Source: a virus. Taken from it: a DNA stretch of 34,456 nt. Under the pieces are notes generated by a model, which saw only the letters and a list, made by a program, of their open reading frames with translations, was not told the DNA's origin and ran no database searches. Positions 1 to 34,456 of this stretch are shown here, piece after piece; the first letter of the stretch is position 1; every line of letters starts with the position of its first letter. The stretch covers positions 1 through 34,456 of IMG/VR virus record IMGVR_UViG_3300025294_000211; one strand, given 5' to 3'. Both the position numbers and the translations under genes were made by a program.

Positions 1-1116
1 TTAGACAGCCGTCTGAGGCACTATTAGAAGCCGTCCATCTCTCGCAAACCGCTCAAGAACGATCCTTGAATTGTCGTTTAGTCGAACATCCGTCCGTACG
101 GCTTGCAACGCAGGCTCAGTGTCAGGGATGAAATGCCCGTCGCCCAGAATTTGATAGGGGTAGGTTTCTTCTGTCCCGAGGGGGTCGAGGGCTATCGCCA
201 TCGTGCCGTCATGTGCGAGAAGTGATAGGTTTTCGAACCGAAGATCATTCAGATTTGATAGACCCTCAGCGCTGATGCCCTCCGGAAAGATTACCTTAGC
301 GAGTTCGAAGCCCCGCGCGCCCAGCGCAAAGGCCTCAATCTTGTCGAACATCTTAAACCGAGAGGGCTTTAGCGGTTGCTTTCGAATGCGACCGATGTCG
401 GGCAGTTGCAGCTCGCCGAAAGCTCTGTCTGCAAGCACGCCCAGTTCGAAGAACAGTTGAAGGTCGATATGTTCACCAAATGGCGCAAAAGACCTGTGCC
501 CCTGCGCGGGCGGTCCTACCGTCGCAACGAAGGTGCATAGGTCTCGGAACATTCGTGCTGTTGATTGGTCGAACTGCTTCAATAGCTCAATTGATGGCCG
601 CCGAATTCGTCCCTCTGCGGTTGTTGGCGCTACTGCGAGAACCGTCGCCCACATTTTTCGAACTTCGTCGGAGGATACATCTTTGACGGCTTCCACCCAT
701 TCATGGACGAAATCTGGATCGATCGAGTGCAGTGCGCCACTGTCGGGAAGATTGTTTGAGATTTCAATTGCCGAGCGCGCGGCCTCGTTGACGTTGACTT
801 GCCGGCGAAACTCGGTGGACAGCAGCCTCGCCTTCATAGCGGCAGCAATTTCAGGCTGCTCTTTTAGTTGATGGTCGATCTTCTTTATCAGTTCGACCTC
901 CTTAGCCGTCTCATGCCGATTGGCGGCGTTAAAGGCGCGCTCCTCAAGATAGATCCGCGCTGGGGATGTGAAGATGCCTAGCGCATTCGAAAGCCCCTCA
1001 ATGATCTTGTTGGTGGCGGGCTTCATAGTCTCGGCTGCTTTGCCGAGTCCGAAGAGATCGGTGATATTTATTGAAATCGCGCTTGAGACCAGCGACCCTT
1101 CTTTGTCTTCGGACAA
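1..1116 (-). CDS. DUF2806-like protein, last gene of the integrase operon
   Basis: This 371-residue protein has no recognised catalytic motif. Residues about 95-170 (the VNEAARSAIEI segment, then IDPDFVHEWVEAVKDVSSDE followed by MWATVLA) resemble the core of DUF2806, a family of unknown function. That core also recalls Abi-type proteins in which a helical core precedes a 'mW..lLa' signature. The start is TTG at 1114-1116, chosen because GAGGAA, in the last codons of the integrase gene, lies 6 nt upstream. Only 3 nt separate the integrase stop from this start, so the two are probably translated together. The stop codon occupies positions 1-3, so the gene is complete. Its place beyond the integrase, at the prophage edge, is typical for lysogenic-conversion or defence genes. 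That role is inference; the family call is moderate. Confidence 0.75.
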   Translation of the reverse strand: MSEDKEGSLVSSAISINITDLFGLGKAAETMKPATNKIIEGLSNALGIFTSPARIYLEERAFNAANRHETAKEVELIKKIDHQLKEQPEIAAAMKARLLSTEFRRQVNVNEAARSAIEISNNLPDSGALHSIDPDFVHEWVEAVKDVSSDEVRKMWATVLAVAPTTAEGRIRRPSIELLKQFDQSTARMFRDLCTFVATVGPPAQGHRSFAPFGEHIDLQLFFELGVLADRAFGELQLPDIGRIRKQPLKPSRFKMFDKIEAFALGARGFELAKVIFPEGISAEGLSNLNDLRFENLSLLAHDGTMAIALDPLGTEETYPYQILGDGHFIPDTEPALQAVRTDVRLNDNSRIVLERFARDGRLLIVPQTAV

Positions 1117-1119
1117 GAT

Positions 1120-2223
1120 TCATTCCTCTGTTCGGGGTTTTCGGTTGTGGTTCAAGCGACGCGTGAGCCGCGTCATCGCATCGCGCGCAAGGCGCTGCTG
1201 CTCAGCCTCACGGCTGTAGAGTTCGGCGTGAGCGATGTCGTCATGGCCGAGTGTGTCCATCAACTGGCGCGTCGTCGCTCCGGTTTCCGCCAGCAACTTG
1301 CCGAGCGTCTTTCTTAGACCGTGAAGCGTGCAGCCTTTTGGCATGCCGGCGCTTTGCGTCCAATCGGCCATGCGGCCGGTAAGTGATTTTTCCGAGAATG
1401 GCTTTCCAAAGGCGGTGACGAGCACGAAATCGCCGTCGCGCTCCAGGGGCTCGACGATCTCACGCAGCATCGGTGTGATCGGCAGGGCAAGTTCCTTGTC
1501 GCCCTTCTTCTGTTTGACAGTTACGACGCCACGGCGAAAGTCAAACCAATCCCACCGCACGCGGGCGACGTCGGAACGGCGATTGCCGAGCCAGAGCGCG
1601 AGGCCGTAGGCAGTGCGGGGCGTGCTGCCGAGCGGCCAGCGGGCCTCGAACTTTTCGCGCTCCTCAATGGTCCATGCTCGCCAGCCCTTGTATTCGGGCC
1701 GGTAGTTCATTTTCCAGGTTGGATCGGCCTCGATCCATTCTTCGTCGAGGGCGACGTAGATCATTTTGCGGATCGTGGTCAGCAGGTGCTTCGCCTTATG
1801 AGGCGTGGTGCTGAAATGAGCAATGATGCCCTTGATGTGGCGTCGCTTAATGTCCTTCACGAGCATGTCACCCCAAACGTCAGGGTGTTCCTTTACCACG
1901 CGAAGTTTCAAGAACTCATCGGCGAGCCGGATGTTCTGGTCCTTGGTGGCGGGATCAAAAGCAAGCCACTCCGGGGTTTTCTGCACCCGCTTCCACGCGT
2001 CGCGGAAACTGCCGGGAATCGCTTTGCCTGGTAGGTCGGCGACGACGGCTGGCTTATACTCCCGACCCTCGATCGCGGCCAGATATGCGGCTTCAAACTC
2101 CGGCTCACCGGGAAGGCCTTTAATCTGGATCGTCTTGCCGGCACGACGAAACCGCCAACGGGTCTTTCCGTGGCGGTCTTCGTAGGAAGATAGGTACGGG
2201 CGGGGCTCTTGATCTTCGCTCAT
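1120..2223 (-). CDS. int: Tyrosine site-specific integrase
   Basis: The integrase catalyses recombination between phage attP and host attB, and excision with a directionality factor. The 367-residue protein has an N-terminal arm-binding and core-binding part (about 1-180) and a C-terminal catalytic domain. Visible catalytic residues are Arg215/216 in GNRRSDV, Lys240 in the beta-hairpin, His301 and Arg304 in HGLR, His327 in LGHDD and the nucleophile Tyr336 in ELYSREAEQ, so the active site looks intact. ATG at 2221-2223 lies 18 nt beyond the stop of the Xis-like gene, and the DUF2806-like gene follows at once. The gene is the penultimate one of the leftward operon, so it should be expressed from the repressor-controlled left promoter at about 6216-6244 unless an internal promoter exists. 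Confidence 0.96.
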   Translation of the reverse strand: MSEDQEPRPYLSSYEDRHGKTRWRFRRAGKTIQIKGLPGEPEFEAAYLAAIEGREYKPAVVADLPGKAIPGSFRDAWKRVQKTPEWLAFDPATKDQNIRLADEFLKLRVVKEHPDVWGDMLVKDIKRRHIKGIIAHFSTTPHKAKHLLTTIRKMIYVALDEEWIEADPTWKMNYRPEYKGWRAWTIEEREKFEARWPLGSTPRTAYGLALWLGNRRSDVARVRWDWFDFRRGVVTVKQKKGDKELALPITPMLREIVEPLERDGDFVLVTAFGKPFSEKSLTGRMADWTQSAGMPKGCTLHGLRKTLGKLLAETGATTRQLMDTLGHDDIAHAELYSREAEQQRLARDAMTRLTRRLNHNRKPRTEE

Positions 2224-2241
2224 GGCGCGAACGATATGCGT

Positions 2242-2487
2242 CTACGCGCGGCCTGACAACAAGTCGTCGATGCGGTTGCTTCCTTCATCCGGCAGCGCCG
2301 AAAAGGCGACATCGAGTGCGATCCGGTCCCAGACGACGCGGCCACCGATTCGCTTCGGCCGGGGCATCAATCGATCTGCCACCATCTCATCAAACTTTGT
2401 CTCACCGACGCCAACGTATCGCGCGGCCTCCGGACGGCTTAGCCCGCGGGGCGCGTAGGCGATTTGGTCCGATTTCGCGGCGGTCAT
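2242..2487 (-). CDS. AlpA/Xis-like small DNA-binding protein, probable excisionase
   Basis: This 81-residue protein has a winged-helix or helix-turn-helix layout typical of AlpA and phage Xis proteins: GLSRPEAARYVGVGETKFDE (residues about 15-34) as the HTH, then a PRPKRIGGRVVWDRIALD segment as the wing. The motif 'P.P.ri.g..vW....ld' is characteristic of AlpA-type regulators. It overlaps the upstream HNH-like gene by 4 nt and lies directly before the integrase, the usual place for an excisionase or recombination directionality factor. The role is inferred from family and position. It could instead be a transcriptional activator in the manner of AlpA. Confidence 0.8.
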   Translation of the reverse strand: MTAAKSDQIAYAPRGLSRPEAARYVGVGETKFDEMVADRLMPRPKRIGGRVVWDRIALDVAFSALPDEGSNRIDDLLSGRA

Positions 2488-2912
2488 ACCTCATCCCTCG
2501 ATCGAAGGGCGCCGACTGCTGTCAGGCGCTGATTGATGATGGCGGTGCAGCGGACAATTGCCTCGGCTTCGTCATAGTCGCAGTAGACGCCCCAGAGGGC
2601 GTTCGCGAGTTCGTGCGGGTCGATGCCCTTCGAGGCCCAGTAGTCGCGCTCAGAGCCCAGCTTGCAGGAGTGCTGCAGGTCGTGCTCCGCGGGCGACAGG
2701 GGGAGGGCGAACCGGTCTGGCACCTTCGTGCCCTTCCCGCGGCCGTAGGCGCCATGCCAGGAGCTCGGATAAGAGACGTGGGCGGCTTGGACGCCGTAGA
2801 CGCCGGAGACCGCGCAGGGGAGATGGTGCAGGAACGCCAGATAGGCGGGCTTCTTGGTAGCGGGTCGGACCGGCGTCGGATCCGTGCGGCTGGTATTGAT
2901 GCGAAAGGCCAT
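2484..2912 (-). CDS. HNH-like (DUF968/Ref-type) phage nuclease
   Basis: The 142-residue product shows the arrangement of DUF968 and related phage HNH-superfamily proteins. It has HLPCAVSG (residues about 29-36), then a QAAHVSY histidine, then KGTKVPDRFALPLSPAEHDLQH, in which the 'PD..alPL...H...H' pattern supplies metal-binding histidines. Only one of the usual zinc-knuckle cysteines is seen, so the finger may be degenerate. Proteins of this type are often encoded beside phage annealases and are thought to act in recombination or Holliday-junction processing, by analogy with P1 Ref. It overlaps the upstream gene by one base (cat/tca at 2912) and the downstream gene by 4 nt, so it is part of the leftward operon. 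Nuclease activity is inferred. Confidence 0.7.
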   Translation of the reverse strand: MAFRINTSRTDPTPVRPATKKPAYLAFLHHLPCAVSGVYGVQAAHVSYPSSWHGAYGRGKGTKVPDRFALPLSPAEHDLQHSCKLGSERDYWASKGIDPHELANALWGVYCDYDEAEAIVRCTAIINQRLTAVGALRSRDEV

Positions 2913-3337
2913 CAGGCCGCCTCCTGAAGAAATGCGAGGGGATCGAAGCCGACGGCGTCGGCAAGCAGCTCCATCGCCTGGGTCATGAAGGTGCAGAACT
3001 CCTCATGAGGCATGCGATCGAGGGCGATGCTGTCGGGGACGAGGTGGATTTCTCCCGTCCGGAGGTTCACGGTCTGCTCCCGGTAACCGAGCGTCATTTT
3101 GATGTCGCGGTGCAGGTGTTCGGGAGAAGGCCATTTCTGGGTGACCTTGACGACGAGGCCGAGCGCCTTCCAGTAGGTCCGCAATTGCTTGTTGGACCGC
3201 TGCGAGACCGGCACGAGCTCGAAAACCTTGCCCTGCGGTATCGCGGCCATCTTCTCGGCGTCGTCGGCCGTGTGCGCGCGGAGACCGCGCGCCGTCATCA
3301 CGGCCTCGATGTGTGGGGGCTTCTCCTTCTTCGCCAT
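2912..3337 (-). CDS. DUF1367-like recombination-operon protein
   Basis: This 141-residue protein resembles DUF1367 or related phage proteins of unknown biochemical role. A central RSNKQLRTYWKALGLVV block is followed by WPSPEHLHRDIKMTLGY and VPDSIALDRMPHEEFCTFM; this 'R.nkq.r.yw.al' then 'H..lK..lGy' then 'S.a.d.M....F' pattern recurs in such families. It is encoded 3 nt downstream of the Bet-like annealase and directly upstream of the HNH-like gene, a common order in recombination modules. A role with the annealase, perhaps as a junction or single-strand accessory, is inferred from position. No catalytic motif is visible. Confidence 0.65.
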   Translation of the reverse strand: MAKKEKPPHIEAVMTARGLRAHTADDAEKMAAIPQGKVFELVPVSQRSNKQLRTYWKALGLVVKVTQKWPSPEHLHRDIKMTLGYREQTVNLRTGEIHLVPDSIALDRMPHEEFCTFMTQAMELLADAVGFDPLAFLQEAA

Positions 3338-3340
3338 AGG

Positions 3341-4297
3341 TCAGCCTGCCATCATCGGATGATTGCGAAGCTCATCGTTTGCCGGACGGCTCGGCTTGCG
3401 AGCGATAGCGGCCTCGATCTCCTTCTTGAGCGCGAGTGCGTCACCCGGCTGCATGGCCCAGAAGCGTTTCAGAGGTTCCCGGTTCGCGTCCTGCCACTTG
3501 GTGATGGTTTCGGACGAAGATTCCCGCAGGAACTGCATCACAGTGTCGGCGAACTTCCCGACCGGTACATTCTCAAGTGCCCAGTTGTCGCCCCAGGTAA
3601 CGGTGATCGAGTTTTGGGCGCCGATCGCGCGCATCCGGTTGTCTTCGCGTTCCTTCTCGACGACTTCGGAGGCGGTGAGGTCGAGGACCTTGGCGCGATC
3701 CATCTCGGCTTCGTCATAGAGGCCGGTAAACTGCTCCGGCCAACCGGCGCGCAGCGCCTGCATCTCGGCGCACTTGGCTATCATCAGGCGCGGCATGCGT
3801 GCCCAGTTGCCGCTGTCGTCGAGGGTCTGGTTGCCGGTCTTGAAGCTCTTGCCGTTGTCGTTCTTCGCCCATTCGTCCTTGATCGGGGCGAATTCGTCCC
3901 AGAACGATTGGCCGGCAACCTCGTACCACTCGCCCGACTTCGGATCCTGCTTCCAGAGATAGACCGTCGCCGACACCACGCCGTGCGGGTTCAGCGGGCC
4001 CTTGAGCGACGCATCGAACTCATAGGTCGGCGTCTTGCTCGCCGGCCGGTAATCGCCGCAGCGCTGCGCGATGACGCGCTGGCCGTCGCGGCTGATGATG
4101 ATGGTCATGTTGCGCCGCTCGGCGTTGTTCTTCGAAAAGACCATCGGAATGATCTGCTTTAGGAACGGGTCGAGGCGCTTAGCCTTCGCCACCTCCATGT
4201 AGAGGTTGAACTCGTCGTCGTTGCAGTCCTTGGCGATGGTCTGCTTGACCAATGCGATCTGGCGCGGCGTCATGTCGAAAGTGGTGAGGGCGTTCAT
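3341..4297 (-). CDS. bet: Bet/RecT-family single-strand annealing protein
   Basis: The 318-residue protein is a phage recombinase of the lambda Bet (RecT superfamily) type. It anneals complementary single strands during replication-linked recombination. Diagnostic segments are DDEFNLYMEVAKAKRLDPF (about residues 26-44), followed by the 'lnPf.kqi.pv' type segment, IISRDGQRVIAQRCGDY (about 69-85), and the aromatic-rich FWDEFAP part. A charged C-terminal region follows, as in other family members. ATG at 4295-4297 follows the Gp157-like gene by 2 nt. No Exo/YqaJ-type 5'-3' exonuclease partner is recognisable in the operon, which is unusual for a Bet module. Confidence 0.92.
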   Translation of the reverse strand: MNALTTFDMTPRQIALVKQTIAKDCNDDEFNLYMEVAKAKRLDPFLKQIIPMVFSKNNAERRNMTIIISRDGQRVIAQRCGDYRPASKTPTYEFDASLKGPLNPHGVVSATVYLWKQDPKSGEWYEVAGQSFWDEFAPIKDEWAKNDNGKSFKTGNQTLDDSGNWARMPRLMIAKCAEMQALRAGWPEQFTGLYDEAEMDRAKVLDLTASEVVEKEREDNRMRAIGAQNSITVTWGDNWALENVPVGKFADTVMQFLRESSSETITKWQDANREPLKRFWAMQPGDALALKKEIEAAIARKPSRPANDELRNHPMMAG

Positions 4298-4299
4298 GG

Positions 4300-4833
4300 T
4301 TACTTCCTCCGGACCGTGAGAGAGAACGAGCCGTTGTCGAGGGTGGCGCCGGGGATCGGGGCGGCATCCTTCTCGCGCAGGTCGGCGGTAAGGGCTTTCT
4401 TGTCGAGCTTGGGAGCGGGGCGAGGTTGCTCAACCCAGTACTTAACCGGGATATCCGCCTCGTCGACGACGATCAGGCCAGGTGCACGCTTCGACAGCGA
4501 CAGGGTTGCCGTCGGCAGCTTCATCGACATCTGGTCGGTTGCCAGCATCGCCTGTTCAATCAGGGCGCGGATACGTTCGGCGCGCTTCTCGATCGCCTTG
4601 CGGCGTGCCTCGAAGTCGGATTCCTTGGCCTTGAGCCCAGTCACCAGAACGTCACACTCGTCGAGTTCGGCGATTGCCTCTTCGATGGCCTCCATGAGGT
4701 TCGTTTCGCCCTCGATGGTGTCGGTGACGAGCTCGGCGTCGCCATCGGCGCCTTGGTTACGAAGATCGACGAGGAGGGCCTTTGCCGCCTCGGTCTGCCG
4801 TCGCATGCTGTGTTCGATTGCGGGAGCGGTCAT
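4300..4833 (-). CDS. Gp157-like protein of the recombination module
   Basis: This 177-residue protein matches the Siphovirus Gp157 family. It is a long helical, coiled-coil N-terminal half (about residues 10-110, with many E, A, K and R) followed by a beta-rich tail containing the LPTATLSLSKRAPGLIVVDE segment and an IPVKYW motif, both typical of the family. The function is unknown; members are encoded next to RecT or Bet proteins and have been linked to phage resistance or recombination. An in-frame upstream extension to 5127 exists, but ATG at 4831-4833 has GGAAAGGA about 7 nt upstream, and the TAA of the preceding 57-residue gene overlaps it by one base. The gene ends 2 nt before the Bet-like start. 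Confidence 0.88.
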   Translation of the reverse strand: MTAPAIEHSMRRQTEAAKALLVDLRNQGADGDAELVTDTIEGETNLMEAIEEAIAELDECDVLVTGLKAKESDFEARRKAIEKRAERIRALIEQAMLATDQMSMKLPTATLSLSKRAPGLIVVDEADIPVKYWVEQPRPAPKLDKKALTADLREKDAAPIPGATLDNGSFSLTVRRK

Positions 4834-5006
4834 TAGACGGTCCTTTCCGCGATGATGGTTCGGTGGGTCTGCTCGGTCCGCACGAAGCCGATCGCGTAGA
4901 GCGCGAGGAGGGCGGCCAACAGGATCAGGAAGCAGGCGGCGTCGTAGAAGGCGCGGTTCGAGCGCTTCAGCGCGTCTAGGTCGGCGTTGCGGGTCTGTGC
5001 GCTCAT
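4833..5006 (-). CDS. 57-residue single-span membrane protein
   Basis: This small gene encodes 57 residues with one hydrophobic helix (about residues 23-42, CFLILLAALLALYAIGF) after a short charged N-terminus beginning MSAQTRNADL. Its ATG overlaps the upstream stop as ATGA, and its TAA overlaps the next ATG as TAATG, so it sits tightly between two other genes; this tiling is the main support that it is real. The charge pattern suggests a type II or type III inner-membrane protein, but the topology is uncertain. The function is unknown. Small membrane proteins at this position are common in phage early operons. Confidence 0.7.
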   Translation of the reverse strand: MSAQTRNADLDALKRSNRAFYDAACFLILLAALLALYAIGFVRTEQTHRTIIAERTV

Positions 5007-5323
5007 AGCCCGTCCCCCAACTCGCGCCGGTGCTCGGCGGCGTCCTCGGCTGCCATAGCGTCCTTGTCGGCTGCGTCTTCGAGAAGGTGGTTCTTGAAGC
5101 CGTCGCTCTCGTAGATCTCGTGCTCAACCCAGCTGGGGAGGGGGAGCTCGACGGATTCCAGCATTGCCCGTATCTGCTCGACCTCGACCGAACGCGGCTC
5201 CTCCGGCTGGGTGAGCGTCGCAGCGCGGTACCGGTTGACCGAGTAAGCGACCTCTAGGTCCAACTCGATATCGAGGCCGCCGACCGAGATGAGGAGCGGA
5301 GTTTTGATGTGGTACTTGCTCAT
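5003..5323 (-). CDS. Hypothetical acidic phage protein (106 aa)
   Basis: I do not recognise this protein. It begins MSKYHIKTPLLISVGG and has a beta-rich first half (LDIELDLEVAYSVNRYR) and an acidic, helical C-terminus (EDAADKDAMAAEDAAEHRRE). A longer reading frame runs up to 5497, but ATG at 5321-5323 has a clear AAGGAG about 8 nt upstream and overlaps the upstream gene by 4 nt, so I prefer it. The leading 'LLISVGGLDIELDLEVAYSV' strand pattern could form a small beta domain. The protein belongs to the leftward early operon and may work with the recombination genes after it. That is inference only. Confidence 0.75.
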   Translation of the reverse strand: MSKYHIKTPLLISVGGLDIELDLEVAYSVNRYRAATLTQPEEPRSVEVEQIRAMLESVELPLPSWVEHEIYESDGFKNHLLEDAADKDAMAAEDAAEHRRELGDGL

Positions 5324-5751
5324 CGCAGGTCCGCTCCTTGTACGAAGCCCTGCTGGCGCGTGTTGTAAGTGCCATGGCCGCGCTGGGTATAGGCGAGGCC
5401 GTCGCGAACCGTGCGGCGTTCGCACCAGTTCTCCCAGGCGTCCGACTGGCGAACGAAATCGGGAAGGAGGCCTTCGTCGCATACCCGGCCGCCCCAATCT
5501 TCGAGGAAAGCCTCGGCCATCTGCTCGGTAACGTCCTCGCCATGGAGGGCGTCGAGATCGAACCGAATGAACTTTTGGACCTCGTCGCCGAAGCGCGAGC
5601 TGCCTTCGTCGAAAAGAGCGTCGCGCGCCGTGCTGAAGGTGACGCCGAAGAAATCCGTCTCGCCCAAATAGAAGCCCTTCGGAGACGCCTCGACAGCCTG
5701 AAGAACTTCCCGGCTGTGAATGAAGGGTGTGCCTGCTGTTCTCGTATGCAT
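5320..5751 (-). CDS. Hypothetical phage protein (143 aa)
   Basis: I do not recognise this 143-residue protein. It is rich in aromatic and acidic residues (for example FYLGETDFFGV, FIRFDLDALHGEDV and FLEDWGG) and has no membrane segment. Two cysteines (in GRVCDEG and NWCERR) are too far apart for an obvious metal site. The ATG at 5749-5751 is preceded by AGGGGATC, and the gene overlaps the following one by 4 nt. It forms part of the leftward operon. A long plus-strand frame covers the same DNA but has no ribosome-binding site and breaks the gene order. The function is unknown. Confidence 0.7.
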   Translation of the reverse strand: MHTRTAGTPFIHSREVLQAVEASPKGFYLGETDFFGVTFSTARDALFDEGSSRFGDEVQKFIRFDLDALHGEDVTEQMAEAFLEDWGGRVCDEGLLPDFVRQSDAWENWCERRTVRDGLAYTQRGHGTYNTRQQGFVQGADLR

Positions 5752-5774
5752 CGACGATCCCCTGTTCAGAGGCG

Positions 5775-6176
5775 CTAGGCGGCGCGCTGGTCGGTGAGGA
5801 TGTTTTCGGAGAGCTTTTTCATCGTCTTCCGAAGCGGGTTCAGAAACTCGACCCCGACACCGTTGGCCTTGCCAAGATCGATGACGTTCGCAAGAGCGCC
5901 CATGAACTGCTTCAACCGCGCCTCGTCAGCAGAGGGCAGGCTATCGACAAACGCGCCGGCCTTCGTGAAGGCTTCCTCTGGGGTAACTCCGCCGAAGAAT
6001 TTATACTCGCCGCTCGAATAGCTGTGGTCGGGCTTCGTGACGTCCTTCCAGCGCAGCATGACGTCGACTTCCTTGTGGCATTCGATGCGCATGGCGACGA
6101 TCGGCTCGCGGAGGCCTTTCGCCAACATCGCCTTGGCAAGCTCGTTAACCCTCGTCTGGATTTCGGTGTGATCCAT
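5775..6176 (-). CDS. First gene of the leftward early operon, hypothetical (133 aa)
   Basis: This is the first gene after the left promoter. I choose ATG at 6174-6176 (MDHTEIQTRVNELAKAML), which gives 133 residues, because AGAGGA lies about 9 nt upstream and the longer frame would run into the promoter and operators. The protein is mostly helical with a beta-rich middle (VAMRIECHKEVDVMLRWKD) and ends NILTDQRAA. No family is recognised. As the promoter-proximal gene it should be the first product made on induction. A lambda N-like antiterminator would be an analogue by position only, since it is not notably arginine-rich. Confidence 0.75.
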   Translation of the reverse strand: MDHTEIQTRVNELAKAMLAKGLREPIVAMRIECHKEVDVMLRWKDVTKPDHSYSSGEYKFFGGVTPEEAFTKAGAFVDSLPSADEARLKQFMGALANVIDLGKANGVGVEFLNPLRKTMKKLSENILTDQRAA

Positions 6177-6215
6177 TTGCTTCGTCCTCTCGTCAGCTTC
6201 CTTGCTGATGAGAAG

Positions 6216-6244
6216 ATATTCGCGACAATCGCAAAATAAGTCAA
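6216..6244 (-). promoter_or_regulatory. Left early promoter (pL-like)
   Basis: On the minus strand, -35 TTGACT (6239-6244) and -10 GAATAT (6216-6221) are separated by exactly 17 bp. Transcription would start near 6209, leaving a leader of about 33 nt before the ATG at 6176. The spacer and -10 overlap a 15-bp dyad (6220-6234) that is identical to one at the right promoter. This is the best sigma70-like promoter in the window by eye. Repression by the phage repressor is inferred. Confidence 0.75.
6220..6234. promoter_or_regulatory. Repressor operator, left site 1
   Basis: TCGCGACAATCGCAA is an imperfect dyad with 6-bp half-sites around a 3-bp centre. The identical 15 bp occur at 7807-7821. It overlaps the -10 and spacer of the left promoter, so binding would block transcription. 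The likely ligand is the repressor encoded at 7002-7727 or the Cro-like protein at 7832-8074. Confidence 0.75.
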
Positions 6245-6253
6245 CAAACAATT

Positions 6254-6268
6254 TTGCGACTGGCGCAA
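6254..6268. promoter_or_regulatory. Repressor operator, left site 2
   Basis: TTGCGACTGGCGCAA has the same 6-3-6 geometry as the other sites, and the dyad extends further outward (ATTTTGCG...CGCAAAAT, 6251-6271). It lies just upstream of the left -35, with its centre 34 bp from the centre of left site 1. Three further partial half-sites follow at about 8-bp intervals to 6290. Binding by the phage repressor is inferred. Confidence 0.65.
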
Positions 6269-6296
6269 AATCGCAAAATCGCGAAATTGCGGGCAA

Positions 6297-6318
6297 CAAA
6301 AAACCCGCCGGAGCGGGT
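6297..6318 (-). terminator. Rho-independent terminator of the lipoprotein gene
   Basis: On the minus strand ACCCGC, a TCCG loop and GCGGGT are followed directly by a run of T residues, a classic intrinsic terminator. It lies about 30 nt downstream of the lipoprotein stop (6348) and just upstream of the left operators. It would keep that transcript from reading into the leftward operon. Confidence 0.8.
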
Positions 6319-6347
6319 CGTTAGTTTTTGGGGAAGGTGAGGCCGGT

Positions 6348-6602
6348 TCAGGCTTCGAATTTGCCTTTCTCGCACCAGTACCGCACTTTGACGCTAGGCT
6401 GGTTTGCAAAGAGGCTGGCGGCTATCTTGCAATTCTCTCGGTTGTATTCCTCATCCCCGTCGGCGTCGAATGTCGCCACGTGAATTCGCATCTCTCCGAG
6501 GACGGACGATCGATAGAGCGTGTAAGTCGTCGACCCTGCGATCAGATCAGAGCATCCCGCCAGGAAGGGCAGCGCAGCCAGAATGATCCCACTGAGTTTC
6601 AT
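6348..6602 (-). CDS. Small prophage lipoprotein (84 aa)
   Basis: This protein starts MKLSGIILAALPFLAGC, a lipoprotein signal peptide with lipobox LAGC, so Cys17 is the predicted lipidated residue. The mature part is about 68 residues, with two more cysteines (in NCKIA and YWCEK) that could form a disulfide. A longer frame begins at 6722, but the short form with an intact signal peptide is preferred. The gene is monocistronic: it ends at the terminator at 6297-6318 and is divergent from the plus-strand gene at 6748. Position next to the repressor suggests expression in the lysogen and a conversion or exclusion role, which is inference. Confidence 0.75.
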   Translation of the reverse strand: MKLSGIILAALPFLAGCSDLIAGSTTYTLYRSSVLGEMRIHVATFDADGDEEYNRENCKIAASLFANQPSVKVRYWCEKGKFEA

Positions 6603-6716
6603 GATCTGACTCGCATATCCTGTTGGCTGCAAACGGCGCGCCACTACCTTTTGTGGCAAGCGAAATATTTCTGAAAATCGACTCGACTCTCGGCTGCATT
6701 CCTGCTGTTTTGACGA

Positions 6717-6731
6717 GAACAAAACAGGAAC
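6717..6731. promoter_or_regulatory. Alphaproteobacterial LexA (SOS) box
   Basis: GAAC-AAAACAG-GAAC matches exactly the GAAC-N7-GAAC direct-repeat operator known for LexA of Rhizobium, Sinorhizobium, Agrobacterium and other alphaproteobacteria. It ends 16 nt before the ATG of the gene at 6748, just after a TTGACG hexamer (6710-6715) that could be a -35. It also lies upstream of the divergent lipoprotein gene. The match is seen; LexA control is inferred. Confidence 0.75.
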
Positions 6732-6747
6732 ATTGTAGGAGAAAAAA

Positions 6748-7017
6748 ATGATGCGTAACGCTCCCGTAGATCACCCCGACGCCTTGCGGCTCGTCGTTGA
6801 ACTTTCGAGCGTGTACGTAGCTTGCGATGATTGCGGGCACTCCCGCATCCTCCGCCTCGACAATCTGACGAAGGTCGCGGAACTCGGCGTTCACAACTAC
6901 ATGCAACTTTGCCGGAAGATCCGCTGCAGTGAATGCCCGAAGAAGCCGCCCGCTTTCCGGAACCTGACCATTCGCCCGACATGGCGGTGTGATGAGGTGC
7001 TTCAGAGCATCGCATGA
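6748..7017 (+). CDS. Probable SOS-controlled zinc-ribbon protein (89 aa)
   Basis: This 89-residue protein contains CDDC (about residues 26-29) and CRKIRCSEC (about 55-63), a spaced cysteine pair arrangement fitting a small zinc ribbon. The segment between is helical (LDNLTKVAELGVHNYMQ). It has a strong ribosome-binding site (TAGGAG, 7 nt before ATG at 6748). A LexA box 16 nt upstream of the start implies induction by DNA damage. The 3' end overlaps the 3' end of the convergent repressor gene by 16 bp, so its transcript would run into, and be antisense to, the repressor mRNA. It may therefore interfere with the lysogenic state. The biochemical role is unknown. Confidence 0.8.
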   Translation: MMRNAPVDHPDALRLVVELSSVYVACDDCGHSRILRLDNLTKVAELGVHNYMQLCRKIRCSECPKKPPAFRNLTIRPTWRCDEVLQSIA

Positions 7018-7727
7018 AACACGACTTTGTGGACGCTGAAGACTTTGTCCGCAGGGAACTCAAGTTCGTGCTGTTCGCCCTCGCCGGGGTTGTACTGATA
7101 AAGGCGCACGATGTCCGCAGAGCGTGACTCGTAGCGCTTGAGGTAGCTGTAAACCTCGTCGTCTTCGACCACCTGCACAACTACATCGTCGCCTTGCCGC
7201 ACCTTGAGATGCGGGTTCACCCAGGCTGTTTCGCCGTGGAAGAAGCGCGGCTCTCCGGAGCGGCCGTCTACTTGCACCGCATAGGCGCCTTCGACGCCCT
7301 CAAGCCCGGGCGGGCAAAACACCTGGGCGATATCCTGCCCGTTCATGATGAAGCGGCCATTCTTGCCGGCCGAGATGTGGCCTCGCAACGGGATCGAGGT
7401 GTCGCCGGGGAACGATTGCCAGCGCGGCGGGAAGCTCGCGTTCGGCTTCGGCATAGGTCGCGCGACTGGCGCCATGGGCGACGAGCCTTGAAGCCAGTTC
7501 GTCATCTGCTCGAAGCCAGGCGGTAGCTCGCCGAAGAACTTCGCCATTGCCTCGATCTCCTGCAGAGAGATTTGGCGGCGCTTCTTCGGATCGTCGCTAT
7601 GTAGTTCCTTCGATCGCGTGATCTTGTCGTTGGACATGCCGGTAGCTTCGGCGAGCTTTGATGCTACCCCGCGAGCCGCGACTTTCTCCGCAAGCCATTG
7701 TTTCAGTTCATATTGTGGGTCACTCAT
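7002..7727 (-). CDS. Phage repressor of the LexA/CI type, S24 peptidase-like
   Basis: This 241-residue repressor maintains lysogeny. Residues about 10-60 form a helix-turn-helix domain, followed by a proline-rich linker (about 83-105). The C-terminal part is a LexA/UmuD-like S24 domain: the cleavage site AG at 120-121 in GHISAGKNG, the probable nucleophile Ser157 in VDGRSGEP (the usual methionine after serine is glycine here), and the general base Lys197 in YSYLKRYE. RecA-stimulated self-cleavage is therefore plausible. The ATG at 7725-7727 has GAGGA about 8 nt upstream. It is divergent from the Cro-like gene, with operators between, and its leader carries a further dyad, pointing to autoregulation. 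Its 3' end overlaps the SOS-controlled gene. Confidence 0.92.
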   Translation of the reverse strand: MSDPQYELKQWLAEKVAARGVASKLAEATGMSNDKITRSKELHSDDPKKRRQISLQEIEAMAKFFGELPPGFEQMTNWLQGSSPMAPVARPMPKPNASFPPRWQSFPGDTSIPLRGHISAGKNGRFIMNGQDIAQVFCPPGLEGVEGAYAVQVDGRSGEPRFFHGETAWVNPHLKVRQGDDVVVQVVEDDEVYSYLKRYESRSADIVRLYQYNPGEGEQHELEFPADKVFSVHKVVFHAML

Positions 7728-7737
7728 GCGGCGATCC

Positions 7738-7752
7738 TCGCGGATTCCGCGA
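7738..7752. promoter_or_regulatory. Repressor operator, right site 3 (in repressor leader)
   Basis: TCGCGGATTCCGCGA is a perfect dyad with the same 6-3-6 spacing as the other sites, differing at the outer position of each half. It lies in the leader of the repressor gene, just upstream of its ribosome-binding site. If bound, it would support negative autoregulation. Its centre is 24 bp from the next site. Confidence 0.5.
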
Positions 7753-7761
7753 AAAACTCCA

Positions 7762-7776
7762 TCGCGAATATCGCAA
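7762..7776. promoter_or_regulatory. Repressor operator, right site 2
   Basis: TCGCGAATATCGCAA has the half-sites TCGCGA and TCGCAA, identical to those at 6220 and 7807, with a different 3-bp centre. It lies at about +1 to +10 of the predicted repressor promoter, so occupancy would repress repressor synthesis. Confidence 0.7.
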
Positions 7777-7780
7777 ATTA

Positions 7781-7810
7781 ATTATCGCGACCCTATTGAC
7801 TTCTTGTCGC
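7781..7810 (-). promoter_or_regulatory. Repressor promoter (pRM-like)
   Basis: On the minus strand, -10 GATAAT (7781-7786) is very good and the -35 GCGACA (7805-7810) is weak, with an 18-bp spacer. Start of transcription would be near 7774. The -35 overlaps the operator at 7807-7821 and the right promoter on the other strand, so the two promoters compete for the same DNA. Confidence 0.6.
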
Positions 7811-7824
7811 GACAATCGCAAATT
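7796..7824 (+). promoter_or_regulatory. Right early promoter (pR-like)
   Basis: -35 TTGACT (7796-7801) is the same hexamer as in the left promoter, followed by 17 bp and -10 CAAATT (7819-7824), which is weak. Transcription would begin at about 7831, one base before the ATG of the Cro-like gene, implying a leaderless message. The spacer holds the 15-bp operator at 7807-7821. Confidence 0.5.
7807..7821. promoter_or_regulatory. Repressor operator, right site 1
   Basis: TCGCGACAATCGCAA is identical over 15 bp to the left operator at 6220-6234. It sits inside the spacer of the right promoter and overlaps the -35 of the repressor promoter, as expected for the switch operator of a lambdoid-like circuit. 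Confidence 0.75.
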
Positions 7825-7831
7825 TCGCGAC

Positions 7832-8074
7832 ATGAGCGAAAAACATCTCGACCCCGCAAAATCCATCATCGGAAAGATCGGCATCGAAAAGGTGGCCGAG
7901 GTTACTGGCAAGCATGTCTCCCGGGTGTACCGCTGGATGTACCCGAAAGAGAAGGGTGGCACCGGTGGGCTGATCCCCCAGTCCGATGCCCCGGCGCTGC
8001 TGGCATACGCCAAGTCGAAGAGGATCCCGCTCAAGGAGAAAGAATTCTTCCCGGTGCGGGAGGGCGCCCAATGA
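7832..8074 (+). CDS. Cro-like helix-turn-helix regulator
   Basis: This 80-residue protein (MSEKHLDPAK...) is a small Cro/YdaS-like DNA-binding protein. The HTH is about residues 15-37 (KIGIEKVAEVTGKHVSRVYR), followed by WMYPKEKGGTGG and the AP-x-LLAYAKSK helix common in rhizobial phage Cro-like proteins. It is divergent from the repressor and first under the right promoter, the place of cro. No Shine-Dalgarno sequence is seen before the ATG at 7832, and the predicted transcript starts about one base upstream, so it may be translated as a leaderless mRNA. An upstream in-frame extension would overlap the operators and is rejected. Its stop overlaps the next gene's ATG. Confidence 0.85.
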   Translation: MSEKHLDPAKSIIGKIGIEKVAEVTGKHVSRVYRWMYPKEKGGTGGLIPQSDAPALLAYAKSKRIPLKEKEFFPVREGAQ

Positions 8075-8733
8075 GCGCCGAAGCACAAACCATCCCCGAC
8101 GAGATTGCCCAGCGCACGGCTCGCCTCATCAACGAGGCCGAGAACATGCGCGCCCAGGCCGTCGACGACCTCAAGACGATCTACGGCGACCTGCGCGAAG
8201 AGCTCAAGGCTCTCGGCTGGGCCGGTCAGAATGTCTCCAAGGAAGTTGCCGCGCTCAAGGGTGCCATCGCCGAGATGCGCCTCGACGAGGAGAAAAAGGC
8301 GAAGCGGGAAGAGAAGGGCGACCGGGTCGACGACTACGTTTCGATCTTGAGCAGGGGCCGCGCACGTGCACCTGCGCGTACACGAGAAAACATTGACGAA
8401 TTTCCGAGTTCGGACGGCGGCGCAGTCGCTGCAGTGAAGGGCAAGGCCCGACTGGCGAACGCCGATGGCGTTGAACCGCCGCCGTCCGAGCATAGCGAAG
8501 CCACCCAGATCGCAACGAACGAAGGAGGCGCCAGCCCAGAGGAAGCTGACACAGCTGCAGAAGGCAGCCCGAATCTTGAACCCTCTGGCCCGGAGGCTGA
8601 ACGGGCAACCTCTTTCACCGCAAAACCACCGTCCCCGTTGAGGCCGCATTGCCGGCATCCGGAGGCATGCGGCGGCTACGGCCGGAACCACTGCCACACA
8701 TGCGCGAAGGCTATCGAAAGGGAGATGGCATGA
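8071..8733 (+). CDS. GapR/DUF2312-like helical protein with Cys/His-rich C-terminus
   Basis: The 220-residue protein has a helical first part (about 5-95). It resembles in layout, though not closely, the GapR/DUF2312 coiled coil (DLKTIYGDLREELKALGW, then EVAALKGAIAEMRLDEEKKA). A long disordered, acidic, proline-rich region follows (about 100-195). The end has a cluster of Cys and His (CRHPEACGGYGRNHCHTCAK, about 196-215) able to bind zinc. The ATG at 8071 overlaps the Cro-like stop (ATGA) and has GGGAGG upstream. GapR proteins bind overtwisted DNA in alphaproteobacteria. A DNA-binding role here is inference, and the family match is tentative. Confidence 0.65.
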   Translation: MSAEAQTIPDEIAQRTARLINEAENMRAQAVDDLKTIYGDLREELKALGWAGQNVSKEVAALKGAIAEMRLDEEKKAKREEKGDRVDDYVSILSRGRARAPARTRENIDEFPSSDGGAVAAVKGKARLANADGVEPPPSEHSEATQIATNEGGASPEEADTAAEGSPNLEPSGPEAERATSFTAKPPSPLRPHCRHPEACGGYGRNHCHTCAKAIEREMA

Positions 8734-9086
8734 TGAAGTTCTCATTTGGAAATGATGCCATGGCCCAGCGCGCGATCGAGCGCGGCATTGGTGCCGAGCG
8801 GAAGAACGAGACCCGCGTCGAAATCTCCGACGCCGTCGCGGCGTTCGTGGCGAGGGGCGGGGCGATCCGTCGCTTCGAGCCTGGCGTCTCTGGCGACTAC
8901 GACGGGATCAAAGCCTTTCTGGCAACGCGCGGCCACGACCTTTCGACCTACCGCCATGCGTATCGGCTGAAAACGATGGGCAAAAAGGGGCCGGGAAAGG
9001 TCATCCATTGGTCGAAGGTCATCGCCCTGGTTGATGAAATGCGGGTTGCGGAGAACCGCGAACCCCTGCGCCGGAAGGTGGCGTGA
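8730..9086 (+). CDS. Hypothetical early phage protein (118 aa)
   Basis: I do not recognise this basic 118-residue protein. ATG at 8730-8732 overlaps the previous stop and has AGGGAGA about 5 nt upstream; a second ATG follows directly and is also possible. The sequence has an N-terminal helical part (DAMAQRAIERGIGAERKN), a middle segment ARGGAIRRFEPGVSGDYDGI and a lysine-rich section (KTMGKKGPGKVIHWSKV). It could bind nucleic acid given its charge, but no fold is evident. It is part of the rightward early operon with tight ATGA coupling on both sides. Confidence 0.65.
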   Translation: MMKFSFGNDAMAQRAIERGIGAERKNETRVEISDAVAAFVARGGAIRRFEPGVSGDYDGIKAFLATRGHDLSTYRHAYRLKTMGKKGPGKVIHWSKVIALVDEMRVAENREPLRRKVA

Positions 9087-9202
9087 TGCTGATCGCTGCC
9101 GCCTTTGCCGCGACTGTCGTCGTTGCCATCGTTGGCCTCATCGGGGCGGCCCTGTTCGCCGAGCGAGAATTTCGCCGGAACGGCTTCCACCCCAAAGATT
9201 GA
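9086..9202 (+). CDS. 38-residue single-span membrane peptide
   Basis: This short gene begins at the ATG (9086-9088) that overlaps the previous TGA by one base. It encodes MLIAAAFAATVVVAIVGLIG, the start of a hydrophobic helix of about 25 residues, then a charged tail (AEREFRRNGFHPKD). The hydrophobic helix and coupled start support it, but its length makes it uncertain. A small inner-membrane peptide is the likely product; the function is unknown. Confidence 0.45.
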   Translation: MLIAAAFAATVVVAIVGLIGAALFAEREFRRNGFHPKD

Positions 9203-9229
9203 TCGCGGGCTTTCCTCCTTTCACCGCGG

Positions 9230-9484
9230 TCATAGCTCGCGCCGGCTTTCCTCCTCTCCTGGGCCGGCGCGAGCAACTCTCAACCGGATCCGCTCGATCG
9301 CCAGTTTCATAACGACGGCTTGAACGAGGGTTCCTAACGGAATGGCCGGTGACGACAGGGGATCGTCACCGGCAGCAGAGCCAAAGTGTGCGGCGGAGGC
9401 TCTGCGAAACGGAATGACATTGGAGGGACCGGCTGCCGTTGGCGCGGCGCCGTCCTCTCCATCGGAAGAAATGCCTGTGTGCAT
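9230..9484 (-). CDS. Possible 84-residue protein of the NVIPFRR type
   Basis: This minus-strand frame is supported by a ribosome-binding site (GGAGA, 6 nt before ATG at 9482-9484) and by the motif SNVIPFRR (about residues 21-28), which recurs in short rhizobial proteins in my experience. The rest is low complexity (alanine-, glycine- and serine-rich) with a helical end (LVQAVVMKLAIERIRLRVA). It lies antisense between two plus-strand genes, and two strong hairpins fall inside it, so the DNA might instead be a non-coding intergenic region. I give it about even odds. Confidence 0.45.
   Translation of the reverse strand: MHTGISSDGEDGAAPTAAGPSNVIPFRRASAAHFGSAAGDDPLSSPAIPLGTLVQAVVMKLAIERIRLRVARAGPGEEESRREL
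9235..9274. terminator. GC-rich 12-bp hairpin downstream of the right early operon
   Basis: GCTCGCGCCGGC (9235-9246) and GCCGGCGCGAGC (9263-9274) are perfect inverted repeats around a 16-nt pyrimidine-rich loop. It lies 32 bp past the stop at 9202. There is no T-run, so termination is not certain; it could be a pausing site or an RNA-stabilising structure. Confidence 0.4.
9345..9373. repeat. 11-bp perfect hairpin
   Basis: GCCGGTGACGA and TCGTCACCGGC pair perfectly around a 7-nt loop (CAGGGGA). It stands between the 9202 stop and the 9532 start, within the uncertain minus-strand frame. Its role is unknown; a protein-binding dyad or RNA structure in the leader of the next plus-strand gene is possible. 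Confidence 0.5.
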
Positions 9485-9531
9485 CTCGCTTCTCCATCAA
9501 CACGAGAAGGATCGCACAGGAGTTGTCGGAA

Positions 9532-9906
9532 ATGCCCGAAAAAGCTTCGGAGAAAAGAGAAATGTCAGTTGCGGCGTTTTGTCAGGAGGCATTGCAGAAG
9601 GAGATCGCACCGCGATCACTCGGCAAGGTCAATTATCGGATCATCGTAGCGGCCCGCGAACTTCGCTGGTCTTACACGCGCACCAAGGACGTTTGGTACG
9701 CGGACCCCAAGATTTCAATCAGAGGACACGAGCTTCGCCGCGTCGAAGACGTGAGCGGCCTTGTCTACGAGGCACGCCAGGAGGTGCAGAAAAATGATGA
9801 CGCTATCGACAAGGCCACCGCTCTCCTGGGCGGCCAGGACGCGCATCTCGTTCGCTCGATCGTTGCTGCGGTTCGCTCGGTCCTTGGCCTTCGCCATAGC
9901 GCCTGA
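9532..9906 (+). CDS. Hypothetical early phage protein (124 aa)
   Basis: The 124-residue protein has an N-terminal helical part (SVAAFCQEALQKEI) and a middle segment RELRWSYTRTKDVWYADPKI that resembles a conserved block in rhizobial prophage proteins of unknown function. The C-terminal half is helical (VYEARQEVQKNDDAIDKATALL). The start at ATG 9532 has AGGAG about 10 nt upstream; ATG at 9562 is an alternative. A longer frame from 9439 is not supported. The segment RWSYTRTKDVWYAD suggests a basic, aromatic nucleic-acid-binding face, but this is a guess. Confidence 0.65.
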   Translation: MPEKASEKREMSVAAFCQEALQKEIAPRSLGKVNYRIIVAARELRWSYTRTKDVWYADPKISIRGHELRRVEDVSGLVYEARQEVQKNDDAIDKATALLGGQDAHLVRSIVAAVRSVLGLRHSA

Positions 9907-9948
9907 ACTCCGCGACGAAGTGGGCAAAACCCCAGCCGGAGGAAGTCA

Positions 9949-10320
9949 ATGAATGCCGTGGCTCGCATCAGTGAAGAAAACGAAGTCCTTCGGGAACGCA
10001 TTCGGCAGCTGGAAAAGGTGCTGATGCCACCGAGTTTGATTTTCCCGCTCGATTGGAGATTGACGCCAACCGAGCAGCGGGTTCTTCGCTGCCTTGCTTC
10101 TCGAGAAATGGTTTCGAAAGAGGCCATCGTCATGGCCGCCCGCGGGTTCGAGCACGAGGATAGCTGCGAGGCTACCTCTCAAGTCTGGGTGCACAAGCTC
10201 CGCAAGAAGCTCCGACAGCGCGGCGTTGCCATCGAAAGCATCTATGGCACCGGTTATCGGATCGAGAACCGCCAGGCGTTCCTTCGATCGCTCGCCCCCT
10301 ATCAGCCGGTGGGGAACTGA
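9949..10320 (+). CDS. OmpR/PhoB-type winged-helix DNA-binding protein without receiver
   Basis: The 123-residue protein begins with a short coiled coil (ARISEENEVLRERIRQLEKV, about 5-24). A winged-helix domain of the Trans_reg_C type follows (about 36-108): LTPTEQRVLRCLASREMVSKE, then VWVHKLRKKLRQRG as recognition helix, then IESIYGTGYRIE as the wing. There is no receiver domain, so it is not a two-component regulator; dimerisation by the coiled coil is plausible. The ribosome-binding site GGAGG lies about 6 nt before ATG at 9949. In a phage early operon it could regulate middle or late genes. The domain call is strong, the role inferred. Confidence 0.85.
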   Translation: MNAVARISEENEVLRERIRQLEKVLMPPSLIFPLDWRLTPTEQRVLRCLASREMVSKEAIVMAARGFEHEDSCEATSQVWVHKLRKKLRQRGVAIESIYGTGYRIENRQAFLRSLAPYQPVGN

Positions 10321-10322
10321 CT

Positions 10323-10685
10323 ATGGCCCAGCACCTCCTTTTCAGCGAGCATCTGACCGCTAAGGAAGTTCACCAACCCATCGCCGAGACCTATCTCGGC
10401 CAGGCGCATATCGCCGGTACCGGACCTGAAGGAAAGACGTGCCGCGAATGCATCTTCTGGCATGCCTGGAAGTCGAAGAAGGTGGCAGGGGGGGGTATCG
10501 AGAAGGTGCCGGCGGACCCCGGCTATTTCGGCGCGCGTCACACCAAGACGCCGTGCGAGCTGAAAAAGGCTCGCTGCAACCGGCCGATCCTGAACAAGGC
10601 CAACCGGCTGATCCCGCATTCCGCCAAGGCGTACCGACTGTTCGAAGCGGCCGAACATGTCCTGCCGGCGAAGAACGCCGGGTGA
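10323..10685 (+). CDS. Cysteine-rich phage protein with G8 tract (120 aa)
   Basis: This 120-residue protein carries CRECIFW (about 40-46) and CELKKARC (about 78-85), two cysteine pairs that could bind one zinc ion. Proteins of this layout occur in rhizobial prophages; none is characterised as far as I know. The start at 10323 lies 2 nt after the previous stop. A run of eight G residues (10488-10495) encodes part of VAGGGIEK and is prone to slippage, which would truncate the second cysteine pair. The function is unknown; a nucleic-acid-binding role is possible. Confidence 0.75.
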   Translation: MAQHLLFSEHLTAKEVHQPIAETYLGQAHIAGTGPEGKTCRECIFWHAWKSKKVAGGGIEKVPADPGYFGARHTKTPCELKKARCNRPILNKANRLIPHSAKAYRLFEAAEHVLPAKNAG

Positions 10686-10689
10686 ATCT

Positions 10690-10875
10690 ATGCCCGCGAT
10701 GACCCCCGAGAAGATCGCTTTTCTTGATGCCGAGATCAAAGGGTTGCGCACTCGCATCGGCGACAGTGGCAACACGGTACAGCGCGCCAAGCTCAAGATG
10801 CTGCGCGACATCCGCGAAGACTACCAGCAATCAGCCGAGGCCGATGCCCAGCGCGAGCGGGGAGGAAAGGCGTGA
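10690..10875 (+). CDS. Small hypothetical helical protein (61 aa)
   Basis: The 61-residue protein MPAMTPEKIAFLDAEIKGLR... is predicted to be two charged helices. It lies 4 nt after the previous stop and ends just before a gene on the opposite strand. ATG at 10690 is preferred over an upstream in-frame start that overlaps the Cys-rich gene. No family is recognised. It is the last rightward gene before the antisense membrane protein. Confidence 0.6.
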   Translation: MPAMTPEKIAFLDAEIKGLRTRIGDSGNTVQRAKLKMLRDIREDYQQSAEADAQRERGGKA

Positions 10876-10880
10876 CAGTG

Positions 10881-11549
10881 TCATTCAATCCGCAAATCGC
10901 AAACCGGTATGCTAACGCTGACGTCGATCTTCTGTCTGGTACGGCCACTGAGGTGGCCGACAAAGCGGACGCTTGCCATTCTATTATCCAGCGGGGAGCC
11001 GTTTGCGAATGTAAGATCGAGGAATACCTCTCTCGGTTCTTCGTTCTGGTTCTCCCAACCCTCGATCGTGATATGGCGCGAAAGCGTTCCATCAGCCCGA
11101 ACAGACAGGCCGTTTCTCATAATCGGGTGGTAGAGGAGCAGGTCTCTTGTTCGGGTGTCGATCGAACGCACAGCGATGTCAATTGGCGCCTCAACGAGGA
11201 TGGCGTTGATGACAAACTTCGTTCTGTTCCAGTTGGTTATCCGAACTACTGTCGAGTACTTGCCGGACGACCAATGTTCGGCGGAAGGCGGGTTTTCTCC
11301 GAGCAGGAATTTGATCTGACGGTTCTGCGCCTCGACCTGTCGGACCAGGACAACCAACGTGACGATTGCCGCTGCCGCGGCTACCCAACCGCTCAGCGCT
11401 CCCAGCCAGCCTTGGACAGTACAGTTCCCACCGCCACAAAGCGCCCATCCCGGCCATGCGGCGAGCTCCGGCAGGAAGCGCATGAGCAAAATAAACATCC
11501 CGAACGCAATTGCCGTAAGAACGGGCACGTAGAACCGTTTGTCACCCAT
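10881..11549 (-). CDS. Two-helix membrane protein, prophage accessory gene
   Basis: The 222-residue protein has two hydrophobic helices, about residues 7-25 (YVPVLTAIAFGMFILLMRF) and about 48-70 (LGALSGWVAAAAAIVTLVVL), then a helical RQVEAQNRQIKFLL stretch and a beta-rich C-terminal domain of about 140 residues. The pattern of 'GW.aa.aA..tl..l..Q' recurs in rhizobial phage membrane proteins of unknown function. The start at 11547-11549 has AGGAAA at good spacing. It is encoded against the surrounding early genes with its own transcript, a typical moron arrangement. A superinfection-exclusion or conversion role is inference. A plus-strand frame over the same DNA is rejected as a shadow. Confidence 0.8.
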   Translation of the reverse strand: MGDKRFYVPVLTAIAFGMFILLMRFLPELAAWPGWALCGGGNCTVQGWLGALSGWVAAAAAIVTLVVLVRQVEAQNRQIKFLLGENPPSAEHWSSGKYSTVVRITNWNRTKFVINAILVEAPIDIAVRSIDTRTRDLLLYHPIMRNGLSVRADGTLSRHITIEGWENQNEEPREVFLDLTFANGSPLDNRMASVRFVGHLSGRTRQKIDVSVSIPVCDLRIE

Positions 11550-11623
11550 GAGAGTTTCCTAAGTCGAAACAATGTGATCAGGCACGATTCTTCTTGGAAC
11601 TGCAACACCACAGGTTGCGAGAC

Positions 11624-12328
11624 ATGAGTATCAGCGGCGCCATACGCCGTATGTTGGAGGCCGGTCTTACGATCGAGCAAGCCCTTGTTGCTGCAGAAGC
11701 TTTTGAAGCTGGAGCCGTTCCGCAACAGCCGGCGCTCTCCAAGCGGCAGGAGCGCAACAAGCGATATTACGAGCGTCGTAAAGCGTCTGAAAACCGTCTT
11801 AATTCAGACGCTCAAGACGATTCAGACGGGGAATCTGCCCCTCTTTCCCCGGAAGGTTCTTCCCCCACACCCCCTTCTCCTAAACCCCAATCTTCTATAC
11901 CCCCTTCGCCCCCTAAAGGGGGCTCTTCCCCCGCCGAAATCGATCAGGTTATCGGTGCTTTTTCCGCCATGGCCCGCCAAGCAGGCCTTTCGGTGCCAAA
12001 GGCCATCACGGCATCACGCCGCCGGTCGCTGCTGCTGCGCATCGAGGAACACGGCTTACCTGTCGTTCTGGACGCCATCGATCGCATCGGCCGTAGCCGG
12101 TTCTGCCGCGGCGAGAACGATCGCGGCTGGCGGGCCGATCTGGATTTCCTCTGCCAGTCGAAGAGCTTCGTTTCGATCCTCGAAGGCAAGTACGACGACC
12201 GGCCGTCGGCAGGGGGCGGCCCGAGCTCGCGCTCGCCGCCGTCGTTCTCGTCGACAGCGAAGCCCGGTCAGAGCCGGGAGGAATACCTGGCCGCCGAGCG
12301 GCGCCGATCCGAAAGGAGCTTCCAGTGA
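11624..12328 (+). CDS. Probable phage replication-initiation protein with internal iterons
   Basis: This 234-residue protein has an N-terminal helical segment (MSISGAIRRMLEAGLTIEQA), a basic region (KRQERNKRYYERRKAS, about 44-59), a Ser/Pro-rich linker (about 60-105) and a C-terminal domain with RIEEHGLPVVLDAIDRIGRS and GWRADLDFLCQSKSFVSILE. The last block ('gW.adldfl....~f..ileGkY') is typical of phage replication or helicase-loader proteins. The linker DNA carries six 8-bp iterons, as the lambda O gene carries the lambda origin. ATG at 11624 has no strong ribosome-binding site; an upstream in-frame start at 11594 is possible. It is followed by a LuxR-type HTH gene overlapping by 4 nt. Confidence 0.7.
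   Translation: MSISGAIRRMLEAGLTIEQALVAAEAFEAGAVPQQPALSKRQERNKRYYERRKASENRLNSDAQDDSDGESAPLSPEGSSPTPPSPKPQSSIPPSPPKGGSSPAEIDQVIGAFSAMARQAGLSVPKAITASRRRSLLLRIEEHGLPVVLDAIDRIGRSRFCRGENDRGWRADLDFLCQSKSFVSILEGKYDDRPSAGGGPSSRSPPSFSSTAKPGQSREEYLAAERRRSERSFQ
11774..11828. repeat. Cluster of six 8-bp iterons, candidate phage origin
   Basis: Copies of consensus CGTCTKAA occur at 11774 (CGTCGTAA), 11784 (CGTCTGAA) and 11795 (CGTCTTAA), and in the opposite orientation at 11803 (TTCAGACG), 11812 (TCAAGACG) and 11821 (TTCAGACG). Starts are 8-11 bp apart, about one helical turn. The third and fourth abut to form a palindrome. They lie in the linker of the replication protein gene and are followed by a strand-asymmetric C-rich tract to about 11935. 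Confidence 0.55.
11908..11923. repeat. G/C hairpin in the linker of the replication gene
   Basis: GCCCCC, a TAAA loop and GGGGGC form a perfect 6-bp stem within a C-rich tract (about 11840-11935). It lies just downstream of the iterons. It may be part of the origin structure or reflect only the proline-rich linker. Confidence 0.4.
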
Positions 12329-12531
12329 AACCCGCAAAGGCCATCAACAAGCGCCAGCGAGAGGCGATCTACCTGCTCTCGATCGGCAAAGGGTACGCCG
12401 AAGCGGCGGCGATCATGGGCACCAGGAAGAACACCATCACCCGGTACGTGAACCGGGCGAAGGACGCGACGGGGTGCCCGACCACAATCGGTCTGATCGG
12501 GTACGCGCTTCGAAACGGCATCATCGCATAG
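12325..12531 (+). CDS. Lone LuxR/GerE-type HTH protein (68 aa)
   Basis: The 68-residue protein is a bare LuxR-type helix-turn-helix domain: INKRQREAIYLLSIGKGYAE, IMGTRKNTITRYVNRAKDAT, then IGLIGYALRNGIIA, matching the 'rqrEv..lla.G.s..eia' to 'A...Gii' pattern of GerE domains. The start is GTG at 12325 (overlapping the preceding stop), with AAAGGAG about 7 nt upstream. Lacking any sensor domain, it is probably a phage transcription regulator, perhaps for late genes. Role is inference from position before the terminator and late region. Confidence 0.8.
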   Translation: MKPAKAINKRQREAIYLLSIGKGYAEAAAIMGTRKNTITRYVNRAKDATGCPTTIGLIGYALRNGIIA

Positions 12532-12541
12532 GGGATCTTGA

Positions 12542-13102
12542 ATGGCAGCGGCAACATCGAAAAAGCGCAAACCGAAGAAGGCCGTCGAGGCCTGGCAGCC
12601 GAAGCAGAAAATCGCCTCGGTGTATGTCGACAACCCGTACTATTCCCGTTCCCATGACGGCGAGGGTGCAAACCCGATCAAGATCAAAGCACAGGTGAAT
12701 GTCCGGGAAAGTGCCATCGCTACGCTTTCATCACGGAAGCTGATCAACGAGGCGCAGGTTATGGCGGCCGATCGATTCCGCGGTTTCTATGAGGCGATGG
12801 GCGGTGCAGGGGCGGGATCATTCGATTACAGCCGTGAACCGGTCGACGGCGGCGGCGCCCGCGAGGCGCTCTCGGAGCGCCAGTTGCGGGCAGCGCTGGA
12901 ATTGAAGCTGGCAAAGCAGATCCTGGGCAATCGCGCCTACGACATCATGAGTAAGGTCGCAGGGCAGGGCTATGCCATCCAAGAGCTCGCTTCCACTCAG
13001 AGGGAGCGCACGACCCTGACAGATTATCTAAAGGATGGCTTGGACGAATTGGCCCGCTGCTGGGGCTTTGAAAACAAAGGCACGAAGCGGAAAATTGCCT
13101 GA
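12542..13102 (+). CDS. DUF6456-like phage protein (186 aa)
   Basis: The 186-residue protein opens with a lysine-rich, likely DNA-binding segment (KKRKPKKAVEAWQPKQK). Its second half resembles DUF6456: AADRFRGFYEAMGGAGAGSFDYSRE, then a helix with ALELKLAKQILGNRAYDIMSKV, then ERTTLTDYLKDGLDELARCWGF. The family, of unknown function, occurs in alphaproteobacterial regulators and prophages. The gene is the last of the rightward early operon, with a strong terminator 75 bp downstream. ATG at 12542 has AGGGGA about 6-8 nt upstream. Confidence 0.75.
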   Translation: MAAATSKKRKPKKAVEAWQPKQKIASVYVDNPYYSRSHDGEGANPIKIKAQVNVRESAIATLSSRKLINEAQVMAADRFRGFYEAMGGAGAGSFDYSREPVDGGGAREALSERQLRAALELKLAKQILGNRAYDIMSKVAGQGYAIQELASTQRERTTLTDYLKDGLDELARCWGFENKGTKRKIA

Positions 13103-13113
13103 TATGCTGTTGC

Positions 13114-13127
13114 TCCGCTTAAGCGGA
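13114..13127. repeat. 14-bp perfect palindrome
   Basis: TCCGCTTAAGCGGA is a perfect palindrome, 12 bp after the DUF6456-like stop. It is followed by an inverted TATAG/CTATA pair (13132-13148). It may be an operator for a downstream regulator or a site of no function. Confidence 0.45.
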
Positions 13128-13176
13128 AACGTTATAGAGAAACTATAGTGGTGAGTTGTGAAAATAGCTCGCCGTC

Positions 13177-13202
13177 AAAGCCGCCCCTGAGGCGGCTTTT
13201 TT
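13177..13202 (+). terminator. Intrinsic terminator of the right early operon
   Basis: AAAGCCGCC, CCTGA and GGCGGC followed by six T residues is a classic intrinsic terminator. It lies 75 nt after the DUF6456-like gene and marks the end of the early region before the accessory block. Confidence 0.88.
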
Positions 13203-13252
13203 CGTTCTAGCAGCAGCGGCCAGCAGTGTTTTAGGCGTCGGCCTCCGACTGA

Positions 13253-13302
13253 GGGTAAAGTTTTACCCACATACTTGATCCAGGTCTGGGAGCATTTATG
13301 TA
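13253..13302 (+). promoter_or_regulatory. Palindrome and weak promoter before the lipoprotein gene
   Basis: A perfect 16-bp palindrome, GGGTAAAGTTTTACCC, occupies 13253-13268. It is followed by a possible promoter, TTGATC (13275-13280) and TATGTA (13297-13302) with 16 bp between. Transcription would start near 13309, before the TTG start at 13336. The palindrome could be an operator. The promoter match is poor. Confidence 0.35.
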
Positions 13303-13335
13303 GGCGTCCAACAAGGTCTAGATCACGGGTGTGTC

Positions 13336-13662
13336 TTGAAAATCGTTCCTAGAGTTGCGCTTGCCGTCGCCGCGCTTTTCCTGTTCTCGTCTTGCAGTGA
13401 GACCGGATCGCCCCAAACGACAAGGACCGCATCCGCAGTTCAGACCACGGCGAAAGCCAAGCCTGCTCCGACGCCAAAGATGAGCCGAAAGCAAAGAACC
13501 GCGGCCGAAGCCGAGGCAAAGGCGCGCTCTGACGCGCGCAGCCCTCGGCAATGTAAGACTCCAAAGCAGACATGCAGCCATGGCGCGGGGCCAGCAGGCG
13601 AAGAGTGCTCATGCTGGTCGACCACCGGCGCTCCTGACGTCGGCCTAACAATCAAGCGATGA
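13336..13662 (+). CDS. Small prophage lipoprotein with Cys-rich end (108 aa)
   Basis: The 108-residue protein has a signal peptide with lipobox LFSSC (KIVPRVALAVAALFLFSSCS; Cys20). A disordered lysine/alanine-rich region follows, then a cysteine-rich end (CKTPKQTCSHGAGPAGEECSC, about 74-94). A pattern of that kind recurs in rhizobial small lipoproteins. The start is TTG at 13336; no ATG or GTG is in frame upstream and the ribosome-binding site is weak, so the exact start is uncertain. A hairpin lies directly downstream. It lies in the accessory block and has its own upstream promoter-like sequence, so it may be expressed in the lysogen and act at the cell envelope. Confidence 0.65.
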   Translation: MKIVPRVALAVAALFLFSSCSETGSPQTTRTASAVQTTAKAKPAPTPKMSRKQRTAAEAEAKARSDARSPRQCKTPKQTCSHGAGPAGEECSCWSTTGAPDVGLTIKR

Positions 13663-13667
13663 GCCGC

Positions 13668-13709
13668 GCGACCACCCAATGACCGCCGTCTATGCGGTAG
13701 GGTGGTCGC
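13668..13709. terminator. Hairpin after the lipoprotein gene
   Basis: GCGACCACCC (13668-13677) and GGGTGGTCGC (13700-13709) form a perfect 10-bp stem, with an inner ACCGC/GCGGT pair. It lies directly after the lipoprotein stop and 60 bp before the 3' end of the convergent XRE gene, so it could terminate both. No T-run follows on the plus strand. Confidence 0.45.
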
Positions 13710-13768
13710 CTTCAACCTCATAGAGGGAATACACTCGGCGCATAGGAGAAATGCGCCGGAAATCCTGA

Positions 13769-14041
13769 CTACTCTCCCGAGCCAGCTTCATTATGCATCT
13801 TCGCCGTTGCGCGGATGAAATCGTTCACAGGCATCGGAATGATGGCTTCCTCTGGGTACAAGGTTTGCAGTTGGACGAGCGCCATGCGAGCGGCCTGGAG
13901 GTGAACCGGCCGGATTGTCGACTTCCCACTCTCCAAGTCCTGGTATGTGCGGAAGGGGACGCCCATAGCAGCGGCAAACTCGGCTTGGGTCATGTTGGCG
14001 TATTGCCTCAGTATCCAGAGGCCGTTCAAGGGGCGTTCCAT
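13769..14041 (-). CDS. XRE-family transcription regulator (90 aa)
   Basis: This 90-residue protein has a Cro/C1-type HTH at about residues 8-40: LWILRQYANMTQAEFAAAMG, then VPFRTYQDLESGKST. The remainder is a helical tail (about 45-90), probably for dimerisation. The ATG at 14039-14041 is preceded by GGAG at good spacing. Upstream on its strand is a hairpin-rich stretch, then a promoter with a 15-bp dyad in its spacer and a second copy 32 bp away (14232 and 14264), which suggests autoregulation. It lies alone in the accessory block. It is a second regulator besides the LexA-like repressor. Confidence 0.88.
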   Translation of the reverse strand: MERPLNGLWILRQYANMTQAEFAAAMGVPFRTYQDLESGKSTIRPVHLQAARMALVQLQTLYPEEAIIPMPVNDFIRATAKMHNEAGSGE

Positions 14042-14072
14042 TGATGTCGCTCCACTAGTTTGCTACATTCTG

Positions 14073-14219
14073 GGGAACCGGAGAGAAGTGCTAGTTCCCT
14101 CCGGCCCCCGGTTTACCGGCTAATGGAGATTGTCAGTCTCCACTTGCCAATCCGGACTTGGAAGCTGAGCTTTAGGCTCATGGGTTGCTCCTTGTCCTGC
14201 CGAAGCGGGATTGCTTCGG
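14073..14219 (-). ncRNA. Hairpin-rich untranslated leader of the XRE gene or a separate RNA
   Basis: This stretch is not coding in any convincing way. It contains consecutive short perfect hairpins: GGGAAC/GTTCCC (14073-14099), CCGG/CCGG (14108-14119), TGGAGA/TCTCCA (14124-14142), CCAA/TTGG (14147-14161), TGAGC/GCTCA (14166-14180) and CCGAAGC/GCTTCGG (14200-14219). The first overlaps a CCGGAG/CTCCGG pair in a knot-like way. Transcription from the promoter at 14227-14255 (minus) would place it as a leader of about 180 nt. It could also be an independent small RNA. No known family is recognised. Confidence 0.4.
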
Positions 14220-14226
14220 TAAGAGT

Positions 14227-14255
14227 GTTATGCACGAAAACCGTGCTTTACGCAA
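14227..14255 (-). promoter_or_regulatory. Candidate promoter of the XRE gene
   Basis: On the minus strand, TTGCGT (14250-14255) and CATAAC (14227-14232) are 17 bp apart. The spacer contains exactly the 15-bp dyad at 14232-14246. Transcription would start near 14220. The arrangement suits an autorepressed gene. Confidence 0.5.
14232..14246. promoter_or_regulatory. 15-bp dyad operator, copy 1
   Basis: GCACGAAAACCGTGC is a dyad of GCACG/CGTGC around a 5-bp centre. Copy 2 at 14264 is in the same orientation, 32 bp away, close to three helical turns, so two dimers could bind on one face. It sits in the spacer of the candidate XRE promoter. Confidence 0.65.
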
Positions 14256-14263
14256 CAGGAAAA

Positions 14264-14278
14264 GCACGAAAACCGTGT
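14264..14278. promoter_or_regulatory. 15-bp dyad operator, copy 2
   Basis: GCACGAAAACCGTGT matches copy 1 at 14 of 15 positions, in the same orientation. It lies just upstream of the candidate -35 (minus strand) and next to the bidirectional terminator. Confidence 0.6.
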
Positions 14279-14284
14279 AAAAAT

Positions 14285-14317
14285 AAAGCCGCCCGATTTG
14301 TCACCGGGCGGCTTTTT
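14285..14317. terminator. Bidirectional intrinsic terminator
   Basis: AAAGCCGCCCG (14285-14295) and CGGGCGGCTTT (14305-14315) pair perfectly around a 9-nt loop, with T-runs on both strands. It lies 26 bp after the DUF2158-like stop on the minus strand and would stop plus-strand transcripts too. It isolates the DUF2158-like gene from the XRE regulatory region. Confidence 0.85.
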
Positions 14318-14342
14318 CATTTGCGGTTTGTTCCTTGCGGGC

Positions 14343-14522
14343 TCAACTGTTGTTCACGGGCTCCAGCATCTCAGGCCGGAACGACTGAAATTTCGGCTCG
14401 AAGTTGCCTTCGTGTCTGTTGAACCAGTGGCACTCGCATTTGTTCTGGTCAGTGATGTAGCCGACCGTCATAGCCGGTCCGCCGGACTTGAGCCGCACGG
14501 TATCGCCGATCTTATAGGACAT
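14343..14522 (-). CDS. DUF2158-like small protein (59 aa)
   Basis: This 59-residue protein, MSYKIGDTVRLKSGGPAMTV..., matches the YodC/DUF2158 family, of unknown function, which starts with 'f..GD.VrLKSGGP.MTV' and has a conserved cysteine and tryptophan (KCECHWF). The family is small and widespread in proteobacteria and their phages. ATG at 14520-14522 has GGAG about 7 nt upstream; a longer frame to 14603 is not needed. The terminator at 14285-14317 follows. It is transcribed against the late genes from upstream of the terminase. Confidence 0.9.
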   Translation of the reverse strand: MSYKIGDTVRLKSGGPAMTVGYITDQNKCECHWFNRHEGNFEPKFQSFRPEMLEPVNNS

Positions 14523-14563
14523 TCTGAACTCCAATTTAGATTGCAGGGGCAGCAAAGGGTTTT

Positions 14564-14576
14564 CGACTTTGAGTCG
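14564..14576. repeat. 13-bp dyad upstream of the terminase
   Basis: CGACT, TTG and AGTCG form a perfect dyad 42 bp before the terminase small-subunit ATG and upstream of the DUF2158-like gene. It might be a regulatory site for the late region. No clear late promoter is seen between 14523 and 14617. Confidence 0.35.
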
Positions 14577-14617
14577 CAAGCTCATTCCGTGTTTGTTCCA
14601 CAATCCACAGGTGCCCC

Positions 14618-15169
14618 ATGTCGGATGACAACAAGCCAGAGACCGTAGGGCGGCCGAGCAGCTTCTCCGATGAGCTGGCTGCCGCCATCTGCGAACGCAT
14701 CTCCAACGGGGAGAGCCTTCGCGCGATCTGCGAGAATGACGATTTCCCTTCGAAGTCCACCGTCTTCAAGTGGTTGAGTGAGAACGAGGTCTTTTCGGAC
14801 CAATACGCCCGCGCACGCGAGGCCCAGGCTGACGCAATCTTTGACGACATCCTTTCGATCGCCGACGACGGCCGCAACGACTGGATGGAGAAATTCGACA
14901 GCGAGGGCGAAAGCATTGGCTGGCGCGAGAACGGGGAAGCGGTCAGGCGCTCACAGCTACGCATCGAGGCCCGCAAGTGGATGGCGGGTAAGCTGCGCCC
15001 GAAGAAATACGGCGAGAAGCTCGATCTGAACGTGTCGGGCAGCCTCGAAACGATGCCCGAGGAAAAGTTGAATGCTCGAATCGCTCAGCTACTCGGAAAA
15101 GCAGGAGTTGGTGGCGCTACTGGCGGAACAGGATCGTCGGCACCGCCAGAACCGGCTGGCGACGTATAG
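14618..15169 (+). CDS. terS: Terminase small subunit
   Basis: The 183-residue protein fits a phage terminase small subunit, which recognises the packaging site and regulates the large subunit. The N-terminal half is an HTH-type domain (ELAAAICERISNGESLRAIC, then SKSTVFKWLSENEVFSDQYA), followed by a helical block with RIEARKWMAGKLRPKKYGEK, typical of Terminase_2-like/TerS proteins, and a Gly/Ala/Pro-rich tail that contacts the large subunit in related phages. Its 3' end overlaps the large-subunit gene by 98 nt in another frame. The ribosome-binding site before ATG 14618 is weak. Headful packaging, as in P22-like phages, is inferred. Confidence 0.88.
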   Translation: MSDDNKPETVGRPSSFSDELAAAICERISNGESLRAICENDDFPSKSTVFKWLSENEVFSDQYARAREAQADAIFDDILSIADDGRNDWMEKFDSEGESIGWRENGEAVRRSQLRIEARKWMAGKLRPKKYGEKLDLNVSGSLETMPEEKLNARIAQLLGKAGVGGATGGTGSSAPPEPAGDV

Positions 15170-16490
15170 GCCATATCGGAAGCAGATTGAGTTCCACAAA
15201 GCAGGCGCTGCTTACCGGGAGCGCCTGTTTATGGCGGGTAACCAGCTCGGCAAGACGCTGTCTGGTGCGGCGGAAGCGGCAATGCACCTCAGCGGGAACT
15301 ATCCGGATTGGTGGGACGGGCGGCGCTGGGATCGGCCAGTGACGATGATGGCCGGTTCCGAATCCTACGAGCTGACCCGCGACGGCGTGCAGCGCCTTCT
15401 GATCGGTCCGCCGCTCAACGAAGAGGATTGGGGCACTGGCTATATTCCGAAGGCCGCTATTCTGGAAACCACGCGTCGCAGCGGTGTGTCTGGCGCGCTC
15501 GATAGCGTCACGGTTCGGCATGCATCGGGCGGAGCATCGACGCTCTTGCTCAAAGGTTATGACCAGGGCCGCAGCAAATGGCAGGCAAACACCGTCGATT
15601 ACGTCTGGTTCGACGAGGAACCGCCCGAGGATGTCTATCTAGAGGGCATCACGCGCACCAATGCGACCGGCGGCTCGGTGGCCGTCACGTTCACGCCTCT
15701 CAAGGGCATGAGTACGGTTGTCGCGAGGTTCATCATGCCGGGTGCTGACGAGGGCGCCCAATACCGCACCGTCATCACGATGACGATCGACGACGCGGAG
15801 CATTACAGCCCGGAGGAGCGGGCTCGCATCATCGCCAGCTATCCGGTGCACGAGAAGGAAGCGCGCACCAAGGGTGTGCCGTCGCTCGGTTCCGGTCGCA
15901 TCTTCCCGGTATCGGAGGAGAGCATCACTGTCGCGCCGTTCGAGATCCCGAAGCATTGGGTCCAGATCGGCGGCCTAGATTTCGGGTGGGATCACCCATT
16001 CGGCGCCGCCGGCTGTGCCTGGGACCGCGATGCCGACGTGTTCTATGTGACGAAGGTCTACCGGGAGCGCGAGGCGACGCCGATCATTCATTCGGCAGCG
16101 CTGAAGCCTTGGGGCGACTGGCTGCCGTGGTCATGGCCTCACGACGGTTTGCAGCACGACAAGGGCAGCGGCGAGCAACTGGCGGCACAGTATCGGACCC
16201 AGGGCCTCAAGATGTTGCCGGAGCGCGCCACCTTCGACGACGGGACGAACGGTGTCGAGGCCGGCCTCTCGGACATGCTGCAGCGAATGCAGACGGGCCG
16301 CTTCAAGGTGTTTTCCACCTGTGGCGAGTTCTTCGAAGAGTTCCGGCTCTACCACCGGAAAGACGGGAAAATAGTGAAAGAGCGCGACGACGTGATTTCA
16401 GCGTCTCGCTACGCGCTGATGATGAAGCGCTTTGCCAAGGTGAAACCCTCGAACACCGCCTGGGCGTTTACCGATCGGAAGGTTGTTTGA
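15072..16490 (+). CDS. terL: Terminase large subunit
   Basis: The 472-residue ATPase/nuclease packages DNA into the procapsid. Walker A is AGNQLGKT (residues 55-62), Walker B is YVWFDEE (Asp181, catalytic Glu182), and the coupling motif lies near VTFTPLKG. The nuclease domain has the first acid in GGLDFGWD (Asp303) and a later pair in KERDDVISA (Asp439/440). It resembles large terminases of P22-like short-tailed phages. The start at 15072 has GAGGAAAA about 6 nt upstream and lies inside the small-subunit gene, an overlap of 98 nt in a different frame. Upstream alternatives are not in frame. The stop overlaps the portal ATG. Confidence 0.95.
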   Translation: MLESLSYSEKQELVALLAEQDRRHRQNRLATYRPYRKQIEFHKAGAAYRERLFMAGNQLGKTLSGAAEAAMHLSGNYPDWWDGRRWDRPVTMMAGSESYELTRDGVQRLLIGPPLNEEDWGTGYIPKAAILETTRRSGVSGALDSVTVRHASGGASTLLLKGYDQGRSKWQANTVDYVWFDEEPPEDVYLEGITRTNATGGSVAVTFTPLKGMSTVVARFIMPGADEGAQYRTVITMTIDDAEHYSPEERARIIASYPVHEKEARTKGVPSLGSGRIFPVSEESITVAPFEIPKHWVQIGGLDFGWDHPFGAAGCAWDRDADVFYVTKVYREREATPIIHSAALKPWGDWLPWSWPHDGLQHDKGSGEQLAAQYRTQGLKMLPERATFDDGTNGVEAGLSDMLQRMQTGRFKVFSTCGEFFEEFRLYHRKDGKIVKERDDVISASRYALMMKRFAKVKPSNTAWAFTDRKVV

Positions 16491-18547
16491 TGGCCGCACT
16501 GACGAACGGACAGGTCGCCTCGCAGGTGACGCAACTGGTGAAGGATTGCGAGAGCTTCCGCGACCAGTTGTCGGGCGACCGCATCAAGGCGATGGAGTAT
16601 TACGACGGCGTCATGAAAGACGTGCCGGCCGATGCGAACCGGTCGAAAGTCGTCTCGCGCGATGTCCGTGCCGCGATCAAGAAGGTATTGCCGTCGCTGA
16701 TCCGGACCATCCTCGGCAACGACAAGGTCGTCGAATACGAGCCGGTCAACCAGGGCGACGAAGCCGGCGCCGAGCAGGCAACCGATTACATCAACTACAT
16801 CATCTTCCCGGAAAGCGATGGATACGACGCGGTGCAGGACGCTGCACACGATGCGCTGAAGTTGCGCAACGGCGTCATTCGGTGGTGGTACGACAAGAAG
16901 CGTATCGTCGAGGTCTCGCGACACACCGGCCTTGATGAGGCCGCGATGGTGCAGCTCGTCGCCGACGACGCGGTCGAGGTTCTAGAACAGGCGCAGTCGG
17001 TTGCTACGATCGAGACTGAACAAGGCCCGCAACAGATTCCCGTCTACGATCTGAAAATCCGGCGCGTGATCGAGAAGGGCTGCACCAGGCTTGCCGCGGT
17101 ACCGCTTGAGGAGTTCCTTATTCATCCCGACGCGATGTCGATCGACGACAGCCTTTGCACCGGCATCAGCATGAAGATGCGGCGGTCCGACCTGGTCGCG
17201 ATGGGCTATGACCGTGAGGTGGTCGACGATCTGCCGGCGACGACGAAGGACAACGAGAAGGAAACCGAGGAGTTCGCGCGCCGTCGTGATGTTGTCGACG
17301 CCGACGACCAGGCCGACAAGGCTTCTCAGGAGGTCGATTACTACGAGCTTTATGTTCGTATCGACGCCGACGACGACGGAATCGCCGAGCTGCGCCGCAT
17401 GGTCTTTGCGGGCGGTACCGCCGAGAAGAACCTCCTCGAAAACGAGGAATGGGACGAGGTTCCATTTGCCGACCTGATCACCGAGCGCCGGCCGCATCAG
17501 CGAGAAGGCAACTCGATCACCGACGACATGGCGGAGATCCAGCGCATCAAGACGGTGTTGCTGCGCCAGACGCTCGATAACCTGTACTGGCAGAACAACC
17601 TGCAGCCGATCGTGCAGGAAGGCACCATCGAGAACCCCGAGGCGGTGCTTAACCCGAAGTTCGGTCAGCCGATCCGCGTTGGGCAGGGAACGGACGTCCG
17701 CGCCGCAGTCGGTTACACGTCGGTTCCCCTGGTCGCTGACAAGTCGTTTGCCATGCTTGGCTACCTCGACCAGGAGGCGACCGACCGTACCGGCATTTCC
17801 GAGGCATCGAGCGGCATGGCGCCGGATGCGCTGCAGAACATGACCGCGAAGGCCTCCGCGATGGTCGAGGCCGCCGGCATCGGTCAGACCGAACTGATGG
17901 TTCGCACCTTCGCGCAGGGCCTGAAGCGCGTTTTTCAGGGCCTCCTGAAGCTCACCATCAAGCACCAGGATCAGCCGCGCACCGTGCGTCTCCGCGGGGA
18001 GTGGGTCACTTTCGACCCTCGTCACTGGAATGCAGGCATGGACGCTTCGGTCAACACCGGTCTCGGCGCTGGAACGCGTGAGCGCGACATGATGATGGTG
18101 CAGATGATCCAGCAGTTGCAGGAGAAGCTGCTCGCCTCGCTCGGGCCAGTCAACAACCCATATGTGACGCCCGATAACCTCTATAACTCGATCGCGAAGA
18201 CGGTCGAGGCTGCCGGCCTGAAGTCTCCGGACCTGTATTTCACGAAGCCAGACCAGGAAGAGCTTCAGAAGCGCATGGAAGCCGATGCTGCCAAGCCGGA
18301 TCCGGAAATGCAAAAGGTCCAGGCGCAGGCGCAGGCCGACATGCAAAAGGCACAGCTGCAAGCCGAAACCGACCGGATGAAGCTTGAGGCACAGACCCGT
18401 GTCGACATGGCGAAAATCGAGGCCGAGACCGAGCTAAAGCGCTACCAGATCGACCAGGAAATCGAGCTGAAGCGCCAACAGGCAGTTGCTCAAACGATGA
18501 TTGGGCAGCGCGTGCCGCAAACCCAGATCGGAGGGCAACCAGGATGA
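16490..18547 (+). CDS. P22-type portal protein
   Basis: The 685-residue portal forms the dodecameric ring at the capsid vertex through which DNA enters. The protein matches the P22 portal family: a short N-terminal helix, KVVSRDVRAAIKKVLPSLIR, then LKLRNGVIRWWYDKK, a clip/wing region with GNSITDDMAEIQRIKTVLLR, and DRTGISEASSGMAPDALQNM. A long C-terminal coiled coil (about 590-670, lysine- and glutamine-rich) suggests a barrel like that of P22. Length is close to P22 portal (725 residues). ATG at 16490 overlaps the terminase stop by one base. The next gene overlaps by 4 nt. Confidence 0.93.
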   Translation: MAALTNGQVASQVTQLVKDCESFRDQLSGDRIKAMEYYDGVMKDVPADANRSKVVSRDVRAAIKKVLPSLIRTILGNDKVVEYEPVNQGDEAGAEQATDYINYIIFPESDGYDAVQDAAHDALKLRNGVIRWWYDKKRIVEVSRHTGLDEAAMVQLVADDAVEVLEQAQSVATIETEQGPQQIPVYDLKIRRVIEKGCTRLAAVPLEEFLIHPDAMSIDDSLCTGISMKMRRSDLVAMGYDREVVDDLPATTKDNEKETEEFARRRDVVDADDQADKASQEVDYYELYVRIDADDDGIAELRRMVFAGGTAEKNLLENEEWDEVPFADLITERRPHQREGNSITDDMAEIQRIKTVLLRQTLDNLYWQNNLQPIVQEGTIENPEAVLNPKFGQPIRVGQGTDVRAAVGYTSVPLVADKSFAMLGYLDQEATDRTGISEASSGMAPDALQNMTAKASAMVEAAGIGQTELMVRTFAQGLKRVFQGLLKLTIKHQDQPRTVRLRGEWVTFDPRHWNAGMDASVNTGLGAGTRERDMMMVQMIQQLQEKLLASLGPVNNPYVTPDNLYNSIAKTVEAAGLKSPDLYFTKPDQEELQKRMEADAAKPDPEMQKVQAQAQADMQKAQLQAETDRMKLEAQTRVDMAKIEAETELKRYQIDQEIELKRQQAVAQTMIGQRVPQTQIGGQPG

Positions 18548-18783
18548 AGCCCGACGAGAAACGCGCAGCCGCTCGGGCGATGCTCGACAATCCGCTCTTC
18601 CACCACGTCATGGACGATCTGGAAGCGGCAGCAATCAACGGGTGCATCAACGCACCGATCACCGATGACGAGACCCGCGCCGCCTATGCGGCCGAAGCGC
18701 GGGCCATCAGGAAATTCCGCAGCAAGCTCAAGTTCCTCGCCGAGGAGCAAGCCAATGCTGACGGAAAGGGCGCCCCGGCATAG
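18544..18783 (+). CDS. Small head-region protein (79 aa)
   Basis: The 79-residue protein (MKPDEKRAAARAMLDNPLFH) overlaps the portal stop by 4 nt and is mostly helical. Proteins of this size between portal and scaffold occur in many short-tailed phages and have no known function. The 'ml.nPlf..v.d.le..ai.....A' pattern suggests it is conserved in related phages. It could be a scaffold-associated or packaging accessory protein. Confidence 0.75.
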   Translation: MKPDEKRAAARAMLDNPLFHHVMDDLEAAAINGCINAPITDDETRAAYAAEARAIRKFRSKLKFLAEEQANADGKGAPA

Positions 18784-18813
18784 GGCCGGGCCAAACCTTA
18801 GAGGCACCACAAC

Positions 18814-19788
18814 ATGGACGAGAGCGTCAACCTGGCCGCGGCCGGGAACGAAACCGTGCAACCCTCGACTGACATCGACAACCCGGACAATCTGAACTTC
18901 TGGGAGCCTGGCGACGACGAGAAGCAGGCCAACCCGGGACAAGGAACGGAAGGGATCGAAGGCGAGACGGGTGAGACCATCGAGAATGGTCAAGAGACCG
19001 GCGAACCCGCAGACAACGCCGAAGGCGCCGAGCCAGCCGATGCCGAGAATGGCGAGGCGGCCAACGTCGCTGACAACCAGGTCATCACCCTCAAGGGTGG
19101 CGAACAGGTGCCGTTCTCCGAGCTGAAGCTCGGGTACATGCGGGAGCGCGACTACCGACACAAAACTCAGGAGACCGCCAATAAAGGCCGAGCTCTTGAG
19201 GCCATGACAACCCGCGTGGCCAACACGGTCAAGGGTATCGCTTCCTATCTGGCAGAACGTTTGCCGCCTGAGCCGCCGCGTCAGTTGGCGTATCAGAACC
19301 CCGCCGAATACACCCGCCAGAGAGCGGCGTATGAGGACGGCCTGGCAAACATCAACCAGATCATCGAACTGGCGAACGATTCGAACACGGTTGCCGGCGA
19401 ACTCTCGTCGTCGGCAAGCGAGGAGACACTTCAAGCGGAGAGCGAAAAGCTGGCTCAGGTCTTTCCGGAGACGACGAAGGAGGAGGGGCGCAAGGCTTTC
19501 TTCGATCAGGCGTTTTCCGCAGCCCGAGAGCTTGGTTTCTCGGACACCGAGCTGAAGGGCGTTTCCGATCACCGGCTGTTCGGTCTGGCCTATTACGCCC
19601 AGATCGGCATGAAGGCAGAGCAGGCGCGGAAAAAGGCGCTGACGAAAGTCACGGCAGCCCCTCCGGCCACGCCGAATCCTCGTCCGAACGGTGTCGCGAA
19701 CCAGGAAGTTCGGAAGAACAAGGAAGCGATGCAGCGGTTGTCGAAAACCGGGTCGATCAAGGACGCACTGGCGATCGACTTCGACTAA
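18814..19788 (+). CDS. Capsid scaffolding protein
   Basis: The 324-residue protein has a highly acidic disordered start (about 1-85), the FSELKLGYMRERDYRHKTQE segment (about 107-126), which matches scaffolding proteins of SU10- and P22-like phages, and a long helical part. It ends with a basic segment (VRKNKEAMQRLSKTGSIKDA) that in scaffolds binds coat protein. It directs procapsid assembly and is later lost. The position between portal and major capsid protein supports the call. It starts 30 nt after the previous stop, and the capsid gene follows 26 nt after its end. Confidence 0.88.
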   Translation: MDESVNLAAAGNETVQPSTDIDNPDNLNFWEPGDDEKQANPGQGTEGIEGETGETIENGQETGEPADNAEGAEPADAENGEAANVADNQVITLKGGEQVPFSELKLGYMRERDYRHKTQETANKGRALEAMTTRVANTVKGIASYLAERLPPEPPRQLAYQNPAEYTRQRAAYEDGLANINQIIELANDSNTVAGELSSSASEETLQAESEKLAQVFPETTKEEGRKAFFDQAFSAARELGFSDTELKGVSDHRLFGLAYYAQIGMKAEQARKKALTKVTAAPPATPNPRPNGVANQEVRKNKEAMQRLSKTGSIKDALAIDFD

Positions 19789-19814
19789 ACCCCTGAAATC
19801 GAAGGAAAACGCAC

Positions 19815-20810
19815 ATGGCCGCTTTGGCTAACACCTTCCAAACCACGAATGCCAAAGGCAATCGTGAACAGCTTTCGGACGTGGTATCGCGCATCACGCC
19901 GGAAGATACCCCGATCTATTCTCTGATCGAGAAGGGCACCACCAAGGGCACGCACCCCGAGTGGGAAACCGACGAGCTCGCCGCCCCGGCCGCGAACATC
20001 AAGCCTGAAGGCGACGAATACTCGTTCGGCGCCATCACCCCGCCGGAGCGCATGGGCAACTACACCCAGATCCTGCGCAAGGATTGGATCATCTCCGGTT
20101 CTCAGGAAGCCGTTGAAAACGCCGGCAACGTCGAAAAGCGCAAGTACCAGAAGCTGAAAAAGGGCGTCGAGATCCGCAAGGACGTCGAGTTCGCCATCGT
20201 CGACACCAACGCCTCTGTCGGTGGTGCGACCCGCGAATTCGGCTCTCTCAACACTTGGATCAAGACGAACGTCTCTCGCGGCGCCACCGGTGCCAACGGC
20301 GGCTTCAACTCCGGTACCGGCCTCACGGTCGCGCCGACCGACGGCACGCAGCGTGCGTTCACCAAGCCCATCTTGGACAGCGTCATGCAGCAGGGCTACC
20401 AGAGCGGGGCGAACTTCCGCCACGTTTCGGTTTCCCCCTACGTCAAGAGCGTGTTTGTCACCTTCATGTCGGACAGCAACGTAGCGCCGTTCCGCTACGC
20501 CGTCTCCAAGGGCGGTGAGCGCAACACCATCGTTGCCACGGCCGACTACTACGAAGGCCCGTTCGGCACGGTCATGATCCACCCGAACCGCGTGCAGGCT
20601 ACCGGCGCCCAGCAGGCCCGCAATGCCTTCTTCATCGATCCCGAAATGCTGTCGTTCCTCTGGTTCCGCAAGATCCAGGAAGACAAGGACGTCGCGAAGA
20701 CGGGCGACGCCGACAAGGGCGTCATCATCGGTGAGGGCGCCCTCAAGGTCCACAACGAGAAGGGCCTCGGCGTTGCCGCTGACCTCTTCGGCCTGACCGC
20801 CGCGAGCTAA
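19815..20810 (+). CDS. Major capsid protein (SU10/DUF5309-type)
   Basis: The 331-residue protein resembles the SU10-type major capsid family (DUF5309), an HK97-fold protein. Signatures are FQTTNAKGNREQLSDVVSRI, PEDTPIYSLIEKG near the N-terminus, RMGNYTQILRKDWIISGSQE and GTVMIHPNRV with the terminal PEMLSFLWFRKIQEDKDVAK region. No cleaved propeptide is obvious. It assembles the icosahedral shell with the scaffold encoded just upstream. The ribosome-binding site GAAGGAAA lies before ATG 19815. A strong hairpin terminator follows, so this may be the main highly expressed product of the head operon. Confidence 0.93.
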   Translation: MAALANTFQTTNAKGNREQLSDVVSRITPEDTPIYSLIEKGTTKGTHPEWETDELAAPAANIKPEGDEYSFGAITPPERMGNYTQILRKDWIISGSQEAVENAGNVEKRKYQKLKKGVEIRKDVEFAIVDTNASVGGATREFGSLNTWIKTNVSRGATGANGGFNSGTGLTVAPTDGTQRAFTKPILDSVMQQGYQSGANFRHVSVSPYVKSVFVTFMSDSNVAPFRYAVSKGGERNTIVATADYYEGPFGTVMIHPNRVQATGAQQARNAFFIDPEMLSFLWFRKIQEDKDVAKTGDADKGVIIGEGALKVHNEKGLGVAADLFGLTAAS

Positions 20811-20836
20811 TCGCGTCGGTTCCATCATTGTCTGAG

Positions 20837-20862
20837 AAAGGGCGGGCTTCGGCTCGCCTTTT
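20837..20862 (+). terminator. Terminator or attenuator after the capsid gene
   Basis: AAAGGGCGGGC and GCTCGCCTTTT pair over 11 bp, with two G-T pairs, around a TTCG tetraloop, and the T-run is part of the 3' arm. It lies 26 nt after the capsid stop. As the next gene starts 22 nt on with its own ribosome-binding site, partial read-through is expected, limiting downstream tail genes. Confidence 0.75.
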
Positions 20863-20883
20863 CCATATCAGGAGAAAACCGAA

Positions 20884-21108
20884 ATGGCAGACCCGAACAA
20901 GCCAGCAGTGACCACGAATGAGCCTCCCAAGCCGGAAACGGCGCCGGAAGCCCTGGTTCCGATCAAGTTGCTTTACGACACCTGGAACGCGAAAGAGGAG
21001 CGCATTCCTGCCGGAACCTTCACCAGCGTTCCGACCGCGGTTGCAAAGCAGCTCATCGCCGACGGCAAGGCCGAGCGCGCCGATCCTCTGCCGGGTGAAG
21101 CCGAATGA
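20884..21108 (+). CDS. Small virion-region protein (74 aa)
   Basis: The 74-residue protein has a proline/lysine-rich, disordered start (about 1-27) and a small domain VPIKLLYDTWNAKEERIPAG followed by VAKQLIADGKAERADPLPG. The 'd.Wn.k.eRi.aG' pattern recurs in proteins between capsid and adaptor genes in short-tailed phages. The start has AGGAG about 10 nt upstream. It may decorate the head or act in head completion. Function not known. Confidence 0.75.
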   Translation: MADPNKPAVTTNEPPKPETAPEALVPIKLLYDTWNAKEERIPAGTFTSVPTAVAKQLIADGKAERADPLPGEAE

Positions 21109-21428
21109 TCATTCGTGATGGAGCTTGGACGCTCTACGATCACGACCCGATGACGGGCCGTTCGGTCTGGCATCTGTTCGACGGGGAGAAAGACGTTTTT
21201 CGCGTCGACTACCCCGTCGACAACCTGATCAGCGAAAACCAGGAGGTCCGCAACAGCGCCGAAAAGGCCTGGCGCGGTGACTGGCACCGGGTCGCCTCGA
21301 TCCCGCTGAACATCGCCCACGATAGCGGCCTGGTGCAGGCCCACAGCGAGGGCGACGACCGTTTCGTGAAACGGTTCCTCAACAGTTCCGACAACCGCGC
21401 CTGGCGAACGAAGGAAGGGCACCTATGA
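21105..21428 (+). CDS. Hypothetical head/tail-region protein (107 aa)
   Basis: The 107-residue protein begins MIIRDGAWTLYDHDPMTGRS and is rich in aromatic and charged residues (WHLFDGEKDVFRVDYP, and EKAWRGDWHRVASIPL). It overlaps both neighbours by 4 nt. I do not recognise a characterised family; similar proteins occur between the capsid and adaptor genes of podoviruses. It may be virion-associated. Confidence 0.75.
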   Translation: MIIRDGAWTLYDHDPMTGRSVWHLFDGEKDVFRVDYPVDNLISENQEVRNSAEKAWRGDWHRVASIPLNIAHDSGLVQAHSEGDDRFVKRFLNSSDNRAWRTKEGHL

Positions 21429-21598
21429 GTGTCGAGTTTGAGCGCATCAAATCCAAGGTGAAGACCATCGAGGCGAGCCGGCCCAGCGCCGAGGAGAACC
21501 CCGAGGGCCACCGGGAGGCGAATGAGCAGATTTCTCGCCTCATAGATCGTTCTCGCATGTTTGCAGACGCGGAGCGCGCCCGGAAGGTCCCCCTATGA
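21425..21598 (+). CDS. Small helical protein (57 aa)
   Basis: This 57-residue protein (MSVEFERIKSKVKTIEASRP) starts at ATG 21425 inside the previous stop (ATGA) and ends at the ATGA of the adaptor gene. Tight coupling on both sides is the main evidence. It is charged and mostly helical, with no membrane segment. It could be a virion chaperone or assembly factor; nothing more can be said. Confidence 0.6.
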   Translation: MSVEFERIKSKVKTIEASRPSAEENPEGHREANEQISRLIDRSRMFADAERARKVPL

Positions 21599-22197
21599 GC
21601 ACCATTGCCGATTACGCGTCCCTCCTCGTCGATGCCGGTGAGTACAGCGGACGCAACGACGTCGCGCACCTCTTCCCGCGGTTCATCGGTCTCGCCGAGC
21701 TGAAGCTCAACCGCTTTCTGCGCGTGGCTGAAATGGAGCTCGTGGGCACCGTCACCGTCACGAATGGCGCTGGCACGCTGCCGGCGGATTTCCTCGAAGC
21801 GCGGGAGGTGAAGAATGCCAACGGCCTGCCTATCCGCGCCGTCTCCCTGCAGCAGCTCACCGAGAGCTATGCCGGCCGCTCTGGCATTCCGGCGGGGTAC
21901 GCCATAGTCGGCAGCACCATCAACGTCCGCCCCATCGGCGATGGCAATCTCACCATCACCTATTACGGCAAGCTTCCGGGTCTGACCCTCTCGACCCCTT
22001 CGAACTGGCTGCTCGAAAAGGCGCCCGACGCCTACCTGTACGCTCTCGTCGAGGAAATCGCGATCTGGGAACGGGACATCGATAAGGCAGGCGCAGCCCT
22101 GCAACTGAAGGCGCAAGCGCTTTCCGGTCTCAAGATTGGCGATGAGCGCTCTCGCTGGGGCAATGCCCAAGTAGTTGTTGGAGGCCCGACGCCATGA
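21595..22197 (+). CDS. Phage adaptor protein (head-tail connector)
   Basis: The 200-residue protein fits the adaptor proteins of SU10- or P22-like phages, which form a ring below the portal. Features are a helical N-terminus (RFIGLAELKLNRFLRVAEME), a beta-rich middle (TLPADFLEAREVKN, then YAIVGSTINVRP), and a helical C-terminus (YLYALVEEIAIWERDIDKA). The 'DF.e.r' and 'l..l.lAE..i' pattern is common in the family. The start overlaps the previous gene by 4 nt and the end overlaps the next by 4 nt. Function is inferred from family and gene order. Confidence 0.82.
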   Translation: MSTIADYASLLVDAGEYSGRNDVAHLFPRFIGLAELKLNRFLRVAEMELVGTVTVTNGAGTLPADFLEAREVKNANGLPIRAVSLQQLTESYAGRSGIPAGYAIVGSTINVRPIGDGNLTITYYGKLPGLTLSTPSNWLLEKAPDAYLYALVEEIAIWERDIDKAGAALQLKAQALSGLKIGDERSRWGNAQVVVGGPTP

Positions 22198-22793
22198 CGC
22201 TGCTTTCGTCCATCAACGAAGTTTGCGACGTCGTTTCGCTCGATCGGTTTTCTAGCGTCTACGGCTCCAACGATTCGAACGCGCAGACGATGGTTGCGCT
22301 CGCACAGGAAACCGGTGACGAAATCGCGCGCCGCGGCGACTGGCAGCAGATGATGGGGCAGTTCGTCACCATCCTGTCGCCCAGTGCTCTGCCCGACGAC
22401 TATCAGCGCCTTTCGCCTGGCGGCGCGGTCCGCGGAGCCGATGGCGAGTTCTTCCGGCCGATCACGAACGCCTCTCAGTGGGCGGTGATTGTCGGCATAC
22501 CGTCGGCGCAACGATATTTCTTCATCCGGAACAATCAAATCTTGTTCTCTCCGACGGCTGCCGGTGCTGGCGCCACGCTCGACTATTTCTCTCGCAATTG
22601 GGTGCTGCACGATCCGGAAGGACCGGGCGACACGCTGACGGCCGACGACGACACGCCGCTGTTTGCCGAGCGGTTGCTCGTGAAGGGCATCACCTGGCGG
22701 TGGAAGCGTCAGAAGGGCCTGGCCTACGAGGACGACCTTGCCGAGTTCGAGGCCGATCTCCTGCAGGAAATCAACGCCGATCGAGGTGCATAA
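22194..22793 (+). CDS. Probable nozzle or tail-connector protein (199 aa)
   Basis: The 199-residue protein appears related to head-tail connector proteins of short-tailed phages. It has a helical start (VCDVVSLDRFSSVYGSNDSN), a section GDEIARRGDWQQMMGQFVT, beta strands (YFFIRNNQILFSPTAAGAGA) and a helical end (AYEDDLAEFEADLLQEIN). The 'E.g.ei..R.dW..l' motif is common in these connectors. It overlaps the adaptor gene by 4 nt and the gp10-like gene by one base. Precise position in the tail is inferred. Confidence 0.78.
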   Translation: MTLLSSINEVCDVVSLDRFSSVYGSNDSNAQTMVALAQETGDEIARRGDWQQMMGQFVTILSPSALPDDYQRLSPGGAVRGADGEFFRPITNASQWAVIVGIPSAQRYFFIRNNQILFSPTAAGAGATLDYFSRNWVLHDPEGPGDTLTADDDTPLFAERLLVKGITWRWKRQKGLAYEDDLAEFEADLLQEINADRGA

Positions 22794-24409
22794 TGAAGAT
22801 GGCCGTCAAGCCCGCGCGCATCGGGCAAAGCAACCGTGGCAGCGTCAGCATCGGGAAGCAGCAAGTGTCTCAGCCAATCACATATCCGGCGCCGAAGCTC
22901 GGTCTGGTGACCACCGCCGACGTTGCCAGTCAGCAACCCGGCTCGGCGCTCGTCATGCGGAACTTCTTCCCCACGCTGAACGGGTGCAAGATCCGCGGCG
23001 GCTCTGTCAAACGCGGCCTTGCAGCCGGTGCCGGCGACGTCAAGAGCGCCTTCAAGTACAAGTACGGCATCACGGAAAAGCTGTTCGTCGCCACGGATAC
23101 CGGCATCTTCGATATGACCGCGCCAGCAGCGCCACCGGCTACCACCGCAGCCGCGGTCAGCGGCATGTCGGGCGGTGATTGGTGCGCGTTTCAGCATACC
23201 AATGCCGGCGTCTCTAATCTCGTGTGCCTGAACGGTGCCAACCCCCGTCAACTCTTCAACGGCAGCACTTGGACGACCTCGCCGGCAATCACGTTTCCCG
23301 ATGCCACGACGATGCCGCAGCTCAACTACGGCTGGCTCTTCAAGAACCGCCAATTCTTCCTGAAGAACGCAACGCTCGATGCGTACTATCTGCCGGTAAA
23401 CGCCTTCGGCGGCGCTGCTTCCGTGTTCCCGCTCGGCGGAGTCATGAAAAAGGGCGGTTCGCTGATGACCGGCTTTTCGTGGTCGCTCGAAAGCGGCGAC
23501 GGTCTGTCGGATATGTGCGTCTTCGTCTCCACCGAGGGCGAGGTCGCTGTCTACGCGGGCTCGGACCCGAGCGACGCCAACAACTTCGGACTGAAGGGCG
23601 TCTACCAGATCGGCAAGCCGCTCGGAAAGAATGCGTGGATCCGCGCAGGCGGCGATATCCTGGTCGCCAACACCGACGGCCTCACGCCGATTTCGCAGGT
23701 TTTCCAACGTGATCGGCAGGCGTTGAGCCTGGTATCGGTCTCGCGGCCGATCGAGGATGAGTGGAAGAAGGCCGCGAACGCCACCGGCGGCGGCTGGACG
23801 CTGACACAGTGGCCGGAACAGAACCTCGTCTTCGTCACCTTTCCGGAAAACACGGTCGTCACCGACACGACTTTCGTTCTCAATGTCCTGACCGGACGCT
23901 GGTCAACCATCAGCAACTGGAAAGCGCTCTGTTATGCCACGCTACATGGAAGCCTCTTCTTCGGCTCGTTGGATGGCTATCTCTGGCAAGCCGACATCGG
24001 CGGTACCGATGACGGTCTCACCTTCAGCGCGGCTTACCTGTCGCAGTTCTCCCCAGCCGGCCAATTCGGGCAACGCACGCAGGCAACGATGGCCCACATG
24101 TATTTCCGGGGCAAATCGGAGCCGAAGGTGAGGCTGTTCGCCCGCGCTGACATGGATCGGTCGACGCCTTCATTTTCCGGCGTCACGGCAGGCAACGTCA
24201 ATTCGTCGGAGTGGGATGTCGGTCTATGGGACGTCGCTGTCTGGGACGGTGTGTCCGAACTCGTTCGGTACGATTTCCGCCAGAACGTCCGCGCGACCGG
24301 TGACATGCTCGCTGTCGGCTGCGTCATCACCTCGGGCGGCTCGGTGAAACTCGACCTTGAGGTTGACCTCGCGACGCTGCAGGTGACCGCAGGCGAGGCA
24401 AGCGCATGA
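22793..24409 (+). CDS. P22 gp10-like packaged-DNA stabilisation / tail hub protein
   Basis: The 538-residue protein resembles the beta-propeller packaged-DNA stabilisation proteins such as P22 gp10, which close the portal after packaging. It has a VMRNFFPTLNGCKIRGGSVK segment near the N-terminus, repeated beta blades (for example FKYKYGITEKLFVATDTGIF, WLFKNRQFFLKNATLDAYYL) and WPEQNLVFVTFPE. The repeated Gly, Trp and Asp with beta strands fit a propeller. ATG at 22793 shares one base with the preceding TAA and has GAGG about 6 nt upstream; another reading frame begins earlier but is in the wrong context. Confidence 0.82.
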   Translation: MKMAVKPARIGQSNRGSVSIGKQQVSQPITYPAPKLGLVTTADVASQQPGSALVMRNFFPTLNGCKIRGGSVKRGLAAGAGDVKSAFKYKYGITEKLFVATDTGIFDMTAPAAPPATTAAAVSGMSGGDWCAFQHTNAGVSNLVCLNGANPRQLFNGSTWTTSPAITFPDATTMPQLNYGWLFKNRQFFLKNATLDAYYLPVNAFGGAASVFPLGGVMKKGGSLMTGFSWSLESGDGLSDMCVFVSTEGEVAVYAGSDPSDANNFGLKGVYQIGKPLGKNAWIRAGGDILVANTDGLTPISQVFQRDRQALSLVSVSRPIEDEWKKAANATGGGWTLTQWPEQNLVFVTFPENTVVTDTTFVLNVLTGRWSTISNWKALCYATLHGSLFFGSLDGYLWQADIGGTDDGLTFSAAYLSQFSPAGQFGQRTQATMAHMYFRGKSEPKVRLFARADMDRSTPSFSGVTAGNVNSSEWDVGLWDVAVWDGVSELVRYDFRQNVRATGDMLAVGCVITSGGSVKLDLEVDLATLQVTAGEASA

Positions 24410-24855
24410 TTTTGGTTTGGGGCGGTCCAAGGGCGCCGCAGGTCAACGACGCGCTGCAAGCTTTCGTGGCAGCGCGGGTTGGGGCTCCTCGCGGCTTTGG
24501 TCCGGCGGCATCGCTCGGCTTGGTCGAGGGTGACCGATTGATTGCTGCCGTGGTTTTCAACAACTGGTCGCCAGAGGATGGAACGATCGAGATGTCCGCG
24601 GCGGCCGACAGCAAGCGCTGGCTCACGCGCCCGATGCTGAACGCGATGTTCGGATTCTGTTTCGACGAATGCCAGTGCCAGTTGGTCGCGCTGCGCGTCT
24701 CGGAACACAACACGACGATGATCGAAATCGCACGCAGGTTTGGTTTCTCTGAGACACGAATTGCCCGTCTGCGCGGACGGAATGAAGCAGAGATCATCTT
24801 CACGCTGACAGACGACACATGGAACGCGCACCGCGCGAAGAAAGGGAAACCCTGA
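24406..24855 (+). CDS. GNAT-like acetyltransferase in the tail operon
   Basis: The 149-residue protein has the layout of GNAT acetyltransferases: an N-terminal strand, GLVEGDRLIAAVVFNN, an acidic bulge with WSPEDGTIEMSAAA (strands 3-4), a helix in the segment after it, and VSEHNTTMIEIARRFGFSET, the usual 'N.....ia.rlGF' CoA-site helix. Such proteins are found in tail operons of short-tailed phages; some sit in the virion, and their targets are unknown. It is tightly coupled on both sides (ATGA). I infer acetyl-CoA binding but do not claim a substrate. A missing classic RxxGxG/A motif is a reason for caution. Confidence 0.78.
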   Translation: MILVWGGPRAPQVNDALQAFVAARVGAPRGFGPAASLGLVEGDRLIAAVVFNNWSPEDGTIEMSAAADSKRWLTRPMLNAMFGFCFDECQCQLVALRVSEHNTTMIEIARRFGFSETRIARLRGRNEAEIIFTLTDDTWNAHRAKKGKP

Positions 24856-26357
24856 TGGGAAAGAAGAGCTCCCCAAAAGCCCCTGACCCGAAGGCCACGG
24901 CTGCAGCACAGACGGCGACCAACGTTGGCACGGCAATCGCAAACCAAACGCTTGGCAACGTCAACCAAGTGACGCCGGATGGCGCGTTGACGTACACCCA
25001 GACGGGCACGAAGCAGTGGCGCGACCCGACCAACGGGGCAATGTACGATCTGCCGCAGTACACAGCGACGCAGACGCTTTCTGCCGGTCAGCAGGCGATC
25101 AAGGATCAGACCGACAAGGCCGAGCTAAACCTCGCTACACTGGCGTCGGGCCAGTCGGCCAAGCTGAACGATTTGCTTGGTCGACCGATCGATCTTTCGG
25201 GCGCTCCTGCTGCAGGTGACCCGTCGAAGATCGGGCTGCCGCAGTATACCGGCTACGGCACTGGTCCGACACTGCAGACGTCGTTGCCGAATGCCGGCAA
25301 TATCCAGACCTCGATTGCGGACGCCGGCAAGATCCAGACTACGCTGGGCGACACCGGGCCGATCACCAAGTCGTATGACGTCGACATTGACACGACGCGG
25401 TACGAAAACGCGCTGATGGAGCGGATGAACCCGCAGCTTGCACGCAGCCGATCTGCTCTCGAAACCCAATTGACGAACCAGGGCCTGCAACCCGGGTCTG
25501 AGGCCTATAACCGTGCGATCGACGCGGCGACGCGGCAGGAGAACGACGCCCGGCTTGGTGCCATCCTTAATGCCGGTCAGGAGCAATCGCGCCTTGCCGG
25601 TCTCGCTCGCGACAAAGCTGGCTTCGAGAATTCGGCACAGCAGCAAAATTTCAATCAGGCGCTGGCGGCGGCTGGCTTCGGAAATCAGGCCCAGGCACAG
25701 CAGTTTGGGCAGAACGCCGCGCAGTTGGAGGCTAACAACTCGGGTCAGGCCCAGAATTTCCAGCAGGGCCTTGCGGCTGCAGGCTTCGGCAACGAAGCCC
25801 AACAGCAGATGTTCCAGAACCAGAACACAACGACCGCGGCGAACAATGCGCTGAAGGATCAGACGTTCAATGCGCAACAGGCCCAGCTTACGGTGCAAAA
25901 CAACGCCCGCTCGCAGTATCTGAACGAGCTCTATGCGCAGCGGAATCAGCCGATCAACGAGATTTCGAGCCTGCTTTCCGGTGCCCAGGTCAACAGCCCG
26001 AACTTCGTGCCGACGCAAGGGGTGAACATCCCGAATGTCGATTACGCCGGTCTGGTGCAGCAGGACTATGCCAACAAGGTCAACGCCTACAACGCGAAAC
26101 AGGCCGGTATCGGCTCGATCCTCGGCGGCGTCGCGGGGCTCGCGTCCCTGTCGGACGAGCGCGCGAAGAAGGACATCAAGAAGGTCGGTGGTCTCTACGA
26201 GTACCGCTACAAGGGCGAAGGCAAGAACGCTCCGAAACGGATTGGCGTCATGGCCCAAGAAGTCGAGAAGGTCCGGCCGGACGTCGTCATTAAGGGCGAC
26301 GATGGCCTTCGCCGCGTCGATTACGGCGCCCTCTTTGCGGTAGGAAGGAAAAACTAA
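24855..26357 (+). CDS. Repeat-rich virion protein with C-terminal S74 autoprocessing domain
   Basis: The 500-residue protein starts with a low-complexity, Gln/Ala/Asn-rich body. Residues about 264-335 contain a repeat of about 36 residues (FNQALAAAGFGNQAQ, then FQQGLAAAGFGNEAQ). The last about 68 residues form a short S74 intramolecular chaperone domain: SDERAKKDI with Ser433 and Lys438 (the Ser-x4-Lys spacing of the MyRF dyad), IGVMAQEVEKVRPDVV and RVDYGALF. By analogy the domain trimerises the protein and then cuts itself off before Ser433. S74 domains usually end fibres or spikes; here the gene lies before the ejection proteins. ATG at 24855 overlaps the previous TGA by one base. Confidence 0.85.
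   Translation: MGKKSSPKAPDPKATAAAQTATNVGTAIANQTLGNVNQVTPDGALTYTQTGTKQWRDPTNGAMYDLPQYTATQTLSAGQQAIKDQTDKAELNLATLASGQSAKLNDLLGRPIDLSGAPAAGDPSKIGLPQYTGYGTGPTLQTSLPNAGNIQTSIADAGKIQTTLGDTGPITKSYDVDIDTTRYENALMERMNPQLARSRSALETQLTNQGLQPGSEAYNRAIDAATRQENDARLGAILNAGQEQSRLAGLARDKAGFENSAQQQNFNQALAAAGFGNQAQAQQFGQNAAQLEANNSGQAQNFQQGLAAAGFGNEAQQQMFQNQNTTTAANNALKDQTFNAQQAQLTVQNNARSQYLNELYAQRNQPINEISSLLSGAQVNSPNFVPTQGVNIPNVDYAGLVQQDYANKVNAYNAKQAGIGSILGGVAGLASLSDERAKKDIKKVGGLYEYRYKGEGKNAPKRIGVMAQEVEKVRPDVVIKGDDGLRRVDYGALFAVGRKN
25644..25859 (+). repeat. Two tandem copies of a 108-nt coding repeat
   Basis: The codons of NFNQALAAAGFGNQAQ (from 25647) recur as NFQQGLAAAGFGNEAQ (from 25755), an offset of exactly 108 nt or 36 codons. 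The DNA between copies differs at many third positions, so this is an old duplication kept in register within the virion protein. It may form a repetitive helical rod. Confidence 0.6.
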
Positions 26358-28846
26358 TGGTCGGATTTCTATTCGGCGGCAATACCGGCGAGACCGCAGA
26401 GTCGCTGGCACGCAAGCGCGACATTCAGGACGCGATTGCACGCCAGATCATGGGTTCGCAGCCGAAGACGGCACAGGAGGGCATCGGTGCGCTCCTGAGC
26501 GGCATCGGAGTTGGCATCGGCCGCTATCGGACCGAGCGCGCCCAAAAGGCAGGCACGGATGCCGCCAAGTCGATTTTCAATTCGATCCTAGGTTCGCCGA
26601 CGCGCTTGACGGGTCCGCCTGCCGTTACGCCTGGTGCCATGGGCGGGACCATGCCCAAAGTGGACAGCAAGGGGAATATGCCTGTCGCGACTGTCGGCAA
26701 TGACGAGATCCGCAGCGGCATCATTTCGTCGGCCAATGCGCTCGGCATCGATCCGGTCGATCTGGCGACGGCCATCTCCTATGAGACCGCCGGCACCTTC
26801 GACCCGACCAAGCGGGGTCCTACCACTCAGCACGGTCAGCACCGCGGCCTTATTCAGTTCGGTGAGACACAGGCTGTTGAGAACGGCGTCGACTGGAGTA
26901 ACCCCGTCGGCTCGCAGCTCGGCGAAAACGGTGCCGTCGTCAGCTACCTGCGCAAGGCCGGCGTGAAACCCGGAATGGGCATGATGGATATCTATTCGGC
27001 CATCAATGCCGGCAGCGTTGGTCGCTATGGCGCCTCGGACGCCAACAATGGCGGCGCTCCCGGTACTGTGGCCGACAAGGTCAACAGCCAGATGGCCGAC
27101 CACCGCCAGAAGGCGCTTGCGCTGATCGGGCAGGGCGGCGCCACCGTCGGCGAACCGATGGCCTACTATGACGACAAGGGCATGTCCGTTGAAAGCCGTC
27201 AGCCGGTGTTTTCTCTAGACGCCCAAACACGGCCGGCCGGTGATGCTCGATCGACGGTCGAAGCTAGCGCGCCACGAAATGCTGCAGAAGCGGTGACGGC
27301 CATGGCTGGCGGCAACATGCCGGCGACGAGCCCGTTCGCGTCTCCCTTCGTCGATCCGAAGATGCAGCAAGGCGGCTCGCTCTCCGATGAGGTGGCCGCG
27401 TACGAGCAAACGCCCGAGTATGCAGCGCGCTTCCCTGGCCGCAGTCCTTCTTTCCCAGGAAAGCAAGTCGACGACCTGGCCGTTGCAGCTCTGCCGCAGC
27501 CTGTGAACGTGGGCGACAACCCGGTGCCACCGAATTCTCAGCCGCTCGCCAACTCGCAGATTCCGGCAGAGTTCGCAGGCTCGCAGCAGCTTGCCAGTGC
27601 CGAAGGCGGCATCATGAACGCCCTCAACGCCGGAACGCCAGCGACCCCGCAGCAAATCGCTCAGGCGCAGGCAGCTGGTCAGCAGCCGACACAGGTTGCT
27701 CAGGCTGCCGGCGGGGTCGATCCCCGGCTTTACGAGCTGCTGGCGAATGACTTTGCTACTCCGGAAATGAAGGCGACGGCCCGCGCCATGATCCAGCAGC
27801 AGCTTGGCCAGCAGGAAGCGGCGCGCGAGGAACAGACCTGGCGCCGTCGACAGGAATATGAGCAACAGGCGCAGCAGAATGACCCGCTCTATCGCATCAA
27901 TCTGCAGAAGGCTCAGAAGGAGCTTGAAGACGGCAAGCCGCTCATCAACGCGGGTGCGGGGAACGTCTACGATCCGAACACCAAGGAATGGATCACGCCA
28001 CCCGGTTCCTCCAGCGCTGGCGGCGCATTCCGTTTCAGCGGCAATTCCGTCGAGGCTCAGGCCCTCAATGGTCTGATGGACAGCGGCACCTTGTCGCCGG
28101 CTCAGGCTCAGTCGCTCGGCGCCGGCAAGACGATCAGTGGTCCGAACGGCGAACTGATCTTCCTGACGCCGCAAGGCGTGTTCGGCACGTCTCCCCAGGC
28201 AGGTGGTGCTGTTCAGCCAATCATGCCGAACGGTGGTCAGCAAGCGCCGCAGGGCGGCAATCAGGCAGCGCCGCAGACGACGCCGCAGGCTACTCCTGAA
28301 GCGGTCCCACAGGCCGTGCCGGATCAGCGAACCCAGAGCCAGCCGAACGCTCTGCCGACCGGGCAGACGGTACGAGATGGAAACATCCAGCTCACCCAGC
28401 CGAAGGTTCCGGAAGCTCAAAAGAACCGGGCAGCCGAGGTCGATCAGGCATACAAGGCGCTGAACACAGAACTGGATCGCTATTCCGAGCTCGTCGAGAA
28501 AACCGGGATCGAGGCGATGCCCGGCAAGAGCAAGGATCAGCTCAATTCGGTGCGGCAGGGCGTCATGCTCCAACTGAAAGAGCTGTTCAATCTCGGCGTT
28601 CTCAACGGTCCCGACCTCAGCCTGATGGAACGCATGATCTACGATCCTGTCATTGACCCCTTCAAGGAAGGCGGGATCATCAACCTGCCGGATCAGCTGT
28701 TCACGTCGATCGCCGGCAACCCCGGCGCTCGCGCGAAAAGCTCGGTCGACGAACTGAAACGCATGATCGGGAACATCCGAAATTCGGTTTCCGGGCCGAG
28801 AAACGATCAGGGCGGCGAGAACGACCCACTGGGGATTAGAAAATGA
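26357..28846 (+). CDS. Ejection protein with lytic transglycosylase domain
   Basis: The 829-residue protein has a lytic transglycosylase-like domain: GIDPVDLATAISYETAGTFD with the probable catalytic Glu143, then RGLIQFG (163-169), the SLT 'E..fdp.....GL.Qf' signature. The rest is a Pro/Gln-rich, low-complexity middle (about 300-640) and a helical end. Such proteins are packaged with the DNA and cut the peptidoglycan when the phage injects. An N-terminal glycine-rich hydrophobic stretch (about 39-56) is probably needed for membrane passage. ATG at 26357 overlaps the preceding stop by one base (TAATG). It precedes a second ejection-type protein. Confidence 0.85.
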   Translation: MVGFLFGGNTGETAESLARKRDIQDAIARQIMGSQPKTAQEGIGALLSGIGVGIGRYRTERAQKAGTDAAKSIFNSILGSPTRLTGPPAVTPGAMGGTMPKVDSKGNMPVATVGNDEIRSGIISSANALGIDPVDLATAISYETAGTFDPTKRGPTTQHGQHRGLIQFGETQAVENGVDWSNPVGSQLGENGAVVSYLRKAGVKPGMGMMDIYSAINAGSVGRYGASDANNGGAPGTVADKVNSQMADHRQKALALIGQGGATVGEPMAYYDDKGMSVESRQPVFSLDAQTRPAGDARSTVEASAPRNAAEAVTAMAGGNMPATSPFASPFVDPKMQQGGSLSDEVAAYEQTPEYAARFPGRSPSFPGKQVDDLAVAALPQPVNVGDNPVPPNSQPLANSQIPAEFAGSQQLASAEGGIMNALNAGTPATPQQIAQAQAAGQQPTQVAQAAGGVDPRLYELLANDFATPEMKATARAMIQQQLGQQEAAREEQTWRRRQEYEQQAQQNDPLYRINLQKAQKELEDGKPLINAGAGNVYDPNTKEWITPPGSSSAGGAFRFSGNSVEAQALNGLMDSGTLSPAQAQSLGAGKTISGPNGELIFLTPQGVFGTSPQAGGAVQPIMPNGGQQAPQGGNQAAPQTTPQATPEAVPQAVPDQRTQSQPNALPTGQTVRDGNIQLTQPKVPEAQKNRAAEVDQAYKALNTELDRYSELVEKTGIEAMPGKSKDQLNSVRQGVMLQLKELFNLGVLNGPDLSLMERMIYDPVIDPFKEGGIINLPDQLFTSIAGNPGARAKSSVDELKRMIGNIRNSVSGPRNDQGGENDPLGIRK

Positions 28847-30891
28847 CTTCAATCTCTGAGATCCGTCAGAAGTACCCGCAGTACGACGACCTGTCGGACG
28901 CGCAGCTCGCCGACGCGATGCACCGCAAGTTCTACAGCGACATGCCGCGCGCCGAGTTCGACGCCACGATCGGCTTTGACAGCGGGGCATCGTCTGGCGG
29001 CGGTCGTCACCTTTCTTTTGAGGAAGGCGCCGCGCTCCTTGATCGGGAGGAGCGTGCGGCCGGCGGCAGTGGCGCCTTCGGAGCCGCGACAACGAGCTAC
29101 ATCGACGGGATGCCGATTGCGGGCCCGATGCTACTCGGCGCCACCCAGCGCGGCGCAGCGGCCCTCTCGTCGGCGATCAACGGCAAGAGCTACGACGAGA
29201 ACCTGAAGGAGGCTCAAGCTCTCACCGAGGCCGCCCAGGAAGCGTACCCGAGGATTTCGACCGCTGCCGGCGTGACTGGTGCCGTCGCTGGCACGCTGCC
29301 GATGGTAGCGGCTGCCCCGCAATTGTTCGGTGCTGGTGGCGGCAGCCTATTGGCCCGCTCCGGAATTTCTGCCCTTAGCGGCGGTGCAGTCGGTGGGACC
29401 GACGCTGCCGTTCGATCGGGCGGCGATGTCGACGAGACACTGTCGGGTGTCAAATGGGGCGTGGGTCTCGGCCTCTTCGGGCCAGCCGTGGGCAAAGCCG
29501 TCGGTGCCGGCGCGCGAAAGGTAATGGATCTCTACCGGACCGCTCAAGCCGCGCAGGCGGCCGGCACCAAACTCGGTACCGTCAACCAGATCGCGAAGGC
29601 CATTGCGGGCGACGGTCTCGATGAGGCCGGTGTTCGGTTGCGCCTCGATCAGCTTGGACCGGAAGGCATGATCGCCGATCTGGGCCCAAATACTCAGGGC
29701 AAGGCGGCGGCCTTGGCCGCGATGCCTGGCCGGGGGCAGGACGTCATGCGCTCGGCGCTCGAAGCACGTCAGGCTGGCGCGAATGCGCGAATCGCCGACG
29801 TCGTCGATGAGACCATGGGCCGCAATGTCATTCCGTCGTTTGTCGACGAGGGCATTGAGGCAAACCAGCGCGTTCTGGGGCCGGAATATCAGCGGTTGTT
29901 CCAGAACGTTGAGCCGCATGACTTCCTGCCAGTCGCCGAAAACCTTGATCGGCAGATCCACACTCTACGCGGCGACGCGCAGCGCGCTTTGCGGAAGGTG
30001 AGGGGCATGCTCAACACCACTGGTACCGACCGCGTCTCGAACAATCCCAGCGTGGCCTTCGAGACCCGCCAGGCGATCGACGGGATGCTGAAAACGGAAG
30101 CCGACACGAAGGTGATTGCAGCGCTGACGGATGCTCGCCACATGATCGACGATTCCCTGTCGCAAGCGGTACCGCGGCTGAAGGAAGTCGATGCAGCCTA
30201 TGCTGAGCTTGGGCGCCAACGCGAAGCGTTGACGCGCGGGCAAACAGTTCTGTCGCACGAACGGACCTCGCCCCGGCCGGCAGAGCTTGAGCGGGAAATC
30301 GCCGAGGGCGTCCTTCCTCAGGGGCAGCAGATTGGCCCGTCGGCGGTGCCGCTCCGGCTTTCTCAGGGCGCCCGCGCCGAAGTTGACCGGATCCTCGGCA
30401 GCAACGCCAACGACGTGGGCAAGCTGAACAATCTCATCAAGACTGAGGGGGATTGGAATCGCGCTCGCCTCGCTCAACTGTTTGGGCAGGAGAAGGCGGA
30501 CCGGCTGTTTGGCGTGCTCGACAACGAGCTGACCTTCGCTCAGACCCGTCAGGCAGTCACCAGCAATTCGGAAACGGCGCGCCGCCTGCAGCACATCGGT
30601 GATCTCGGCGGAACGGGTGATCCGAACCTTGCACGGAATGCCTACGCGGCGGGCGGTGCGGCTGGTGCCGTGCGCGCTGCTGGCATCCGCACCGCTGACA
30701 AGATTGCAAATGCGATCCTCGGCGGCCGGCGCGAGGCGGCGAACGCTTCGCTGGCAGAAGCGATGGTCAGCAATCGGGATGCATTGGTGGATGCCCTGGC
30801 TCAGGCGCAGCGCCGGGGGCAGAACCCGAAGCTGATCGAGGATTTGGCGAAATCAATCCTGCTTGGAAACGGAACCTCTGGGGCGCGATGA
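28843..30891 (+). CDS. Ejection-type internal virion protein (682 aa)
   Basis: The 682-residue protein starts with MTSISEIRQKYPQYDDLSDA, the 'ir.kyPqY.dlsD..La.a.h.kfY.dmp...F' segment common in phage DNA-ejection and internal virion proteins. It has Ala/Gly-rich hydrophobic stretches (about 88-105 and 140-215) that could span the membrane. The remainder is long helices. Together with the transglycosylase protein it probably forms the conduit through the cell envelope for DNA. The gene starts within the preceding stop (ATGA). Its 3' end overlaps a convergent minus-strand gene by 39 bp. Confidence 0.8.
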   Translation: MTSISEIRQKYPQYDDLSDAQLADAMHRKFYSDMPRAEFDATIGFDSGASSGGGRHLSFEEGAALLDREERAAGGSGAFGAATTSYIDGMPIAGPMLLGATQRGAAALSSAINGKSYDENLKEAQALTEAAQEAYPRISTAAGVTGAVAGTLPMVAAAPQLFGAGGGSLLARSGISALSGGAVGGTDAAVRSGGDVDETLSGVKWGVGLGLFGPAVGKAVGAGARKVMDLYRTAQAAQAAGTKLGTVNQIAKAIAGDGLDEAGVRLRLDQLGPEGMIADLGPNTQGKAAALAAMPGRGQDVMRSALEARQAGANARIADVVDETMGRNVIPSFVDEGIEANQRVLGPEYQRLFQNVEPHDFLPVAENLDRQIHTLRGDAQRALRKVRGMLNTTGTDRVSNNPSVAFETRQAIDGMLKTEADTKVIAALTDARHMIDDSLSQAVPRLKEVDAAYAELGRQREALTRGQTVLSHERTSPRPAELEREIAEGVLPQGQQIGPSAVPLRLSQGARAEVDRILGSNANDVGKLNNLIKTEGDWNRARLAQLFGQEKADRLFGVLDNELTFAQTRQAVTSNSETARRLQHIGDLGGTGDPNLARNAYAAGGAAGAVRAAGIRTADKIANAILGGRREAANASLAEAMVSNRDALVDALAQAQRRGQNPKLIEDLAKSILLGNGTSGAR

Positions 30892-31065
30892 CGGGTCAAC
30901 CCAGATGATCAGCAAGTATGCGGCAACGGTAAAGGCCATTCCGCTTAGAAAGCCGACATCGAAAACCGGACCGCCCCATTCCGAGGTCGCCTGCAAAAAC
31001 GACTTCAGCCCCCAGAGTATGAGGGCCGTCACTGCAATGCAGGCTATCTGAACGATCCGGATCAT
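30853..31065 (-). CDS. Two-span membrane protein, antisense to late genes
   Basis: The 70-residue protein (from ATG at 31063-31065) has two hydrophobic helices, about residues 3-18 (IVQIACIAVTALILWG) and about 36-56 (DVGFLSGMAFTVAAYLLIIW), with a polar loop between and a basic tail. GTG at 31080 would add five residues. AAGG precedes the ATG. It is transcribed against the late genes and overlaps the ejection gene's end by 39 bp. A holin is possible by shape, but it lies on the wrong strand for a late lysis gene, so a lysogen-expressed membrane or exclusion protein is just as likely. Confidence 0.65.
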   Translation of the reverse strand: MIRIVQIACIAVTALILWGLKSFLQATSEWGGPVFDVGFLSGMAFTVAAYLLIIWVDPSSRPRGSVSKQD

Positions 31066-31095
31066 GGCCTTAAAATACACGAGAACTGGGTTTGC

Positions 31096-31236
31096 TCAAT
31101 CCTCGGGTGGTATGGGGATGTATCCGCCACCCGTCAGCCAGTCTCGAAGGATTCGCTTTATCGCCTCGTCGCGGCTGACGCCGTACTCGGCCATAATCAT
31201 CTGAACACCACGCTCAATTTCATCGTCTAGGTCCAT
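31096..31236 (-). CDS. Ribbon-helix-helix-like small protein (46 aa)
   Basis: The 46-residue protein, MDLDDEIERGVQMIMAEYGV then SRDEAIKRILRDWL, has the strand-helix-helix layout of ribbon-helix-helix DNA-binding proteins. The initial strand is incomplete if translation starts at ATG 31234-31236; GTG at 31240-31242 (adding VS) is an alternative, and AGGGG lies upstream of both. It may be cotranscribed with the membrane gene at 30853, 30 bp downstream. A palindrome at 31247-31268 next to its start could be an autoregulatory operator. Toxin-antitoxin pairing with the membrane protein is not supported by a known family. Confidence 0.6.
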   Translation of the reverse strand: MDLDDEIERGVQMIMAEYGVSRDEAIKRILRDWLTGGGYIPIPPED

Positions 31237-31246
31237 CGACACTTTG

Positions 31247-31268
31247 CCCCTTTGGTTAGCCCAAGGGG
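31247..31268. promoter_or_regulatory. Imperfect 22-bp palindrome at the RHH-like gene start
   Basis: CCCCTT (31247-31252) and AAGGGG (31263-31268) pair, with an inner GG/CC pair and one mismatch. It overlaps the likely ribosome-binding site of the minus-strand gene. Autoregulation is possible; it could also be only an RNA hairpin. Confidence 0.4.
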
Positions 31269-31295
31269 ATGAAACCGAAATCGCGCAGAACTTGC

Positions 31296-31321
31296 AAGGC
31301 TCCCTCTTCGGGGGCCTTTTT
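31296..31321 (+). terminator. Intrinsic terminator before the tail fibre gene
   Basis: AAGGCTCCC and GGGGGCCTT pair over 9 bp (one T-G) around TCTTC, with a run of five T residues ending at 31321. It ends the ejection operon, or attenuates entry to the fibre gene, whose start is 16 nt on. Confidence 0.75.
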
Positions 31322-31336
31322 CTATGGAGAATGCTC

Positions 31337-33013
31337 ATGCCTAGAACAGGTGGCATCTACAGCCCTCCGGCCGGCACCAAAGGCACGCCGAACACGACGA
31401 TTCAGAGTGTGCCTTACAATACGCTGATCGACGATCTGACGGCCGATGCAAACGCCGCTCGTCCGGTGACAGCCGGCGGTACCGGTGCGACGTCGGCGAG
31501 CGGCGCGCGCACTGCCCTTGGCGTCGAGATCGGGACGAACGTGCAGGCCTATGACGCTGGTTTGCAGTCGATCGCGGGTTTGACGACGGTCGCCAACCAG
31601 ATGCTCTACACCACGGGCACCGACCTCTATGCGACCACGGCGCTCACGCCGTTTGCGCGGACTCTCCTTGACGACGCCGATGCGGCAGCGATGAAGGCGA
31701 CGCTCGGGCTCGCAGCTGTGGCCTCATCCGGATCGGCGAGCGAACTGACCACCGGCACGCTCGCAGACGCGCGCCTGCCTAGCACGATGACCGGCAAGAC
31801 GTTCACCGGCAACGTGCAGAGCGTCATGCTGGCGGCATCGTCGCCGGTCGAACACATGCGACTAGTTCCGACGGACTTCGGCGCAGGAAAACCTGGCCTG
31901 TTTTTCAATCGGACAACCACGACCAAGTACACGGTCTCGATGTACGACGGCGCCGTCAACGGCACGCTCGACCTCGTGGCGTCAAACGTTCAAGTGAACG
32001 GTTCGAATATACTGACTGTTGCCGGTGGGACGTTAACTGGAACCCTTATCGCTCCGACGCTGATCGCCACCTCTGGCAACATAATGATCGACACGAATGG
32101 CAATCGCCATTTGTGGTTCCGTAGCGGGTCTGGGGTGAATCGTGGGCTCCTGTATCACGACAACAGTTTGGAGTCGTTGTCCCTTACGCTCTACAACTCA
32201 TCGGGAGCAGGTGTTCGCGGCTTTCATGTTAAGCAGGACGGTAACGCCTTCTGGGAAGGGCAAAGCCTCCAAATTGGCTACAACTCCGGAACGGCAGAGT
32301 TGCGCCTTAACGCAGGTGTCAACTTCGACTACCGCATCCTTGGAGATACAGGCGGCGGCTTCTTCATCCAGAAGTCGACGAATGAGTGGGCCGGGGCGAC
32401 CAATCTAGTTTATTGGGATAGCAATAATCATGCTGAGTTCGCCGGAAACATCAAGTGTGACAACTACGTCATTAAGAACACGGCCTATGGTGTGTCTGGT
32501 CTGTCTATCGGCAGCGGCGACAATGCCACCTATGCCGCCCACAACGTTCGTCTGAACACGTGGTTCGGCCTCGGGATCTACGATACTTCGAGCAACGCCT
32601 GCCGTATCGTCTTCGATGCACGCTCTGGCAACCTGACGATGACCGGCTCGATCGCAACAGGCGGAACGCATTACGTCGGCAGCGCTGCCGTATTTACCGA
32701 CGGAAATATGCAATTTGCCGGGGGTATGGCCGCCTACGGCACCTACCTCAGTGACGCTCTTAACGCCCGCGCCGTCATCTATACCGGCACGACTGCCGGC
32801 GAAACCAACTTCACCATTGGTCACCACGTTCTCGCGTATCATACGACCGCGCCCGTTAATAACTCCACGGTCAATGTTTGGACCGCAACTAGCAACTTCG
32901 GTTACACCTACAGCACCAATGCAGTCAGTCTGTTGTCGGGAACATGGAGGCAGCGTGGCGGCTTGCAATATTCTTCAGGTAACTATGTAAATCTAGCGCA
33001 ACGGGTGGCGTGA
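31337..33013 (+). CDS. Tail fibre/spike protein
   Basis: The 558-residue protein is a probable tail fibre. Near the N-terminus it has VTAGGTGATSASGARTALGV, a motif found in many phage fibres. The middle is beta-rich, with Asn- and Gly-rich strands (NGNRHLWFRSGSGVN, EGQSLQIGYNSGTAELRLN), and the end includes LLSGTWRQRGGL, a common C-terminal segment of such fibres. There is no S74 domain on it; that domain sits instead on the gene at 24855. The start at ATG 31337 has GGAGA 6 nt upstream; ATG 31331 is an alternative. It should set host-surface binding and hence host range. A fibre-associated gene follows. Confidence 0.88.
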   Translation: MPRTGGIYSPPAGTKGTPNTTIQSVPYNTLIDDLTADANAARPVTAGGTGATSASGARTALGVEIGTNVQAYDAGLQSIAGLTTVANQMLYTTGTDLYATTALTPFARTLLDDADAAAMKATLGLAAVASSGSASELTTGTLADARLPSTMTGKTFTGNVQSVMLAASSPVEHMRLVPTDFGAGKPGLFFNRTTTTKYTVSMYDGAVNGTLDLVASNVQVNGSNILTVAGGTLTGTLIAPTLIATSGNIMIDTNGNRHLWFRSGSGVNRGLLYHDNSLESLSLTLYNSSGAGVRGFHVKQDGNAFWEGQSLQIGYNSGTAELRLNAGVNFDYRILGDTGGGFFIQKSTNEWAGATNLVYWDSNNHAEFAGNIKCDNYVIKNTAYGVSGLSIGSGDNATYAAHNVRLNTWFGLGIYDTSSNACRIVFDARSGNLTMTGSIATGGTHYVGSAAVFTDGNMQFAGGMAAYGTYLSDALNARAVIYTGTTAGETNFTIGHHVLAYHTTAPVNNSTVNVWTATSNFGYTYSTNAVSLLSGTWRQRGGLQYSSGNYVNLAQRVA

Positions 33014-33498
33014 TGACACTAACACTTCACAATGTCTCTCGGGTCGTCGAAGGCGCTGAGCCAAACATGTACATTGTTACATGCGAGATCACAGACCTGA
33101 ACAACGAGACCTACGAATGCGATTACGTCTCGCGAGAGAACGATTCGTTTGGTCTGAACCCAACAGTTCGGGAATGGATCGCGGCCAATCCTTTATTTCC
33201 AATCGAGCCATATGTTGAGCCGGCTCCGCCGACGCCGGAGGAGATCAGGCAACAGATGCAGCCGCTCACCGCTCGACAATTTCGTCTGGGCCTCGTCGAG
33301 GCTGGTATCTCGCCGTCTACAGTCACAGCGACCATTGCCGCAATGCCGGCCGGTCCCGATCGAGACAAGGCGCAGATCGAATGGGAATACGCGACTAGCT
33401 TCAATCGAACACACCCTCTGATCGCGACAGTTGGCGCCGCGCTCGGCCTTTCTGACGTCCAGATTGACGCCATGTGGCTGGCAGCGGTCAGCCTCTAA
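33013..33498 (+). CDS. Fibre-associated protein with conserved rhizobial C-terminal domain
   Basis: The 161-residue protein has an N-terminal beta-rich part (MTLTLHNVSRVVEGAEPN), a proline-rich link (EPYVEPAPPTPEEIRQQMQP) and a helical C-terminal domain, PLTARQFRLGLVEAGISPST then EWEYATSFNRTHPLIATVGA. I have seen that last block in rhizobial phage and prophage proteins next to fibre genes. It may be a tail fibre chaperone or a fibre cap. The ATG at 33013 overlaps the fibre stop by one base; GTG at 33010 is directly before it. Confidence 0.75.
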   Translation: MTLTLHNVSRVVEGAEPNMYIVTCEITDLNNETYECDYVSRENDSFGLNPTVREWIAANPLFPIEPYVEPAPPTPEEIRQQMQPLTARQFRLGLVEAGISPSTVTATIAAMPAGPDRDKAQIEWEYATSFNRTHPLIATVGAALGLSDVQIDAMWLAAVSL

Positions 33499-33524
33499 AG
33501 ACTTCTCAAACAATCAGGTGAATC

Positions 33525-34190
33525 ATGAACAGAGCAGCGTTTTACGCGGCCCTGCGCCGGAGCACGTCTGGCGTTTTCGGGAAATCGCTTTCCAGTGCCC
33601 AAGTCGAAGGTGTCGAGGCCATCTTCGATGAAGCCCAGCGGCGCCGCACAAGCCTGCTGCATCTCGCGGCCATCTTTGCCGAGGCCTATCACGAGACCGG
33701 CGGGGCCATGCAGCCGGTGACTGAGAACCTGAGCTATTCGGCGAAGCGACTGACAGAGGTGTGGCCGGGTCGCTTCCCGACACTCGCCAGCGCTCAGCCT
33801 TTCGCGAACAACCCGCGCAAGCTCGCCAACAAGGTCTACGGCGGCCGGCTCGGCAATACCGGTGCTGATGACGGCTGGTCCTTCAGGGGCAGGGGCCTCG
33901 CCCAGATCACCGGCAAGGCGAACTATACCAAGTTCGGCATTGCTGGCGCACCTGACGAGGCGAGCAAAATGCCCGTCGCCGTCCGGATCCTGTTTGACGG
34001 CATGGAGCGCGGCCTCTTCACCGGCAAGAAGCTCGCCGATTACGGCTATCTCGTCACCACCAAGCCGGAAGTGCCTGGCTACCGGTACTATGCCTCGCGC
34101 GCGATCATCAACGGCGATGTGCAGGCGAATGGCCCGAAAATCGACGCCTACGGCAAGGCCTTCGAGGCCGCCCTTCGCGCCGCCGGCTAA
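33525..34190 (+). CDS. GH19-type endolysin
   Basis: The 221-residue enzyme resembles glycoside hydrolase family 19 (chitinase-like) phage endolysins, which cut peptidoglycan at lysis. The probable catalytic Glu57 lies in AYHETGG. The substrate-site segment FRGRGLAQITGKANY (about 120-134) matches the 'GRG..QlTG..NY' signature. No signal peptide or membrane anchor is seen, so a holin would be needed to reach the cell wall; none is recognised on the plus strand in this window. The start ATG at 33525 has AGGTG about 6 nt upstream. Confidence 0.92.
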   Translation: MNRAAFYAALRRSTSGVFGKSLSSAQVEGVEAIFDEAQRRRTSLLHLAAIFAEAYHETGGAMQPVTENLSYSAKRLTEVWPGRFPTLASAQPFANNPRKLANKVYGGRLGNTGADDGWSFRGRGLAQITGKANYTKFGIAGAPDEASKMPVAVRILFDGMERGLFTGKKLADYGYLVTTKPEVPGYRYYASRAIINGDVQANGPKIDAYGKAFEAALRAAG

Positions 34191-34270
34191 CTCTCTTCGC
34201 ATGCGGCGACCGATGCGCGCCGATTTCAAACCGCGTCGCTAACTCCATCAAACATCGAAGGAAAACACCA

Positions 34271-34456
34271 ATGCGCTTTCTGCTTCTGGCAGCGGCGGCC
34301 TTTGTGCTGTCCGCTTGCACCACCACGACCTCGATCGACACCGCGATTCAGAAGAACCTTCCGCAGGTCTGCTCTGCCGCGGCCACGGCGCACTCCGCGT
34401 TCGTGATCGTCGCCAGCACCGGCAATGTCAAACCCAAGACGGTCGCGAAGGAGGCG
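34271..34456 (+). CDS. Lipoprotein, cut by the window edge
   Basis: The frame starts MRFLLLAAAAFVLSACTTTT, a lipoprotein signal peptide with lipobox LSAC (Cys16). The visible 62 codons run to the last base with no stop. The ribosome-binding site AAGGA lies upstream of ATG 34271. It follows the endolysin by 80 bp. Lipoproteins directly after the endolysin are typical of the outer-membrane spanin or related envelope factors of the lysis cassette. That role is inferred; the true end and length lie outside the window. Confidence 0.8.
   Translation, partial: MRFLLLAAAAFVLSACTTTTSIDTAIQKNLPQVCSAAATAHSAFVIVASTGNVKPKTVAKEA

Follow-up and report, generated by a model that had tools for sequence, protein, structure and literature searches.

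A predicted initiator gene and the repeats within it

The DNA analysed here, called the window throughout, is the 34,456-base virus record IMGVR_UViG_3300025294_000211, whose layout from early to late genes is of the temperate-phage type. To the left of the initiator gene, genes for an integrase, NinB, a single-strand annealing protein, Gam and a CI-like repressor lie on the minus strand; terminase, portal and scaffold genes follow the initiator gene on the plus strand. The gene immediately next to it overlaps the initiator stop codon (Table 1). At the DNA level the window gave only short matches to named phages, with phiLM21 accounting for 3% of the query and rhizobial phages matching at the terminase gene (5% of the query). 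Close relatives of the initiator gene with named hosts came from Rhizobium tropici, Ensifer, Martelella and Gellertiella. A helicase or primase was absent from the 30 window ORFs scanned, a set that covers few of the late genes, and this absence fits use of the host's helicase. The early region of Sinorhizobium phage phiLM21 (L314, 5071-7713) resembles that of the window and has no such initiator; in its place stand the phage's own DnaB-like helicase, a primosomal protein and a DnaA-like gene. The S. meliloti megaplasmid pSymB (L318, 1000-2000) carries a remnant of the initiator gene, decayed and frameshifted. Upstream of the leftward genes, at window positions 6225-6290, we also observed five copies of TCGCAAAA/TTTTGCGA within 60 bp, a cluster that looks like a repressor operator.

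Table 1. Features in and next to the predicted initiator gene (window positions).
Feature	Position	Strand	Basis
Initiator gene, 234 aa, protein P0001	11624..12328	+	ORF, PHROG matches
N-terminal two-helix hairpin, residues 3-30	11630..11713	+	AF2 helices 3-12 and 17-30, two models
Basic helix, residues 40-64, proposed DNA-reading element	11741..11815	+	AF2, motif-repeat covariation
Motif RQERNKRYY, residues 41-49	11744-11770	+	Within basic helix
Iteron 1, CGTCGTAA, 1 mismatch	11774..11781	+	Motif scan
Iteron 2, CGTCTGAA, exact	11784..11791	+	Motif scan
Iteron 3, CGTCTTAA, exact	11795..11802	+	Motif scan
Iteron 4, CGTCTGAA, exact	11803..11810	-	Motif scan
Iteron 5, CGTCTTGA, 1 mismatch	11812..11819	-	Motif scan
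Iteron 6, CGTCTGAA, exact	11821..11828	-	Motif scan
C-rich strand-asymmetric tract, putative unwinding element	11836..11940	+	C-runs, skew, codon bias
G-quadruplex motif, four runs of at least 4 G	11870..11913	-	Motif scan
Hairpin GCCCCC-TAAA-GGGGGC	11908..11923	.	Sequence, fold
C-terminal DnaD/O-like domain, residues ~103-193, proposed helicase-loading part	11930..12202	+	AF2, PHROG, fold
Next gene, 68 aa, sigma/HTH-like	12325..12531	+	ORF call, profile matches below Pfam cut-off

The original prediction had described six 8-bp repeats of consensus CGTCTKAA at 11774-11828, three in each orientation, within the linker of this gene. All six are present, four of them exact and two with one mismatch, and their start-to-start distances of 10, 11, 8, 9 and 9 bp agree with the predicted 8-11 bp. 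They encode residues 51-68 of the initiator, where the basic helix gives way to the linker; the linker is predicted to be disordered, and the C-terminal domain is initiator-like by its PHROG matches. Over the whole window there are five exact copies of CGTCTKAA, including a further one at 32549, compared to a mean of 1.99 in shuffled sequence (6 of 100 shuffles reached five), and 42 copies with at most one mismatch compared to a shuffle mean of 44.6. The motif total is weakly or not unusual, and the clustering is the unusual part. When copies with at most one mismatch were counted on both strands within 60 bp, none of 400 codon shuffles of the initiator gene had six (the maximum, four, was reached by 14 of the 400), and no other place in the window held more than five. 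The window has no DnaA box of the form TTWTNCACA, and no genome-scale switch in GC skew was found at the array, where a local dip is made by the C-rich tract; GC skew was dropped as an uninformative origin signal.

The protein appears to consist of a small N-terminal helical module, a disordered linker and a helical C-terminal domain. AF2 modelling with 24 relatives predicted helices at residues 3-12, 17-30 and 40-63, a disordered linker at about 63-101 and the C-terminal domain (mean pLDDT 71.9, pTM 0.42; pLDDT mostly above 90 for residues 101-190), and the N-terminal 66 residues modelled alone gave the same three helices (mean pLDDT 84.1). Neither model contains a winged helix; before the linker both predict helices alone and no strand. 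The N-terminal hairpin may serve as a dimerisation element. PHROG profiles matched residues 126-200 to phrog_10469, a DnaD-like helicase loader (E 1.9e-16), and residues 54-196 to phrog_345, an O-like replication initiation protein (E 2e-16). In Pfam, P0001 had no match above chance, its N-terminal module included; among 28 N-terminal modules searched, five weak families appeared with one member each, PHROG gave weak matches only, and the window's member had none in either database. P0001 had no match among 50,697 phage records, and the N-terminal profile is rare in host genomes (3 of 151). A viral fold library returned replication-initiator relatives for the C-terminal domain. Against solved structures, neither the whole model nor the N-terminal module had a fold match at E <=0.001, and a second look gave Z values of at most 5.3 and 4.8, respectively. 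A weak match to lambda P (9oa1_Y; Z 4.9, rmsd 3.5 over 71 residues) ranked fifth and was tied with unrelated ATPases, and the best sequence matches of the N-terminal module to solved structures, TALE repeats and designed proteins, were taken as chance. The proposal that the protein is unlike described phage initiators thus holds for the N-terminal module, with no Pfam and weak PHROG matches, and fails for the C-terminal domain, which belongs to a known phage family. One related gene (L022, 4656-5564) carries the same C-terminal domain on a long N-terminal domain without the hairpin and basic helix; it has neither the repeats nor the C-rich tract, and the switch point lies just before the C-terminal domain.

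The strand-asymmetric C-rich tract (50 C, 13 G) and G/C hairpin that had been noted after the iterons are both in place. No other 110-bp stretch of the window is as rich in C-runs or has as negative a GC skew, and the G-quadruplex motif within the tract is the only one with four G-runs on either strand of the window. Its codon usage is likewise skewed: Pro codons end in C or T in 11 of 12 cases and Ser codons in 9 of 10, compared to 69 of 240 and 70 of 295, respectively, in nine other ORFs. Nearest-neighbour sums place the 50-mer at 11850 within the least stable 2.6% and the one at 11900 at the 50% rank. Since the GC content of the tract (60%) equals that of the window (60.6%), it is not an AT-rich element. 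Of 42 genes inspected, 16 have at least four C-runs in their most skewed 90 bp; the window's gene is one of these 16, as are genes carrying other repeats. Genes with a long N-terminal domain had none or one. The tract is absent from five genes with the basic helix (L115, L121, L122, L123 and L124), several of which have a CGCGCGCGTAGARGATAA stretch in its stead. A second form, CCCCCTATANANNATANTCATACCCCC, had six matches in viral contigs, all six immediately following repeats in a basic-helix gene. The C-rich tract and these alternatives may be interchangeable opening elements.

Helix class and repeat class among related genes

The initiator genes fell into three pairings of helix and repeat: RQxRNxRYY with CGTCTKAA (class A), KRRxWDRxRK with CCGGTGGA (class B) and RQxRYRxR with GTRACG (class C). 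Helix and repeat classes were defined post hoc with the data in view, and this is the main weakness of the covariation tests. A search by protein alone yielded 65 non-redundant genes, in which at least three exact CGTCTKAA sites were present in 9 of 12 genes with RQxRNxRYY compared to none of the 53 others (Fisher p 7e-9). The three exceptions are L027 and L037, each with two exact sites, and L047, which ends inside the array. A scan with the repeat alone, as a three-site pattern, gave 15 matches in viral contigs, all 15 in RQxRNxRYY genes, three of these being contigs already known from earlier in the analysis. The same scan of genome contigs gave seven matches, six of them with an R[QR]xRNxRYY gene; the seventh, in a Prosthecobacter MAG (L090, 2740-2880), has at least 10 CGTCTKAA sites and no RQxRNxRYY gene on the contig. 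Among 394 genomes of the Rhizobium tropici family the pattern occurred in four, each with the motif, and the pattern read backwards occurred in none of them. The conservation in relatives on which the original prediction had staked its reading took a more telling form than expected: CGTCTKAA is kept in relatives that keep the RQxRNxRYY helix, and relatives with another helix have another repeat at the same place in the gene.

The other two classes were analysed through their repeats. KRRxWDRxRK adjoins the CCGGTGGA array in 24 of 48 loci and occurs in none of the 2166 other ORFs of those loci; the array has the opposite orientation in 9 of the 24 helix-bearing loci. For GTAACG arrays, among the matches listed, an RQxRYRxR-like motif lies upstream in 35 of 166 ORFs with the pattern compared to 7 of 4349 other ORFs. 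This pattern is loose, and the 120 loci among the matches listed comprise 35 with the motif upstream, 57 with an ORF lacking it and 28 with no ORF.

In 26 non-redundant genes found by protein, the matching repeat was present in 8 of 8 genes of class A, 1 of 1 of class B and 14 of 15 of class C. Helix class therefore predicts repeat class in 23 of 24 class A-C genes, a purity that was unmatched in 5000 label shuffles, whereas the class of the C-terminal domain does not predict the repeat (p 0.81). Two further classes, S and Y, are represented by one gene each with no repeat called, and agreement rises to 25 of 26, or 32 of 34 in a larger set, only if such single-gene classes are counted as agreeing. 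For classes A, B and C, 30 of 31 genes in the 34-gene set carry the matching repeat; this set is biased because it includes loci fetched by their repeats, a bias from which the 26 protein-found genes are free. The 34 genes join class A helices to four types of C-terminal domain and class C helices to five, and one hairpin type (h1, h2) can accompany more than one kind of repeat.

The candidate origin and competing explanations

It is likely that the origin lies in the initiator gene, and with good confidence we read the array, a strong candidate, as the prophage's replication origin, lying within the gene of its own modular initiator, whose helix would bind the sites. In this reading four parts make up the initiator: a short N-terminal helix hairpin, a single basic helix of some length, a disordered linker encoded by the origin DNA itself, and a DnaD/O-like domain at the C-terminus. 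Through its basic helix the protein would bind the CGTCTKAA sites, which follow the phase of the DNA helix, and would probably do so as a multimer held together by the hairpins; the resulting complex may strain the adjoining C-rich tract and cause it to open. The open tract could then be held by folding of the minus-strand G-quadruplex, and the C-terminal domain, on its flexible linker, would deliver the host DnaB helicase to the exposed strand, as its family membership suggests. That the basic helix reads the sites is also likely, to a lesser degree than the origin itself.

The array could be an origin in which helix and repeats are merely neighbours that travel together, the contacts being made by the hairpin or the C-terminal domain. 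The helix motif ends at 11770 and the first repeat begins at 11774, a gap of 3 bp that implies joint inheritance. However, the pairing of helix and repeat holds across at least three hairpin types and five types of C-terminal domain, and it stays when the order, orientation and frame of the arrays are reshuffled; moreover, arrays do not follow the C-terminal domain class, and a given hairpin (h1 or h2) is found with different arrays. We consider simple co-travelling unlikely.

We regard it as unlikely that the array is an operator through which the initiator or another phage regulator controls its own transcription, with replication starting elsewhere. Site arrays in or near early genes can be operators, and the window has a separate operator-like cluster at ~6225-6290. 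Against this, the class of the array follows the initiator's own helix and not the other parts of the gene, and the linker of an initiator is a known place of phage origins. That the array follows the basic helix within the gene in all 34 non-redundant genes is a result of the collection method only.

The conservation of the repeats resides in the DNA. Across 19 genes, the window included and the set not thinned for redundancy, 116 exact sites use all six reading registers (26, 30 and 12 on one strand; 9, 14 and 25 on the other) and encode peptides of RLK, ASE, TVLI, LRR, IKT or SD type. In 14 modules thinned at 85% identity, from which the window's own was dropped as more than 85% identical to another, adjacent sites on the same strand are 9-11 bp apart in 51 of 56 pairs, 10 bp being commonest (27), and for adjacent sites on opposite strands the distance is 8 bp in 16 of 34. 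A spacing of 10-11 bp matches the period of the DNA helix and is not divisible by three, which indicates that it is not driven by the peptide; combined with the use of six registers, the ~10-bp phasing shows that DNA, not peptide, is conserved. Similarly, CCGGTGGA is found in either orientation in KRRxWDRxRK genes, so that the encoded peptides differ. It is therefore highly improbable that the repeats arose by accident from a linker peptide of low complexity or are repeated at the peptide level: the linker is indeed disordered and of low complexity, and 24 of the 48 CCGGTGGA pattern matches are simple or glycine-rich repeats without the helix, but peptide-preserving codon shuffles lose the array, and we rejected this explanation on the shuffles, register use and spacing.

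Relation to known origins and wider reading

Lambda O and the window's initiator both combine an N-terminal origin-binding part with a C-terminal loader-side part, predicted in the case of the window; where lambda O has a long N-terminal domain, a winged helix, the window has the hairpin and basic helix. In SPP1 the origin likewise lies within the gene of the initiator, the replisome organizer G38P. The Tuc2009 record annotates orf16 as containing the origin, and the 80alpha record places a rep_origin within ORF20. The proteins of TP901-1 (ORF13) and Tuc2009 (ORF16) bind repeats in their own genes, as stated in excerpts of PMC8965321, and 80alpha ORF20 could not be complemented in trans according to an excerpt of PMC5499656. 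Origins inside initiator genes are an already known plan. In contrast to the window, no RQxRNxRYY/RQxRYRxR motif occurs in the TP901-1, Tuc2009 and 80alpha proteins, whose N-terminal regions are longer. The parallel with the lambda origin that had been drawn for this locus is apt in that an initiator-like gene carries repeats in a linker predicted to be disordered; passages of PMC7466680 place the iterons of lambda, and of Stx phages, in the middle of gene O, next to the tract that must open. The two differ in that the tract of lambda is AT-rich and its loader, P, is a separate protein (described in part in PMC7466680), while the window has a C-rich tract and a DnaD/O-like C-terminal domain in the initiator itself. 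As far as we searched, what is new is the minimal N-terminal module, together with the covariation of helix with repeat and its spread; no description of a recognition module made of a hairpin and a basic helix was found in the open-access literature, and the word 'iteron' is absent from PMC12429752, on phiLM21-like prophages.

ORF15 of Staphylococcus phage phi11 (L317, 595-1401) carries RQQRYREKQK and, after it in the linker, GTAACGTTAC repeats, which is the class C pairing, and differs from the window in its repeat and in a long N-terminal domain before the basic helix. The array in gene 15 is a candidate origin in a well-studied phage, and a search for GTAACGTTAC together with phage had no match in the open-access literature.

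The basic regions of bZIP proteins offer an analogy, since there too one basic helix reads a short site, as proposed here, and some module members show the N-x7-R/K spacing of bZIP. The window's helix has no leucine zipper: it is predicted to end at residue 63-64 and to be followed by the disordered linker ASENRLNSDAQDDSD, where in bZIP proteins the zipper comes directly. Profiles of 20 and 64 positions found no bZIP protein among solved structures (both weak tests), and the fold-search rows for the module all had Z below 5. Kinship with bZIP was set aside on the profile searches, and the likeness is kept as an analogy only. Palindromic CGTGACGTCACG-like repeats in two loci (L066, 1-100; L049, ~5180-5210) contain TGACGTCA, a site known from eukaryotic bZIP proteins.

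More broadly, phages of several bacterial phyla may share an undescribed, exchangeable origin-recognition helix, with a protein-DNA code and a self-contained origin cassette, a generalization for and against which we find the case evenly balanced. One basic helix, carried on a tiny hairpin or on a winged helix, would read a site a few bp downstream in its own gene, and the three helix/site classes (A, B and C) would form a natural recognition code. Because helix and sites lie within ~90 bp, the cassette could move as one between helicase loaders. In many temperate phages no origin has been mapped; should the match of helix and repeat be true, the initiator sequence by itself would suffice to locate the origin and predict its binding site, and the swaps would explain how same-genus prophages exchange helicase loaders with the origin retained. 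Given the covariation, origin recognition can be put to a direct test in many phages that are still uncharacterised, and the natural swaps supply ready protein-DNA pairs with which to ask how specificity is set by one helix. The tract is also a case of overlapping constraint, one stretch serving as binding sites and as coding sequence in six registers.

Many related contigs start inside the module of repeats and C-rich tract (L014, L015, L028-L031 and L033-L035) or end inside it (L047 and L061), probably because several prophages per genome share the module and so break the assembly there.
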